Part shown: one piece after another, positions 1 to 64,000 of the stretch
Layout of the letters: every line of letters begins with the position of its first letter
How positions within the stretch are numbered: position 1 is the first letter of the stretch
Source: an uncultured Gemmatimonadota bacterium
Lineage (GTDB): Bacteria; Gemmatimonadota; Gemmatimonadetes; Gemmatimonadales; Gemmatimonadaceae
Length of the DNA stretch: 64,000 nt
Direction: 5' to 3'
Assembly: GCA_903882745.1 (NCBI GenBank)
Contig: CAIRYG010000012.1
Coordinates: forward strand, 1 to 64,000
Position numbers and translations under genes: made by a program
Notes under the pieces: generated by a model
Seen by the model: only the letters and a program-made list of their open reading frames with translations
Told to the model about the DNA's origin: nothing
Database searches by the model: none

Positions 1-307
1 GACCGTGACCGCGACTGGGAGCACCTATTCGGTGACCACCAACCAGAGCAGCGCGAAGATCACCGCCGCGATCGATGCCGCCATGCCGACCGGCGTGACG
101 CTGTCGACCACGCTGACCGCTCCGGCGGGCGGCACGAGCGCGGGCCGGCAGTCGCTCAGCGCGACCGCGACGGATGTCGTGACCGGCATCACCAAGCTCA
201 ACCAGGCCGGCTTGGCGATCACCTATCAGTTGGATGCGACCGCGGCCGCTGGCGTCGTGTCGTCGGCGACCCGTACGGTCACCTACACGATCACCGGTGG
301 CGTCTAA
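1..307 (+). CDS. C-terminal part of a small exported beta-rich (pilin-like) protein
   Basis: Only the last ~101 codons are in the window; the reading frame enters at base 2 and stops with TAA at 305-307, so the start lies upstream. The visible protein is rich in Thr, Ala, Val and Ser with alternating hydrophobic residues and no Cys, as in an all-beta surface protein. It ends in a Thr/Val/Tyr-rich strand (TYTITGGV). It is followed by a second exported beta-rich protein, a chaperone-like protein and an usher-like protein, which suggests it is a pilus or surface subunit. That role is inferred from context; I recognise no specific family. Confidence 0.6.
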   Translation, partial: TVTATGSTYSVTTNQSSAKITAAIDAAMPTGVTLSTTLTAPAGGTSAGRQSLSATATDVVTGITKLNQAGLAITYQLDATAAAGVVSSATRTVTYTITGGV

Positions 308-332
308 GGCGCTGTTGCACGATCCGGCAGGT

Positions 333-361
333 GTAGTGGTTCTTGAAGGTACGTAGTGGTT
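333..361. repeat. Pair of 9-bp direct repeats, 20 bp apart
   Basis: GTAGTGGTT occurs at 333-341 and again at 353-361. The start-to-start distance of 20 bp is about two helical turns, the spacing seen in direct-repeat operators. It lies between the two exported-protein genes. A regulatory role is only a possibility. Confidence 0.35.
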
Positions 362-373
362 TCACCCCCAGGG

Positions 374-404
374 GCCGACGTGTGGCTCGGCAGCACACGT
401 CGGC
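374..404 (+). terminator. Perfect 11-bp hairpin without a U-tract
   Basis: GCCGACGTGTG (374-384) pairs perfectly with CACACGTCGGC (394-404) around a 9-base loop. It sits 67 bases after the stop of the first gene and 160 before the next start. No T-run follows, so it may be a weak or factor-assisted terminator, an mRNA-stabilising hairpin or a processing site. The rest of 308-567 shows no coding signal I trust. Confidence 0.45.
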
Positions 405-567
405 TTGGGGAGGGTTGGACAGAGTGGGTGACTCGCCTGATCCGTTGTGGCACGAGATATGCATAGCTAGCCCGCGAAAGCGTGGCGTGGCCCCCATCCG
501 GAGATTTTCCAGCCCCGTCGACCAAATCCGCAACAGCTACTACTTGAGGCGTTACCGAGACATTGTC

Positions 568-1074
568 ATGAGACCATCAGGCGATACCACATTCATCATT
601 TGGCTGTCCCGCGTAGGTGTACGCGTGGTCGGCTTTGCGGTGTTTTTTGGGTTTGGTGGCCACCGCGTTGCGGTCGCGCAGACCACGGTTACCCTCACGG
701 CTGGACCGACCGTGGTGATCAACAGCGCCATTGCCGGCTCCGCTCCAACCCCCGCGACTGGTGTCAGCACGTGGGATACCAACGGTACGGACAAGAGCAC
801 TAACCGGTACATTTGGGTTCGCCTGGCCTCCGCCCCTCCCTCCGGCGTGACGGTCAAAGCACTCCTCGCTGCACCCTCCGTTGACATTTCCGCTGGAACT
901 GTGACGCTCTCGACCAGCTATCAGATCCTCGAGACGAACACAGCACCGACGGCATCAGCTTTTAGCATCACCTACACGGTTTCCTCGACGTCCGCGGTGG
1001 GACCGCAGACGCAGGCGATTACCGTGTACTATTGCATCAAGAGTATTAGTTCGGGAACCACGGGGTGCCTGTGA
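568..1074 (+). CDS. Exported beta-rich protein, candidate pilin-like subunit
   Basis: 168 residues. The frame is open from 343, but the ATG at 568 gives a classical signal peptide: a hydrophobic stretch at about residues 15-30 and an AVA-Q cleavage site near 37. The mature chain begins with alternating hydrophobic residues (TTVTLTAGPTVV) and is rich in Thr, Ser and Val, as in an all-beta fold. Two Cys in the last ~13 residues could form a disulfide. The stop overlaps a possible ATG of the next gene (GTGATG), so the genes are probably co-transcribed. Its position before a chaperone-like and an usher-like gene suggests an extracellular subunit. No family is recognised with certainty. Confidence 0.6.
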   Translation: MRPSGDTTFIIWLSRVGVRVVGFAVFFGFGGHRVAVAQTTVTLTAGPTVVINSAIAGSAPTPATGVSTWDTNGTDKSTNRYIWVRLASAPPSGVTVKALLAAPSVDISAGTVTLSTSYQILETNTAPTASAFSITYTVSSTSAVGPQTQAITVYYCIKSISSGTTGCL

Positions 1075-1097
1075 TGCGCACCTTGGCCGGAGTCCCT

Positions 1098-1907
1098 ATG
1101 AACCGCAGCTTTCGAATGCTCACGGTAGCCGTCATCGCGTGCTGTTCCGCATTTCCGCGGGCCGCCGCCGCACAGCTATCGGTGCTAACCAACACCGTCG
1201 AAGAACGCAGCGCCGCCCCCGGTGAGCGCTACACGGGTACGATCGTCATCGCGAATCCAAGCGGGGAAGCGCAGACGGCGCGCATCTTCCTGACCGACTA
1301 CAGCTTTAAGGCCGACGGTACCACTGAATACGGTGATGCGGGCGGCATGGCTCGTTCCAATGCCTCGTGGATCACCCCACAGACGAATCGAGTGCTCGTG
1401 CCGGCGAACAGCTCGGTGACGGTTTCGTACACGGTTGCGGTTCCAGCACGCGAGTCCCTGAGTGGGAGTTACTGGAGCACGATTATTGTCGAGGGGGCAC
1501 CACCGACACCGTCGAGCAATGACTCCAAGAAAGGCACCGTGTCGATCGGTGCGGTCATTCGCTACGCCGTCCAAGTCGCGACACATTTGCGGAATCCTGG
1601 ATCGCGCGCGGTCGTCTTTGACGGAGAACGTCTCGGACTGACCCCCGCCAAGAATTCCGCGCTGGAAGTGGATGTCGCGAATTCGGGTGAACGCGCCTAC
1701 CGCCCCGTGCTCTGGATCGAAGTCTACGATGAACAGGGGACGCTGCGCGCGCAGGCCAAGCAGTCGCGCGGCCTCTTGTACCCTGGATCCTCGCTTCGCC
1801 AGCACTTCGACTTGGGTGTGCTTCCCCCGGGATCCTACAAAGCAGTGCTCTTTGCCGATACGGGCGAAGACGCGGTCTTTGCGAAGCAGCTCGCCTTGAA
1901 GTTCTAA
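1098..1907 (+). CDS. Periplasmic Ig-fold protein, pilus-chaperone-like
   Basis: 269 residues from the ATG at 1098, preceded by GGAG at 5 bases; an earlier ATG at 1074, overlapping the previous stop, is the alternative. Signal peptide 1-24 ends in AAAA-Q. Two beta-sandwich halves are apparent. The first has the features of a PapD-like N-domain: the segment TIVIANPSGEAQTARIF, a Trp-containing strand (SWITPQ), a 'VPANSSVTVSYTVAVP' strand and a 'GSYWSTIIVEG' strand. The second half ends in strands typical of a secreted Ig domain (LPPGSYKAVLFAD). Gram-positive DUF916 proteins have a similar layout, so the chaperone call rests largely on gene order. It is followed 9 bp later by the usher-like gene. 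Confidence 0.5.
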   Translation: MNRSFRMLTVAVIACCSAFPRAAAAQLSVLTNTVEERSAAPGERYTGTIVIANPSGEAQTARIFLTDYSFKADGTTEYGDAGGMARSNASWITPQTNRVLVPANSSVTVSYTVAVPARESLSGSYWSTIIVEGAPPTPSSNDSKKGTVSIGAVIRYAVQVATHLRNPGSRAVVFDGERLGLTPAKNSALEVDVANSGERAYRPVLWIEVYDEQGTLRAQAKQSRGLLYPGSSLRQHFDLGVLPPGSYKAVLFADTGEDAVFAKQLALKF

Positions 1908-1916
1908 CCGATACCC

Positions 1917-4900
1917 ATGCGACGTTTCTCCATCACCGACCCGCGCCTCGCGTTCGCTCACCTTTTGGTGGGCGGCGCTTTTGCGTTCCTGTGCTCGGGT
2001 CGTGATGTGCTGGCGCAGGATACCGTCGAGGTTCGGAACCTGCGCAAGGCGCCGCTCACGATCTCGGCCGGTGCGGCATTCAATGCCACCTTTCGAGCAA
2101 AGAATATCAACGCCGGCGCTCGCCAGGCGCGAGTCTCACTCTCGCTGCCGAGTGGATGGCAGGTTATTGGCGGAACCGGCGACGCCGTGGTAAATGCCGG
2201 TGCCCAAGATCTCTTGATCTTTAGCATCAACGCTGCACGTGGAACGCCGGCTGGACGCTTTGTTGTACAGGCGAACATCGAGGGCGGTCAACCGGACTCG
2301 CTGATTGTCACCATCGACGAACACCGCGAAATCGAAGTCATTCCGCTCGACGCACCAGGCTGGGTCCCCACGGGCGCTCCGGTTGCGGCGCGATTCCTCG
2401 TGCGCAACCGCGGCAACGTAACGTCGCAGGTGGCTTTTGAAGGGCAATCGCTACAGCGCCTCGGCGTACGCACGGAGCCGTCGGCGGCCGCACTGGCTCC
2501 GGGAGCGACGATTATCGTCGTGGTATCTGGAGCGGCGCCGAGTACGCTCGCGCGAGCGGTTGACGACAATCTTGAGTTACGGGCCACGGATCGCGCGGAT
2601 CGCGCGGTGACGAGCAAGGCCAACTTCCGCACGACGTTCGTGCCGAAGGGTATTGTCAGCGAGCGTTTTGCCACGGTCCCTGCAACGGTATCGGTGCGCG
2701 GCGGCGGATACGCTGCGGGTGTTTCGCCGGTCACGATTCAGGGTGGCGGCTTGATGCCCGACAACAACACGACCCTATCGTTCAACGCCTCAGCGCCTAC
2801 CAATCGTCAGTCACAGTTCGGTTTTGGGGAGCGTGAGGAATATCGCGCGCTGTTCCGGAACGATCATTGGCGGCTGCGGCTTGGCAGCGACATGTTCGGC
2901 TACTCACCGCTGACAACCGGCGGCTTCATGGGTTCTGGCGCGCAGTTCGATGTCACGGGCCGCTGGTTCCAAGGTGGCGCATACATCGAGCGGCCGATGT
3001 GGTTGCTGAATTCAGCACCTGAACTGGGTACCAGGGTCGGACTTCCGACCGCACTGGGATGGCTGTACGGCACCGTCGTCGAGCGCGGCGGTGACGAGCT
3101 GACCAAGAGCGGCGTGCGGAGTCTTTCCCTCGAGGCCCCGTTGCCATTGTCCGGGTTCCTGCAGCTTGAGTCGGCAGAAAGCGATTCCGCCACGCAGGGG
3201 GGCCGCGCCACGCGCTTGCGCGTGATGGGGCAAAACTCCCGTTGGAGCTATAACCTCGGCCTCACAAAAGCAGATCCGAACTTTACTGGGCCGTTGCGCG
3301 GTGGAGATGTCCAGGAAGGCTATGTGGAGTTTCACCCGATTCCGAAACTCTCGTTGACTCTCAATGGCGGCCTCCGCGACTGGCACCCGCCGTTTCTACC
3401 GAACGCCCCAACCGAACAGAAAAGCCGAAACCTTTCAGTCGCGATTGGCTGGGGGGGCATTGTCTCGCTTGAATACGGTGAGCTGACGCGACTCGACCGC
3501 TTTGAGTCGGTGATTGCTGTCGACGGAACGCAGCGGACGCTTCGCGCCACAGCCTCCGCGCGGTTTGGCGCCTTCAGCATAAGTGCCGCCGCCGAGCACG
3601 GCGAGGCGCTCGACCTGATGAAGGGCGCAAAGTCGGGATACGAAGCAGGATCGTTGAGCCTCCGCGCGGACTTCGGTTCAATCGGCGCACTCAATATGTA
3701 TGGATCCAGCAGCAACGGCCGCACCCTCTCAGCAGGGGCCGCCGGCATCTTGGCCTCCGGCGTGAACGCACAGTTGCACTTGCCCTGGCGCCTTGACTTG
3801 CAGGTGTCGTCGTCTGCGCAACGCGCAACACTCGGCGACTACGACGGCTCCGGTGTTTGGTTCGGACAGAGCGATATTCGCCTCGACCGTAGCTTTATTG
3901 ACGGTACCACGATCGGTGTTCGTGCGCAGTTGCTGCAGCGCGCGTCGTTGTATGGAACACCGAACGCCGCCGGCTACTTCCTCGAGGTACGTCGTCCCAT
4001 TGGCATGCCGACCGGCCCGATGCGCGAACCAGGCCGGGCTATTGGTCGTATTCGTGACGCCGCGACTGGTGCGCCAGTGGCCGGCGCCATGGTCCGCCTC
4101 GGCGATCAAGCCGCGGTTACCGACGACGAAGGGCAGGTGATGTTCCGTGGTCTCACACCGGGGACGCACAAGGTTGAGATTGACGGCGTCATGCAGATGC
4201 ACGGCGAACTGCTCGTTGGTGATGTTGCGGTCAATCTGACGAAGGAAACAAAAGAGCCGGTCCGTTTCGCGGTCTCGATGATGCGTGGCGCGGGTGTTCG
4301 CGCGCTCGTTCGGCGATTCGATCCTGCTGGCGGGACGGTTGGATCACGTGCCGACTCCTTGGTTGATGCCGGGGTGATCTCGAACGTGTTGGTCGCCATC
4401 ATGAGCGACCGGGATACCGTTTACTCCGCATCGGACGATAAAGGGCGCATTGAGTTTGGTACCCTACGCCCTGGTTCCTACGTACTGAAGATTCGCGATA
4501 GCGAGATTCCCGATCACTACGTGTTCGCGGAAGAGCAGATTCCTGTGCGGGTGAATGCCGGGCAGCAGGTCGACATCGAGTTCAAGGTCGTTCCGCAGCG
4601 CCGTACCGTGACATTTGTGGGTCCGCAGAGTGGAAGCCCGAAGTCTGAACTTCGACTGAATCCGAAGCAGCAAAAGGAGTTCGAGAAGCAACAGGAGCAG
4701 CAGCAGCTCGAGCAGCGCGTGCAGCAGAGCCGCGAGCAACAGCAGTCGGCCGAACCGCCGCGTGGCGGCAATGCTGGGCCCGCGGGACCTGGAGCTCAGC
4801 CGCGTGCCGGCGCTGGACAGTCGACGGCGCCGAGGGCCGAACCGAAGGCCGACCCGAAGGCAGATCCCAAGGCAGATCCAAAGACGCCCCAGACGCCGCA

Positions 4901-4985
4901 GACTCCCACCCCTGGCACGCCGGGCACACCAGGTACGCCGGGCACGCCAGCGACACAGACGCCGCAGACCCCGCAGACGCCGTAA
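1917..4985 (+). CDS. Usher-like outer-membrane beta-barrel protein with Ig-like N-terminus and two C-terminal beta domains
   Basis: 1022 residues. Signal peptide 1-34 (VLAQ cleavage). Residues ~36-125 and ~130-240 look like two NEW3/Ig-type domains. Residues ~250-700 are a long run of alternating amphipathic strands rich in Gly, Tyr, Trp and Arg, as expected for an outer-membrane barrel. Residues ~708-790 form a carboxypeptidase-regulatory-like domain (GRIRDAATGAPVAGAMVRLG). A second such domain at ~811-890 carries DDKGRIEFGTLRPGSYVLKI, the pattern of usher C-terminal domains. A Gln/Glu-rich, possibly coiled segment (~914-943) and a Pro-rich tail with three DPKA repeats and TPGTPG/TPQTPQ repeats end the protein. 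Gene order (subunits, chaperone, this protein) supports an usher or secretion pore. The exact family is not certain, and a plug domain could not be located by eye. Confidence 0.5.
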   Translation: MRRFSITDPRLAFAHLLVGGAFAFLCSGRDVLAQDTVEVRNLRKAPLTISAGAAFNATFRAKNINAGARQARVSLSLPSGWQVIGGTGDAVVNAGAQDLLIFSINAARGTPAGRFVVQANIEGGQPDSLIVTIDEHREIEVIPLDAPGWVPTGAPVAARFLVRNRGNVTSQVAFEGQSLQRLGVRTEPSAAALAPGATIIVVVSGAAPSTLARAVDDNLELRATDRADRAVTSKANFRTTFVPKGIVSERFATVPATVSVRGGGYAAGVSPVTIQGGGLMPDNNTTLSFNASAPTNRQSQFGFGEREEYRALFRNDHWRLRLGSDMFGYSPLTTGGFMGSGAQFDVTGRWFQGGAYIERPMWLLNSAPELGTRVGLPTALGWLYGTVVERGGDELTKSGVRSLSLEAPLPLSGFLQLESAESDSATQGGRATRLRVMGQNSRWSYNLGLTKADPNFTGPLRGGDVQEGYVEFHPIPKLSLTLNGGLRDWHPPFLPNAPTEQKSRNLSVAIGWGGIVSLEYGELTRLDRFESVIAVDGTQRTLRATASARFGAFSISAAAEHGEALDLMKGAKSGYEAGSLSLRADFGSIGALNMYGSSSNGRTLSAGAAGILASGVNAQLHLPWRLDLQVSSSAQRATLGDYDGSGVWFGQSDIRLDRSFIDGTTIGVRAQLLQRASLYGTPNAAGYFLEVRRPIGMPTGPMREPGRAIGRIRDAATGAPVAGAMVRLGDQAAVTDDEGQVMFRGLTPGTHKVEIDGVMQMHGELLVGDVAVNLTKETKEPVRFAVSMMRGAGVRALVRRFDPAGGTVGSRADSLVDAGVISNVLVAIMSDRDTVYSASDDKGRIEFGTLRPGSYVLKIRDSEIPDHYVFAEEQIPVRVNAGQQVDIEFKVVPQRRTVTFVGPQSGSPKSELRLNPKQQKEFEKQQEQQQLEQRVQQSREQQQSAEPPRGGNAGPAGPGAQPRAGAGQSTAPRAEPKADPKADPKADPKTPQTPQTPTPGTPGTPGTPGTPATQTPQTPQTP
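4849..4983 (+). repeat. Low-complexity Pro/Lys repeat region at the end of the usher-like gene
   Basis: Near-identical 12-base units encode DPKA three times, followed by short tandem units encoding TPGTPGTPG and TPQTPQ. Such coding repeats are prone to slippage, so length may vary between strains. The encoded tail would be disordered. Confidence 0.7.
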
Positions 4986-5013
4986 GCGTCGTAGCGGAGC
5001 CTCCGATGCCTGG

Positions 5014-5772
5014 TTAGGTCATCGAATAGACCACCAAGTTCACCGCGAACTTGGTGTTGTCTTTTGTACGGAAGCGCTTGTTCTTCCACGAATAGTCCCA
5101 CTCACAGCCATAGTCCTGATTCGTGTAAATCACGCCGAGTCGGCCACCGCGTTCGATTCCGCGCACATAATCATGGACGACATTATCCCCCCAGCCATTC
5201 ACCTCATGGCTGGTCTGTGGGGGGCCGTCAAAGGTGAAGAACGATTTGTAAATCGCGTGCCCCTTCGGGATCTTCGCGAGTCCAGGAGCAGCAGGGAACG
5301 CTTTTCGCATCTCCGCGTCAAACGACTGGGCAAACAAGCCGTTGACGTCATGATTGCAGTCGTCTGCCAGCAATAGGCCGCCGCTTTCCACAAAGCGCAC
5401 CAGGCCCGCTCGCTCCTTTGCACTAAAGCGCACGAGCTTGTGTCCAGTCATGAAGACAAAGGGAAATGCGCCAAGCTCAGAAGAGTCCGCGGTAATGACG
5501 ACTTCTTGTTCGTGCACGGGAATGGTGGTGTATTGGATCAGGGAATCCAGCACATTCGCGCAGACTTTGGGATTATAGTCCCAGTCTCCCGAGTCGTAAC
5601 GCAGTCGTGCAAAGGTGAACTCTCCCGCGCGGTTCCCGCCCGCCGCGCCTTCCGCATCGGCGCGTGACGCGAACGCGCCCAGTGCGGCGCCAACTCCACT
5701 CAGCGCGGTACCGGCCGCGATGAATCGGCTTACGAGCGTCCGCCGACTGATCGACGCGTCGTCTAGGGCCAC
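5014..5772 (-). CDS. DUF4159 exported protein with Tat-like signal
   Basis: 252 residues from a GTG at 5772 that overlaps the stop of the upstream hexosaminidase gene; the frame stays open to 5859 but that would bury the signal. The N-terminus has SRRTLVSRFIAAG followed by a hydrophobic stretch, resembling a twin-arginine export signal (inference). The mature part reads FARLRYDSGDWDYNPKVCAN, the signature of DUF4159, which has a glutamine-amidotransferase-like fold. 'FMTGHKLVRFS' and 'SGGLLLADDCNH' are also typical. Members are often linked to exported hydrolases or large membrane-anchored proteins; the biochemical role is unknown. It is the last gene of a probable operon with the GH20 and M28 genes. 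Confidence 0.75.
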   Translation of the reverse strand: MALDDASISRRTLVSRFIAAGTALSGVGAALGAFASRADAEGAAGGNRAGEFTFARLRYDSGDWDYNPKVCANVLDSLIQYTTIPVHEQEVVITADSSELGAFPFVFMTGHKLVRFSAKERAGLVRFVESGGLLLADDCNHDVNGLFAQSFDAEMRKAFPAAPGLAKIPKGHAIYKSFFTFDGPPQTSHEVNGWGDNVVHDYVRGIERGGRLGVIYTNQDYGCEWDYSWKNKRFRTKDNTKFAVNLVVYSMT

Positions 5773-7361
5773 GGGATCTGCGGTGAACGGTAAAAGTTCA
5801 CGCCGAGGGCCTGCAGGCGCGGGCCATGCGCGGCGAGTCGCAACCGGAAATCTTCCCATGCCCGAGCGTTGCGTGCCGACCAGCCGATCTCGGCGATCGC
5901 CGCCAGCCGGGGAAAGGCCAAGAACTCCGCGTCGGCGATCTTGGTAACCGTTTCGCTCCAGAGCGGCGCCTCGACCCCTAGTAGGGATTCTGGCGTTGCC
6001 CCCGTTACCAGCGTTGGATCCCAGTCGTAGACGTCCTTGACCTCAATCCGTCCCGCCCAACTCAGGCCGAGCGTGGTGGCGTTGTCGTACTTCATGTCGA
6101 GGTAGGTCTTGGACCCTGGTGAGGCAATCACCTTCCCACCGCGCGCGACGTGGAGTGCCAAGGAGTCCTTGGCCCAATGCTGCACGATCGTCGTTGGCGA
6201 CAGTCGTGCCGGCGCGATGTCGGCCCAGCCGATCAGGCGCATGTTGTTGGCGGTGGTAATGCCCTGAACGCGATCCACAAATCCGCGATACTGTGTCGGC
6301 GTCAGCGTTTTGACTTCGTCACCCCCCATGTGGAAATAGCCGCCAGGGGAGAGCGCCTTCATTTCGCGCACGACATCCGACACCAACGCATAGGTAGAAT
6401 CAGATTCGACGCAGAATGAGCTGAATCCCACGTCGGTGCCCGTATAGAGCGGGCGCGCGGTGTTGTCGCAGTTGAGCGCAGCATAACTGGCGAGCGCCGC
6501 GTTGGTGTGTCCCGGCATGTCGATCTCCGGGATAATGGTGACGAAGCGCGCCGCGGCGTAGGCAACCAACTCGCGATACTCGCGCTGTGAGTAATAGCCG
6601 CCAGCGCCGCCCCCAACCTGCGAGCTCCCGCCGACGGCGCTCAGATTTGGACGTGAAGTAATCTCAATCCGCCAGCCTTGGTCGTCGGCGAGATGCAAGT
6701 GTAGTCGGTTCAGCTTGTAGAGCGCTATCAGGTCCACAAAATGCTCGACATCGCGCAACGGCAGGAAATGTCGTGCCACATCAAGCATCGCCCCGCGCCA
6801 TTCGTAGCGCGGCAAATCGCGAATGGTTGTTGCATTGACACGCAACACGCGCTGCGCCGCCGCTGGGTACTCAACGGACACGGGCAATAGCTGCCGCAGT
6901 GATTGCGTGGCGTAGAACAGGCCGGCTGGTGTTGCGGCAAGAATACGGACGCCGGCACTCGTGACATCCAGCCTGTACCCCTCGGCGGCTAACTCCACGT
7001 GCGCAGGATCAAGCGTCAGCTGAATCGTACCAGATGGAGTCGCGAGAGCAGCTCGGCGCGCTCGTTCAGCGGGTGCCCAGAGCAACGCGGCCAGTTGGTC
7101 GGCCACGCGCTGCGCCTCCACGCGCTGGGCGCCGGGCGCCTCCACCGTAATTGTTGTGGACGAGTCAATCAAGGACGATTGCCCAGTCGCCATCACAATG
7201 CTGCTCGGCGCCGGAATCACGGCGTGCTGCACACTGATCGGAGTGGGCACCACGGGCGGGTTCGCCAGCTTGGGTGGCGCCGAGGCTGTGCCACACGCCG
7301 TGAGGCTAAGCCCCAACCACATGGTGGCACCGATAGCGCGACGGGAGCTGGCTTTAGTCAT
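5763..7361 (-). CDS. Beta-N-acetylhexosaminidase, GH20 lipoprotein
   Basis: 532 residues. It hydrolyses terminal N-acetylglucosamine or N-acetylgalactosamine from chitin-like or peptidoglycan oligosaccharides. The N-terminus has a lipoprotein-type signal (LSLTAC, Cys about residue 23), so it is probably anchored in the periplasm or outer membrane. A GH20b-type N-domain (about 45-180) leads to the (beta/alpha)8 barrel starting at YEWRGAMLDVARHF. 'LNRLHLHLADDQGWRIEI' and the catalytic Asp-Glu pair in HMGGDE (about 341-346) are intact. It starts 36 bp after the M28 peptidase gene stop on the same strand and overlaps the DUF4159 gene. Confidence 0.93.
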   Translation of the reverse strand: MTKASSRRAIGATMWLGLSLTACGTASAPPKLANPPVVPTPISVQHAVIPAPSSIVMATGQSSLIDSSTTITVEAPGAQRVEAQRVADQLAALLWAPAERARRAALATPSGTIQLTLDPAHVELAAEGYRLDVTSAGVRILAATPAGLFYATQSLRQLLPVSVEYPAAAQRVLRVNATTIRDLPRYEWRGAMLDVARHFLPLRDVEHFVDLIALYKLNRLHLHLADDQGWRIEITSRPNLSAVGGSSQVGGGAGGYYSQREYRELVAYAAARFVTIIPEIDMPGHTNAALASYAALNCDNTARPLYTGTDVGFSSFCVESDSTYALVSDVVREMKALSPGGYFHMGGDEVKTLTPTQYRGFVDRVQGITTANNMRLIGWADIAPARLSPTTIVQHWAKDSLALHVARGGKVIASPGSKTYLDMKYDNATTLGLSWAGRIEVKDVYDWDPTLVTGATPESLLGVEAPLWSETVTKIADAEFLAFPRLAAIAEIGWSARNARAWEDFRLRLAAHGPRLQALGVNFYRSPQIPWP

Positions 7362-7397
7362 ATTATTACGAGTTAAGGTGTGGGCGTCGCGTCAACA

Positions 7398-9092
7398 CTA
7401 CGGCTTCAGTGACTTATCCCGAATCGCCTTGAACTCATTGCCTGCTTTCCACTCAGGGTACCGTGCGGCACTGGCGACGCGATAGCCAATCGTGAAGAAC
7501 AGCTGCAGATCCTGCACGGCACCTGACAACTCCCAGCCCGGCTTGATCTCGTCCGACGGTTTGTGGTAATCGTTTTCCGTGTACTCGTCACGGGTTTTGC
7601 GGCCGTACGCGGCATCTTTACCCACATATTCGATCCCTGACTCAGGATCGAACGCCGGCACGCCAACTTTCGCGAAGTTGAAGTGATCGGAGCGATAGTA
7701 GAATCCCTTTTCCGGCTCTGCGTCGCCGCGCAATGAGCGTCCGCCTTGTTCAGCCGCGGCCGCACGGGCGTAATCATCGAGATCCGACGCGCCGAGTCCG
7801 ATGACGACCACGTCCTTCGTTTTGCCCCAAGTGTTCAGCCCGTCCATGTTGATATTGGCGAGCGTCTTATTGAGTGGGTACAGCGGCATCATGCCGTAGT
7901 ACTGCGAGCCCAGCAGTCCCTGTTCTTCTGACGTGACGGACAGGAAGAGAATCGAACGCTTCGGCGCGGTCTTGGCGGCAGCAAACGCCTTGGCCATGGC
8001 GAGTAACCCCGCCGTTCCAGTCGCATTGTCCGAGGCGCCGTTATAGATCGAGTCGCCCTTTACCTTCTCGCCGATCCCGAAGTGATCCCAATGAGCGGTG
8101 TAGATCACGTACTCGTTCTTGAGCGCCGGGTCTGACCCGTCGAGCATCGCCACGACGTTTCGCGAATCGACTGTGCGCAGCGTGTTTTGCAAGGTGACGC
8201 TCGCGGTCACACCGAGTGGCACGGGCGTGAAGTCTTTGGTTGCCGCCTTGCGCTCGAGGGCGGCGAAGTCTTGTCCGGCCAGCGTGAAGAGTGCCTTGGC
8301 TTGGTCGAGTGAAATCCACCCCTCAACCTCGCTTCGATTCATGTTCTTGTCGGGCGTGACCAGGTCGAACTGCTCAGCCGTCTTTCCTTGGACGACCGCG
8401 AATGGATAGCCTGCGCGCTCGGTCTGATGCACAATCAGCACGCCAGCGGCTTTGTGCTTCATCCCCTGTTCGTACTTGTAGGTCCATCGCCCGTAGTAGG
8501 TCATCCGCGCTCCGCCAAAGATCGCCGTATCGGCGACGGGCGGATCGTTCACGAGCACCACCATCGTTTTTCCGGTGAGATCAACACCCTTGAAGTCATC
8601 CCAACCGAACTGCGGTGCTTCAACGCCGTAGCCAACGAACACCAGCTCGGAGTTCTTGAGTGACGCGGTTGGTGACACGTGCTTCGTCCAGGCGACGTAG
8701 TCGTCGTGCCACTTGAGCGCGGTGCTCGTGCCGCCCTTGGTGAAGGTCAGGGTGGGGGAGTTCTTGACCGTGATACCGACCAGCGGAACCTTCTGGATAT
8801 AGCTGCCGTCGGGATTTCCGGGCTTTAGCCCCATCGCCTTGAACTGTGACTCGAGGTACACCACCGACTTCTCTTCGCCCGCCGTGCCGGGGCCGCGGCC
8901 CATCAGCGAATCCGCCGAGAGCACGCGGATATGCTGCATCACGGTGGCCGTATCAAAAGCGGCGAGCGCCTCGGCTGGAACCGGCGTATTGTCGATGCTC
9001 GTGCCGCTCGAACGGCCGCAGGCACTGGTAACACTCGCAAGAGTCAGCGCGACGCCGAGGGCGCGAAATGTGTGGACGGTGTGACGGGTCAT
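7398..9092 (-). CDS. M28-family zinc aminopeptidase, lipoprotein
   Basis: 564 residues from the ATG at 9092, with AGGA nearby; the frame extends to 9146 but without a signal. The signal ends in SVTSAC, suggesting a lipoprotein. A PA-like domain inserted at about 130-300 precedes the metallopeptidase domain. Zinc-binding and catalytic features are visible: HWDHFG, ASDNATGTAGLLAMA, TSEEQGLLGSQYYG, NMDGLNTWG and SDHFNFAKVGVPAF. The family removes N-terminal residues from peptides outside the cytoplasm. First gene of the probable operon with GH20 and DUF4159. Confidence 0.92.
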   Translation of the reverse strand: MTRHTVHTFRALGVALTLASVTSACGRSSGTSIDNTPVPAEALAAFDTATVMQHIRVLSADSLMGRGPGTAGEEKSVVYLESQFKAMGLKPGNPDGSYIQKVPLVGITVKNSPTLTFTKGGTSTALKWHDDYVAWTKHVSPTASLKNSELVFVGYGVEAPQFGWDDFKGVDLTGKTMVVLVNDPPVADTAIFGGARMTYYGRWTYKYEQGMKHKAAGVLIVHQTERAGYPFAVVQGKTAEQFDLVTPDKNMNRSEVEGWISLDQAKALFTLAGQDFAALERKAATKDFTPVPLGVTASVTLQNTLRTVDSRNVVAMLDGSDPALKNEYVIYTAHWDHFGIGEKVKGDSIYNGASDNATGTAGLLAMAKAFAAAKTAPKRSILFLSVTSEEQGLLGSQYYGMMPLYPLNKTLANINMDGLNTWGKTKDVVVIGLGASDLDDYARAAAAEQGGRSLRGDAEPEKGFYYRSDHFNFAKVGVPAFDPESGIEYVGKDAAYGRKTRDEYTENDYHKPSDEIKPGWELSGAVQDLQLFFTIGYRVASAARYPEWKAGNEFKAIRDKSLKP

Positions 9093-9171
9093 AGGAGTTC
9101 CTGACGAATGTGAAGACGTCGGTCGTGGTGAGTCGTACCCCTGCAACGTTCGTTTAGGGCAAGCGCCGAGC

Positions 9172-11367
9172 TTACTCGCCCGGGTGATAGGCCGCGCGCT
9201 CGGTGTGTCCCTTCAGTTGGTTTGCGTAGAAGTACACGTCACGAAGATTCCCCGTGGCGTAACGCTCCGCCTGATCGATGAAGTGTTTGTTGCCAACATG
9301 TCCGCTTTCGCCGCCGGCTGACACAGCTCGAGCGCGTACGCTGTCGCCGAACTCGATCACCGACACAAAGCTGTTGCCGCTCGTGCCGTACCACTTTTTG
9401 GTCTGTGGATAGGCGCGGGCGCCAAACGACGCGAGCGAGCCCCAGCGAGCAGAAGCAAAGGCGACCGGAATGCTGGCGCCTGCGTCGTTGAACGGATGCA
9501 CAATGTCAGCGGTCAGGCGCTGAAACCGGTTGATGTCGCCCCACGGCGTGGCCCACTTCCCGAAATCAACCGTGAGTTTATCGGAGGCATTGGCGAGTGC
9601 CTGCAGCTGCTTTGCCGGATCCGACTTTCCCGCCATCATGTACTCGTCCGTTCCTCCCGGCGTGCTCCGTGCGTCGGCGGCAACCAGTCGACCAAGTGCC
9701 TCACCCCAATAGACGGCCAGGGATGTCGCAACACTGTTGCTCGCCCATCGATAGTCCCACTTCCGCAGAATCTCGATTTGATCCTTGAGCTTGCCCTTGA
9801 GCGGGTCCGTCGCTGGTGCGGCATCGTACGTTTTCAGCAAACTCGGAACCATAGCCGCGAAGGCGGGGAGGTAACTGTCGTAGGCCGCCGCACGCAGGTT
9901 TTCGATCGAGAAATCCTTGCGACCGCTCAGCACACGCACCGCATGAAGGCCACGCGCGTTCTCGCTGCCGACGTCCATGTACGAGGGATAGCTCTCCTGT
10001 TTCGGGCTGCTCGTTCCAGATGCCGTCCAGGGCGAGTTGTTGGTGTTGTACAGCCAGCCACTTTCCGGATTCTTCAGAAATGGGCTCTCCTCTACACTGT
10101 GGAGCGCCCCCCATTCGGTGGCCGGGTCGCTCCCGTCTACCGGACGCTTCCAGTCAAACTTGGGATCGCGCTTGGGAATGAAGTTCGCGTGGAAGTAGGC
10201 GATCGTTCCGTCCGCGTCTGCGTAGATCGTGTTGTTCGAGGAGTTGGTGTGCAGCTCCATCGACTTGCGGAAATCAGCGTAGCTGCGCGACTTGGTGCGC
10301 GTGTACGATTGCGTGAGCGCCTTCACCGGCTCCTGCATAATGCGAATCGCGACCCACTTACCGTCCTGCTTCCGCACCAACGGGCCGTGCTGGGTTCGCC
10401 GCACATTGAACTCCTTGCGGGCCATCCCGGTCGCCGTCTTGTATGGTACCACGATCTTCTCGACGGTCACCGCACGTTCGCCATTCCCGTACTTGTAGAA
10501 CCATTTGCCGTCCTTCTGCGACAACGTCTCGAGATATTCGTCCGTGTCATCAACGCTGCTGGTCGTGTGCATCCAGCCGGTACGGTCGTTGAATCCCTGA
10601 TAGATAAAGAACTGTCCCCACGTCACCGCGCCATACGCATTCAAACCCTCGTCGCTCTCCATCTTGAGCTCAGAGCGAAAAAAGAACGACGTGTGCGGAT
10701 TAATCAGCAGCAGCGCGTGCTTGTTTGTTGTGTTTTTCGGCGCGATGGCGATGCCGTTCGATCCGGTTGGTTCTACATACTCGCCGGCGTTGTTGTCGCT
10801 CGGCGGAACCGGTGCAGCGCTCGCTCCGCCATAGGTCGCGGCCAGCTGCGCGAGATTGATCTTCTCAATGTCGCCGCCGATGCTCCCCTCGCTAAATGTC
10901 AGCGCCATCCACGGCTCAAACTTGGTAATGACCCGCGCTTTCTCCTCGGGGTGCTTGGACAAATAGAAGTTGAGTCCGTCGGCCCACGCCACCATCAGCG
11001 TCTTCAGGAACGCCGGGCTGGCGGCGTACTTGGCCTTCATCGAATCCGGATTGATAAACAGCTTCATCCGCAGGTCGCGCCACACTTCAGCCTCGCCCTC
11101 AGCCTCAGCAAGTCGCCCCTGTGAGTTGATAAAGTTCGTCTCGACGCGATTGAAATCGTCCTCGGCCTGCGCGTAAATCATGCCGAACACGGCGTCAGCG
11201 TCCGTCTTGCCGTGAATGTGCGCAATGCCCCAGTCGTCACGGGTGATGCTGACGTTTCGGGCCTGCTGCTCCCAGCGGGCAAGTTCACGCGAGCGTTCGC
11301 GGGAGAGCGGACGGGACGGCGCCATCACGGCCGTGGCCGCAAGGAGGAGGATCAGGGATCGCTTCAT
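9172..11367 (-). CDS. Penicillin acylase family (Ntn-hydrolase) protein
   Basis: 731 residues from the ATG at 11367, which gives a signal peptide (KRSLILLLAATAVMAPS); the open frame extends to 11766 without coding character. The alpha part contains ITRDDWGIAHIHGKTDADA and 'FGMIYAQAEDDFNRVE', both typical of aculeacin/AHL-acylase-like members. The autocatalytic cleavage site and nucleophile are in GSNGIAIAPKNT (Ser about residue 202). 'INPHTSFFF' and 'DDTDEYLE' follow. These enzymes are exported to the periplasm and processed into two chains that hydrolyse amide bonds of acylated substrates; the substrate (beta-lactam, acyl-homoserine lactone or lipopeptide) cannot be told from sequence. Divergent from the next M28 gene. 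Confidence 0.9.
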   Translation of the reverse strand: MKRSLILLLAATAVMAPSRPLSRERSRELARWEQQARNVSITRDDWGIAHIHGKTDADAVFGMIYAQAEDDFNRVETNFINSQGRLAEAEGEAEVWRDLRMKLFINPDSMKAKYAASPAFLKTLMVAWADGLNFYLSKHPEEKARVITKFEPWMALTFSEGSIGGDIEKINLAQLAATYGGASAAPVPPSDNNAGEYVEPTGSNGIAIAPKNTTNKHALLLINPHTSFFFRSELKMESDEGLNAYGAVTWGQFFIYQGFNDRTGWMHTTSSVDDTDEYLETLSQKDGKWFYKYGNGERAVTVEKIVVPYKTATGMARKEFNVRRTQHGPLVRKQDGKWVAIRIMQEPVKALTQSYTRTKSRSYADFRKSMELHTNSSNNTIYADADGTIAYFHANFIPKRDPKFDWKRPVDGSDPATEWGALHSVEESPFLKNPESGWLYNTNNSPWTASGTSSPKQESYPSYMDVGSENARGLHAVRVLSGRKDFSIENLRAAAYDSYLPAFAAMVPSLLKTYDAAPATDPLKGKLKDQIEILRKWDYRWASNSVATSLAVYWGEALGRLVAADARSTPGGTDEYMMAGKSDPAKQLQALANASDKLTVDFGKWATPWGDINRFQRLTADIVHPFNDAGASIPVAFASARWGSLASFGARAYPQTKKWYGTSGNSFVSVIEFGDSVRARAVSAGGESGHVGNKHFIDQAERYATGNLRDVYFYANQLKGHTERAAYHPGE

Positions 11368-11533
11368 AGTCAGAAAGGTCGGGTGTTGGGCGGAGGTCCC
11401 ACTCCCGAAAAATACGAAGACGCAGGGGAGGGCGTTAGCCACCGTCTGGCGCCCCGTCGTCCATCGCGTAGTTTCCAAGGCTGGGCTCCCTTCGCCGCCG
11501 TTGGCGGCACGTCCTCTGTCACCACGCTTCCCA

Positions 11534-13357
11534 ATGACAAAACTTTCCCGTAGCCTCCCGCTCGTCGCGGCTGCTCTTTTGGGGGCCAGCTCGCTGGCTG
11601 CCCAGACGACCAAGTTCCCGACCTCGGACGCCACCATCCAGCGCATCTGGCGCATGGGCATGGACAGTTCGCATGTCCAGCAGCTTTCCCAGACGCTGTT
11701 CGATTCCATCGGCCCCCGCCTGACGGGTAGCCCCGGTATGGTTGCCGCGAGTGACTGGGTCATCAAGACGTATAAGTCCTGGGGAATTGAGGCCCGTCGT
11801 GAGAACTACGGCACCTGGCGCGGCTGGAAGCGCGGGACCTCCCACATTGACCTCGTGCAGCCCCGGACCCGCTCCCTTGCCGGTACCATGCTCGCATGGA
11901 GCCCCGGCACCAAGGGCGCACCGGTGACGGCCGAAGCGATCGTGCTGCCGAAGTTCGCCGACAGCACGGAGTTCGTGAAATGGTTGCCGAAGGCGAAGGG
12001 GAAGATTGTCCTCCTGTCCCCGGCCTACCCGACCTGCCGTCCCTCCGAGGACTGGATCAAGTTCGCGACGCCGGAATCGAAGGCGCGCATGGATACCGCC
12101 GTCTCGATCATGAACCGCGACTGGGCCGTGATGACCACCGCCGACGGCCATGCCGACAGCACCAAGCTCTACCGTGGCACGGGCTATAGCCTCGCCCTCG
12201 GGACGGGGACCCTCGGTATGCGCCTCGAGAAGGCGGGCGTTGTTGGCATGATCAGCTCGCGCACCAAGCTCAGCGGCTTCGCCAACGTCTTTGCCTCGGC
12301 CGGCGGCCAGGGTGGCGGTCGTGGCGCCGGCGGTGGGCGTGGTGGCGCTGCGGGCGCCGCGGCCAACCCGAACAACATGCGTGGCGGCGGCCCGGCGGCC
12401 TCCAATGCGGCCGCTGCGGCTGGCCGCGGCGGCTTTGGCGGCGGTGCCGCGCAGGGCGCGGGCGGCTGGGGCACGATCGAGATCTTTGAGACCTACAACA
12501 CCAAGGCACCGGCCGTGACCCTCGAGTGCGAGGACTACGGCCTCGTGTTCCGTCTCGCCGAGAATAATCAGAAGCCGCAGGTGCGCCTCGACGTAACCGC
12601 CGAACTGCTCGGTGAAGTGCCGGCCTTCAACACGATCGGCGTCATTAAGGGTGAAGAAAAGCCGAATGAATACGTCATGTTGTCGGCGCACTTTGACTCG
12701 TGGGACGGCGGCTCCGGCTCGACCGATAACGGCACGGGCACGATGATGGCCATGGAAGCCATGCGCATTCTGAAGCAGGCGTATCCGCATCCGAAGCGCA
12801 CGATCATGGTCGGACACTGGGCGAGCGAAGAGCAGGGGCTCAACGGCTCGACGGCGTTCACCGAAGATCACCCCGAAGTGATGAAGGGGCTGCAGGCGCT
12901 CTTCAATCAGGACAACGGTACCGGCCGCGTGCAGTCGCTCTCGTCGAGCGGCCTCACGAACATCGGTCCGCACCTTCGTGACTGGTATTCAAAGTTGCCG
13001 AGCTTCTTCACCGACAGCCTGAGCCCCAACGTCGTGTCGTGGAGCTTCAACGACGTGCCAACCGGCAATCCGGGCGGTACGGACGGTGCCGTCTTTGCCT
13101 GCTTCGGCACGCCAAGCTTCGGTATGGGGGCGGTGGGCTGGAACTACAGCACCTACACCTGGCACACCAACCGCGACACCTACGACAAGGTGGTTTTCGA
13201 CGACCTCAAGCACAACGCGACACTGGCGGCGACGATGGCCTACTTGGCCTCGGAAGACCCGGACTTCATCAAACGCGATCGCTCGCCAGGAAATTGGCCG
13301 GCGACCTGGCCCGCCAACTGTGGCAAGGTGCCGCGGAAGACGAAGCCGCGCTACTAG
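11534..13357 (+). CDS. Exported M28-family peptidase with glycine-rich insertion
   Basis: 607 residues from the ATG at 11534, which gives a signal peptide ending SLAAQ; the open frame starts at 11216 but that part has no coding character. Residues ~100-380 contain a PA-like insertion, which carries a Gly/Ala/Arg-rich low-complexity stretch at ~256-313. The metal-binding part is intact: LSAHFDSWDGGSGSTDNGTG, 'ASEEQGLNGS', 'NQDNGTGRV' and a late 'YTWHTNRDTYDKV'. The family acts as aminopeptidase or carboxypeptidase outside the cell. Divergent from the acylase gene; ends at a bidirectional terminator. Confidence 0.9.
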   Translation: MTKLSRSLPLVAAALLGASSLAAQTTKFPTSDATIQRIWRMGMDSSHVQQLSQTLFDSIGPRLTGSPGMVAASDWVIKTYKSWGIEARRENYGTWRGWKRGTSHIDLVQPRTRSLAGTMLAWSPGTKGAPVTAEAIVLPKFADSTEFVKWLPKAKGKIVLLSPAYPTCRPSEDWIKFATPESKARMDTAVSIMNRDWAVMTTADGHADSTKLYRGTGYSLALGTGTLGMRLEKAGVVGMISSRTKLSGFANVFASAGGQGGGRGAGGGRGGAAGAAANPNNMRGGGPAASNAAAAAGRGGFGGGAAQGAGGWGTIEIFETYNTKAPAVTLECEDYGLVFRLAENNQKPQVRLDVTAELLGEVPAFNTIGVIKGEEKPNEYVMLSAHFDSWDGGSGSTDNGTGTMMAMEAMRILKQAYPHPKRTIMVGHWASEEQGLNGSTAFTEDHPEVMKGLQALFNQDNGTGRVQSLSSSGLTNIGPHLRDWYSKLPSFFTDSLSPNVVSWSFNDVPTGNPGGTDGAVFACFGTPSFGMGAVGWNYSTYTWHTNRDTYDKVVFDDLKHNATLAATMAYLASEDPDFIKRDRSPGNWPATWPANCGKVPRKTKPRY

Positions 13358-13378
13358 GCGCACCGCTGTAAATACCAG

Positions 13379-13412
13379 ACGGGGCCGTCGGCACAGTTGC
13401 CGGCGGCCCCGT
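13379..13412. terminator. Bidirectional hairpin between convergent genes
   Basis: ACGGGGCCGTCGGC pairs with GCCGGCGGCCCCGT (one G-T) around the loop ACAGTT. It lies between the M28 gene stop (13357) and the convergent flavoprotein stop (13436). Confidence 0.8.
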
Positions 13413-13435
13413 TGGTCTGTGCCTGTGGTCTCGCC

Positions 13436-14656
13436 CTAAATGGGTGCCGCTGCGCCCAGTCCGGCCGCGCGCCCGGTCGACCACGCCCACAGAAAGTTGT
13501 AACCGCCAATCGGACCAAAGGCGTCAAGCACCTCGCCGCACAGGAATAGCCCGGGATGGCGACGGCTCTCCATGGTGCGAGGCTGCACCTCGCTCAGCGC
13601 CACGCCGCCCCCAGTCACCTCGGCCTTCTTGTAGCCTTCGTCGCCGTTCCACGGGAGATCGCCGCGCACGAGTGTTTCGATCAAGCGCAGGCGCTCCTCG
13701 CGGCGGAGTTCCGAGAGCAGGCGAGCGGGATCAACTCCCGCGGCCGCAATCAGCACAGCCGCCAAGCGATCCGGTAGCTCAGCACGGACCGCCCCGCTGA
13801 CGGTGCGCACGCCCTGCGGCTTGAGGCGCACCTCCCAATCGGCGTCGAGCAACGCGGTCCACTGTACCGTCAACAATGCGCTCGATCCCTCTGCCCGAGC
13901 ACGCACAACGACATGCGACACATTGAGCACGGAAGGGCCGCTATACCCGCGATGCGTAAAGAGAAAGCCACCGGTGGCCTTGGCCGTCCGCTCGGCGCTT
14001 TTCGCGGTGATCGTCACCGTGAGGGAAAGGCCCGAAAGTTCGGTGTACGCTGACGGGGCGGCGGTGATTGGCGTTAACGCCGCGTAGCGAGGGTTCAACT
14101 CGTAGCCGAGTCCCTCAAGCATGGAAAGCCCCGCGCCGTCAGAGCCCGTTGCGGGCACGGAAAGCCCACCGCTCGCCACAATGAGTCGATCGCAGGAGAG
14201 TGTTTCGCCGTTCGCCAATGTCACAGCCCAAGCGCCGGCAGTTTGCGTGATCGCGACCACCCGATGATCGTGCAACACGCGAACTCCGGCCGACTTCGCG
14301 GCGGTCAACAATCCGTCACGCACGTCGCGCGCCTTGTTGGAGACCGGAAACAGCTTATTCGATTCGTGCTCCTCGGCGAGCGGGATGCCGAGGTCGTCTT
14401 CAAAGAATGCGCGCTGCTCCAGGACGGGCCATGCGCGGAGCATCTTCCGCAGCACATTCGGTGAGGAATCGGTCACGTAGCGCGATTCGTCCACGACCAT
14501 CGGGAGGATGTTGCAACGCCCACCACCGCTGATCAGGATCTTACGACCCCCGTCGACGCCTCCGTCAAGGAGCACCGTCTCGGCGCCGCCGCGCGCCGCG
14601 AAGATCGCTGCCGTGGAGCCCGCTGCGCCTGCGCCGATCACGATCACGCGCGGCAT
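13436..14656 (-). CDS. HI0933/YhiN-family FAD flavoprotein
   Basis: 406 residues. The N-terminal dinucleotide-binding motif VIGAGAAGSTAAIFAA is followed by the family hallmark GGRKILISGGGRCN (about 37-50). The C-terminal 'GGVALSEVQPRTMESRRHPGLFLCGEVLDAFG' region, with GGYNFLWAWSTG, completes the FAD site. Predicted NAD(P)/FAD-dependent oxidoreductase of the BaiN/HI0933 family; the physiological substrate is unknown. Cytoplasmic. Convergent with the M28 gene and separated from the upstream TonB-C gene by a terminator, so it is transcribed on its own. Confidence 0.92.
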   Translation of the reverse strand: MPRVIVIGAGAAGSTAAIFAARGGAETVLLDGGVDGGRKILISGGGRCNILPMVVDESRYVTDSSPNVLRKMLRAWPVLEQRAFFEDDLGIPLAEEHESNKLFPVSNKARDVRDGLLTAAKSAGVRVLHDHRVVAITQTAGAWAVTLANGETLSCDRLIVASGGLSVPATGSDGAGLSMLEGLGYELNPRYAALTPITAAPSAYTELSGLSLTVTITAKSAERTAKATGGFLFTHRGYSGPSVLNVSHVVVRARAEGSSALLTVQWTALLDADWEVRLKPQGVRTVSGAVRAELPDRLAAVLIAAAGVDPARLLSELRREERLRLIETLVRGDLPWNGDEGYKKAEVTGGGVALSEVQPRTMESRRHPGLFLCGEVLDAFGPIGGYNFLWAWSTGRAAGLGAAAPI

Positions 14657-14678
14657 GTAGGACTCCGAAATAAGGGAA

Positions 14679-14716
14679 GGGGACGCTCGCGACTAAAGCT
14701 AATCGCGAGCGTCCCC
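14679..14716 (-). terminator. Strong terminator of the TonB-C gene
   Basis: Perfect 14-bp stem: GGGGACGCTCGCGA (14679-14692) pairs with TCGCGAGCGTCCCC (14703-14716), loop of 10. It is followed on the minus strand by TTCCCTTATTT, a T-rich run. Confidence 0.85.
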
Positions 14717-14734
14717 AGCCGTGCTGTGAGAACG

Positions 14735-15229
14735 CTACCTCGTGATGCCCGTGATGGTCACGTCGAACTGACGAATCGCCGACTTCGTGGTGAGCGTGTC
14801 GGCCGGCGACGCTTTCCCCTGCAAGAGGAAACGGTACTGAATCTGCACAAGTTGCTTCACGCGCCGATTGTCCACCCGTGCGGCCGAGAATCGGAGACCA
14901 GGCATAGCCTCCTTGACGGCCGCCACAAATGCCGGGTCGGTTGCACGTACGATCTTAAGCGTCGTCTCGATGGCGGTGCCGTTGGTGTCTACGACCATCT
15001 GTGCCACGACGACACCGACAGTTCCGGCATCTTTGAGCGCGGCAGGATAGCGGGGTGCGGCACTGCCGGCCGCCAGCGTCGCCATCTCGGAGACTGAGAA
15101 ATCCACCATCTGCTTGGCCGTCGAATCCGCTTTTGGTGGGGTGCTTTGGCCGTGAATGGTTCCGGCAGTGAGGCACAGCGCAGCGATCGCACGCGCGACC
15201 CAGTCAACGTCGAATCGAGGCATCATCAT
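14735..15229 (-). CDS. Exported TonB C-terminal-domain protein
   Basis: 164 residues from the first of three consecutive ATGs at 15229 (others at 15226, 15223), preceded by CAGGGA. A signal peptide (IAALCLTAGTIHGQ) is followed by a TonB-C domain: PRYPAALKDAGTVGVVVAQMVV, 'DTNGTAIETTLKIVRATDPAFVAAVKEAM' and 'LRFSAARVDNRRVKQLVQI'. Unlike TonB it has a cleavable-type signal and no Pro-rich spanning segment, so it is a stand-alone periplasmic TonB-C protein rather than an energy transducer. It precedes a strong terminator. Role unknown. Confidence 0.82.
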   Translation of the reverse strand: MMMPRFDVDWVARAIAALCLTAGTIHGQSTPPKADSTAKQMVDFSVSEMATLAAGSAAPRYPAALKDAGTVGVVVAQMVVDTNGTAIETTLKIVRATDPAFVAAVKEAMPGLRFSAARVDNRRVKQLVQIQYRFLLQGKASPADTLTTKSAIRQFDVTITGITR

Positions 15230-15260
15230 GGTCCCTGGCTCATCGTGGATACTGCTCAAC

Positions 15261-15422
15261 CTACGGCTCATAGCGCTTTCCGAGCTTCTGCCCGTAATAG
15301 AAGCCCACGCCGGTACCAACCATACTTATCGTGAACGCGGTGAATATTCCAACGGGCGCACCGATGGCCCAGCCGGCATATCCACCGACGGTGGTTCCAA
15401 TCAGGATGCAGAGCTTGGTCAT
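15261..15422 (-). CDS. Small Gly-rich membrane protein, 53 residues
   Basis: ATG at 15422, TAG at 15261-15263. The peptide begins MTKLCILIGTTVGGYAGWAI and continues with a second hydrophobic segment (FTAFTISMVGTGVGFYYG), ending in basic KLGKRYEP. Two Gly-rich membrane segments separated by GAP form a helical hairpin. It lies between the PLP-enzyme gene and the TonB-C gene on the same strand, 31 bp ahead of the latter. Similar short Gly-rich proteins occur widely in bacteria without assigned function (from general memory). The coherent hydrophobic pattern and the positive C-terminus argue that it is real. Confidence 0.7.
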   Translation of the reverse strand: MTKLCILIGTTVGGYAGWAIGAPVGIFTAFTISMVGTGVGFYYGQKLGKRYEP

Positions 15423-15458
15423 GTCAGGCGACCCGTCCTGAACGTTCCCCGCGCGGGA

Positions 15459-16568
15459 TCAAGCGCCTGCCGTCGCGAGTGCCTGCTGAATATCGGCCAG
15501 CAAATCTTCCGTAGCTTCGATCCCGCAGCTGAATCGCACAAATCCATCGGTTACCGCGTCGCCGCCCCAGCGGGCACGCCGCTCCGCGGTCGAGTGAATC
15601 CCGCCGAAGCTCGTCGCTTCACGAACCAACGTCAGCGCGCCAAGGAACGCAGTGGCGCGCTCCTTCGAGCCAACATCAAAGCTGAGCACGCAGCCGGGGC
15701 GACGCATTTGGCGCGCGGCCGCGTCGTGGCCAGGATGCGCGGCAAGGCCAGGATACAGCACGTTGTGCACATCACGTCGTCCCGAGAGCATCGTCGCGAC
15801 CGCCATCGCACTATCACACTGGCGGGCAAGCCGAACGCCAACGGTCCCCAGCGCGCGATGCGCGAGCCACACTTCCATCGGCCCAGGAATCGCTCCACCG
15901 AGTTTCCGCCACAACAGCAGCTTCTCAAACCACTCTGTGCTCGATGTGGCCACATGGCCGAGCACGAGATCTGCGTGCCCGGTCAGCATCTTCGTGTCCG
16001 ACGCCACCGAAAACGTCGCGCCGAGTGCAAGCGGCTGCTGGAGCGCGACGGTCGCTGTGGTGTTGTCCACCGCGAGCAACGCACCAGCGGCACGGGCTTC
16101 CGCCGCCCACGCCGCAATGTCGGCGATCGCGAGTTCTGGATTGCTCGGCGTCTCCGCAAGCACAAGTCGCGCGCCATCGAATGCGCCCTTTGCTGGTACG
16201 GTGGTCGTCGGCACCAAGCGGTGCTTGATGCCGTGCTCTGCAAACCAACCCGCGATCAACTGACGCGTCGTGTAGTAACAGTCAGCAGGCAGCACCACGG
16301 TGTCGCCAGGCCGCAATACAGTTGCGAACAGTGCGGTGACCGCTGCCATGCCAGAGCTGAACGCGAGCGCGGCGCCCCCTTCCAGGTCGGCGAGTGCTTT
16401 TTCCCAAGCGGTCCAAGTCGGGTTGTTGAATCGACCGTAAAGCAGCGCGTGCTCCGACGGGTCACCCGGAGTGATGTAGGTAGCCGAAAACTGTGGGCCG
16501 GGCATAAAGGGCCCCGGGGTCGTATTCGGCGTGTGCCCCGCGTGAAGTGCGTGCGTATCAGGATGCAT
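15459..16568 (-). CDS. Cys/Met-metabolism PLP-dependent enzyme (cystathionine gamma-synthase/lyase family)
   Basis: 369 residues. A fold-type I PLP enzyme of the trans-sulfuration family. Visible are YGRFNNPTWTAWEKALADLE, 'ALAFSSGMAAVTA' (phosphate-binding loop), 'VDNTTAT' and the Schiff-base Lys in SDTKMLTGHADLVLG (about residue 192). Substrate class (cystathionine synthase, cystathionine lyase or methionine lyase) cannot be fixed. It lies 2 bp downstream of the fhs gene on the same strand, so probably in the same transcript. Confidence 0.88.
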   Translation of the reverse strand: MHPDTHALHAGHTPNTTPGPFMPGPQFSATYITPGDPSEHALLYGRFNNPTWTAWEKALADLEGGAALAFSSGMAAVTALFATVLRPGDTVVLPADCYYTTRQLIAGWFAEHGIKHRLVPTTTVPAKGAFDGARLVLAETPSNPELAIADIAAWAAEARAAGALLAVDNTTATVALQQPLALGATFSVASDTKMLTGHADLVLGHVATSSTEWFEKLLLWRKLGGAIPGPMEVWLAHRALGTVGVRLARQCDSAMAVATMLSGRRDVHNVLYPGLAAHPGHDAAARQMRRPGCVLSFDVGSKERATAFLGALTLVREATSFGGIHSTAERRARWGGDAVTDGFVRFSCGIEATEDLLADIQQALATAGA

Positions 16569-16570
16569 GC

Positions 16571-18244
16571 TTACGAGAGCCCCACAATATCACCGTCGGC
16601 ATTCACCGACATTCCTTCGGCAGCCGGCACCTTGGGAAGGCCCGGCATCGTCATGATGTCACCCGCCTTGGCCACAATAAACCCGGCGCCCGCCGAGCCA
16701 TAGACTTCATTGATGGTGATCCGGAACCCCGTCGGCGTGCACAGGCGCGTCGCGTCATCGGTCAGCGAATACTGCGTCTTCGCGATGCACACTGGCGTGT
16801 TGCCGAGCCCAATGGACGTCAGATACTCAATTGACCGCTCCGCACTCGGCGAGTAGTCCACACCGTCGCCCCCGTACACCTTCTTCACCACCGTCTCGAT
16901 CTTCTCCTTGATCGGCAGGTCGGTTGAGTAGAGCGGGGCATACTTCGCCGTCTTGGCCGCCAGCATAGCGAGTACTTCACGAGCGAGATCAGCTCCACCC
17001 TCGCCGCCCTTGGCCCAGACTTCGGTCAGGATCACCTTCACACCCAGCTTCGCGGCGTAGTCCTGTACCATCTGCAACTCGGCATCCGTGTCAGACAGAA
17101 TCCGGTTCAGCGCCACGACCACCGGCACCCCGAACTGACTCACGTTCTTCACGTGGTGCGCGAGGTGCGGCAATCCACGCTCCAGGGCGCCGAGATCTTC
17201 CTTCGTGAGAGACTTCTTGTCGAGTCCGCCCTGCATCTTGAGCGACCGGATCGTCGCAACGAGGACCGCGGCCTCAGGATTCAACCCGCCAGCGCGGCAC
17301 TTGATGTCAAAGAACTTCTCGGCGCCGAGATCCGAGCCGAAGCCGGCTTCGGTCACGACGACGTCGCCCAGCGCCAGCGCTGACTTGGTCGCAATAATCG
17401 AGTTGCACCCGTGCGCGATATTGCCGAATGGGCCGGCGTGCACGAGGGCAGGGCCTCCTTCGAGCGTCTGCACAAGATTTGGGCGAATCGCGTCCTTGAG
17501 CAGCATCGCCATTGCGCCATCGGCCTTGAGGTCGCGCGCGCGGACCGGCTGACGGTTCGCACCCGCGGTCGCGCCGACAATGATTCGGCCGAGGCGTTCC
17601 TTCAGGTCGTCCAGACTGCTAGAGAGCGCGACGACGGCCATGATCTCACTCGCGGGAATAATCACCCAGTGCTCTTCGCGCACCACGCCGTCAGCCATAC
17701 CGCCGAGTCCAATGACGGCATTGCGGAGCGCGCGATCATTCATGTCAATCGTACGCGGCCAGGTAATACGGCGCGGATCGAGGTTGGTCGGATTTCCCTG
17801 TTGCAGCGAATTGTCCATCATCGCGGAGAGCAGCGCGTGGGCACTGCTGATCGCGTGGAAGTCGCCGGTGAAGTGGAGGTTGATGTCCTCCATCGGAATC
17901 ACCTGCGAGTACCCGCCGCCTGCGGCGCCGCCCTTGACCCCGAAGACAGGGCCGAGCGATGGCTCGCGAATGCAGAGCACAGCGTTCGTCCCAATCTTGC
18001 GCAACGCCTGTGCCAAGCCGACGCTCACCGTACTCTTGCCTTCGCCGGCAGGAGTGGGGGAAATCGCCGTCACCAGCACCAGGCGACCCTTGGCGGGACG
18101 CTGTGAGATTTCGAGTGGGATCTTCGCCTTGTACTTGCCGTACTGGTCAATATCGTCGGGCGTGAGCCCCAGGTCCGCAGCCACGTCAACGATGGGGCGC
18201 GGCTTGGCCGCCTGTGCGATTTCGATGTCCGTTGGGAACGCCAT
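16571..18244 (-). CDS. fhs: Formate--tetrahydrofolate ligase
   Basis: 557 residues, the usual length. It makes 10-formyl-THF from formate, THF and ATP. The P-loop is in TAISPTPAGEGKSTVSVGL (about 60-77), followed by 'CIREPSLGPVFGVKGGAAGGGYSQVIPMEDINLH', the family signature. 'GFGSDLGAEKFFDIKCR' is also present. It is downstream of fdhD and the formate dehydrogenase genes on the same strand (41-bp gap), tying formate oxidation to the folate C1 pool. In reverse it would supply formate. Confidence 0.97.
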   Translation of the reverse strand: MAFPTDIEIAQAAKPRPIVDVAADLGLTPDDIDQYGKYKAKIPLEISQRPAKGRLVLVTAISPTPAGEGKSTVSVGLAQALRKIGTNAVLCIREPSLGPVFGVKGGAAGGGYSQVIPMEDINLHFTGDFHAISSAHALLSAMMDNSLQQGNPTNLDPRRITWPRTIDMNDRALRNAVIGLGGMADGVVREEHWVIIPASEIMAVVALSSSLDDLKERLGRIIVGATAGANRQPVRARDLKADGAMAMLLKDAIRPNLVQTLEGGPALVHAGPFGNIAHGCNSIIATKSALALGDVVVTEAGFGSDLGAEKFFDIKCRAGGLNPEAAVLVATIRSLKMQGGLDKKSLTKEDLGALERGLPHLAHHVKNVSQFGVPVVVALNRILSDTDAELQMVQDYAAKLGVKVILTEVWAKGGEGGADLAREVLAMLAAKTAKYAPLYSTDLPIKEKIETVVKKVYGGDGVDYSPSAERSIEYLTSIGLGNTPVCIAKTQYSLTDDATRLCTPTGFRITINEVYGSAGAGFIVAKAGDIMTMPGLPKVPAAEGMSVNADGDIVGLS

Positions 18245-18285
18245 AATCCGGTCTCGGTGATTGGTTCGATCATGAAGTTACAAGG

Positions 18286-19128
18286 TCACCCTACGAGAAT
18301 ACGCTCGGGATGGGTGTACACGTTGGCACTCGTCCCACGCAACAAACCAACAAGCGCGATTCCTGCGCCCTCGGCCAACCGTACCGCGAGTCCGGTTGGC
18401 CGCGATACGGCGGCAATCAGGGGAATCCCAACCGTCGCGACTTTTTGCACTAACTCAAAACTTGCGCGGCTCGTGACGACAACAAACCCCGGTGCTGCCG
18501 CATGCTCGCTTCGCGACAGCGAGCCGATCACTTTGTCCAGCGCGTTGTGGCGCCCGACGTCCTCTCGCACGATCAGCAACTCCCCCTCGGCGCTGGCCCA
18601 AGCGGCGGCGTGGACGGCCCGCGTGTCCGCATTCAGCGTCTGCCGTTCGTCGAGCGCCGCGCCCGCAGCGTAGAGCGCCGAACGGTTGACCGTGAAGGAC
18701 GATGTGACCGCGACTGCTGGGCGAACGGCCTCATCGATTGCCTCAACGCCGCACAACCCGCATCCGGTACGCCCCGCAAGCATGCGTGCGCGGTCCTGTA
18801 GCTGCGCCTCGCAGTCCGCCGGAATCGTGATGTGCAGCTCAACGCCACGACTGTGCTTCACAACCTCGACAGCTCCAATCTGTGCGGCCGAACCAACGAT
18901 TCCTTCGGTCAGCGTAAAGCCAACGGCCAGGTCCTCGAGATCAATCGGCGACGCCATCATCACGACGTGTGTGCGTGCCCCATACACGAATGCGACGGGC
19001 ACCTCCTCCGCGACCATCCCATCGGCAAACGCGTCCAGCTGGCCGTCGATCCGCGAATACGTGCGCGACTCGGCCGCGGCACCGTAGCCGAGCCCGGGGT
19101 CAGCTCCGAAGCGCGATGAGTTAGCCAC
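18286..19128 (-). CDS. fdhD: Formate dehydrogenase accessory sulfurtransferase FdhD
   Basis: 280 residues from the GTG at 19128, which overlaps the stop of the upstream gene (GTGGCTAA); the frame reaches 19185 but that would overlap by 65 bp. FdhD transfers sulfur from IscS to the molybdenum of formate dehydrogenase. The catalytic loop GRTGCGLCGVEAIDE with its Cys pair is visible, as are 'DLAVGFTLTEGIV' and 'VREDVGRHNALDKVIG'. Last gene of the formate dehydrogenase block, followed by fhs. Confidence 0.95.
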   Translation of the reverse strand: MANSSRFGADPGLGYGAAAESRTYSRIDGQLDAFADGMVAEEVPVAFVYGARTHVVMMASPIDLEDLAVGFTLTEGIVGSAAQIGAVEVVKHSRGVELHITIPADCEAQLQDRARMLAGRTGCGLCGVEAIDEAVRPAVAVTSSFTVNRSALYAAGAALDERQTLNADTRAVHAAAWASAEGELLIVREDVGRHNALDKVIGSLSRSEHAAAPGFVVVTSRASFELVQKVATVGIPLIAAVSRPTGLAVRLAEGAGIALVGLLRGTSANVYTHPERILVG

Positions 19129-20101
19129 GCCCGCTGACGCCGGTCGATGCGACTGGGTTCGGCCCTTGTACGAATCGCCACCCAAATCGCCCCTTGATGC
19201 ACAGATTCCCGAGCGTGATGCTGTTCTCGAGCGGCGAGGTACTCTTGACGATGATGTCGTCCTGCACGTGCAACGTCAGCGTGCAGCCCACGCCACAGTA
19301 GGGGCAGATCGTGTCCGTGACCTGTTGCGCTTCCTCATGCCACGTGCCGGCAGCCCGCATGTCGTACTCGTCTTTCGCCATCAAAGCGCCGGTGGGGCAT
19401 ACGGCAATACAGTTGCCGCAGTACACGCACGCCGACTGGGGCAGCGGGACCGCGAGTTCGGTAGATATTCGCGCATCAAACCCTCGTCCCGCGACCGCAA
19501 TGGCGAAGGTGTTCTGGTGGTCGGGGCCGCACGCCTCGACACACTTATAGCACAACACACACTTGCCGTAGTCGCGGATATACAGGTCGTTGTCCACTTT
19601 CGTCGGCTGGGCGACCCGCGCGGCGTACGCAACGTTCGGCGGCTGGTGGTGGCCGGGAATGTGAGCATCCCGTGTCCCCGGTGCGTGTGGCGGCTCCGGC
19701 GGTCCATATCGCTCGGGTGAACAGTCATACTCTTCGAGAAGATCGCTCATCCCAGGGGTCGTCGAGAGGTCGACCGACGACGCCAGCAACTCAAGTACGA
19801 GCTTCCGGGAGTGTTTCACGCGGGCGCTTTGTGTCTGTACCTGCATACCCGGTTCCACCGCCCGTGAGCAGGCCGGGGCAAGCACACGCGCTCCTTCAAC
19901 CTCAACCACACACAGACGGCACACGTTCACCGGCCGCAGCGTTTCGAGATAGCAGAGCGTGGGGACCGTGATCCCGAGAGACTCGCAGGCATTGATGATC
20001 GTGGTCCCTTCAGGCACCGTGACCGCCTGCCCATCGATGGTCAGTGTCACCATCGTCTTTGGCGTCCGGTCCGGACGTCCCAACTGTACGAGCGGCGTCA
20101 T
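19121..20101 (-). CDS. Formate dehydrogenase, iron-sulfur half of the alpha chain
   Basis: 326 residues; the ATG at 20101 overlaps the previous stop (ATGA). Domains in order: a 2Fe-2S ferredoxin domain (CYLETLRPVNVCRLCVVEVEG, then CSRAVEPGM), a His/Cys-ligated 4Fe-4S segment (about 100-140), two 4Fe-4S sites (CVLCYKCVEACG and CVYCGNCIAVCPTG). Finally there is the N-terminal 4Fe-4S domain of the molybdopterin oxidoreductase family (ICPYCGVGCTLTL ... LGNLCIKGRFGWRFV). It then stops. In normal NAD-linked FdhA/FdsA the molybdopterin body continues directly; here it is a separate gene at 21952-23940. So this is the electron-transfer half of a split alpha subunit. Confidence 0.9.
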   Translation of the reverse strand: MTPLVQLGRPDRTPKTMVTLTIDGQAVTVPEGTTIINACESLGITVPTLCYLETLRPVNVCRLCVVEVEGARVLAPACSRAVEPGMQVQTQSARVKHSRKLVLELLASSVDLSTTPGMSDLLEEYDCSPERYGPPEPPHAPGTRDAHIPGHHQPPNVAYAARVAQPTKVDNDLYIRDYGKCVLCYKCVEACGPDHQNTFAIAVAGRGFDARISTELAVPLPQSACVYCGNCIAVCPTGALMAKDEYDMRAAGTWHEEAQQVTDTICPYCGVGCTLTLHVQDDIIVKSTSPLENSITLGNLCIKGRFGWRFVQGPNPVASTGVSGRG

Positions 20102-21951
20102 GAGACCACCTCAAAGAGGCGCAAACGTTTGATCGCTGATTCAACCGCGGAATAGGCGGTCTGACCGAGGCCGCAGATTGATGCGTCCCGCATCGCGACG
20201 CCAACTTCCTCGAGCAGCGCCAGCTCTCGACCGGTACCCCCAAGAGTGGCACCCTTCACAATGCGGTGTAGCGCCTCCTCCTGCCGCACTGTTCCCACGC
20301 GACAGGGGACGCACTGACCACACGATTCGTCGCGGAAGAATCCCGCGATACGCAGCACGACATCGCGGAGATCTGCGTGGTCGGCGAACACCATAACAAC
20401 ACCGGAGCCGAGCGTCGTGTTGGCAGCGCGTGAGGCTTCCAGTGTGAGCGGCAGGTCAATTTCGTCGGCACGCAAGAACGTCCCCGCGGCGCCGCCCAAA
20501 AGGATCGCCGACACCGAATCGGTGCCAGCCATCGCGAGCAGGTCTCGGAGGTTGGTGCCCATCGGCACCTCGTAGACCCCGGGACGCGCGACTGCACCTG
20601 AAAGGCAGAAGAGTCGCGTGCCGGTCGAGTTCCCTGAGCCAGTCGACGCGTACCGTGCTCCGCCCTCGAGCACGATCGGCAACACGTTGAGCAACGTTTC
20701 CACGTTGTTCACCACCGTCGGTTTCCCGAACAGTCCTACCTCAACAGGGAAGGGCGGCTTGCTCCGAGGTTCGCCGCGCTTTCCTTCGATACTCTCGAAG
20801 AGCGCGGTTTCCTCTCCGCAGATATACGCGCCGGCCCCACGGCGAATCTCAATGTCGAATCCGGCCGCAAATAGCCCCGCATCACGCGTCTGTTGAATCG
20901 CGTTCGCCATACGGTCCGCAGCCAGCGGATACTCGGCGCGGATATACACAAATGCCCGGCTCGCACCGGTGGCGAATGACGCAATCATCAGTGACTCGAC
21001 GAGCGCGAACGGATCCTGCGTCAGCAGCACGCGGTCCTTGAAGGTCCCGGGTTCTGACTCGTCCGCATTGCACACGAGGTAGTGTGGGCTCGCTGCCTGC
21101 GTGCGCACGGCCTCCCATTTGCGGCCGGTGGGGAACGCGGCTCCCCCGCGACCAACAAGCTTGGCCGCGCTCACCTCAGCGATTACGGCCTCAGCTCCCA
21201 TCGCCCGTGCCTTCGCCAGTGCAGTAAAGCCACCAGCAGTCCGGTATGCCTCAAGACTCGTGGGGTCAACGACGCCACAGCGCTTGAGCAGTACGAGCGA
21301 GGGATCCCCGTGCTGCGGTAGCTCGGGAACATGACTGTCTGCCGGAGCCGAGTCACTCCCAGTAACGAGCCCCACGGCCTGCTGCGGTGTGACGTGCCCG
21401 AGCAGTCGCTCAACGGGAGTCTCGCCGGCGATCGTGAGCAGGGCAGCGGGCGCGGCATCACAGAGCCCCAAGCAGGGCGAGTGCATCCAGGCGCCATCGC
21501 GCTCGTCGAGCACCACCTGACTTCCCGCCGGCGCTTCACGCACCGAGCGGCCACAGGCGGACTCAAGCGCGTGCTCGATTTCCCTCGTTCCGCGATTGCG
21601 GCATCCTACATCGTCACAGACGTGTAGGACGCGCTGAGGCCGTGGTGTGGTCGCGAACAGCGCGTAGAAGGTGGCCACGCCCCACGCATCAGCTGGAGGA
21701 ACGCCGAGGCGCTCACAGACGTAGCCGAGTCCGCCCTCTGAAATCCAACCAACCCGCCCCTGTAAAGCGTGGAGCGCGGGAATCAGTTCATGCCGACGAT
21801 CGCGAACTGACTTGCCCCCGGGAGCAGTATGGGCATCCCGCGCCGAGCCGCGCGCGCCGCCATCCCACGCGTTCGTTGGTGCACCGAGTACAGCATCCAC
21901 GGCCGCGCGTTCGACAGCGGTCGGGGTGGCGTCCAGCAGTTTGATGTCCAC
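20098..21951 (-). CDS. Formate dehydrogenase NuoE-NuoF-like fusion (NADH-oxidising subunit)
   Basis: 617 residues, GTG start directly after the previous TAA. The N-terminal ~200 residues are NuoE/FdsG-like (LIPALHALQGRVGWISEGGL; Cys in HVCDDVGCRN and SPCLGLCDAAPA for a 2Fe-2S cluster). The rest is NuoF/FdsB-like: 'GRGGAAFPTGRKWEAV' (FMN/NAD site), 'CNADESEPGTFKDR', 'GAGAYICGEETAL', and the 4Fe-4S motif ESCGQCVPCRVGT with a distant Cys in ICGLG. It takes electrons from formate to NAD+ (or the reverse). It lies between the two halves of the alpha chain. Confidence 0.94.
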   Translation of the reverse strand: MDIKLLDATPTAVERAAVDAVLGAPTNAWDGGARGSARDAHTAPGGKSVRDRRHELIPALHALQGRVGWISEGGLGYVCERLGVPPADAWGVATFYALFATTPRPQRVLHVCDDVGCRNRGTREIEHALESACGRSVREAPAGSQVVLDERDGAWMHSPCLGLCDAAPAALLTIAGETPVERLLGHVTPQQAVGLVTGSDSAPADSHVPELPQHGDPSLVLLKRCGVVDPTSLEAYRTAGGFTALAKARAMGAEAVIAEVSAAKLVGRGGAAFPTGRKWEAVRTQAASPHYLVCNADESEPGTFKDRVLLTQDPFALVESLMIASFATGASRAFVYIRAEYPLAADRMANAIQQTRDAGLFAAGFDIEIRRGAGAYICGEETALFESIEGKRGEPRSKPPFPVEVGLFGKPTVVNNVETLLNVLPIVLEGGARYASTGSGNSTGTRLFCLSGAVARPGVYEVPMGTNLRDLLAMAGTDSVSAILLGGAAGTFLRADEIDLPLTLEASRAANTTLGSGVVMVFADHADLRDVVLRIAGFFRDESCGQCVPCRVGTVRQEEALHRIVKGATLGGTGRELALLEEVGVAMRDASICGLGQTAYSAVESAIKRLRLFEVVS

Positions 21952-23940
21952 TTACTGATGCTCCGCGTGCTGAAGCGCACCGCGCTCGACCAACTCCGCT
22001 CGCTCTGCCAGCTCTGCGGCTGTCGCGCGGTCCACCCGGACAGCACACGCCTTGAACTCAGAAGTTCCCGACTTGGGATCGAACACGTCGGTGGTCAGCA
22101 CGTTCGTCGACACCTCGTCCGGGAAATGCAGCGTCATGAAGAGCAGCTTCTCACGCAGCGCCTTGTCGATAAAGGCAGGCGCGAGCACCGTGCCACGACG
22201 CGACGAAATCCGCACAATGTCGCCGTCCACAATCTGCAACGCCCGAGCATCTTCTGGTGAAATATCCAACGATTCTCCCCAGTGCAGCGGCGAGCGATAG
22301 CCGGAGGTCTGGACCCCCGTGTTGTACGACTCAAGTCGACGGCCGGTCGTGAGCAAATAGGGATACGTGGCATCCCGTCGCTCGCTTGGTGCCTCGTTCT
22401 GTGCAATGCTGAACGGCGCGGCGCGTCCCACTCTCGGCTGCTGCCACAAGCGCTCATGCAGGAACGGCGTTCCGGGATGTGATTCGTCTGGGCAGGGCCA
22501 CTGGATGCCCCCGAGCTCCTCGAGGCGCGCGTAACTCATCCCGCCCGCGAACGCTGGCGCTGCAACGCGGAACTCGTTCCAGACCTCTTCCGCCGTCGGG
22601 GTGGTCCAGTCGTGTCCGAGTCGACGGGCCAGCTCCGAAATGATCCAGAGCTCGTCGCGCGCGCCCTCGGGCGCCGATCGTGCCTTTCGAACCCGCTGCA
22701 CGCGGCGCTCGCTATTGGTCACCGTGCCGTCTCCCTCGCACCAGGTCGCGGCAGCGGGGAAGACGACGTCCGCGAGCTGCGCGGTCTTGGTCAGAAAAAT
22801 CTCTTGCACCACGAGGTGCTCGAGGCCGTTGAGAATACGCTCCACGCGATTCCCGTCGGCATCGCTCTGCACCGGATTTTCACCGATAACAAAGAGTCCC
22901 TTCATGTCGCCATGTTCCATGGCATGCAGCATCTGGGTGAGATTCTTCCCGTACGTGGGCTGAATCTCCACGCCCCACAACTTGCCAATACGCTCCCGGG
23001 CTTCGGGATCCTGCTCAATATCTTGGAACCCAGGGAGCTTATTGGGGATCGCCCCCATATCGCCGCCGCCCTGCACGTTATTCTGGCCGCGGAGTGGGTT
23101 GCACCCGGCCCCCCATCGTCCAACCTGGCCGGTGAGCAGGCACAAGTTGATCAGCGAGAGGACGTTATCGACCGCGTTGTGATGCTCGGTAATGCCAAGC
23201 GTCCAGCAAATCATCGCACGCTTCGCCGTCGCAAATGCGTGTGCCGCTTCGCGAATAACATCGGCGGGGATTCCCGTCGTCTCTTCGACCGCCTCTGGCG
23301 AATACGCCTGCACCGCAGCCTTGTACGCGTCAAATCCTTCCGTCGCATTCGCAATGAATCCTGGATGCGTCAGGCCGGCCGCGATAATCTCATGCGCAAT
23401 CGCGTTGGCCAACGCGATGTCCGATCCCACGCGCAGGCCAAGCCATACGTCCGCCCACTTGGCGCTCGAGGTGCGCCGTGGGTCCATGACGTAGAGTCGC
23501 GTATCGTTGTGGCGGATCCCCTTCAGCAGGTGGTGGAACCAGATCGGATGCGCTTCACGGGCATTGGAACCCCAGAGAAACACAACGTCCGCGTCCTCCA
23601 CCTCCTCGTAGGAGTTGGTGCCGCCTCCTGCTCCGAACACTGTCGCCAGACCGACGACGCTAGGGGCGTGTCACGTTCGATTACAACTATCAATGTTGTT
23701 GGTCCCGAAGACCACTCGGCTGAATTTCCCCGCAAGGAAGTTCACCTCGTTCGTGCTCTTGGAGCAGCTGAACATGCCGAGCGCATTGGGGCCATGCGCC
23801 GATTTAATAGTCCGGAAGCCGGCCGCGGCGCGATCCAGCGCCTCGTCCCACGTGGCAGGGCGAAGCACCCCGTGATCACGCACCAACGGCTCAGTCAAAC
23901 GCTCGTACGCCTGAGGCGTAGTGGAACGACGAGTACTCAC
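21952..23940 (-). CDS. Formate dehydrogenase catalytic subunit with in-frame TGA selenocysteine
   Basis: 662 residues with TGA (23671-23673) read as selenocysteine at residue ~90. The frame is continuous across it: VVFGTNNIDSCNRT-U-HAPSVVGLATV, the conserved active-site sequence of formate dehydrogenases, where the family has Cys or Sec. After it come 'GGGTNSYEEVEDADVVFLWGSN', 'LTGQVGRWGAGCNPLRGQNN' and the C-terminal molybdopterin domain ('YPYLLTTGRRLESYNTGVQT'). Start chosen as GTG at 23940 with GGAG 8 bases upstream; a TTG at 23982 is the alternative. It lacks the N-terminal 4Fe-4S domain, which is in the 19121-20101 gene. A program treating TGA as stop would report two genes, ending at 23671 and starting near 23640. 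Confidence 0.93.
23642..23673 (-). promoter_or_regulatory. Bacterial SECIS element with Sec UGA
   Basis: Directly after the TGA (23673-23671), the minus-strand RNA reads 18 bases, then the loop GGUCU (23652-23648) enclosed by a 6-bp stem GUCGUC/GGCGAC (23658-23653 with 23647-23642, one G-U pair). As I recall the E. coli fdhF SECIS, it also has a GGUCU loop about 18 nt after the UGA, which is where SelB binds. The agreement in loop, stem and spacing makes this a strong call. Confidence 0.9.
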
Positions 23941-23985
23941 TGGTTGTTCTCCATACGGGAAGAACGACAGCGGACGGTCCAAAGA

Positions 23986-24003
23986 CCTTCCTCTATAGGA
24001 AGG
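23986..24003. promoter_or_regulatory. Inverted repeat upstream of the formate dehydrogenase operon
   Basis: CCTTCCT-CTAT-AGGAAGG, a perfect 7-bp inverted repeat 45 bp upstream of the GTG at 23940, in the 190-bp divergent gap to 24132. It could be an operator or a leader hairpin. No confident -35/-10 pair was found for either direction in this gap. Confidence 0.4.
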
Positions 24004-24131
24004 AAGATGGGGGCGGGACCCTCGCGACGGAAGCCTATTCTCCCTGCAAACCAGACGGCGACGACTGGGTAGAGGCGGGATTGCGCTCCGCAGGTTATGA
24101 TGGTCTCGTCCGCACTCTCGGAGCCCGTTCG

Positions 24132-25349
24132 ATGCATCGTTTCACCCTGCACGCTCTTATCGCGTTCGCGCTACCTGTCGCCGCCGGCTCGCAATCGGTG
24201 CCACGGCAAACGGAGGCGGACGCCTATACGCGCTACGAACTGCTCGCGCCGGGGAGTGCGAAGTTCAAAATCATCTACGAAGTCACCGCGACAACCGCCG
24301 GAGCGAGATACTACTTCAATCCGATTCGGAAAGGCAGCATCGCCACCGACGAAACGGTGTTCGATCGCGCCACCGGCAAGCCCCTCGTATTCGACGTCGT
24401 CGGCCAGGCCGTGGCGAGCGCCAACGGCGTTCCGGGACGTGACTCGACCCAGCTGTACATCCGCGTGACGCTCACCCACCCGGTGCCGGCGAACGGGGGT
24501 GAAGCGCGCGTGTTGATCGTAAAGACCTACGAGGATCCCAAGTCGTACTACATGCTCGGCGACACGATCGTCTTTACCCGTGGCCTTGGGATCAAGCGGA
24601 ATGCCGTGGTGCTTCCTGCCGGTTACGAACTCGCCACGAGCAGCTTCCCGTCGCAGGTGCTTCAGGAGGCCGATGGCCGCGTTGGCATCTCGTTCTGGAA
24701 CAACACGCCATCCGAAGCGGCGGTCACGATGCGGGCGGTTCCGACGCGCGGGCTCCGCGCTTCAACTTCGGCTGTCGCGGCGCGACTCGATGAGCGCGCA
24801 CACCAGAATCGTGAAATCGTCTACGACTTGCAGCAGCCAGAAACGCACGCCTTCGCGCTGTATCACGACTACACCGAATCGCGCGCCGGCACATCGGTGT
24901 ACATCAACGAGGTCCGCGCAGGGAGCAGCGTGAGCAAGCCGTCCGCTCGCAACCTCGACACCGGCGACACCCTCGTCTGGCAGGTACTCAAGGGAAATGC
25001 TATCACGCAGGCTGGGCTGGATGTGAAGAATGTCACACCGTCCAGCGAAGTCGTGGCGTTTCGTTTTCCCGCCGTTCAGGCCGGCCAGAGTACGCGCATC
25101 CGCATGTTTGAGACCTACACCGACAGCGCGCGTTACACCCTCGTTGGTGACGAGCTCGTGTGGGACCGATCCTTCGGGCGTCCCTCGAACATTGTGATCC
25201 TCCCAGCAGGCTGGATGCTCGCCAACAGTTCAATCCCCGCGACCGTCAGCACGCAGCCAGACGGTCGGGTACGCCTCGAGTTTATTAATCCTCGCCCTGA
25301 CGAGATTGCCGTGCTGATCACGGCACGTCGACGCACTCCTTCTCGCTAA
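24132..25349 (+). CDS. Exported protein with internally duplicated domain
   Basis: 405 residues from the ATG at 24132, which gives a signal peptide (LHALIAFALPVAAGSQ); the frame is open from 24081. The protein consists of two related halves. 'YEDPKSYYMLGDTIVF...NAVVLPAGYELATSSFP...DGRVGISFWN' near residues 140-205 is repeated as 'YTDSARYTLVGDELVW...NIVILPAGWMLANSSIP...DGRVRLEFIN' near residues 325-390. No catalytic motif is apparent; a beta-sandwich, adhesion- or sensor-like fold is plausible. It runs divergently from the formate dehydrogenase operon and is followed 7 bp later by an aminotransferase. Function unknown. Confidence 0.75.
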   Translation: MHRFTLHALIAFALPVAAGSQSVPRQTEADAYTRYELLAPGSAKFKIIYEVTATTAGARYYFNPIRKGSIATDETVFDRATGKPLVFDVVGQAVASANGVPGRDSTQLYIRVTLTHPVPANGGEARVLIVKTYEDPKSYYMLGDTIVFTRGLGIKRNAVVLPAGYELATSSFPSQVLQEADGRVGISFWNNTPSEAAVTMRAVPTRGLRASTSAVAARLDERAHQNREIVYDLQQPETHAFALYHDYTESRAGTSVYINEVRAGSSVSKPSARNLDTGDTLVWQVLKGNAITQAGLDVKNVTPSSEVVAFRFPAVQAGQSTRIRMFETYTDSARYTLVGDELVWDRSFGRPSNIVILPAGWMLANSSIPATVSTQPDGRVRLEFINPRPDEIAVLITARRRTPSR

Positions 25350-25356
25350 TCCCACC

Positions 25357-26529
25357 ATGACTAAGCCGACGACCGCGCGACGCACGCACAGCTTCACTGA
25401 ATCGGTTATCCGCGAGATGTCGCGGGTGGCGCGCGCACACAATGCCATCAATCTCGCGCAAGGGTTTCCCGACTTCGCGATGCCCGAGTCAATGAAAGAG
25501 GCCGCGGCTGCCGCGATTCACGCCGATGTGAACCAGTATGCCATCACCTGGGGCGCAAAACCCCTTCGCGACGCGATTGTCGGCAAGTACGCCTCTCGCT
25601 ACGGCATGACCGTCGAGCCAGAAACCGAAATCACCGTCACCTGTGGCGCAACAGAAGCGGCGGCCTCGGTGTTCCTCGCACTGCTGAACCCCGGTGACGA
25701 AGTCCTGATCTTCGAGCCGTTCTACGAGAACTACGGGCCCGACGCCGTGCTCTGCGAGGCGACGCCGGTCTTCGTCCCGCTCCGCGCGCCGGATTGGCGC
25801 TACGACGGCGATGCGCTCCGCGCCGCCATCACCCCGCGGTCGCGCGCAATCGTGCTCAACTCGCCCCACAATCCCACGGGGCATGTCTTCTCGCGCGCGG
25901 AGCTCGAGGAAATCGCGGCGCTCTGCATCAAGCACGACCTCATCTGTATCACGGATGATCCGTACGAGTACATCATCTTCACCGGCGAGCACATCCCGAT
26001 GGCGACACTGCCGGGGATGCGCGATCGGACCGTCACCATCTCCAGTCTGTCCAAGACCTTCAGCATCACTGGCTGGCGCCTCGGCTACGCGATCGCCAAC
26101 GCCGAGTGGACGAGCGCGATCCGTAAAGTGCACGACTTCCTGACCGTTGGAGCCCCCGCGCCGCTGCAGCAGGCGGCCGCCGTCGGATATGCCTATCCGG
26201 ACGAGTACTACGCCGGCATGGCGCGCGAGTACCGTGCCCGCCGCGATTACCTCGCTGGTCCGCTGCGCGCCGCGGGCTTCACCTTCGCCGAGCCGGAGGG
26301 CGCCTATTACTTCTTGGCCAACTTCAGCGCGATATCCAAGGACGACGACGTCACTTTCGCAAAATGGATGACCCGCGAGATCGGTGTCGCGACCGTTCCC
26401 GGCTCGAGCTTCTTCCGGCCGGGAGCCATCGAGGGCAAGCAGTACACGCGCTTTGCCTTCTGTAAAACCCAGCGTACGCTCGAACTCGCCGTCGAGAAGC
26501 TCGCCAAACTTTCGACTGCGGGTGGATGA
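25357..26529 (+). CDS. Class I/II PLP-dependent aminotransferase
   Basis: 390 residues. The fold-type I aminotransferase pattern is complete: INLAQGFPDFAMPESMKEAA, 'YAITWGAKPLRDAI', 'NSPHNPTGHVFSRAELEEIA', 'ITDDPYEYIIF' and the Schiff-base Lys in SSLSKTFSITGWRLGY. The 'QGFPDF' and 'GWRLGY' sequences resemble methionine/kynurenine aminotransferases (YbdL/KAT type), so a methionine or aromatic 2-oxo acid aminotransferase is likely; the substrate is not settled. Cytoplasmic. It ends just before a hairpin terminator. Confidence 0.92.
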   Translation: MTKPTTARRTHSFTESVIREMSRVARAHNAINLAQGFPDFAMPESMKEAAAAAIHADVNQYAITWGAKPLRDAIVGKYASRYGMTVEPETEITVTCGATEAAASVFLALLNPGDEVLIFEPFYENYGPDAVLCEATPVFVPLRAPDWRYDGDALRAAITPRSRAIVLNSPHNPTGHVFSRAELEEIAALCIKHDLICITDDPYEYIIFTGEHIPMATLPGMRDRTVTISSLSKTFSITGWRLGYAIANAEWTSAIRKVHDFLTVGAPAPLQQAAAVGYAYPDEYYAGMAREYRARRDYLAGPLRAAGFTFAEPEGAYYFLANFSAISKDDDVTFAKWMTREIGVATVPGSSFFRPGAIEGKQYTRFAFCKTQRTLELAVEKLAKLSTAGG

Positions 26530-26536
26530 TGCACAA

Positions 26537-26561
26537 AGGGCCGACCCATGCGGTCGGCCCT
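26537..26561. terminator. Bidirectional hairpin terminator
   Basis: AGGGCCGACC-CATGC-GGTCGGCCCT, a perfect 10-bp stem between the convergent aminotransferase and DUF983 genes. Confidence 0.8.
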
Positions 26562-26566
26562 CGCCA

Positions 26567-26959
26567 TCACACCGGCGTTCTGTCCCGCGCTGACGGCGGC
26601 TGAAACACGAGATCTACCGCCAGCCACGTGGATTTGGTGAACGGGTACGTCAGCACCGGAGCGATAATCATCATCAAGATCGCGACCCACTGCAGTGTAT
26701 CCCACGGAATCTCGGGCCAGGTATTCAAGAGCCAAACGCCAAGGCCAATCGCGAAGATCAGCTCACTCGCTATCAGGTTGATCAGGTAGGCGCCGATAAA
26801 GTAGTCGTGCGACCCGCGATCAAAGAGGAGACCGCAGACGCCGCAGGACGGGCGCATCTTGAACCACCCGTCGAGCATCCCTCGCGTTCCGCATTCCGGA
26901 CAGCGCAAGGTGAGGCCACGAGCGACGCGTTGGTACGGTGAGGGAGCGTAGACCGTCAT
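26567..26959 (-). CDS. DUF983 zinc-ribbon membrane protein
   Basis: 130 residues from the ATG at 26959; the frame is open to 27223, but the ATG fits the family start. Two CxxC pairs, CPECG and CGVCG, form a zinc ribbon ahead of two transmembrane segments (about 55-80 and 88-110): 'YFIGAYLINLIASELIFAIG' and the 'WVAILMMIIAPVLTYPFT' region. DUF983 members are often near respiratory oxidase genes but have no proven role. Divergent from the hydroxyacid dehydrogenase gene 40 bp away. Confidence 0.88.
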   Translation of the reverse strand: MTVYAPSPYQRVARGLTLRCPECGTRGMLDGWFKMRPSCGVCGLLFDRGSHDYFIGAYLINLIASELIFAIGLGVWLLNTWPEIPWDTLQWVAILMMIIAPVLTYPFTKSTWLAVDLVFQPPSARDRTPV

Positions 26960-26998
26960 AACGCAATATACGTTACGTACTTGCCCGTGGAGCCATTT

Positions 26999-27967
26999 AT
27001 GGTACGACCGAGAGTTACCGTCAGCCGACGCCTCCCTCCCGCAGTCGAAGCGCGACTGCAGGAGCGCTACGACACGACGCTCAATACAACCGACGAGCGC
27101 ATGTCCGCCGACGCCCTTCGCGAGGCGCTCGAGTCCTCCGATGCCCTCGTCAGCACCCTCGGCGACCCAATCTCGGGCGAACTGCTGCACCGGTGCCGCC
27201 CCCGCGCCAAAATCATCGCGCACTTTGGTGTGGGCTACGACAATCTCGACGTCGCAACCGCTCGGGATATGGGTATCACCGTCACGAATACCCCCGGCGT
27301 CCTCACCGAGGATACCGCAGACCTCACCATCGCCTTGCTCCTCGCCAGTGCGCGACGCATGAGCGAAGGCGAACGGGAGCTGCGCTCAGGGAACTGGACC
27401 GGTTGGCGCCCCACCCATTTGCTCGGGACTCGCCTGTCGGGCAAAACACTCGGCCTCGTAGGCTTCGGTCGCATCGCACAGGCCGTTGCCCGCCGTGCCC
27501 GCTTGGCATTCGGCATGCAGGTGATGGCCTGGAGCCGATCGCTCACGGACGAGCTCGCGTCCCAGCACGACGTTCGCCGGATAGCAGCCCTCGACGACCT
27601 CCTGCGCGTGAGCGACTTCGTCTCACTGCACGTCCCCGGAAACGTCGACACGCGTCACCTGATAGACGCTCGCCGGCTCGCCATCATGCCCGCGCATGCC
27701 CACCTGATCAACACGGCCCGGGGAAGCGTCGTTGACCAGGCGGCGCTGATCGACACCCTCGCGAATCATCGAATCGCCGGCGCAGGGCTCGATGTGTTCG
27801 AGCAGGAGCCGATGGTCCCGGCTGATCTGCTCGCACTGCCAAATGTGGCCGCGATCCCGCACATGGCCAGCGCGACGGTCGAGAGCCGAACCGCGATGGG
27901 GATGCTCGTACTCGATAATCTGGACGCCTTTTTCGCGGGGCAGCACCCACCGAACTGCGTGAACTAG
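26999..27967 (+). CDS. D-isomer-specific 2-hydroxyacid dehydrogenase (glyoxylate/hydroxypyruvate reductase-like)
   Basis: 322 residues from the ATG at 26999, with GGAG 7 bases upstream. The NAD-binding motif GLVGFGRIAQAVARRA (about 152-167) and the catalytic set Arg (HVPGNVDTRHL / NTARGSVVDQ), Glu (AGLDVFEQEP) and His (IPHMASATVESR) are intact. 'FGVGYDNLDVATARDMGI' is the family's N-terminal signature. A glyoxylate or hydroxypyruvate reductase is most likely from these motifs, though formate or phosphonate members share them. It precedes icd by 66 bp. Confidence 0.9.
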   Translation: MVRPRVTVSRRLPPAVEARLQERYDTTLNTTDERMSADALREALESSDALVSTLGDPISGELLHRCRPRAKIIAHFGVGYDNLDVATARDMGITVTNTPGVLTEDTADLTIALLLASARRMSEGERELRSGNWTGWRPTHLLGTRLSGKTLGLVGFGRIAQAVARRARLAFGMQVMAWSRSLTDELASQHDVRRIAALDDLLRVSDFVSLHVPGNVDTRHLIDARRLAIMPAHAHLINTARGSVVDQAALIDTLANHRIAGAGLDVFEQEPMVPADLLALPNVAAIPHMASATVESRTAMGMLVLDNLDAFFAGQHPPNCVN

Positions 27968-28033
27968 CCACGCCTGTGTTGCCGCTCGTAGCCACCGCTC
28001 CTAGCTTTCAGTCATTCACCCGACCGACGAGGC

Positions 28034-29278
28034 ATGACGCACGTGACCACCTATAAGCATTCTACGGTTCCCGTTGGCGGGGAGCGCATCGAAGTTTCCG
28101 GCGGCTCGTTCCAGGTCCCGGACAAGCCGATCATTCCGTTCATCGAAGGCGACGGCACCGGCGCCGACATCTGGCGCGCGTCCGTCCGCGTGTTCGACGC
28201 AGCCGTTGAACGTGCCTACGCCGGCAAAAAGAAGGTCCACTGGATGGAAGTCCTCGCCGGCCAGAAGGCGTTCGACGCAACCGGCGAGTGGATGCCCGCT
28301 GAGTCGCTCGAGGCGGTGCGCGAGTTCAAAATCGCGATCAAGGGCCCGCTCACGACCCCCGTTGGCGGTGGTATCCGCTCGCTGAACGTCGCGCTCCGTC
28401 AGGAGCTCGATCTCTACGCCTGCATTCGTCCCGTGCGCTACTTCGAGGGTGTTGGATCGCCCATGAAGGATCCGGGCAAGGTCAACATTGTCATCTTCCG
28501 CGAGAACATCGAAGACGTGTACTCGGGCATCGAGTTCAAGTCTGGATCTCCCGAGGCGGAAAAGCTCCGCCAGTATCTGAAATCCGAGTTCAACAAGAAT
28601 GTCCGCGAAGGCTCCGCCATCGGTATCAAGCCGATGTCCCCCTTCGGCTCCAAGCGTCTCGTCGAGATGGCCATCAAGTACGCCATCAAGAAGGGGAAGA
28701 AGTCGGTGACCCTGATGCACAAGGGCAACATCATGAAGTTCACCGAAGGTGGCTTCAAGGATTGGGGCTACGAATTGGCCGCCGAGAAGTTCGCGGGGCA
28801 GGTGGTTCGTGAGGACGACGCGTCGGCCGCCGGCTCAAACGCTGTCATCATCAAGGACCGCATCGCGGACTCGATGTTCCAGCAGCTGCTGCTCCGTCCT
28901 TCAGAATACGACGTGATCGCGACCCCGAACCTCAACGGCGACTACGTCTCCGATGCGGCGGCCGCCCAGGTTGGCGGGCTGGGTATCGCGCCGGGCGGAA
29001 ACGTCGGCGACGAAGCGGCTGTGTTCGAAGCCACGCACGGAACCGCGCCGAAGTACGCAAACCTCGACAAGATCAACCCAGGCTCCGTGATCCTCAGCGG
29101 CGTCATGATGTTTGAGCAGATGGGATGGCAGGAGGCAGCGGATATGGTCATGCGCGGCATGGAATCCGCCATCACCGCAAAGACCGTCACCTACGATCTT
29201 GCGCGTCAGATGCCAGGCTCGACCGAAGTGTCAACCTCGAAGTTCGGCGACTGTGTTATTGCTGGCATGCAGGGCTAA
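28034..29278 (+). CDS. icd: NADP-dependent isocitrate dehydrogenase
   Basis: 414 residues, typical for the E. coli-type enzyme (about 416). It oxidises isocitrate to 2-oxoglutarate in the TCA cycle. '[14 protein letters not shown]' is the N-terminal motif. '[27 protein letters not shown]' contains the substrate-binding Ser (the residue phosphorylated by AceK in E. coli). '[22 protein letters not shown]' and '[10 protein letters not shown]' are metal- and NADP-site motifs. It is followed 1 bp later by pepA. Confidence 0.97.
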
Positions 29279-29279
29279 C

Positions 29280-30749
29280 ATGTCGATCGAGTTTTCGCTC
29301 CGCTCCGGTGATCCATCGCGACTCGGCACGCCACTGCTCGCCGTGGCGTTGCCGAGTGATCGCGCCGTGCCCAAGTCGCTCAGCGCGCTCGACAAATCGT
29401 TAGGCGGCGCGATTGCTCGTGTCGTGCGATCCAAGGACTTCAAGGGTGCGCGCGACGAATCGCTCCTGCTCCTCAACGCCGGCCGCGGCCCTGAACGGGT
29501 GCTGCTCGTTGGGCTCGGCGCTGCCCCCGACCACAACGCCGTCACGCGCGCCGCTGGTGTGGCCGGTCGACGTGCGAACGCGATGGGTGTTCGCACCATG
29601 GCGTTCTGGGCGGAGGATCTGACCACCGCGCGTCTCGAAAACGCGGTCATTGGTCTCTCGCTCGGCAGTTGGGATTACGCCGAGCTTCGCACGCCGAATA
29701 AGGACAAGCCCAAGCCACTGATCGGGGCGACGCTCTGCGTCACGAGCACGGTCGGCACAAAGGCCGCATTCAACAACGGCGTCGCGATTGCTGCCGGTCA
29801 GCGAATCGCGCGCACGCTCGGCGCCATGCCGGGCAATGTCTGCACGCCGGATCACATTGCCCGCACCGCGCGCGACGTCGGCAAGCGACACAAGCTCAAG
29901 GTGACCGTGCTCGGTCGTGCCGAGATGAAGCGCCTGAAAATGGGCTCCTTCCTCGCCGTGGCACAGGGAACACCGCAAGACCCCAAACTGATCGCGATCG
30001 AATACAAGGGGGGACGTCGCGGTGAAGCCCCAATCGCGTTGGTAGGAAAAGGCCTCTGCTTCGATTCGGGCGGCATCAGCATCAAGCCTGCCGATCGAAT
30101 GGAGTGGATGAAGTTCGATATGTGCGGCGCGGCCGGCGTGATCGGCGCGATGGAAGCGATCGCCCGCATGAAGCTCAAGGTCAACGTGGTTGGGCTGATC
30201 GGCAGCACCACCAACATGCCGAGTGGCACCGCCATGAACCCCGGCGATGTCGTGAAGGCCGCCAATGGCAAGACCATCGAAATCATCAATACCGACGCCG
30301 AAGGGCGCTTGGTGTTGGCCGATGTGCTCACCTACGCGGAGCGCTTCAAGCCGCAGGCGGTGGTTGACGCCGCGACGCTCACCGGCGCGGTGGTCATCGC
30401 CCTTGGGAACATCCACATGGGGGTGTTGGGTAATGATCAGGGGATCATCGACGAGGTGCTCGCCGCGAACGCCCGTGGTGGCGAACCCGGTTGGCAGCTC
30501 CCGATGACCGCCGATTACAAGGAACAGCTCAAGTCCGATGTTGCCGATATGCGTAATGTTGGCGTCCGCGGGGCGGGGACCATCACCGCCGCGCACTTCC
30601 TCTCGGAATTCGCAACGAACTTTAAGTGGGCGCACCTCGACGTGGCCGGCACGGCCTACTCCGAAATCGACCTGGTCATGATCCCTCGGGGTCCGACCGG
30701 CGTTCCGGTGCGCACCTTTGTGGAGTTCGTGCGGGGACGCGCGCGCTGA
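29280..30749 (+). CDS. pepA: Leucyl aminopeptidase (M17 family)
   Basis: 489 residues from the ATG at 29280, one base after the icd stop; the frame opens further upstream inside icd. It removes N-terminal residues from peptides in the cytoplasm as a metal-dependent hexamer. Metal and catalytic motifs are intact: GLCFDSGGISIKPADRMEWMKFD, 'MKLKVNVVGLIGSTTNMP' and NTDAEGRLVLADVL. 'TITAAHFLSEF' closes the domain. Its stop overlaps the next reading frame. Confidence 0.96.
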   Translation: MSIEFSLRSGDPSRLGTPLLAVALPSDRAVPKSLSALDKSLGGAIARVVRSKDFKGARDESLLLLNAGRGPERVLLVGLGAAPDHNAVTRAAGVAGRRANAMGVRTMAFWAEDLTTARLENAVIGLSLGSWDYAELRTPNKDKPKPLIGATLCVTSTVGTKAAFNNGVAIAAGQRIARTLGAMPGNVCTPDHIARTARDVGKRHKLKVTVLGRAEMKRLKMGSFLAVAQGTPQDPKLIAIEYKGGRRGEAPIALVGKGLCFDSGGISIKPADRMEWMKFDMCGAAGVIGAMEAIARMKLKVNVVGLIGSTTNMPSGTAMNPGDVVKAANGKTIEIINTDAEGRLVLADVLTYAERFKPQAVVDAATLTGAVVIALGNIHMGVLGNDQGIIDEVLAANARGGEPGWQLPMTADYKEQLKSDVADMRNVGVRGAGTITAAHFLSEFATNFKWAHLDVAGTAYSEIDLVMIPRGPTGVPVRTFVEFVRGRAR

Positions 30750-32635
30750 CCTCTCTGCGTCGGGCGTTCGTCGCACTGTTGGCACTGTGTGCTGTGGGCG
30801 CGCCGCTCGTTGGGCGCGCCCAAGCTGTACCGTTGCCGCGCCCACCCGCAGACACGGGCAAAACAAAATCCAAGCCCGACAGCGCAAAGGTGGATTCCTT
30901 CACCTTCAAGGCGGCCCCCGGGCTCGCCAAGAAGGACAGCATCACCAAGGATTCCATCGCAAAGGACACCATCAAGGCGCCCCTCGCACGAGCCTTCGCC
31001 CCCGCGAATCTCGAGATTGCCCAGCGCTCCTGGCACTGGGATCGTGACTCCATCTTTGCCTCCGGGGCACTCACCCTCGGCGACTTGTTGAGTGTGGTAC
31101 CCGGTGTCACGACGCTCACGGCGGGCTTTCTCATGGCGCCGCAGGTCGCGGCACTCAATGGGGATCCCTCGGCGACCAAGCTGTATCTCGATGGGGTAGA
31201 GCTCGACCAAATCCAGCCACGCAACGGCGGCATTGCGGATTTAGCATTCATTCCGCTCTGGACTCTCGAGGACATCACCGTCGAACGGACCGCAGGGCAG
31301 CTCCGTGTGCATATGCGCACCTGGCGCGTCGACAATACCACCCCGCAAACACGCGTCGACGTGCTCAGCGGCTCCGACAACATGAATGTGTTCCGAGGCT
31401 GGTACGGTCGGCGCTTCGACAATGGCCTCGCCATCCAGTTCAGCGGGCAGCAGTACTCGACCGTCTCCAGCACCAACCCGTACGGCGACAACCTCGGCAT
31501 TATGAGCCGCATCGGTTGGGCCCGCGGCAGTTGGAGCGTCGACGCCATGACGGTGCGCCAGACCATCAATCGCCAGAAGGGGCCGCGCGGGCTGCTCTTT
31601 GGTCCGGCAACGTCCGACGGTGTCCCTGCATTCAAGGGCAACGAGGGTACCGCCTATGCGCGCATCGCCTGGCGCGATCCCGCCCAAGATGGTCCCTGGC
31701 TGCAGGTGATTGCGGCCTCAATCCGTGCCGCAGAAGATCACGCGACATCCAGCACCGGCACCACGGTCGCATCGGTGCCCGGTGACTCGGTCGACACCCT
31801 CCGTACACGGAGTGAGTACACAATCACTGGCGGGATCTCCCGCGGCGCCCTCCGGCTCAGTGGCACCACGCGCGTGCGTTCCGTGGACCATCACACCTTT
31901 TTCTCGTCGGGCGCCCGAGCGGAGTACGCCAATCGGTTCGTCGCGGTCGGCGCCGTCGCCGAACAGGCGTTGGATCTCACGAAGTACACAGATATCACCG
32001 CACGGGTCACGCCGCGCAGTTGGCTCAATATCGGAGCGGCGGCCAGTCGCGCCTCCCCGGGCGACAGTGCGCTAGGACCCGCCTATTCCAGCGCCCGACT
32101 TGAGGCCGCCTTCAAGTTCCGCGACCGGTGGATTTCAGGGGGGATCGTCACGAGGAGCGCGCAGCGCATGCTCCCGTTGATTGAAATGGACACGTCGCTC
32201 CGCCGCTTCACCGTGCCTGCCGCAACGGGTGTGACCGTCGGATTTCGCGGTCCTGTCTGGCGTGGGTGGGAGATTGATATCGACGGCACCTCCTGGCAGG
32301 ACGGTGCGCCCTACCGCCCGCAACAGCAGCTCCGCAGCCGCCTCTGGTTCCAGTCCTGGTTCTTGGAGCGCTTCCCGCGCAAGAACTTCCATCTCGCGGT
32401 TGAACTCACCAACGACTACCGGACGGCCGCCTATCTGCCGGCAGCCGGCAACCTCTTTGGTCAGGCCAGTCGGGGCGGCAACATTTGGGGCAGCAACGTC
32501 GAAATCCGTATTTCGTCAGCGGTCATCTCCTGGCAGTACCGGAATATGGCCGGCTACCAGTACGAGTCGGTCCCCGGGTACCTGATGCCGCGCCTCCTCA
32601 ACATTTACGGCGTGCGCTGGGAGTTCTGGAACTAA
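30746..32635 (+). CDS. TonB-receptor-like outer-membrane protein, probable CTG start
   Basis: 629 residues if translation begins at CTG 30746, which overlaps the pepA stop (CTGA, analogous to ATGA). The frame is open from GTG 30626, but only the CTG-start version gives a proper signal peptide (TSLRRAFVALLALC ... GRAQA). The chain has a Lys/Asp-rich linker (about 30-90), a plug-like domain with 'TLGDLLSVVPGVTT', 'ATKLYLDGVELDQIQP' and 'LEDITVERT', then a barrel of amphipathic strands ending in a Trp-rich strand (GVRWEFWN) with the terminal aromatic typical of outer-membrane barrels. Ligand unknown; no TonB box was identified. Alternative starts are TTG 30779 and GTG 30794, which shorten the signal. 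Confidence 0.75.
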   Translation: MTSLRRAFVALLALCAVGAPLVGRAQAVPLPRPPADTGKTKSKPDSAKVDSFTFKAAPGLAKKDSITKDSIAKDTIKAPLARAFAPANLEIAQRSWHWDRDSIFASGALTLGDLLSVVPGVTTLTAGFLMAPQVAALNGDPSATKLYLDGVELDQIQPRNGGIADLAFIPLWTLEDITVERTAGQLRVHMRTWRVDNTTPQTRVDVLSGSDNMNVFRGWYGRRFDNGLAIQFSGQQYSTVSSTNPYGDNLGIMSRIGWARGSWSVDAMTVRQTINRQKGPRGLLFGPATSDGVPAFKGNEGTAYARIAWRDPAQDGPWLQVIAASIRAAEDHATSSTGTTVASVPGDSVDTLRTRSEYTITGGISRGALRLSGTTRVRSVDHHTFFSSGARAEYANRFVAVGAVAEQALDLTKYTDITARVTPRSWLNIGAAASRASPGDSALGPAYSSARLEAAFKFRDRWISGGIVTRSAQRMLPLIEMDTSLRRFTVPAATGVTVGFRGPVWRGWEIDIDGTSWQDGAPYRPQQQLRSRLWFQSWFLERFPRKNFHLAVELTNDYRTAAYLPAAGNLFGQASRGGNIWGSNVEIRISSAVISWQYRNMAGYQYESVPGYLMPRLLNIYGVRWEFWN

Positions 32636-32663
32636 GGCCCGCGGGCCTGCCGCCCGGCTCCGC

Positions 32664-32692
32664 TTTACAAACCCCTTATGGTAGCGTAACTT
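32664..32692 (+). promoter_or_regulatory. Candidate sigma-70-type promoter for yicC
   Basis: TTTACA (32664-32669), 17-bp spacer, TAACTT (32687-32692), 12 bp before the yicC start. A GC-rich palindrome (GGCCCGCGGGCC) just after the previous stop precedes it. Good spacing, weak -10. Confidence 0.5.
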
Positions 32693-32704
32693 CCTTGGCT
32701 ACAT

Positions 32705-33580
32705 ATGATTAGAAGCATGACGGGGTTCGGGGCAGCGGAAGGCGGCGTCGGCTCAATGCGAGTCGCCGTCGAACTGCGTTCCGTCAACCATCGCTTTTTC
32801 AATCCCAGTATCAAGCTCCCCGGAGCCTTCCAGCGATGGGAGGTCGAAGTGCGAGAAGCCCTGCGCAAGCGCATCGCCCGCGGTCACGTGACCGTGTTCG
32901 CCCGCTACGAGCGCGAGGGAGAGCAAATGGCCGCCGTGGACGAGGCTCGTTTCGCCCACTACGCCAACGCGCTCAAAGCACTGCGCGATCGCCACGCCCT
33001 TGAGGGCCCTGTGGACATCGCCGCCGTGCTTCGGATGCCGGATGTGATCCGGATGGACGCGGAAAGTGTAGAAGAAGGCACGGTCGAGGAGTTCATGGCC
33101 ATCGTCGATGCGGCGTCGGCTGAACTCAACCGGATGCGAGAGGCCGAAGGGGCCCGACTCGTCACGGTACTCCTCGAGCGGGTCGCAGTCATCGAAGAGG
33201 CCCTCGGCCGCATTGCGGTTCGCGCGCCAGAGCGGGTGGTCGCCCAGCGCGACCGTCTGCGAGAGAATGTGAAGGTGCTGGCCGACGGGGTGGCGGTGGA
33301 CGAGCAGCGGCTCGCCCAAGAGATCGCCATTCTGGCCGACCGGCTCGACGTTGGAGAAGAGCTCGACCGGTTCGCCGCGCACATTGCGGCCTATCGGGAA
33401 GCGCTCTCGCAGGACACAGTGGAACCGGTGGGGAAGCGGCTCGGTTTTCTCCTCCAGGAGATGCTGCGCGAAGCCAACACCACCGGCAGCAAGGCCAACG
33501 ACGCGAGCATTCAGCGCGACGTGATGCAGATCAAGGAGGAACTCGAGCGAATCCGCGAACAAGTGGAGAACCTCGAGTGA
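32705..33580 (+). CDS. yicC: YicC-family endoribonuclease
   Basis: 291 residues. The opening MIRSMTGFGAAEG and 'ELRSVNHRFFNPSIKLP' are diagnostic of the YicC family. The C-terminus, with 'KRLGFLLQEMLREANTTGSKAND', is also diagnostic. E. coli YicC is implicated in RNA cleavage or sRNA turnover (established for that protein). It overlaps gmk by 4 bp (GTGA), the common yicC-gmk-rpoZ-coaBC order, and likely heads a long operon. Confidence 0.96.
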   Translation: MIRSMTGFGAAEGGVGSMRVAVELRSVNHRFFNPSIKLPGAFQRWEVEVREALRKRIARGHVTVFARYEREGEQMAAVDEARFAHYANALKALRDRHALEGPVDIAAVLRMPDVIRMDAESVEEGTVEEFMAIVDAASAELNRMREAEGARLVTVLLERVAVIEEALGRIAVRAPERVVAQRDRLRENVKVLADGVAVDEQRLAQEIAILADRLDVGEELDRFAAHIAAYREALSQDTVEPVGKRLGFLLQEMLREANTTGSKANDASIQRDVMQIKEELERIREQVENLE

Positions 33581-34218
33581 ACCCGTTTCCTATCGTCATG
33601 TCGGCCCCCTCGGGAGCTGGCAAGACGACCGTCACCAAAGAGTTGCTCGCTCGGCGCTCGGACCTCGGATACTCGGTCTCGTGCACCACGCGCGCTCCAC
33701 GGATCGGTGAAGTGGACGGGGTGGACTATCACTTCCTCACGGAAGCGGATTTCCTCCAGCGAGTGGCACAGAACGAACTGGCCGAGCATGCGAATGTGCA
33801 TGGCCGGATGTACGGAACGCTGAAGAGTGCAGTGCAGACGGTGCTCGACAGCGGCAAACATGTCATGATGGACATCGATGTGCAGGGAGCGCGGCAGTTC
33901 GCGCAGGCCTATCCTCACGCGGTGCTGGTGTTCCTGCTCCCACCCTCTGTCGAGGTGCTGGTGGCTCGGCTCATCGGACGCAACACCGAAGACCGTTCGA
34001 CGCTGCTCACTCGCTTGCGAAGCGCGCACGCCGAACTACAAGATGTGGATCGATATCATTACGTCGTCGTGAACGACCATCTCGAAGCAACGATCGATCG
34101 GGTCGGCGCAATCATCGACGCCGAAGCAGTACGGCGCGACCGAGTGCACGCACTCGACCAGCAGGTGGAGGGATTAGTCGAACGGTTGGAGCAGGAAATT
34201 TCGCAGTATTCGGCCTAG
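33577..34218 (+). CDS. gmk: Guanylate kinase
   Basis: 213 residues, GTG start coupled to the yicC stop (GTGA). It phosphorylates GMP to GDP. The P-loop is in MSAPSGAGKTTVTKELL (about 8-24). The GMP-binding region 'SVSCTTRAPRIGEVDGVDYHFLTE' and 'MMDIDVQGARQF' are intact. Typical length. Between yicC and rpoZ, as in many bacteria. Confidence 0.97.
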   Translation: MNPFPIVMSAPSGAGKTTVTKELLARRSDLGYSVSCTTRAPRIGEVDGVDYHFLTEADFLQRVAQNELAEHANVHGRMYGTLKSAVQTVLDSGKHVMMDIDVQGARQFAQAYPHAVLVFLLPPSVEVLVARLIGRNTEDRSTLLTRLRSAHAELQDVDRYHYVVVNDHLEATIDRVGAIIDAEAVRRDRVHALDQQVEGLVERLEQEISQYSA

Positions 34219-34237
34219 GCATCTTCAAGGACACACC

Positions 34238-34447
34238 ATGCGAGTCTTCACCCCGACGGAAGTCACCGAACACGCCGCCAACAAGTACCTCTCGGTACTC
34301 GTGGCCGCCAAGTACGCCCGCGTGCTCAACGACTTCCCCCGCGATCGCTCCAAGAACGAAAAGAAGCTCACGACGCGCGCCCTCGAAGAGCTTTCGAATG
34401 GCGACATCGAGTATCGCGTCGTTCCGCGCCGTCGCGCGGCCGAGTAA
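34238..34447 (+). CDS. rpoZ: RNA polymerase omega subunit
   Basis: 69 residues. 'ANKYLSVLVAAKYARVLND' matches the omega fold, although the family's usual start and MAR-type core are altered. 'KLTTRALEELSNGDIEYRVV' is the C-terminal helix and tail region. Omega helps assemble and stabilise the core polymerase. The gmk-rpoZ-coaBC order supports the call. Confidence 0.9.
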   Translation: MRVFTPTEVTEHAANKYLSVLVAAKYARVLNDFPRDRSKNEKKLTTRALEELSNGDIEYRVVPRRRAAE

Positions 34448-34472
34448 GTAGCCCACCGACCGCGATAGCACC

Positions 34473-35678
34473 GTGCGCCCCTACGAGGGCCGGCGGGTTC
34501 TCCTCGGCGTGACCGGGGGGATCGCGAGTTACAAGACGGCCTGGCTTGCGCGGCTCCTCGCGCAGGCCGGTGCCAAGGTGGACGTCGTCCTCACACGCTC
34601 CGCGCGTGAGTTCATCGGCGCCGTCACCTTTGAAGCCCTCACGGGGCGCCCCGTCCACACAGAACTGGTGGCCGAAGGGCATGCACTCGACCACATCAAG
34701 CTGGCGCGGTCCGCAGAACTCGTTGTCGTTGCGCCCGCAACGGCTGATTTTCTTGCGCGCGCCGCGGGTGGCCGCAGCGATGACCTCCTCACCGCCTGCC
34801 TGCTCGCGACCGACGCACCTGTGCTGCTCGTGCCCGCGATGAACGATCGCATGTGGGCGCACAAGCAGACGGGGGCCAACGTCAAGCATCTCCGCTCGCT
34901 CGGCTACACCGTGCTGGAGCCGGACGCCGGCGCGCTCGCGTCGCCGCAGGAAGGGAGCGGCCCCGGACGCATGCCGGAACCCGAGGCGATTTTTGCGCAT
35001 ATGGGGCGCATGCTCGAGACGCACGATCTGGCCGGCCGCACCGTGACCGTCACCGCGGGCCCCACGCGCGAGGCGCTAGATCCCGTGCGTTACCTCACCA
35101 ACCACAGCAGCGGCAAGATGGGCGTTGCCCTCGCGGCCGCGGCCTGGCGTCGCGGCGCAGAAGTGAAGCTCATCGCGGGGCCACTGAGCGTCGCAGTGCC
35201 GCAGGGCATTTGCGTGACGCACGTCGACAGCACCGACCAGATGGCTGCTGCCGTGCGCGCGGAGCTTCCCACGAGCGACGTGCTGATTATGGCAGCCGCC
35301 CCGGCAGACTTCCGACCGGCGTCCGTCGCCGATGCGAAGCTCAAGAAGGCGACACGCCCCGACGCCATCGCCCTCGATAACACCCTCGATATCCTGACGT
35401 CGACGCGCGACGCGCGGATGCCCGGGAGCGTCATCGTCGGGTTCGCGCTCGAGACCGACGACGTGATCGCCCACGCACAGGCAAAGCTGGCCTCCAAGGC
35501 GCTCGACCTGATCGTCGTGAACGATCAGCGCGAGGAAGGGGCAGGTTTCGGCGGCGACACGAATCGCGTCACCCTGCTCGCGCCGAACCAAGCGCCCGAG
35601 GAACTGGCACTCCTCCTCAAGACCGAGGTGGCCGACGCCATTCTTGATCGCGTCGGAGGCATTCTGCATGGACGCTAG
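34473..35678 (+). CDS. coaBC: Bifunctional CoaBC (PPC synthetase/decarboxylase)
   Basis: 401 residues from GTG 34473. It makes 4'-phosphopantetheine from phosphopantothenate and cysteine in coenzyme A synthesis. The decarboxylase half has GVTGGIASYKTAWLARLL, the His-containing 'HALDHIKLARSAE' and PAMNDRMW (the Asn-Met motif). The synthetase half has 'VTAGPTREALDPVRYLTNHSSGKMG' and 'KATRPDAIALDNTLDILT'. It overlaps the next gene by 11 bp. Confidence 0.96.
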   Translation: MRPYEGRRVLLGVTGGIASYKTAWLARLLAQAGAKVDVVLTRSAREFIGAVTFEALTGRPVHTELVAEGHALDHIKLARSAELVVVAPATADFLARAAGGRSDDLLTACLLATDAPVLLVPAMNDRMWAHKQTGANVKHLRSLGYTVLEPDAGALASPQEGSGPGRMPEPEAIFAHMGRMLETHDLAGRTVTVTAGPTREALDPVRYLTNHSSGKMGVALAAAAWRRGAEVKLIAGPLSVAVPQGICVTHVDSTDQMAAAVRAELPTSDVLIMAAAPADFRPASVADAKLKKATRPDAIALDNTLDILTSTRDARMPGSVIVGFALETDDVIAHAQAKLASKALDLIVVNDQREEGAGFGGDTNRVTLLAPNQAPEELALLLKTEVADAILDRVGGILHGR

Positions 35679-36717
35679 AGACCGCCTCCGGCAGTATCTC
35701 GAACAGCGCAAAGAGCTAGGGGAGAGCGAGTATGTCCTCGACTCGCTCAGTGTCGACGATGCCCTCAAGAGCTTGGGAATGCGTGGCGAGCTACCGCCCG
35801 CTCGTCCCTCGTCGGGCACGTCGTACGACGCCCCCGTTCAGCGCAGCAGCTCCCCGAACGCTCCGCCGAGTGCGGCACGGCAAGAGGCCGAGCGGCTCGC
35901 ACAGTCTGGTGATTGGCGTGAGGCACTGCGCGCCGTCGGCGCCGACCAGCCGGGCAGCAAGCCCGCCACTCCAGTCACCCCGAACGTGGCCGCCACACCG
36001 ACCCCTCCGTCCGACGCCAACGAACCACCCAAGGAGAAGGTCGGCCGCTATGAAATGCCGAAACCTCCCGTGGGCGGCTCGACCGCCGGGGAACCGGCCA
36101 AAGGCCTGGTCGTAGGCAGCTCGATGGGCGATATGATGGGGCCGCTCGCCCACCTCGACTCCTTGGACGCCGTCGCAAAAGCGATTGCGGCCTGCAAAGC
36201 CTGCGGACTCCACAGCACGGCGATCAACTCGGTGCCGGGCGAAGGAAACCCGAAGGCGGGCTTTGTCTGCGTTGGTGAGGCTCCTGGAGCCAGCGAGGAC
36301 GAGTCTGGCCTGCCATTTGTGGGCGCCGCCGGGCAGCTCCTCACCAAGATCCTCGAGGCGATCCAGCTCAAGCGCGAAGACGTCTTTATTTGCAACGTCC
36401 TCAAGCACCGCCCCCCGGGGAACCGGAACCCGGCGCTGGACGAAATCACGGCCTGCAGCCCCTTCCTGATGCGGCAGCTGGAGCTCCTCCAGCCCAAGGT
36501 CATTCTGGCGCTTGGGACCTTTGCCGCCCAGACGCTCCTGCAGACCAACACCCCAATGGGTAAATTGCGCGGACAGGTGCACCGCTTCCACGGGGTTCCC
36601 CTGATCGTGACCTATCACCCTGCAGCGCTCCTTCGGAATCCGAACTGGAAGCGCCCAACCTGGGAAGATGTCCAGCTCGCTCGGCGAATCTTCGATGGCG
36701 TCTCCGGATCGGTCTGA
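35668..36717 (+). CDS. Uracil-DNA glycosylase, family 4, with N-terminal extension
   Basis: 349 residues from ATG 35668, inside the coaBC end. The C-terminal ~200 residues are a family-4 UDG: CKACGLHSTAINSVPGEG (4Fe-4S Cys), 'GEAPGASEDESGLPFVGAAGQLL' (active-site motif), 'CNVLKHRPPGNRNPA' and TYHPAALLRNP. The first ~150 residues are a poorly conserved, Pro/Ala-rich linker with a short N-terminal helix, not seen in short family members. It removes uracil from DNA. The last 23 bp overlap dnaB. Confidence 0.92.
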   Translation: MDARDRLRQYLEQRKELGESEYVLDSLSVDDALKSLGMRGELPPARPSSGTSYDAPVQRSSSPNAPPSAARQEAERLAQSGDWREALRAVGADQPGSKPATPVTPNVAATPTPPSDANEPPKEKVGRYEMPKPPVGGSTAGEPAKGLVVGSSMGDMMGPLAHLDSLDAVAKAIAACKACGLHSTAINSVPGEGNPKAGFVCVGEAPGASEDESGLPFVGAAGQLLTKILEAIQLKREDVFICNVLKHRPPGNRNPALDEITACSPFLMRQLELLQPKVILALGTFAAQTLLQTNTPMGKLRGQVHRFHGVPLIVTYHPAALLRNPNWKRPTWEDVQLARRIFDGVSGSV

Positions 36718-38095
36718 TCCGTTCCGAGACAGGCGTCCTCCGTACTCGGAGGATGCTGAACAAGCAGTACTCGGTGCCATGCTGCTCGACGGCGACGCGA
36801 TCGTGCGCGCCCTCGAAATGGTGGACGAATCCATGTTCTACCGCGAAGGGCACCGCCGAATTTTCAAGGCGATGCTCGCGATCTCGCAGGGTGGGGCGGT
36901 GGTCGACCCGCTGACCCTCTCCAACGAGCTCGAAAAGCATGGCTCGCTCCAGGCGGCCGGCGGCAAGGACTACATCGGAGTCCTGCTGTACATCGTGCCG
37001 ACCGCGGCGAACATCGAGTACCACCTAAAGATTGTTCGCGAGAAAGCATTACGCCGCCGTCTCATCGAAGTCGCGCAAAGTCTCGTCACCGAAGCCCATG
37101 AATCTGCGGCCGATGCGGGTGAATTGATTGACCTGGCCGAGCATAAAATCTTTCAGGTCAGCCAGCAGCGCGGCTCGGATGGCTTTACGCGCATCAAGGA
37201 ATTGCTCTGGCCGGCGATGGAGCGAATTGAGTCGCTCCGAGAGGGCGGACCGCTCACGGGCGTGCCATCCGGATTCACCGAACTCGACGGCATGACGCTG
37301 GGCTTCCAGCCCTCCGACTTGGTCATCATCGCGGCCCGTCCGTCGATGGGAAAAACGGCCTTTGTCCTAAACGTTGCGCAATACGCCGCTGTCGAACGCA
37401 ATCTTCCGACTGCCATCTTCTCGCTGGAAATGAGTAAAGAGTCTCTCGTGATGCGTATGCTTGCCTCCGAGGGGTACATCGACGCCCAGCGCCTGCGCTC
37501 GGGCAAACTCACCAGCCAGGATCATTCCAATCTGGCCAAGGCCGCCGCATTGCTTGGGCAGGCCCCCATTTGGATCGACGACTCGCCCGGGCTCAGCCTG
37601 CTCGAGATTCGCTCGCGGTCGCGCCGACTCAAGTCGCAGCACGATCTCAAGATGATCATTATCGACTACCTGCAGCTCGTCACCGGGCCGCCAGGCGTCG
37701 AGAGCCGTCAGCAGGAAATCTCGCAGATCTCACGCTCGCTGAAGATCCTGGCCAAGGAGCTTCAGGTTCCCGTGCTCGCGCTGTCGCAGCTCTCGCGCGC
37801 ACCGGAACAACGCACCGGCGAGAACAAGCGTCCGCAGCTCTCCGACCTTCGCGAATCAGGCGCCATCGAGCAAGACGCCGATCTCGTGATGTTCATCTAC
37901 CGCCCCGAGTTCTACGAGCGGGCGGTGGACGAACAGGGAAATCCCAATAAGACCAGCGACGGTATTCCCCTTGAAGGGCTCGCCGAAATCATCGTCGGCA
38001 AACAGCGTAACGGTCCCACCGGAATTGCGCGCCTCAATTTCCGGAAACAGTTCACGCGCTTCGAGAACTACACCAACCGCGAACCGGGCCAGTAG
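36695..38095 (+). CDS. dnaB: Replicative DNA helicase DnaB
   Basis: 466 residues from ATG 36695 (MASPDRSDPFR), overlapping the UDG stop. The N-terminal domain has EDAEQAVLGAMLLD. The RecA-like helicase domain has Walker A in AARPSMGKTAFVLN (about 218) and Walker B in IIIDYLQLV, with 'ISRSLKILAKELQVPVLALSQL'. 'LSDLRESGAIEQDADLVMFIYR' is motif H4. It unwinds DNA ahead of the fork. Confidence 0.97.
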   Translation: MASPDRSDPFRDRRPPYSEDAEQAVLGAMLLDGDAIVRALEMVDESMFYREGHRRIFKAMLAISQGGAVVDPLTLSNELEKHGSLQAAGGKDYIGVLLYIVPTAANIEYHLKIVREKALRRRLIEVAQSLVTEAHESAADAGELIDLAEHKIFQVSQQRGSDGFTRIKELLWPAMERIESLREGGPLTGVPSGFTELDGMTLGFQPSDLVIIAARPSMGKTAFVLNVAQYAAVERNLPTAIFSLEMSKESLVMRMLASEGYIDAQRLRSGKLTSQDHSNLAKAAALLGQAPIWIDDSPGLSLLEIRSRSRRLKSQHDLKMIIIDYLQLVTGPPGVESRQQEISQISRSLKILAKELQVPVLALSQLSRAPEQRTGENKRPQLSDLRESGAIEQDADLVMFIYRPEFYERAVDEQGNPNKTSDGIPLEGLAEIIVGKQRNGPTGIARLNFRKQFTRFENYTNREPGQ

Positions 38096-38106
38096 GGACT
38101 CGCGCC

Positions 38107-39504
38107 GTGGCCGCTCGCATCAAGACGGTGTATCGCTGCACTGAGTGTGGCGCAGACTTCCCCAAGTGGTCGGGGAAGTGTGATGCCTGTGGTGAATGGA
38201 ATACACTCGGCGAAGAAGTCGCAGCACCGCGCTCGATCGAGGGTGGCGCCGCGCGTCGCAAGGCGGGCGCAGGCGCATTCGGGTCCGGTGGTGCCGTGGC
38301 CCCAACGCCGAAACTGCGTGATGTCGTCGGCGCCGAAGATCAACGCCTCCGCACCGGCCTCAACGAGTTCGATTTCGTGCTCGGCGGTGGCATCGTGCCC
38401 GGATCGATGGTCCTCGTCGGCGGTGAGCCTGGGATCGGGAAGTCCACCATCCTGCTGCAAGTCGCAGCCCAACTCGAAGGGATGGGCATTCGAACGCTGT
38501 ACGTGTCGGGTGAAGAGTCGCCGCTGCAGGTGAAGCTTCGCGCCGACCGGCTCGGCACGCACTCCGGAGAGGTCTCACTGCTTGGTGAGACGCTGCTGGA
38601 GACGATTCTCGCCACGGCCGCTGATCGCCAGCCGAATGTGATGATCGTCGATTCCATTCAGACGGTCTTCACGGGAGACCTCGAAGGCGCACCCGGCAAC
38701 GTGGGACAAGTACGCGAGTGCGCCGCCCGTCTGATGCGGTTCGCGAAAGAGAGCGGCACCGCGGTGTTCGTGGTCGGCCATGTGACGAAGGGTGGCGGCA
38801 TCGCTGGGCCAAAGACGCTCGAACACATCGTCGACACGGTGCTCTATTTTGAAGGGGAGGGCTCGCTCGATCATAGGGTGCTGCGTGCGACCAAGAATCG
38901 CTTTGGCTCCGTGGACGAGATCGGCGTCTTCAAAATGACAGAGCAGGGGCTAATCCCCGTCGAGAACCCGAGCGCGCTCTTCCTCGGTGACCGCGACGGC
39001 AATCACGCGAGCGGCAGCGCGGTCACCGCACTGCTCGAAGGGTCGCGACCGATGTTGCTCGAAGTGCAGGCACTCGCGGCCAAGGCGGGGTTCGGTACGC
39101 CGCAGCGCGTCGCCACCGGCTTTGACGGCCGCCGCCTCGCGCTCTTGCTCGCCGTGCTCGATAAACGCGCCGGCCTCTCGTTCGCGCAGCTCGACGTCTT
39201 TCTCAATGTCGTTGGCGGTGTACGCGTGCAAGAACCCGCCGGCGATCTCGCAGTGGCGGCGGCGCTCGCGAGCAGTGTCTACGACAAACCGCTCCCACGC
39301 GATGCCGTCTTTCTTGGCGAAGTGGGGCTCGGCGGCGAGATTCGCGCTGTGTCGCAGGTGGAGCGTCGCATTGCGGAGGCCGAGAAGATGGGAATGACCG
39401 TTGCCTATGTTGGCGAGCGGAGTGTTCCCAAGCGTGTCCCGAAGAATATTCGCGTCGAAGGCGTGCGCGACATTGGGGCACTTTTCCGCATGCTCTTCCG
39501 TTGA
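38107..39504 (+). CDS. radA: DNA repair protein RadA
   Basis: 465 residues from GTG 38107. The N-terminal zinc finger reads CTECGADFPKWSGKCDACGEW. The RecA-like core has Walker A in GGEPGIGKSTILLQ and the diagnostic KNRFG loop (TKNRFGSVDEIGVF), followed by a LonC-like domain (PAGDLAVAAALASSV). RadA acts in branch migration and recombination repair. dnaB-radA adjacency is common. Confidence 0.97.
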   Translation: MAARIKTVYRCTECGADFPKWSGKCDACGEWNTLGEEVAAPRSIEGGAARRKAGAGAFGSGGAVAPTPKLRDVVGAEDQRLRTGLNEFDFVLGGGIVPGSMVLVGGEPGIGKSTILLQVAAQLEGMGIRTLYVSGEESPLQVKLRADRLGTHSGEVSLLGETLLETILATAADRQPNVMIVDSIQTVFTGDLEGAPGNVGQVRECAARLMRFAKESGTAVFVVGHVTKGGGIAGPKTLEHIVDTVLYFEGEGSLDHRVLRATKNRFGSVDEIGVFKMTEQGLIPVENPSALFLGDRDGNHASGSAVTALLEGSRPMLLEVQALAAKAGFGTPQRVATGFDGRRLALLLAVLDKRAGLSFAQLDVFLNVVGGVRVQEPAGDLAVAAALASSVYDKPLPRDAVFLGEVGLGGEIRAVSQVERRIAEAEKMGMTVAYVGERSVPKRVPKNIRVEGVRDIGALFRMLFR

Positions 39505-39511
39505 GGACCAC

Positions 39512-40213
39512 ATGAGCGAGCGTGATGTGGGGGTCGTGATTGTCGCCGGAGGGAACAGCACCCGCACGCAGGCGGCTGGTGCTGGCGAGCTGAAGCAACT
39601 CCGGTGGGTTGCGGGTAAGCCGATGCTCCTGCATTCGCTGCAGACCTTCCAGGCGCGTTCCGATGTTGCGATGGTGGTCTGCGTGTTGCCGCAACGCTAC
39701 GCGGGGGATCCGCCCCCTTGGCTCTTTCAGTGCGATCTCGATCGCATGCTCATTGCCCCCGGCGGAAAGGTGCGCGCACAATCGGTCTTCAACGGGCTGG
39801 AGGACTTGCCCAGCGAATGTCGGTATGTGTTGATCCACGACGCCGCGCGTCCACTTGCCACGCCAGAGATGATCGACCGCGTGGTGCTCGAGGCGCGGAA
39901 GGGACATGGCGCGATCGCCGCCCTCCCCGTGGTCGACACGCTCAAGGAGGTCGATGCGGACGGGCGGATCGTGCGGACCGTGTCGCGCGAGAATCTCTGG
40001 CGGGCGCAAACCCCTCAGGGCTTTCCCCGTGAGGTGATTGTGCGAGCGCACCTCGACGCACGTGCCGCTGGTGTCGATGCCACCGATGATGCGGCGCTGT
40101 GCGAACGGATCGGCGTTCCGGTTGTTGTGGTTCGCGGAAGCGAGCGCGCGATGAAAGTCACCGAAGAGTCGGACTTCACGCGCGCCGAAGCACTATTTCC
40201 ACTCAGCGAATAG
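39512..40213 (+). CDS. ispD: 2-C-methyl-D-erythritol 4-phosphate cytidylyltransferase
   Basis: 233 residues from ATG 39512. It makes CDP-ME from MEP and CTP in the non-mevalonate isoprenoid pathway. The nucleotide-binding start is stretched, reading VAGGNSTRTQAAGAGELKQL where GxGxR...PKQ is usual, though the Arg and Lys are kept. The rest is standard: VLIHDAARPL, LWRAQTPQGFP, 'ATDDAALCE' and MKVTEESDF. Starts 8 bp after radA and ends 7 bp before tsaC. Confidence 0.93.
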   Translation: MSERDVGVVIVAGGNSTRTQAAGAGELKQLRWVAGKPMLLHSLQTFQARSDVAMVVCVLPQRYAGDPPPWLFQCDLDRMLIAPGGKVRAQSVFNGLEDLPSECRYVLIHDAARPLATPEMIDRVVLEARKGHGAIAALPVVDTLKEVDADGRIVRTVSRENLWRAQTPQGFPREVIVRAHLDARAAGVDATDDAALCERIGVPVVVVRGSERAMKVTEESDFTRAEALFPLSE

Positions 40214-40220
40214 CCGACCG

Positions 40221-40892
40221 ATGAACCGAGAACCCACCGGTATGCCATTCTGGTCGCCCCCGGAAGTCGAGGGGGCCATCAGTGCCGTGCTCGCGCAAAT
40301 CGAGCGCCACGGCGTCCTCGCATACCCCACGGAAACCGTGTACGGGTTCGGCGGTGGCATTGACCACGATTCAGTGGAGAAGCTCGTCGCCATCAAACGT
40401 CGTCCGCCAACCAAGCCATTTCTGCTGTTGATTTCTGACAGCTCGATGATCGAGCGGATGGGGCTGCACATGTCGCGCTCGGCGTCGATGCTCGCCGCAA
40501 AGCACTGGCCTGGTCCGCTCACGCTTGTGCTCAAGGGCGGCGAGGGCCGCATCTCACCGCGGCTCCGTGGTCCGGAGGGGGGTATCGGAGTCCGCTGGAC
40601 ATCGCACCCAGGACTGCAGCGGCTCATCAGTGCAATCGGCGACCCGCTGACCTCCACCAGCGCCAATCGCCCAGGGGTGCCTCCTGCCATGAAGGCCGCC
40701 GACGTGCTGACGCAATGGCCCAGTGAGATCGCGCGCGGTCAGTTGCTACTGCTGGACGGTGGTGAGTTAAGCGCCAGCGAGCCGAGCACGGTGGTGGACT
40801 GCACGTCCAAGCATATCCGAGTCATTCGGCCGGGTGCGATTTCCGCGGCGCAGCTTCGCGAGTCATACCCAGACATTGTGGGAGATCGCTAA
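40221..40892 (+). CDS. tsaC: L-threonylcarbamoyladenylate synthase (Sua5/YrdC family)
   Basis: 223 residues. It makes the precursor of the t6A modification of tRNA. 'AYPTETVYGFGGGIDHDSVEKL' and the KRRPPTKPFLLLI motif are family hallmarks; 'TSTSANRPGVPP' is the C-terminal nucleotide-site signature. It is shorter than the Sua5 two-domain form and closer to TsaC. Followed directly by the arginine-phosphatase-like gene, as in Bacillus ywlC-ywlE. Confidence 0.95.
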   Translation: MNREPTGMPFWSPPEVEGAISAVLAQIERHGVLAYPTETVYGFGGGIDHDSVEKLVAIKRRPPTKPFLLLISDSSMIERMGLHMSRSASMLAAKHWPGPLTLVLKGGEGRISPRLRGPEGGIGVRWTSHPGLQRLISAIGDPLTSTSANRPGVPPAMKAADVLTQWPSEIARGQLLLLDGGELSASEPSTVVDCTSKHIRVIRPGAISAAQLRESYPDIVGDR

Positions 40893-40893
40893 G

Positions 40894-41361
40894 GTGCAGC
40901 TGCTCCTTGTGTGCACCGGCAACACCTGTCGTAGCCCCCTCGCCGAGTTTATCGGTCGCGACATCGCGAGAGCTCGTGGGCTCAATATCGAGTGTGTGAG
41001 TGCTGGTACGAGCGCATGGGATGGCGCCACGGCTTCTGACGGCGCGCTCCTTGTCGGACTAGAGCGTGGACTGGATCTCGCTGCCCATGCATCGCGCACA
41101 CTCACCGCCGAGCTGATCGCGCAGGCCTCCCTCGTGCTCTGCATGGGGGCGCAGCATCTCGATCAGGTCAATGCGCTGGGCGGCAGCGGAAAGAGCTGGG
41201 TGCTGTCCGATTTTGCGCATGGGACCAATGCCCGACGCGGCGTGTCCGACCCGTTCGGCGCGGACCTCGCCACGTACCGCGCCACTGCCGACGAACTCGA
41301 GCAGCTGATGACAAAGGTGCTGGATCGCATCAGCGCGGAGCGTCACTCCGCCAGCAACTAG
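40894..41361 (+). CDS. Low-molecular-weight phosphatase, arginine-phosphatase-like (YwlE type)
   Basis: 155 residues from GTG 40894, one base after the tsaC stop. The active-site P-loop is CTGNTCRS (Cys nucleophile, Arg); the acid is in SDPFG near the C-terminus. The Thr after Asn in the loop is, from established work on Bacillus YwlE, the residue that distinguishes protein-arginine phosphatases from tyrosine phosphatases (usually Ile). The adjacency to tsaC is the same as in Bacillus. No McsB arginine kinase is in the window, so the substrate is not proven. It overlaps aroE by 1 bp. Confidence 0.85.
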   Translation: MQLLLVCTGNTCRSPLAEFIGRDIARARGLNIECVSAGTSAWDGATASDGALLVGLERGLDLAAHASRTLTAELIAQASLVLCMGAQHLDQVNALGGSGKSWVLSDFAHGTNARRGVSDPFGADLATYRATADELEQLMTKVLDRISAERHSASN

Positions 41362-42181
41362 TGGCGCTTCCAGGGCGGCTCGTCCTGCTGGGGCACCCGG
41401 TCGCGCACTCGTTGTCTCCGCTGTTTCAGAATGCGCTGCTGGCACGGGCGGGGATTTCGCTGCAATACGATGCGCTTGATGTCGCGCCGGAGGGTTTGCT
41501 GGCGGAACTCGAGGTGCTCCGTGCTGCTGGCGCCGCGGGCAATGTCACGGTGCCGCACAAAGAATCCATGGCCGCCGCCTGTGATTGGCTGACTCCTCTC
41601 GCACTGCGCGTTGGTGCGGTCAACACCTTCTGGACCGACGACGAGGCGCTCTTCGGAGACAATACCGACGTCGGCGGCTTCGTCGCCACCGTTCGCGCGC
41701 ATGCCCCACGTTTGCCCGATCACGCCAAGGTTGTGCTGCTCGGCGCTGGCGGATCAGCCTCCGCGGTGCTCGCGGCCTGCGAGGAGCTCGGGGTCGCGCG
41801 CGTGGATATCATTGCCCGCACCCAATCGCGTACCGAAGGGCTCGCGGCGCACTTTGCCGGTGTCGCGCATGTCGCGAGCGATCCGGCGGGCGCGCTCTCC
41901 AGGGCGGACCTGGTGGTGAATGCGACGCCGATTGGGCTCACAGACGATGCGATGCCGATTGCGCCCAGCCTGATCGGGCCGCAAGCGGCTGTGGTTGACC
42001 TGACGTACCGACGCGGCGAGACCCCATGGGTGCACGCCTGTAGGGCCCGCGGGCTGAACGCCACCGACGGTCTCACCATGCTCGTGGAGCAGGGAGCCCT
42101 CGCCTTCGACCGCTGGTTCGATCACGCGCTCTCCCCGCACGAGGTGCGGTCCGTGATCTGGAGTGCGATCGGAGAAAATCG

Positions 42182-42185
<4 letters not shown>
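41361..42185 (+). CDS. aroE: Shikimate dehydrogenase
   Basis: 274 residues from GTG 41361, sharing one base with the previous stop. It reduces 3-dehydroshikimate with NADPH. Substrate-site motifs: GHPVAHSLSPLFQNALL, 'GNVTVPHKESM' (catalytic Lys) and NTDVGGF. The NADP site is VLLGAGGSASAVLAA. Overlaps comF by 4 bp. Confidence 0.95.
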
Positions 42186-43979
<1,794 letters not shown>

Positions 43980-44000
43980 GCCCCCACCGGCACCCGACCA

Positions 44001-45200
44001 ATGGCAAAGCGGACCATCAGCGACCTCCGGAGTGACGAGCTCCGGGGGCGTCGTGCCCTTGTACGCGTGGACTTCAACGTCCCGCTCGACGGCACTTGCA
44101 TCACCGACGACACCCGAATTCGCGCGGCGATCCCGACCATCAAGGCGCTCATCGCCGGCGGTGCTCGGGTCGTGCTCCTGTCGCACCTCGGGCGCCCTAA
44201 GGCGAAGGTCGATCCGCAATATTCGCTCGCGCCGGTCGCGGCGCATCTTGCGAAGCTGCTCAACGCGCCCGTGCATTTCTGCGCGGAGACCGATTCCGAC
44301 ACGGCCGTTGCTGCAACGCAATCGCTCGAGGACGGTGAAGTGATCGTCATGGAGAACACGCGCTTTCTGCCCGGCGAGGAAAAGAACGACGAGGCGCTCA
44401 GCAAAGCATTCGCGCGCCTCGGAGATTTCTACGTGAACGATGCCTTCGGCACCGCGCATCGCGCGCATAGCAGCACCGCCGGCGTCGCGGCATTTCTGCG
44501 CCCTGCTGTTGCTGGCCTGCTCATGCAGAAGGAGCTCGACTACCTCGGTCACGCGCTCGAAAAGCCGAAGCGCCCATTTATTGCGATCCTCGGCGGCTCC
44601 AAGATTTCTGGTAAGATCGACGTCATTGAAGCGCTGCTACCGAAGGTCGATGGCATCCTGATCGGCGGAGCTATGGCGTGCACCTTTTTCGAAGCCATGG
44701 AATTCGAGACAGGCGAAAGCTTGGTCGAGGATGATCGCGTCGAAATGGCCGAAGACCTCATTGAGCGTGCCGGATTCCGCCTCACCCTCCCGCACGACGC
44801 GATGGTCGCGCCGAGTATTGAGGAAGCGTCGAGCGCGCACGCGGTGAAGCGCGATGCGATTCCCGAAGATGAGGCCATGCTCGATATCGGCCCCGACAGC
44901 GCCGCCAGTTACGCTCGGGCGATTCTTACGGCCAAGACCATTGTCTGGAACGGTCCGATGGGGGTGTTTGAAAAGCCTCCCCTTGACGCCGGCACCATGG
45001 CGGTTGCGCGAGCCATGGCCGAGGCAACGGCGAAGGGTGCCACGACGATTGTGGGCGGTGGAGACTCTGCCGCCGCGGTCGAGCAGGCAGGACTCTCCAA
45101 TCAGATGAGCCACGTCTCCACTGGCGGCGGCGCCTCGCTCGAGTTCCTCGAGGGAAAGAAACTTCCCGGCGTCGAATGTCTCGACGAGCAGGAGCGCTGA
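44001..45200 (+). CDS. pgk: Phosphoglycerate kinase
   Basis: 399 residues. Signatures [13 protein letters not shown] (start), [11 protein letters not shown], '[14 protein letters not shown]' and '[13 protein letters not shown]' (nucleotide site) are intact. Catalyses ATP formation from 1,3-BPG. The stop overlaps the tpiA start (TGATG). Confidence 0.98.
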
Positions 45201-45949
45201 TGCGACATCCCGTGTTCGCGGCGAACTGGAAAATGAATCAGGCGCCGGCCGATGCCAAAGCATTCCTGAAGCAGTTCATGGCCAGCTATCCGCGGCAGCA
45301 GGACCGTCAGGTGTTGTTCTTCCCGCCGGCGCTGTCGGTAAGCGTCGTGGTGGACGCCACCAAGGATCGCCCCGACATCGCAGTCGGTGTTCAGAACATT
45401 CACTGGGAGGACGCGGGCGCGTTCACCGGGGAGACGTCTGCACCCATGTCCCGCGCCGCCGGGGCCCGCTTCGTTTTGGTCGGACACTCCGAGCGTCGTC
45501 ACGTGTTCGGCGAGACCGAGGAACAGACGAGCCTGAAGGTCGCGGCCGCCTTTCGCGCAGGACTTGTCCCAATGATTTGCGTTGGGGAGACCCTCGCACA
45601 GCGCGAATCAGGCGACACGAATGCCGTGATTATTCGGCAGCTGCGCGCCGCGCTGGCGACATTGGCCCCCAACCAGGTGGCCAACTGCATGGTGGCGTAC
45701 GAGCCCGTATGGGCAATCGGGACAGGGAAAACCGCGACCCCCGACGACGCCGCGACGGCGCATCGCGCCCTGAGGCTCGAGCTCAAGGGGCTCACCAATG
45801 ATCGGGAAGAGGCGGTGCCTATTCTCTACGGCGGCAGCGTAAATCGCGGGAACGCCGGCGTGTTGCTGGCCGCGGGGGATGTGGACGGGCTCTTAGTCGG
45901 TGGTGCCAGCCTCGAAGCCGATGGCTGGTCGGGGCTCGTCCGGACTTGA
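45200..45949 (+). CDS. tpiA: Triosephosphate isomerase
   Basis: 249 residues from ATG 45200, coupled to pgk by TGATG. Catalytic residues are visible: Lys in FAANWKMN, His in GHSERRHVF, Glu in AYEPVWAIGTGK. The phosphate loop is 'YGGSVNRGN'. Converts DHAP and G3P. Confidence 0.98.
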   Translation: MRHPVFAANWKMNQAPADAKAFLKQFMASYPRQQDRQVLFFPPALSVSVVVDATKDRPDIAVGVQNIHWEDAGAFTGETSAPMSRAAGARFVLVGHSERRHVFGETEEQTSLKVAAAFRAGLVPMICVGETLAQRESGDTNAVIIRQLRAALATLAPNQVANCMVAYEPVWAIGTGKTATPDDAATAHRALRLELKGLTNDREEAVPILYGGSVNRGNAGVLLAAGDVDGLLVGGASLEADGWSGLVRT

Positions 45950-45974
45950 TACGCTGTGCTAAGTCTGCTATTCT
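45946..45974 (+). promoter_or_regulatory. Sigma-70-type promoter for secG-carA
   Basis: TTGATA (45946-45951), 17-bp spacer, TATTCT (45969-45974), 42 bp before secG. The -35 overlaps the tpiA stop. Confidence 0.65.
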
Positions 45975-46016
45975 TCTAGGCTTGCCTCTTTTCGACAGAC
46001 CCTCGTTGAATCCGCG

Positions 46017-46487
46017 ATGACCACGTTTCTCCTGATCGTACTGATCCTCGATGCCATGATTCTCGTCACGGTCATCCTCCTGCAGAGCGGGAAGGGTGGC
46101 GGTATGGCGGCGAGTTTCGGTGGTGCCTCTTCGTCGTCCGACCAGTTCATGGGGACACGCCAAGCGGGTAACCTGCTCACCAAGATGTCCTGGTGGTGCG
46201 GTGGCCTGTTCATCGGCATCTCGTTCATCCTCTCGATCATGGCGAGCCGCGGCCGGACGCCGACCTCGGTGCTCGACAAGTCGTTCAGCGCGCCCAAGGC
46301 GCCCGCGAGCGCGCCAGCAGCGCCTGCTGCTCCGACCGGAGCTGCTCCGACTGCCACGACGCCCGCAACGGGTGGTGCGGTACCGCTTCAGGCTGTTCCC
46401 AAGGCTGACGCCAAGGCTCCGGCCGCTACTCCGGCGGCTGCTCCGGCTGCGGCGCCGACCCCGGCGCCCGCGCCCAAGAAACCGTAA
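46017..46487 (+). CDS. secG: Preprotein translocase subunit SecG with Ala/Pro-rich tail
   Basis: 156 residues, longer than the usual 70-110. Two membrane segments (LLIVLILDAMILVTVILL; WWCGGLFIGISFILSIMAS) flank the conserved loop QSGKGGGMAASFGG, diagnostic of SecG. The last ~65 residues are Ala/Pro/Lys-rich and disordered. It assists SecYE-mediated export. Gene order tpiA-secG is common. Confidence 0.95.
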   Translation: MTTFLLIVLILDAMILVTVILLQSGKGGGMAASFGGASSSSDQFMGTRQAGNLLTKMSWWCGGLFIGISFILSIMASRGRTPTSVLDKSFSAPKAPASAPAAPAAPTGAAPTATTPATGGAVPLQAVPKADAKAPAATPAAAPAAAPTPAPAPKKP

Positions 46488-46507
46488 CGACGCCAGGCAA
46501 CGACACG

Positions 46508-47641
46508 GTGAGTATGCTGCATGCACCTAAGGGGTTCCTCCTCCTCGAGGACGGAACCCTTTTTGCTGGGCACCTGTCGCACCCGCTCCCTGAGCCGGCT
46601 GTGGCCGAAGTGGTGTTCACGACAAACATGAGCGGCTACCAGGAGGTCTTCACCGACCCCTCGTTCCGCGGCCAGATCGTTGTCATGACCGCCCCGATGA
46701 TCGGCAACTACGGCATCAATGCGCAAGATCCAGAGTCCACGCGCCCTCAAGTCAGCGGCGTCGTGGTACGCGACCTCTCCAGCACGTTCTCCAACTGGCG
46801 TGCGGATTCCGATCTTGGCAGCTATCTCGAGAGCGCCAATATCCCGATTCTCCACAACGTCGACACCCGCCGGCTTACGCGGCACTTGCGGACGGTCGGT
46901 GTGTTGCGCGGCGTGATCGGCAGTGGCGCCGAACCGAGCGCTGCCGCGCGCGCCGCGCTCGAAGGGTGCCCGTCGATGGCTGGGCTCGATCTCGCCAGCC
47001 GCGTCACCACGCAGACCCCCTACGTGATGGCACCGGTGGAGGGAACCTCGGCTGGCGCGGGGCATCACATCGTCGCGTTCGACTACGGCATCAAGTCCAA
47101 CATCTTGCGCCTGTTCCAGCAGCGCGGGTGCACGGTGACTGTTGTGCCGAGTACCACGACCGCAGCCGAGGTGCTGGCGCTCAAGCCGGACGGACTCTTC
47201 CTTTCGAACGGCCCGGGCGATCCGGAAGCGGTGGATTACGCGCCCGCGACCATCCGCGCGATTGGCGAAACCAAGATTCCCATCTTCGGCATTTGCCTCG
47301 GCCACCAGCTCCTCGGACTGACCTACGGTGGTCACACCTTCAAGCTTCCGTATGGGCACCGTGGCGGAAATCATCCGGTCAAGGAGCTCTCGACTGGGAA
47401 GGTGTTCATCACGTCGCAGAATCACGGATTCGCCGTGGAAGGGAACGAGCAGGGGATTCCAGGCGCCCCAGACTTGCAGGTCACGCACGTGAACCTGAAC
47501 GACGGTTCGGTCGAGGGGCTGAAGCACAAAACCCTCCCGATCTTCTCGGTGCAGTACCACCCCGAGGCCGCCCCAGGGCCCCACGACGCCATGCCCCTGT
47601 TTGACGAGTTTATGGCCGCGTTGGACGATCGGGCGAGCTGA
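46508..47641 (+). CDS. carA: Carbamoyl-phosphate synthase small chain
   Basis: 377 residues from GTG 46508 (ATG at 46514 is an alternative). It supplies ammonia from glutamine for carbamoyl phosphate. 'TTNMSGYQEVFTDPSF' is the N-domain signature. The amidotransferase Cys is in FGICLGHQLLGL and the His/Glu in YHPEAAPGPHDA. No carB follows; a strong terminator does, so the large subunit is elsewhere. Confidence 0.97.
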   Translation: MSMLHAPKGFLLLEDGTLFAGHLSHPLPEPAVAEVVFTTNMSGYQEVFTDPSFRGQIVVMTAPMIGNYGINAQDPESTRPQVSGVVVRDLSSTFSNWRADSDLGSYLESANIPILHNVDTRRLTRHLRTVGVLRGVIGSGAEPSAAARAALEGCPSMAGLDLASRVTTQTPYVMAPVEGTSAGAGHHIVAFDYGIKSNILRLFQQRGCTVTVVPSTTTAAEVLALKPDGLFLSNGPGDPEAVDYAPATIRAIGETKIPIFGICLGHQLLGLTYGGHTFKLPYGHRGGNHPVKELSTGKVFITSQNHGFAVEGNEQGIPGAPDLQVTHVNLNDGSVEGLKHKTLPIFSVQYHPEAAPGPHDAMPLFDEFMAALDDRAS

Positions 47642-47671
47642 ACGAGCCTCCCGCCACCCCAGAACCGCCTC

Positions 47672-47704
47672 AAAGGCCTCCAGCACCCCGCTGGAGGCCT
47701 TTTT
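47672..47704 (+). terminator. Strong intrinsic terminator after carA
   Basis: AAAGGCCTCCAGC (47672-47684), loop ACCCC, GCTGGAGGCCTTT (47690-47702), followed by more T for a run of five. Classic Rho-independent form. Confidence 0.93.
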
Positions 47705-47773
47705 CGCTCTAAGTCCTTGTCCTGTGCCGTCATAAGCCTCGGGCGGCGCCACAATCGAAATCTGACCCGAAAC

Positions 47774-47803
47774 TTGACAACAAAACCCATAACACTCTAG
47801 ACT
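47774..47803 (+). promoter_or_regulatory. Promoter of the HU gene
   Basis: Consensus -35 TTGACA (47774-47779), 18-bp spacer, TAGACT (47798-47803), about 49 bp upstream of the HU ATG. Confidence 0.7.
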
Positions 47804-47851
47804 GTATTCACTTAGGGCAGTTTCAGTGGTTCTGAACACTTGAGGGTAGTC

Positions 47852-48172
47852 ATGACCAAAGCTGATCTCGTCGAAGGCGTCACGCTGGCCATCGAGAAGA
47901 CGTCCGGACCGATGATCTCGAAGAAGGACTGCGCACGCGTCGTCGATGCGTTCCTGGATGCCATCAAGGATGCGCTCAAGGAACAGAAGAACATCGAAGT
48001 GCGTGGCTTCGGCACCTTCAAGATTCGCCAGCGGAAGACCCGTATGGCGCGCAATCCTCGCACCGGCGCTCCGGTCGAGGTCTCGGCGCGCCCCGTGCCG
48101 GTGTTCAAGCCGAGCAAGGAACTCCGTGCCCTCGTGGCGGACGTCGATATTTCGGAACTCGCGGGCGAGTAA
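47852..48172 (+). CDS. HU/IHF-family DNA-binding protein
   Basis: 106 residues from ATG 47852 (MTKADLVEGV). The fold hallmarks are present: 'IEVRGFGTFKIRQRKTRMARNPRTGAPVEV' contains the DNA-binding arm with RNPRTG and the intercalating Pro. Slightly longer than E. coli HU at the C-terminus. It compacts and bends DNA. Own promoter. Confidence 0.95.
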   Translation: MTKADLVEGVTLAIEKTSGPMISKKDCARVVDAFLDAIKDALKEQKNIEVRGFGTFKIRQRKTRMARNPRTGAPVEVSARPVPVFKPSKELRALVADVDISELAGE

Positions 48173-48230
48173 CGACATAGCGGCACGCACGACGGTCCGT
48201 CCGCGGAACGTCGGAGATCGGGCTCCACGC

Positions 48231-48259
48231 CTTCACAGGCGCGGGGCCCGTGATATTTT
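48231..48259 (+). promoter_or_regulatory. Candidate promoter of moaDEA
   Basis: CTTCAC (48231-48236), 17-bp spacer, TATTTT (48254-48259), 34 bp before the moaD TTG. The -10 is good, the -35 weak. Confidence 0.45.
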
Positions 48260-48293
48260 ACGGTGTTCGCCCCTTCGTACCACGGAGTCGACG

Positions 48294-48536
48294 TTGCATC
48301 TGCAGGTGCTCCTCTTTGCCTCGTACGCTGACGCCCTCGGCGCCTCGGAGATTGTGCTCGACGTCCCCGAGGGCACGACGGTCCGCGACCTCGTGACCGC
48401 CGTCCGCGCTCGTGCACCGCACGCCGCGCTCCCGCCCCAACCGCTGGTGGCGGTCAATCAGGCGTACGCCGGCCCCGACGATGTGCTCACGCTGGGCGAC
48501 GAAGTCGCCCTCATTCCTCCGGTTGCCGGCGGATGA
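48294..48536 (+). CDS. moaD: Molybdopterin synthase small subunit MoaD
   Basis: 80 residues from TTG 48294, with GGAG 6 bases upstream; no ATG gives the family length. The ubiquitin-like fold starts HLQVLLFASYADALG and ends in the obligatory Gly-Gly (IPPVAGG), which is thiocarboxylated and gives sulfur to the molybdopterin precursor. Overlaps moaE by 4 bp (GATGATG). Confidence 0.93.
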   Translation: MHLQVLLFASYADALGASEIVLDVPEGTTVRDLVTAVRARAPHAALPPQPLVAVNQAYAGPDDVLTLGDEVALIPPVAGG

Positions 48537-48952
48537 TGCGCGCCGCGATCGTCAATCGGCCGCTCGACGCGACCGCGCTCCTCGCCGAAGTCGCGAGTGA
48601 CGCGCACGGCGCAACAACGCTGTTCGTCGGCACCGTGCGCAACGTCAACAGCGGACGCGCCGTGAGCGGCATTGAGTACTCCGCGTACGATGCGATGGCG
48701 ACCGTCGAGCTGCAGCGCATCTTAGATGAGACCGCCCTCCGATTCACCGACGTGTCAGTGGTCGTCGAACATCGGGTGGGTACGTTGGCCCTGCAGGAGG
48801 CGAGCGTGATCATCGCCACCGCGCACGCGCACCGAGCGCCTGCACTCGACGCGCAACGGTACGTCATCGAGGAACTCAAGAAACGCGTGCCCGTCTGGAA
48901 ACGCGAACACTACACCGACGGCACCCGTGAATGGGTCGGGGCGGCCTCGTGA
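48533..48952 (+). CDS. moaE: Molybdopterin synthase large subunit MoaE
   Basis: 139 residues from ATG 48533 (a second ATG follows at once). 'DAHGATTLFVGTVRN', 'YSAYDAMATVEL', 'VVEHRVGTLALQEASVIIA' and 'IEELKKRVPVWKREHY' (catalytic Lys) are family signatures. Forms the heterotetramer with MoaD. Overlaps moaA (GTGA). Confidence 0.96.
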   Translation: MMRAAIVNRPLDATALLAEVASDAHGATTLFVGTVRNVNSGRAVSGIEYSAYDAMATVELQRILDETALRFTDVSVVVEHRVGTLALQEASVIIATAHAHRAPALDAQRYVIEELKKRVPVWKREHYTDGTREWVGAAS

Positions 48953-49920
48953 TTGACCAGTTCGGTCGGAGCATCGAGTATCTCCGCATTAGCGTCACGG
49001 ACCGCTGCAACTTCCGGTGTGTCTACTGCATGCCGGAACATGGCCTCGACTGGCTCCCGCGCGCCGATATCCTGACCTACGAGGAGATCGCCGATGTGGT
49101 GGCGCAGCTGGCGCCCCTTGGTCTCAAGCGGCTGCGGATTACCGGAGGCGAGCCGACCATCCGCCCCGATCTGGTGACGCTGATCGGAATGCTCAAGGCG
49201 GTGCCGGGCATCGAGGACATCGCGCTGAGCACCAACGGCGTGAAGCTTCCGGACATGTCGGCGGCACTGAAAGCCGCAGGACTTGATCGCGTGAATATGA
49301 GCGCCGATTCGCTCCGCGCCGACCGGATCGCGGCCATCGCGCGGCGGCGCGTGCCGTTCGACCCCGTCGAGGCGGCCGATGCTGCGCACGCCGCAGGGCT
49401 CGACCCGGTCAAGATCAACGTGGTCGTGATGCGCGGCATCAACGACGACGAAATCGAAGATTTTGCGCGACTCACGCTCGATCACCCCTTCCACGTGCGC
49501 TTCATCGAGCTGATGCCCGTTGGAGAAATGGCGAACCTGACCTGGAATCACGTGGTCCCGAGCGAAGAAATTCTGACCCGTATTCGGACGGTCGGACCGC
49601 TCGCGCCGCACACTGGCCCCGAACGTGGGAACGGGCCCGCCGCGTACCACCAGCTCGAGGGCGCTCAAGGGACCATCGGTGTGATCACGCCGATGACGCA
49701 CACCTATTGCGGCACCTGCAATCGCGTCCGGCTTACCGCCGATGGGCGCCTGCGGACCTGCTTGTACGGGGACCACCAGGTCAATCTGCGCGATCCACTT
49801 CGCGCGGGGATACCACTGAAACCGCTCTTTGTCCAAGCCTTGGCGGACAAGCCCAAGGAGCACAATCTGTTGCAGATGCAGGTCGGAGGACTGAAGGCGT
49901 TGTCGCAGGTCGGAGGGTAG
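48949..49920 (+). CDS. moaA: GTP 3',8-cyclase MoaA
   Basis: 323 residues from GTG 48949, overlapping the moaE stop. A radical-SAM enzyme, first step of molybdopterin synthesis. The N-terminal cluster is CNFRCVYC; the C-terminal cluster is in CGTCNRVRLTADGRLRTC; the chain ends in the Gly-Gly essential for activity (SQVGG). MoaC is not in the window. The product is needed by the formate dehydrogenase at 19121-23940. Confidence 0.97.
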   Translation: MIDQFGRSIEYLRISVTDRCNFRCVYCMPEHGLDWLPRADILTYEEIADVVAQLAPLGLKRLRITGGEPTIRPDLVTLIGMLKAVPGIEDIALSTNGVKLPDMSAALKAAGLDRVNMSADSLRADRIAAIARRRVPFDPVEAADAAHAAGLDPVKINVVVMRGINDDEIEDFARLTLDHPFHVRFIELMPVGEMANLTWNHVVPSEEILTRIRTVGPLAPHTGPERGNGPAAYHQLEGAQGTIGVITPMTHTYCGTCNRVRLTADGRLRTCLYGDHQVNLRDPLRAGIPLKPLFVQALADKPKEHNLLQMQVGGLKALSQVGG

Positions 49921-50000
49921 CACCGTGAACATTTCCCTCGTTGCCTCGCATAGAACCAGCCTTGTAGCTTTCAGCATCATAAATTTTCCATCTTACGTGA

Positions 50001-50938
<938 letters not shown>

Positions 50939-50939
<1 letters not shown>

Positions 50940-51598
50940 TGGGACGCCTCGGGAAGTTCTGGGATTCGTCGGTCGGCAAGAAGATCGTCATGGGAGCCAC
51001 GGGGGTTATCCTCGTGGGCTTCCTGATCATCCACATGGCCGGCAACCTGCAGCTCTTCCTCGGCGCCGAGCGATTCAACGCGTACAGCAAGCTCCTGAAG
51101 CACGACATCATCGAGCTCACCTGGATTGTGCGCCTCACGCTGCTCGTGTCGGTGGTCCTCCATGCCGTCGCAGCGTACCAGCTCACCATGCGTAACAAGG
51201 CCGCTCGGCCCGAGCCGTATGCCAAGCGCGTACCGCAGGTTTCCACCTACGCGTCGCAGACGATGCGGTACGGTGGCGTGTATTTGCTGCTGTTCATCGT
51301 GTATCACATTGGCCACTTCACGACCGGCACATTCCATCCCGCGTTCAGTGAGTCGGGGACGTTTGGCAATGTGCTGATCGGATTCAGCACCTGGCCGATC
51401 GCGCTCTTTTATTTGGGCGCAATGGGGTTTCTCTCGCTGCACCTCTATCACGGCATCTGGGCGGCGTTCCGTACGCTCGGACTCGCGCGGCCGTCTGGCG
51501 ATCCGCTCAAGCGGCAGATTGCACTCGTCCTCGCGATCGTGGTGGCCGGGGGATTCTCCCTCGTGCCGCTCGCCGTGAAGCTCGGCCTCGTCCACTGA
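50939..51598 (+). CDS. sdhC: Succinate dehydrogenase cytochrome b subunit (class B)
   Basis: 219 residues, overlapping the mdh stop. Five hydrophobic segments: [18 protein letters not shown], '[15 protein letters not shown]', '[13 protein letters not shown]', '[17 protein letters not shown]' and '[17 protein letters not shown]'. His residues within them are placed as heme ligands (HMAGN, HAVAAY, HIGHF, HLYHG). One large membrane subunit and no SdhD indicate the class-B (two-heme) complex as in Bacteroidetes and Bacillus. Confidence 0.93.
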
Positions 51599-51614
51599 CC
51601 AGGAGCCAACTCTC

Positions 51615-53524
<1,910 letters not shown>

Positions 53525-53528
<4 letters not shown>

Positions 53529-54313
53529 GCGCCGGCGGACTGAATCTGACGCTGCACGTGTGGCGCCAGTCCGGCCCCAATAAGGCTGGCAAGATCGTCG
53601 ATTATCCCGCGACGAACATCTCTCCCGAGATGTCGTTCCTCGAGATGCTCGACACGGTCAACGAGGGGCTGATTACAAGTGGGCAGGATCCCATTGCCTT
53701 CGACCACGACTGCCGCGAAGGGATCTGCGGGAGCTGCGGCGTGATGATCAACGGCGCCGCGCACGGGCCCATGAAGCAAACCACCGCGTGCCAGCTGCAC
53801 ATGCGCACCTTCAAGAATGGCGACGAGATCTGGATCGAGCCGTGGCGCGCTGGTGCGTTCCCGGTGATCAAGGATCTCGTGGTGGATCGCGGGGCGTTCG
53901 ATCGGATCATCCAGGCGGGCGGATTCATCAGCGCACCGACGGGAAGTCCGCAGGACGCGAACTCGCTGCCGATCAGCAAGCTCGACGCGGACGACGCGAT
54001 GGATGCGGCGGCGTGCATCGGGTGCGGCGCGTGCGTGGCGGCCTGTCCGAACGCATCGGCGTCGCTCTTCACGGCGGCCAAGATCACGCACCTCGGTCGG
54101 TTGCCGCAGGGTCAGCCGGAGCGCTATCGTCGCGCGTTGGCGATGGTCACGCAGATGGACATCGAGGGCTTCGGCGGCTGCACGCTGTTCGGTGAGTGCC
54201 AGGAAGCGTGCCCGAAGGGGATCTCGATCGACACGATCGTGCAGATGAACCGCGACTACATCGTGGCCGCGGCGAGCGAGCGTGAAGAGAAGGTGGAGAT
54301 GGGGGCGGGGTAA
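53525..54313 (+). CDS. sdhB: Succinate dehydrogenase iron-sulfur subunit
   Basis: 262 residues, GTG start overlapping the sdhA stop. Cys motifs: [10 protein letters not shown] (2Fe-2S, later C in TTACQLH), [12 protein letters not shown] (4Fe-4S) and [14 protein letters not shown] (3Fe-4S). Transfers electrons from SdhA to SdhC and quinone. Followed by a terminator. Confidence 0.97.
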
Positions 54314-54338
54314 GGCTCCGTTGCACCAAGGAAGTCAG

Positions 54339-54367
54339 AGCCGCCCGCGAATGTCGCGGGCGGCTTT
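54339..54367 (+). terminator. Terminator after sdhB
   Basis: AGCCGCCCGCGA-ATG-TCGCGGGCGGCT, a perfect 12-bp stem followed by TTG; U-run short. Confidence 0.75.
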
Positions 54368-54466
54368 GTCGTTCGGGGAGGTTTCGCACCGTCGCGCGGA
54401 GAAATGGTGCGAGCTCTCGAAGACCGCACCGTAGACTGCCATCCATGACCACCACCTATCTGAGTA

Positions 54467-54495
54467 TTGCAAAGGTAGCGCCCGGTCGCTACATT
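54467..54495 (+). promoter_or_regulatory. Promoter with internal inverted repeat (operator) for the toxin-antitoxin pair
   Basis: TTGCAA (54467-54472), 17-bp spacer, TACATT (54490-54495). The inverted repeat GTAGCG-CCCGGT-CGCTAC (54475-54492) fills the spacer and overlaps the -10, the place for an autorepressor. The -10 ends 6 bp before the antitoxin ATG, so the transcript would start at or next to it and be leaderless. Confidence 0.6.
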
Positions 54496-54501
54496 GGGTT
54501 C

Positions 54502-54792
54502 ATGCGAAGCGTCGGCCTGAAAGTCCTCAAGAACAAGCTGAGCGAGTACGTGCGTCTCGTCGCCAATGGCGAGACGGTGCTCGTCACCGATCGCGACCGG
54601 GTCGTCGCCGAACTGGTGCCGCCGCGGCCAGGGCGCAGCCCGCTGTTGGCCGACGCTCAGCTCGCCGCTGCCGTGCGCGAGGGGTGGCTCTCGCCGCCGG
54701 CGTACGTCGATCACGCGCCACCTCCGCGTCTGCCTGTGGCTCGGATGGACGTGCTCCTCGCGGAGTTGGCCTCCGACCGGGGCGACCGGTGA
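54502..54792 (+). CDS. Phd/YefM-family antitoxin
   Basis: 96 residues from ATG 54502; an upstream ATG at 54445 would lie before the promoter. Starts MRSVGLKVLKNKLSEYVRLV and continues GETVLVTDRDRVVAEL, typical of prevent-host-death antitoxins. The C-terminal ~45 residues are disordered and would wrap the toxin. It overlaps the toxin gene by 4 bp (GTGA). Represses its own promoter in related systems. Confidence 0.88.
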   Translation: MRSVGLKVLKNKLSEYVRLVANGETVLVTDRDRVVAELVPPRPGRSPLLADAQLAAAVREGWLSPPAYVDHAPPPRLPVARMDVLLAELASDRGDR

Positions 54793-55175
54793 TCTACCTC
54801 GACACGTCGGTCGCGCTGGCGCATCTCCTCTCGGAAGATCGCCAGCCGCCCGAGTCGCTCTGGCGGGAGACGCTCGTCTCCAGTCGCCTCCTCGAGTTCG
54901 AGCTCTGGAACCGCATCAACGCACGCAAGCTCGGCGCCACGCACGGCGATGCCGTCAGGGCGCTGCTCTCGTGTGTTGCAATGATCGAGATGGTTAGGCC
55001 CGTGCTCGAACGCGTGCTGGAGCCCTTTCACACTGACCTTCGTACCATCGACACGATTCATCTTGCCTCCGTCGAGTTCCTTCGCGCCAACGGACAAGAC
55101 GTCGCACTCGCGAGTTATCGCCCCAAGCTCGTCGAGGCAGCCATCAAGCTCAAAATCCCGATCGCCGCCGTCTAG
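54789..55175 (+). CDS. VapC-type PIN-domain toxin
   Basis: 128 residues from GTG 54789, overlapping the antitoxin. PIN acidic residues: Asp in IYLDTSVALAHLL, Glu in LEFELWNRI, Asp in RTIDTIHLAS. PIN toxins cleave tRNA or rRNA. Pairing with a Phd-type rather than VapB antitoxin is common. Ends before a strong bidirectional terminator. Confidence 0.88.
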   Translation: MIYLDTSVALAHLLSEDRQPPESLWRETLVSSRLLEFELWNRINARKLGATHGDAVRALLSCVAMIEMVRPVLERVLEPFHTDLRTIDTIHLASVEFLRANGQDVALASYRPKLVEAAIKLKIPIAAV

Positions 55176-55211
55176 TGGATACTCCGCCGCGCACCTGTGC
55201 GCACGGAACGA

Positions 55212-55246
55212 AAAGGGGCGGCGACCAGTGTGGTCGCCGCCCCTTT
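55212..55246. terminator. Strong bidirectional terminator
   Basis: AAAGGGGCGGCGACCA (55212-55227), loop GTG, TGGTCGCCGCCCCTTT (55231-55246), followed by GTTTTG. Shared by the convergent toxin and 55269-55982 genes. Confidence 0.93.
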
Positions 55247-55268
55247 GTTTTGCCTTCCTGATGCCAAC

Positions 55269-55982
55269 TTACGGTTTCATCACCATCAAACCACTCACGA
55301 TCACGTCCGTGTTGTGCGCCGACCGCACGCCCCACACGCCATCGGTGGACTTGAGGCGGCCCGCCATCACGAGCGAATCCTTCGGCGCGCTCCACACTTC
55401 GGCGCCGTTGATCGTGCACGAAACCGTATTCCCCTTGACCGCAACGGTGATGTCCTGCGACACCGGCTGGTCCTTGCCCGCCGCCTTGTTGACCGACGGG
55501 GCAGCACCACCGCGACGACCATTCATCTGGAACGCCGCAGGACCGAAGCCGCGAACGATGAACGTGCCGTTCCCGTACGCCGCGCAGTACAGATAGCTCG
55601 CGTTCTCCGTGCCCATATCGTTGCCCGCGATCACAAGCCCGTAGGGGTGCGGGTGATCGTTCAGGTTCTGGAACTTCGGCTCGGTGAACTTGGCCATCAC
55701 GGAGTAGTCACCCTTACCGGCGCTCTTTTCGTTCCAGTAGGTCGACGCGGGACCGGTCGTGACGCGAAGATCCTTGCCTTCGCTGGCAATCTTCGCGTTT
55801 TCAATCGTCAGGCCCTTCTTGGCTTCTGAGGCGTCGATCATGCCCTTCCAGCCGGCAACCTTGACGCCGCCGTCCTTGATCGAGCGCGACTGCTCGTCAG
55901 CTGCCGGCGCGCCCTGCGCCGAGGCCACCATCGGGGCGGCCATCAGGGCCGCAGTGAACACCATCGTGAGCGAACGACGCAT
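55269..55982 (-). CDS. Exported DUF1080/LamG-like protein
   Basis: 237 residues with signal peptide 1-22 (VASAQ). A beta-sandwich, jelly-roll-like pattern: 'YSVMAKFTEPKFQNLNDHPHPYGLVIAG', 'ASYLYCAAYGNGTFIVRG', 'DITVAVKGNTVSCTINGAEVW' and 'GVWGVRSAHNTDVIVSGLMV'. It resembles concanavalin-like DUF1080 domains, but no catalytic residue is recognisable. Periplasmic or secreted; function unknown. Divergent from the peroxiredoxin. Confidence 0.7.
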   Translation of the reverse strand: MRRSLTMVFTAALMAAPMVASAQGAPAADEQSRSIKDGGVKVAGWKGMIDASEAKKGLTIENAKIASEGKDLRVTTGPASTYWNEKSAGKGDYSVMAKFTEPKFQNLNDHPHPYGLVIAGNDMGTENASYLYCAAYGNGTFIVRGFGPAAFQMNGRRGGAAPSVNKAAGKDQPVSQDITVAVKGNTVSCTINGAEVWSAPKDSLVMAGRLKSTDGVWGVRSAHNTDVIVSGLMVMKP

Positions 55983-56097
55983 CGGATATCCTCGGGTATT
56001 GGTTGGTACTTCGTGGCAAGAAGGTTACTCGCCAATCCGATACCCCGCCAGCCGTCAGCTCGCTACGTTCCGGTATCACCTCAGCCAAGGCCCCTGC

Positions 56098-56757
56098 ATG
56101 TCGCTCCGGATCAACGACACCGCGCCCGATTTCCATGCCACCACCACCCAAGGCGAGATCGATTTCCACTCCTGGATCGGCGACAGCTGGGCGGTGCTCT
56201 TTTCGCATCCCAAGGATTTCACTCCGGTGTGCACCACCGAACTGGGATACATGGCGCGCATGCAGCCGGAGTTCGACAAGCGGGGCGTGAAGATCCTCGG
56301 CCTCAGCGTCGATCGCGTGGACAACCACGGCAAATGGGCGGCCGATATCGAGGAGACGCAGGGCGCGAAGGTCACCTTCCCGATAATCGGCGACCCCGAG
56401 CTCAAGATCGCGAAGCTCTACGACATGTTGCCGGCCGAGGAGGGCGACAGCTGCGAGGGACGCACGCCGGCCAACAACGCGACCGTGCGCACCGTGTTCA
56501 TCGTGGGCCCCGACAAGAAGATCAAGCTGATGCTCGTCTATCCGATGAGCACGGGGCGCAACTTCGATGAGGTGCTCCGCGTGATCGACTCCATGCAGCT
56601 CACCGCCAAGCACCAAGTGGCGACGCCGGTGAACTGGACGAACGGCGACGACGTCATCATCCTCAACTCGGTGAGTGATGAGGATGCGGCCAAGAAGTAT
56701 CCGGCGGGCTTCAAGACGGTGAAGCCGTACCTGCGGACCGTCGCGCAGCCGAAGTAG
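56098..56757 (+). CDS. 1-Cys peroxiredoxin (Prx6 type)
   Basis: 219 residues from ATG 56098, with AAGG upstream; the frame is open from 55759 in the opposite gene's shadow. Active-site Cys in HPKDFTPVCTTELG (about residue 45), with the Thr and Arg of the family; the C-terminal region ('HQVATPVNWTNGDDVII') is that of the Prx6 group without a resolving Cys. Reduces H2O2 and organic peroxides. Convergent with tesB. Confidence 0.95.
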   Translation: MSLRINDTAPDFHATTTQGEIDFHSWIGDSWAVLFSHPKDFTPVCTTELGYMARMQPEFDKRGVKILGLSVDRVDNHGKWAADIEETQGAKVTFPIIGDPELKIAKLYDMLPAEEGDSCEGRTPANNATVRTVFIVGPDKKIKLMLVYPMSTGRNFDEVLRVIDSMQLTAKHQVATPVNWTNGDDVIILNSVSDEDAAKKYPAGFKTVKPYLRTVAQPK

Positions 56758-56779
56758 CCGCGCACATCAGCAGAGCAGG

Positions 56780-57652
56780 CTAGGGCTGCTTCGGCTCTCT
56801 CACGCGAAGCAGCCCTTCCTGCGCCACGCTCGCCACGAGCTGCCCCGTCCGCGAGAAGATCGACCCGCGCACGAATCCCCGCGCTCCCGCGCTCACCGGA
56901 CTGTCGGTCGAGTAGAGCAGCCATTCATCCGCGCGGAACGGCCGATGCATCCAGAGCGAGTGATCGAGACTCGCGATCTGCAGCGTCGGTGAGCGGAAGG
57001 GCACACCGTGCGGCTGCAACGCCGTGGTAAGCAGCCCGTAGTCACTCGCATACGCGAGCACCGCCTGATGGATGCTCAAATCATCGGGAAGGGAACCGAG
57101 CACGCGGAACCAGGCCAGCCGATGCGGGGGACTCACATCGCCCATGAACTGGTCCACCGGATTCACGGGGCGGAAATCGAGCGGCCGTTCCTGCGTCAAA
57201 ATCGGACGCAGTCGCTCGGGGATCCGATCGGCCATCTCACGGATCAAGTCGAGCTCGCGCGGCAGCGACTCCGGATCGGGCGCCGCCGGCATCGCATCCT
57301 GATGCTCGAAGCCGTTTTCCTGGATGTGGAACGACGCCGAGAGATTGAAGATCGCCTGTCCATGCTGAATGGCCGTCACGCGCCGCGTGGTGAAGCTCGC
57401 CCCGTCGCGGAGTTTGTCCACGAAGTACACGATGGGCGCCTTCAGGTCACCGGGGAGGATGAAGTAGCCGTGCGCCGAGTGGGCCTCGCGGGGGCCGTCG
57501 ACGGTGCGCTTGGCCGCCACAAGCGCTTGGGCGAACACCTGTCCGCCGAACACTCGGCCGGTTCCCAGATCGCGGTTCTGGCCGCGATAGATGTTGACCT
57601 CGAGGGGTTCCAAGTCGAGCAGGTCGAGCAGAATCTGCGTTTTGTCGCTCAT
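56780..57652 (-). CDS. tesB: Acyl-CoA thioesterase II
   Basis: 290 residues, the TesB length. Double hot-dog fold: 'GRVFGGQVFAQALVAAKRTV' and 'HSAHGYFILPGD' in the first half, 'ASLDHSLWMHRPFRADEWLLY' with the Asp in the second. Hydrolyses acyl-CoA to free fatty acid. Cytoplasmic. Divergent from the transporter gene. Confidence 0.95.
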   Translation of the reverse strand: MSDKTQILLDLLDLEPLEVNIYRGQNRDLGTGRVFGGQVFAQALVAAKRTVDGPREAHSAHGYFILPGDLKAPIVYFVDKLRDGASFTTRRVTAIQHGQAIFNLSASFHIQENGFEHQDAMPAAPDPESLPRELDLIREMADRIPERLRPILTQERPLDFRPVNPVDQFMGDVSPPHRLAWFRVLGSLPDDLSIHQAVLAYASDYGLLTTALQPHGVPFRSPTLQIASLDHSLWMHRPFRADEWLLYSTDSPVSAGARGFVRGSIFSRTGQLVASVAQEGLLRVREPKQP

Positions 57653-57754
57653 TCCAACGGTGATTGGAGTCGGTTACAATGAAAGATATATCGCAGCTTT
57701 CCCATCACAAAGCTGGTGGGGACAACAGCTTAGGAGATTCCGCGCGCGGGCAAT

Positions 57755-57784
57755 TTGTGAAATCTTAACGGTTTCTGCTATTAT
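57755..57784 (+). promoter_or_regulatory. Candidate promoter of the KimA-like gene
   Basis: TTGTGA (57755-57760), 18-bp spacer, TATTAT (57779-57784). It leaves a leader of about 55 bases containing a small hairpin (CACCC 57808-57812 with GGGTG 57818-57822). AAGGA 6 bases before the ATG is the ribosome site. No ydaO-type riboswitch is evident. Confidence 0.55.
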
Positions 57785-57846
57785 TTTTACGTAGCGTTAA
57801 CACAGGACACCCACCCTGGGTGCCAACAGAATCTCGAAGGACAATC

Positions 57847-59799
57847 ATGGCCCCGTTTTCTCTCGCCAAGCGCGCCCTCATCGGCAAGCCGCTCGGGAGT
57901 GATCAGCTTGAACATGAACGCCTGAACAAACGCACCGCTTTGGCGGTGTTGTCGAGCGACGCCATCTCTTCGGTGGCCTACGCCACCGACCAGATCCTCT
58001 TCGTGCTGGGCGGCGCGGTCGGCACACTCGCCCTCTCGTACGTCTTTCCGATCTCGGCGACCATCGTCGCGCTGTTGGTGCTGGTCGGGCTGAGCTATCA
58101 GCAGACGATCCACGCCTATCCCGGCGGCGGCGGCAGCTACACCGTGGCCAAGGAGAATCTGGGGCAGGGACCCGGACTCGTCGCGGCGGCGGCGCTTCTG
58201 ACCGACTACGTCCTCACCGTCGCGGTCTCGGTTTCATCGGGAGTCGCGGCCATCACCTCGGCGTACCCGCGCCTGGTGCCGCACACCGTCTCGATCGGGG
58301 TGTTCGCCATTCTGCTGCTGATGGTGGTGAATCTGCGGGGGGTGCGCGAGTCGGGGGCCGCGTTCAGTCTTCCGACCTATGCCTTCATCCTGATGATGGT
58401 CGCCCTGCTCGGCGTGGGGCTCTACAAGCTCAGCATGGGCATGGGACCGCTGCCCGCTGCGGCTCCGCTCGATGTGGATCCGAGCTCGGCGCGACATGTG
58501 GCCAGCCCGGTCGGTTACGCGATGCTCTTCTTGTTGCTGCGAGGATTCGCCGAAGGCTGTTCGGCCATGACCGGAACCGAGGCCATCTCGAACGGCATCC
58601 AGGCCTTCAAGGCGCCATCGCAACGCAACGCGGCCATCACGCTGGCGTGGATGGTCGCGATCCTCGCCGTGTTCTTCATCGGCGTGAGCTATTTGGCGCA
58701 GCACTTGGGTGTGATGCCGACGACCGCGGAGACCGTGCTCAGCCAGCTCGGACATCGCGTGTTCGGCACCGGTGCCGCGTACTTCGCGCTCCAGTATTCG
58801 ACCTTCGCCATCTTGGTGCTCGCCGCGAACACCGCCTTCGCCGATTTTCCGCGACTCGCCGGCATCTTGGCGCACGACAAGTACATGCCGAGCCAGTTCG
58901 CCGCGCGCGGCGATCGATTGGCGTTCAGTAACGGGATCATCGGGCTGGCGCTCGTCGCGATGCTACTCGTGTGGCTTTTCAACGGCGACACGAATGCGCT
59001 GGTGCCGCTCTATGCGGTGGGCGTGTTCGTCTGCTTCACGCTGAGCCAGGCCGGGATGGTGGTGCACTGGGTGAAGAGCAAGGAACCCGGATGGCGCTGG
59101 CGCGCGGTGCTGAACGGCGTGGGCGCGTTGGCCACCGGCATCGTGAGCATCATCCAGATCGTGACGAAGTTCAAGGAAGGCGGGTGGATCATTGCGGTGC
59201 TCATTCCGCTGCTGATCTTCGCGCTGCACCGCATCAACACGCACTATCGTCGTTACAAGATCCAGGTGGCGTTCCGCGGGCGCAGTCCGCTGCTGCCGTT
59301 CAACCACGTGGTGGTGGTGCCGGTGTCGAAGGTCGACAAGTCGGCCGCCGCTGCGCTCGTGTACGCGACGAGCGTGGGGAAGGATGTGCGCGTGGTGCAC
59401 GTGGAGATCGATCCCACCGACACGCCGAAGCTCGAGCGCGAGTGGGACCGCTGGGACATCGGCTATGAGTTGGAGATCTTGCACAGTCCGTACCGCAGCG
59501 TGGTGCGTCCGCTGGTGGACTATGTGACGGCGCTGCAGGCTGAGACGCCGGGGACGCTGGTGACGGTGGTGACGCCGGAGATCGTATTGGTGCGGTGGTG
59601 GGAGCATTTGTTGCACAATAAGACCGCTCTCTACATCCGGACGGCGTTGCTATTCAAGCCGCATGTTGTTGTCGTCGCGGTGCCGTATATCGTGGGGCAC
59701 GATTACGAGCAAGAGGAGAAGGGGCCGCGGTGGGTGGCGGACCGGGCGATGTTGACGGGGGAGATGGTGGCGGTGAGGAACGCCGATCGACCGCAGTAG
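57847..59799 (+). CDS. KimA-like APC-family potassium transporter
   Basis: 650 residues from ATG 57847. A cytoplasmic lead (LIGKPLGSDQLEHERLNK) is followed by about 12 membrane segments, with 'ALAVLSSDAISSVAYATDQIL', 'HAYPGGGGSYTVAKENLG' and 'LLTDYVLTVAVSVSSGVAAITSA' matching, as I recall, B. subtilis KimA (YdaO), a K+ importer of the APC superfamily. The C-terminal ~160 residues are a soluble Usp-like domain ('HVVVVPVSKVDKSAAAALVYATS'). KimA is controlled by c-di-AMP in Bacillus; that is not shown here. Amino-acid permease is the generic alternative. Confidence 0.88.
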   Translation: MAPFSLAKRALIGKPLGSDQLEHERLNKRTALAVLSSDAISSVAYATDQILFVLGGAVGTLALSYVFPISATIVALLVLVGLSYQQTIHAYPGGGGSYTVAKENLGQGPGLVAAAALLTDYVLTVAVSVSSGVAAITSAYPRLVPHTVSIGVFAILLLMVVNLRGVRESGAAFSLPTYAFILMMVALLGVGLYKLSMGMGPLPAAAPLDVDPSSARHVASPVGYAMLFLLLRGFAEGCSAMTGTEAISNGIQAFKAPSQRNAAITLAWMVAILAVFFIGVSYLAQHLGVMPTTAETVLSQLGHRVFGTGAAYFALQYSTFAILVLAANTAFADFPRLAGILAHDKYMPSQFAARGDRLAFSNGIIGLALVAMLLVWLFNGDTNALVPLYAVGVFVCFTLSQAGMVVHWVKSKEPGWRWRAVLNGVGALATGIVSIIQIVTKFKEGGWIIAVLIPLLIFALHRINTHYRRYKIQVAFRGRSPLLPFNHVVVVPVSKVDKSAAAALVYATSVGKDVRVVHVEIDPTDTPKLEREWDRWDIGYELEILHSPYRSVVRPLVDYVTALQAETPGTLVTVVTPEIVLVRWWEHLLHNKTALYIRTALLFKPHVVVVAVPYIVGHDYEQEEKGPRWVADRAMLTGEMVAVRNADRPQ

Positions 59800-59904
59800 G
59801 TCCTCAGCTGAGAAGGTCAGTTATGCAAAGTGATACCGCATACCCCTACTCGAAGAAAACGCATGAGAATCAGTGAGCGACGAACCACGAGGTGCTCCGA
59901 AGAG

Positions 59905-61947
59905 CTAGCTGCCACGCCGTTTTGAACCCCGCGATTCACGAGGTTTTGCGAAATGCGACAGTAAGCTCGAAGAGAAATCACCATCCTGCAGAACTGTACT
60001 CAGTGCGCTAAACGACCATGGCAATGACGTCAGCGCATCGTAGGACACCGTCACCAGTGCGCGCACAGCTCGCGCTCTACTCGAAGGCAAAGCTTGACCA
60101 ATCAGGCTTTCCGATAGCGTGATATCCAATGCATCTAGACGTCCTTCATCAATGAAGCGAGCGTACTGAGAAATCAACGCCAGCACCTTTTCGACGTGTG
60201 CATCCTGAGGGCGAGCGAGAAACCGGGCAAAGGCAAGGACGGCGATACTTGGGGAGGATTGCAGGCCGGCGAGTTCCCCAATCTCCAGCTTGCGGAGCCA
60301 ATCGATTTGTCGCGCTGACTCAAGGCCGTCGCGGCGCGCAACGCGGGCAAGCCAGTTCAGCTTGGCGGTCGTCGTCGTCCACGGTGCACCGTACTTCAAT
60401 AACTCGCGCCGAACCTCGAATGTAAGGTCGTCGGCAAGCTGAGCCGTCAGCACCTCGTCATCGTCATCATTATCGCCCTCCACTTGGAGTCCGAGATCAA
60501 GAGCAACCAGACTTGGATAATCCTGAACTACCCGTTGAACGAGTGTTTGGTTTGCCGATCGAAGCCCAGTCGAAACAAATTCATCGAGGAGAACGCTAGG
60601 GAGACTCCGCAACGCGGCAGCATAAAGTTCTTGAGTCGTATCACTCCAGACTCTCCATGTCGACGGCTGCAACGAGAGAGAAGGAACTCGGCCGATCAAG
60701 AATTCCCTCACGGACAAGCCGATTCCACGCGCTTGCTCCGGAATAGTCTCACTTTCTAGCCATGATTCTGCGACGTTTAGTAGGACTTCGCGTTCGATTC
60801 GCCCAACGGGGACTTTTACAAACCTCGAGGCGTAGTGTGTGCCCCAATCGACATCACGCTTCAGAATCTGAGCTACGATGCTTCGAATGTTCTCGTCGAG
60901 CCGTGTGAACGAGTCTCCGTCCGGCGTAAAGATGATCGCCTCCAGCAAGGCCGTGCTCGGAAGTCGGCCAAGCCCGCTCCCGCTTCTGATCCAGCCAAGG
61001 AGACCATCCTTGAGTTCACTTCCATCCGCCTTGCTCGGCCACCGTCGGGCGATGTCGCCGATGATTCTTGTCGCGGTGTCAACCGGAGATCGTGGCGCCG
61101 ACGCCGCCGACGCTTTCGCAGCGATCAGCAACGCAAATGTAGTTCGAGGATCCAGAGCACGCGTCCGAGAAGACGCAAGAGCAAACGAGCGAGCAGCTGT
61201 GGGCCCGGCCTCACCCAGAACCACGTCAACCCACTCCGTGTCGGAATCGCTTTCAACGCACTCCTGAAAACTCCTAATCCCAGTTGCACGGACGCGATAG
61301 TCATCCTTGGCTTGCAAGACCTGAAACTCGAGCGGTCCAGACGAGTAGGGGCGGCTTCCCGGAGCGCCAACGACGTATGAGTAAAGAACTGCTAAATCGC
61401 GAGGGAGGGAGCGTACCACCACAGACAGAGCTTCGATCCATATCGACTCAGTCTCAGACGCGGTCGCGATTCCAACTCCTGGATTCGAGTACACGGCTGC
61501 GATGCACCTCTTCGCCAAATCACTGACGCCGTGAGGTTCACCACCGCGGTCAACAACGACGACGCTCGCTGCGTAGGGGGAGTAGTCCGAGCCGGTTGAA
61601 TCCGCCGCCGGTCCAGGCCGGCGAAACAGATGTGAGATGTTCTGCCACTCGTCGTGTCCTGACCAATGCGACTGCTCGACCAGCAGAGTATGAGTCCAGA
61701 CACAACCACTGCGCGGCAAATCGTCTGCTTGCCAGGTCTTGGCGTACGCCAGCCATCGACCGCTCGGTAGGGCGTAGCGCGTCAGATAGGGCGCGAACGA
61801 GCTCCGAAGCGTGGATCCCGGCAGATCCGACATCTCGCGTGCTGCACGCTGATCCGCAGATGTGAGATCGGTGGAGCTCACGAGCAGTCTGTGCCCATCA
61901 CGATAGCCGTGCACTAGCTGCTGAACAATTAGCGGCGCGATTGTCAT
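59905..61947 (-). CDS. GAP1-type (GTPase-associated protein 1) conflict-system protein
   Basis: 680 residues. The N-terminus LIVQQLVHGYRDGHRLLVSSTDL is the diagnostic GAP1-N1 motif. 'WLAYAKTWQADDLPRSGCVWTHTLLVEQ' follows as in that domain. The middle and C-terminal parts (about 200-680) are alpha-rich, with an acidic run (GDNDDDDEV, about residue 490), and no catalytic motif is obvious. GAP1 proteins are encoded next to double-GTPases in putative NTP-dependent conflict/defence systems (Aravind-group comparative genomics); function is predicted, not proven. Its stop codon lies 106 bases from the convergent kimA stop. The sequence is visibly less GC-rich than the neighbours (see findings). Confidence 0.8.
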   Translation of the reverse strand: MTIAPLIVQQLVHGYRDGHRLLVSSTDLTSADQRAAREMSDLPGSTLRSSFAPYLTRYALPSGRWLAYAKTWQADDLPRSGCVWTHTLLVEQSHWSGHDEWQNISHLFRRPGPAADSTGSDYSPYAASVVVVDRGGEPHGVSDLAKRCIAAVYSNPGVGIATASETESIWIEALSVVVRSLPRDLAVLYSYVVGAPGSRPYSSGPLEFQVLQAKDDYRVRATGIRSFQECVESDSDTEWVDVVLGEAGPTAARSFALASSRTRALDPRTTFALLIAAKASAASAPRSPVDTATRIIGDIARRWPSKADGSELKDGLLGWIRSGSGLGRLPSTALLEAIIFTPDGDSFTRLDENIRSIVAQILKRDVDWGTHYASRFVKVPVGRIEREVLLNVAESWLESETIPEQARGIGLSVREFLIGRVPSLSLQPSTWRVWSDTTQELYAAALRSLPSVLLDEFVSTGLRSANQTLVQRVVQDYPSLVALDLGLQVEGDNDDDDEVLTAQLADDLTFEVRRELLKYGAPWTTTTAKLNWLARVARRDGLESARQIDWLRKLEIGELAGLQSSPSIAVLAFARFLARPQDAHVEKVLALISQYARFIDEGRLDALDITLSESLIGQALPSSRARAVRALVTVSYDALTSLPWSFSALSTVLQDGDFSSSLLSHFAKPRESRGSKRRGS

Positions 61948-61954
61948 TCAGGTC

Positions 61955-62815
61955 TCAGCCTATTTGAAGCGCCCATCCCAAGGGAATGGTGATATCGTCG
62001 CGAGGTTCCGTCCCATCTCCCACTAACACTCTCGATCGCGAACCCTCCGCAGGCGGCATCGCAAGCGTAATCGCAGCCCCGGTCGCACTGACACCGAACA
62101 CTTCCCACTTGATTTCCGGATTCGAGCGCAAGAAGCTCAACGAGAATGGGAGCTGAGACTGCATAAACGCCAGCGCGCTGGGAAAATTGCCTTCAGCGAG
62201 ATCCCAAGCTGAAAGGACAAGACCTATCCTTATCTGACGTGCGTCGTGTTGTCGCGCTCTCACTACTTGCATTAGATCGACAAGAAGAACATCGCTCGGA
62301 GCCCGCTCCACTCCGGCCAAATCGACGGGCGTGGCATCATCGGCGTGCTGCTGTATTCCTTGATCACTACCGATGAGGTGTTCAAGAGACGCGACTTCGT
62401 CTATCGACGGTCCTGGGAGCACGCGCTCGACGTGGATGAACACAAGAACTGCCCTTGCGGCGACCACCGCTTCATCGACTGCCGTCGGCCACTCGCGTTC
62501 CTCGAGCGCGTCGAGCACGATTTCGCCCGAGCGATCTGGGATTCTCACCATCACCTTGCTCCCGTCCTCGCGCAAGAGAGTGAGGCTGACATCGGCTGAA
62601 ACCTGCCTGGGTGTGCGCAGTACCTCCTGACCTTGACGAAAGCGCTCGCTGATGTCCTCGAGGTAGCTGATGTCACTCGAAATTCCATCCTGCCGGAGAG
62701 CAATTGCTGGAGTCCGCGTTTCATCGTTCAAGCGCGACCAAAGAGACGCTAGGTAGGTAGTTTTGCCAGAAGCGGGAAATCCGACTCACACGACCCAAGT
62801 CGCAAAGCAGCTCAT
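61955..62815 (-). CDS. Double-GTPase-1-like protein, interrupted by TGA at codon 10
   Basis: Reads from ATG 62815 (MSCFATWVV), then TGA at 62786-62788, then the same frame continues VGFPASGKTTYLASLWSRL, a clean P-loop, and 257 more residues to the stop at 61955. Further motifs are PDRSGE (DxxG-like) and 'LVLSAWDLAE' (base-recognition-like region). The homologous start in this family runs straight into the P-loop, so the TGA replaces one beta-strand residue. A TTG at 62731 would give an open frame but no P-loop. Either a nonsense-mutated pseudogene, a sequencing error or readthrough. Partner of the GAP1 gene 7 bp downstream; 11 bp after dcd. Confidence 0.7.
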
Positions 62816-62826
62816 CTTCGGAAAGT

Positions 62827-63387
62827 TCAGGCGGTCCCCAAAATCTTCGGCAACGTCACCCCCGTCTGCCCCTGATACTTCCCCTTCTTGTCCTTATACG
62901 ACGTGATCGGTTCTTCTCCCTCGAAGAACAGCACCTGCGCGATCCCTTCGTTGGAGTAGATCTTCGCCGGCAGCGGGGTCGTGTTGGAAATCTCCAACGT
63001 CACATGTCCCTCCCATTCCGGCTCAAAAGGCGTGACGTTGGTGATAATGCCGCACCGCGCGTATGTGGACTTGCCCACGGTGATGGTCACGACATTTCGC
63101 GGAATACGGAAGTACTCAATGCTTCGCGCGAGGGCAAAGGAGTTCGGCGGCACGATGCACACGTCCCCCTCGAACTCGACAAACGACTTGGGGTCGAATT
63201 GCTTGGGGTCGATGATCGAACTCAGCGCGTTCGTGAAAATCTTGTATTCGGGGGCAACACGCATGTCGTAGCCGAAGCTACTCACGCCGTAGCTGACCAC
63301 TCCGGAGCCGACCTGACTCTGCTCGAACGGTTCGATCATCCCGCGCTTGGCTTGCTCAATGATCCATCGGTCGTTCTTGATCGACAT
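62827..63387 (-). CDS. dcd: dCTP deaminase
   Basis: 186 residues. Converts dCTP to dUTP. '[35 protein letters not shown]' and '[31 protein letters not shown]' (catalytic Glu, trimer contacts) are the family signatures. It matches the housekeeping single-function enzyme, not the larger defence-type deaminases. Divergent from nuoA. Confidence 0.96.
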
Positions 63388-63701
63388 CGGTGTGTGTAGG
63401 GCAGGTGGAGGATTTGGACCCGAGGCGCCCCTTCAAGACGCGCCGTGCGGGGGTATCCGAGAAGCTTATCGCATTCTCGGCGGAGCCGTTAGGGCAGGGC
63501 CTGTCTCGACTCCCCGCGAGATGCGAAAATCTCCCGAAACGGTCGACCCGGAAATATCTACCCCCTGGGGCGCTAACCTGTTAGGTCGGATAGGTGCAAC
63601 TGACAGTGCCACACGACGTTGACACACCTTTCGCACGCCCAATACTTTACAGTGCTGGCCCTTGAAGGTTCGTGGTGTTTTGCACGAACAACCATAGAGA
63701 C
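63388..63701. other. Divergent intergenic region dcd/nuoA
   Basis: 314 bases without a convincing gene. It holds a perfect 7-bp hairpin CCGAGAA/TTCTCGG (63457-63463 and 63474-63480), a GC-rich hairpin GGCGC/GCGCC near the dcd start and the nuoA promoter. No tRNA fold fits. Confidence 0.6.
63619..63648 (+). promoter_or_regulatory. Candidate promoter of nuoA
   Basis: Consensus TTGACA (63619-63624), 18-bp spacer, TACTTT (63643-63648), 53 bp before the nuoA ATG. The -10 is only a fair match. Confidence 0.5.
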
Positions 63702-64000
63702 ATGGATCGCAACTACCTGCCCGTTCTGCTGCTGCTTGGCTTCGTCGTTGCCAACGCAGTCCTCATCATCGGTGGCTCGCATTTCACGATGCGTGCGCGC
63801 CCTACGCCAGAGAAGCAGCGCCCCTACGAGTCGGGAATTCCGACACTCGGAAGCGCGCGCGAACGTTTCTCCGTCAAGTTCTACATGGTCGCGATGTTGT
63901 TCATCGTGTTCGACATCGAAACCGTGTTCATGATTCCGTGGGCGGCATACTACCGCCAGCTCTCCTGCGCGGTGACGCTTGTCGGTGGCGCCTGTCCCGC
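63702..64000 (+). CDS. nuoA: NADH-quinone oxidoreductase subunit A (3'-truncated by window)
   Basis: ATG 63702; 99 codons visible and the frame runs off the window edge. First membrane segment LPVLLLLGFVVANAVLIIGG; then the conserved loop 'KQRPYESGIPTLGSARERFSVKFYMVAMLFIVFDIETVFMIPW', the NuoA signature with the FDIE acidic motif. Membrane subunit of complex I, presumably first of a nuo operon continuing to the right. Confidence 0.96.
   Translation, partial: MDRNYLPVLLLLGFVVANAVLIIGGSHFTMRARPTPEKQRPYESGIPTLGSARERFSVKFYMVAMLFIVFDIETVFMIPWAAYYRQLSCAVTLVGGACP

Follow-up and report, generated by a model that had tools for sequence, protein, structure and literature searches.

The window, by which we mean the whole stretch of 64,000 nucleotides analysed here, very probably carries the genes of an NAD-linked Mo- or W-bisPGD formate dehydrogenase made of three chains, in which selenocysteine (Sec) would be the metal ligand and the [4Fe-4S] domain would be supplied in trans. 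Related loci suggest, with reasonable likelihood, a widespread and so far undescribed class of formate dehydrogenases, whose catalytic chain always contains Sec and whose separate iron-sulfur (Fe-S) chain provides the proximal [4Fe-4S] domain, together with its CxKG lysine, in trans.

An in-frame UGA in the catalytic gene

On the minus strand, the translation around the putative active site reads ...GTNNIDSCNRT-TGA-HAPSVVGLATVFGAGG..., and the frame containing it (...FGTNNIDSCNRT-TGA-HAPSVVGLATVFGAGG...) stays open between about 23940 and 21952, with this TGA as its single interruption. As a preliminary description of this DNA had pointed out, both sides lie in the same frame, and standard gene calling (table 11) splits the gene into two same-frame open reading frames (ORFs), one of 103 residues ending at the TGA (23671–23982) and one of 562 residues (21952–23640), whose apparent start lies 33 bases past the TGA. 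The gene probably starts at a GTG at 23940, preceded by a GGAG 8 nt upstream; a TTG at 23982 is a longer alternative. Antisense to the gene we noticed an open frame of 486 codons (22612–24072, plus strand) with no sign of being a gene, which automatic callers could prefer because the true gene is interrupted by the TGA.

Translated with Sec at the TGA, the protein aligns to formate dehydrogenases along nearly its entire length (TIGR01591, E = 1.6e-195; HDCR FdhF, PDB 7qv7, E = 4.3e-156; E. coli formate dehydrogenase H, E = 1.4e-137). The preliminary description had placed the TGA at the Cys/Sec ligand of the Mo site, and an alignment run as an attempt to refute this placed it exactly in the Sec140 column of the E. 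coli enzyme ('cnrtCHAPSV' against 'carvXHGPSV'), and likewise in alignments with other family members. The molybdopterin and dinucleotide-binding domains and the U/C-H and NPxRGQNNVQG motifs of the TIGR01591 FdhF/FdsA group are present in the chain, and two of its residues, the His that follows Sec and the NPLRGQNN Arg, are invariant in 26 homologs. An AlphaFold model (mean pLDDT 77.8, 26 sequences) resembles known formate dehydrogenase structures in Foldseek (TMq 0.84 for 7vw6, 0.86 for 1fdi and 0.84 for 6tg9), as expected of a chain consisting of domains II–IV.

Searches of relatives' genomes and one scan of named genome contigs returned 121 locus matches, at about 60% identity or more plus one pair at 43%, all with TGA at the Sec codon and none with Cys; several are overlapping copies of one place, and 96 close ones are non-redundant. 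Six Cys codons found at this column all come from distant fused enzymes of 38–41% identity. Across 150 genomes sampled from the phylum, 21 have an ortholog of at least 64% identity, each with the in-frame TGA (21/21); the next matches have 45% identity or less, a range in which longer frames appear. In orthologs from G003, G005, G056, G137 and G161 the alignment contains a TAG or TAA in addition to the TGA, probably because it reaches the stop codon of the gene. Contigs with orthologs are filed under Gemmatimonadota, Planctomycetota, Acidobacteriota, Chloroflexota, Actinomycetota, Rokubacteria, Dormibacterota, Eisenbacteria, Deltaproteobacteria and Spirochaetes; every named match is a metagenome-assembled genome (MAG) or an uncultured contig, and the phylum assigned to some bins may be wrong.

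If the TGA were a true stop, in a pseudogene or between two genes, or a sequencing or assembly error, two ORFs would be called just as they are, but this explanation is in effect refuted by a TGA at the identical codon in 121/121 matches from many independent assemblies, and protein identity of 60–78% on either side of it, the strong constraint on the downstream RNA and a complete Sec machinery leave it practically no room.

Table 1. Features of the locus in the window, and of the selenocysteine machinery on contig C11 of the host genome
Feature	Position	Strand	Basis or remark
Formate dehydrogenase catalytic subunit gene	21952..23940	-	Domains II–IV only; PF00384 and PF01568; one in-frame UGA; TIGR01591 positions 50–672
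UGA codon, predicted Sec, ligand of Mo/W	23671..23673	-	Aligned with Sec140 of E. coli FdhF; TGA in all ortholog matches
Putative SECIS apical hairpin, six pairs, GGUCU loop at 23648–23652, 18 nt after UGA	23642..23658	-	Constraint, covariation, folding, covariance model
NuoE-NuoF fusion: 2Fe-2S thioredoxin-like and FMN/NADH-binding diaphorase subunit	20098..21951	-	Domain searches; next gene conserved in orthologs
Iron-sulfur electron-transfer subunit: 2Fe-2S, two 4Fe-4S, C-terminal formate dehydrogenase [4Fe-4S] domain	19121..20101	-	TIGR01591 positions 1–49
Molybdop_Fe4S4 domain (CPYCGVGC...CIKG), proposed to act in trans	19166..19336	-	Four Cys and CxKG Lys invariant in 26 aligned homologs
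fdhD, formate dehydrogenase sulfurtransferase	18286..19185	-	Listed TTG start overlaps upstream gene; true start probably further in
Neighbour outside the enzyme, reads as formate-tetrahydrofolate ligase (fhs)	16571..18244	-	Named from translation alone
selA	C11:303312-304394		470 bits
selB	C11:100633-102486		357.5 bits, full length
tRNA-Sec (selC)	C11:34344-34436		85.2 bits; UCA anticodon by ARAGORN
selD	C11:34524-35447		385 bits

The hairpin after the UGA and the selenocysteine machinery

A hairpin with the sequence GUCGUC-GGUCU-GGCGAC follows the UGA, positions 23658–23653 pairing with 23647–23642, so that the six-pair stem, the GGUCU loop and the 18-nt spacing given in the preliminary description are indeed in the sequence. 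The 17-mer folds into these six pairs at −6.8 kcal/mol (z −2.57), whereas the minimum-energy structure of a 64-nt segment with extra 3' sequence is another one (z +0.35); energy alone is thus insufficient, and it is conservation and covariation that reveal the hairpin. The stem is kept in 94/96 and the GGTCT loop in 93/96 non-redundant homologs, and full stem and loop arise in 446 of 20,000 random synonymous recodings. Synonymous constraint in the gene peaks at codons 109–113: across 96 homologs, the top seven among 603 windows of eight codons start at codons 104–110, and the codons of residues 109–113 are nearly frozen (GTC 94/96, GTC 70/70, GGT 93/95, CTG 93/96, GCG 85/87), the same amino acids being encoded by many different codons elsewhere in the gene.

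Among 38 aligned sequences, 98.2% of cells are paired, and two pairs show compensatory changes from C-G to G-C with both sides changed. The covariation score (0.252, against 0.158 for shuffled alignments) was reached in 0/500 shuffles and exceeds that of all slid versions, and RNAalifold, unaided, returns the same six pairs. In a covariance search, a kind of check that the preliminary description had proposed, a model built from sequences including the window's own scored this site at 68 bits and nothing else in the genome above 18.7 bits, leaving no second credible SECIS by this model; the next three matches that were read lie in an unrelated context or at an ordinary stop. The window has no match in Rfam at gathering thresholds. 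A conserved hairpin just 3' of the UGA, as in bacterial SECIS elements, with a GGUCU apical loop about 18 nt away, is what we find, and in E. coli fdhF (MG1655) GGTCT also lies 18 nt after the TGA. The E. coli element has in addition a bulged U in its upper stem, relevant to SelB binding. Here a U-G, C-G or U-A pair occupies that position in all 38 aligned sequences, and calling the element 'textbook' was slightly generous with respect to the bulged U, which is not evident.

The Sec machinery that such decoding implies, and whose absence was sought as a refutation, is present in full: selA, selB, tRNA-Sec and selD all occur in the host genome (3.06 Mb in 14 contigs, rated 100% complete), with selC adjoining selD. 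The quoted matches exceed curated cut-offs, which the elongation factors and other tRNAs of the same genome do not. SelD appears to be the Cys form, since it reads KCAGCAAK with no in-frame TGA at that site. Among 61 relatives, selB is over the cut-off in 22/23 genomes with the enzyme and selA in 21/23 (Fisher p 0.0019 and 0.023, respectively, with kinship ignored); selA was not detected in two ortholog-bearing genomes, G017 (78% complete) and G038 (95% complete). Two same-genus genomes, G002 and G014, have selA and selB, and the split Sec formate dehydrogenase was not found in them, either because contigs are missing or because another selenoprotein maintains the trait. Weak matches in eight genomes (G034, G037, G039, G043, G049, G052, G054 and G058) are frames of about 1,000–1,180 residues with one TGA, probably FdhN/FdoG-type formate dehydrogenases with Sec, which would account for Sec machinery in genomes lacking the split enzyme.

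Decoding of the TGA as some residue other than Sec, through a suppressor or a changed code, would equally leave the frame open on both sides. We dropped this explanation as having next to no probability, because the genome encodes a tRNA-Sec with a UCA anticodon, the column holds Sec or Cys in all relatives, a SECIS follows, and a code with TGA as a residue makes neighbouring genes run nonsensically into each other. We regard bacterial reading of UGA as Sec at the formate dehydrogenase active site as very well supported by these comparisons.

A [4Fe-4S] domain encoded two genes downstream

The preliminary description had recognised a Sec formate dehydrogenase, a reading that our data support, and had overlooked that the catalytic chain lacks its own [4Fe-4S] domain. 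Members of the TIGR01591 group carry this domain at the N-terminus of the same chain; here, domain searches find Molybdop_Fe4S4 (PF04879) absent from the catalytic chain and present in the downstream Fe-S protein, where it forms the C-terminus after the 2Fe-2S and 4Fe-4S modules. The two proteins divide the TIGR01591 model between them, and the single-chain score of 651 bits falls slightly short of the curated 666; model positions 1–49 are in the other gene. Aligned with R. capsulatus FdsA, the Fe-S protein covers residues 15–303 in one piece and the catalytic protein 307–934.

Between the two genes lies a NuoE-NuoF fusion, providing the NuoE and NuoF modules of FdsABG-type enzymes. The genes are closely packed: the last base of the catalytic gene is 21952 and the first of nuoEF 21951, and four bases are shared by nuoEF and the Fe-S gene. 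Orthologs on contigs that are long enough keep the order catalytic, NuoEF, Fe-S, with two exceptions, L134, where the Fe-S gene lies about 4 kb further on, and L136, where it is broken into two frames. At five loci (L078, L079, L080, L085 and L132), a single ORF holds NuoE, NuoF, the Fe-S modules and the formate dehydrogenase [4Fe-4S] domain, with the catalytic chain separate. In nearly all of 28 ortholog loci checked, the Fe-S protein ends shortly past CIKGRFGW-FVQ (at L121, at least 80 more residues follow), which places the cut at one homologous position.

L072 (G059:C24) and several Gemmatimonadota matches of 41–45% identity encode FdsA-type alpha chains that are fused and contain one TGA in frame, pointing to more Sec formate dehydrogenases in the phylum; the TGA was placed at the Sec codon in L072 only. 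At 43% identity, L072 has this TGA in an alpha chain of the usual fused build, so Sec and the split need not go together.

The catalytic chain might instead work without a proximal cluster, like members of the DMSO-reductase family that have lost it, with the Fe-S protein serving something else. We judge this very improbable, as the missing segment is found within the operon, its cut end corresponds to that of the catalytic chain, and its four Cys and the CxKG Lys are invariant across distant taxa.

In the three-chain enzyme we propose, SelB and Sec-tRNA(UCA) would bind the hairpin and Sec would be inserted at the UGA, as the sequence suggests. The Sec-containing catalytic chain, devoid of a proximal [4Fe-4S] domain, would be complemented by the iron-sulfur chain, whose terminal [4Fe-4S] domain, including the CxKG lysine, would dock in trans next to the pterin. 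Electrons would then pass from this domain to FMN and on to NAD+ in the third chain, the NuoE-NuoF diaphorase, and FdhD would sulfurate the cofactor. We infer docking and electron path from the complementary domains, the gene order in the operon and the conserved residues, and we likewise infer that the chains form a complex and that NAD is the acceptor.

As to direction, formate oxidation appears more likely than CO2 reduction. An enzyme acting mainly as a CO2 reductase, handing formate to the adjacent putative fhs product, would suit a neighbourhood that seems to serve C1/formate metabolism, and the closest PDB sequence to the catalytic chain is the CO2 reductase FdhF of HDCR. We nevertheless consider that direction unlikely, since NAD-linked formate dehydrogenases of such build normally oxidise formate and fhs also uses external formate.

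Novelty and comparison with known systems

No bacterial selenoprotein is more widespread than Sec formate dehydrogenase (PMC5029168; PMC13188914), and Sec decoding at this locus is therefore, by itself, ordinary biology. Open-licence papers yielded neither a Sec formate dehydrogenase in Gemmatimonadota nor a formate dehydrogenase whose [4Fe-4S] domain is encoded apart from the catalytic chain, an absence that is weak evidence. What is apparently undescribed is the split, which distant taxa have conserved and which, in our sample, is always accompanied by Sec. Because standard calling interrupts the gene right where the active site is encoded, counts of formate oxidation and selenium use are probably too low for Gemmatimonadota, Planctomycetota, Acidobacteriota, Chloroflexota and other largely uncultured bacteria. 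With cluster domain and catalytic body naturally separated, one can ask directly whether electrons need a single chain to pass between the Mo/W site and the proximal cluster, and a modular Sec-dependent NAD-linked enzyme would also be relevant to the chemistry of CO2 reduction.

E. coli formate dehydrogenase H (FdhF; 1aa6/1fdi/1fdo) shares with the catalytic chain the Sec column, the UHxPSV motif, the fold (Foldseek TMq 0.86) and the 18-nt spacing to a SECIS loop containing GGTCT; unlike the catalytic chain, it has its own N-terminal [4Fe-4S] domain and lacks an NADH module, and its hairpin differs from the six pairs without an evident bulged U seen here. The NAD-dependent FdsA-type enzyme of R. 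capsulatus (6tg9/6tga) has the same set of modules, namely the Fe-S N-terminal part, NuoE, NuoF and the catalytic domain, and the Fe-S part of FdsA matches the Fe-S protein of the window from the 2Fe-2S through the [4Fe-4S] domain. However, FdsA is one chain of 958 residues, whereas here two genes encode its two halves, C-half first and N-half last with the fused NuoE-NuoF between them, and the ligand is predicted to be Sec. The best structural match of the catalytic chain is Methylorubrum extorquens FDH1 (7vw6/8j83), whose beta subunit we take to be a NuoE-NuoF fusion as well, and whose alpha subunit of about 990 residues holds Fe-S and catalytic domains together. HDCR FdhF (7qv7), the top PDB match in sequence, is one chain with its own [4Fe-4S] domain and belongs to a hydrogenase complex. 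Formylmethanofuran dehydrogenase FwdB/FwdD is likewise a bisPGD enzyme encoded by two genes, but it is cut at the C-terminal pterin-binding domain and not at the [4Fe-4S] domain. Finally, the bifurcating HylCBA-FdhA formate dehydrogenase of Clostridium acidurici and Desulfotomaculum combines a Sec-containing FdhA with separate NADH and Fe-S subunits, as proposed here, although its FdhA retains its own 2Fe-2S and 4Fe-4S domains (PMC5736913).
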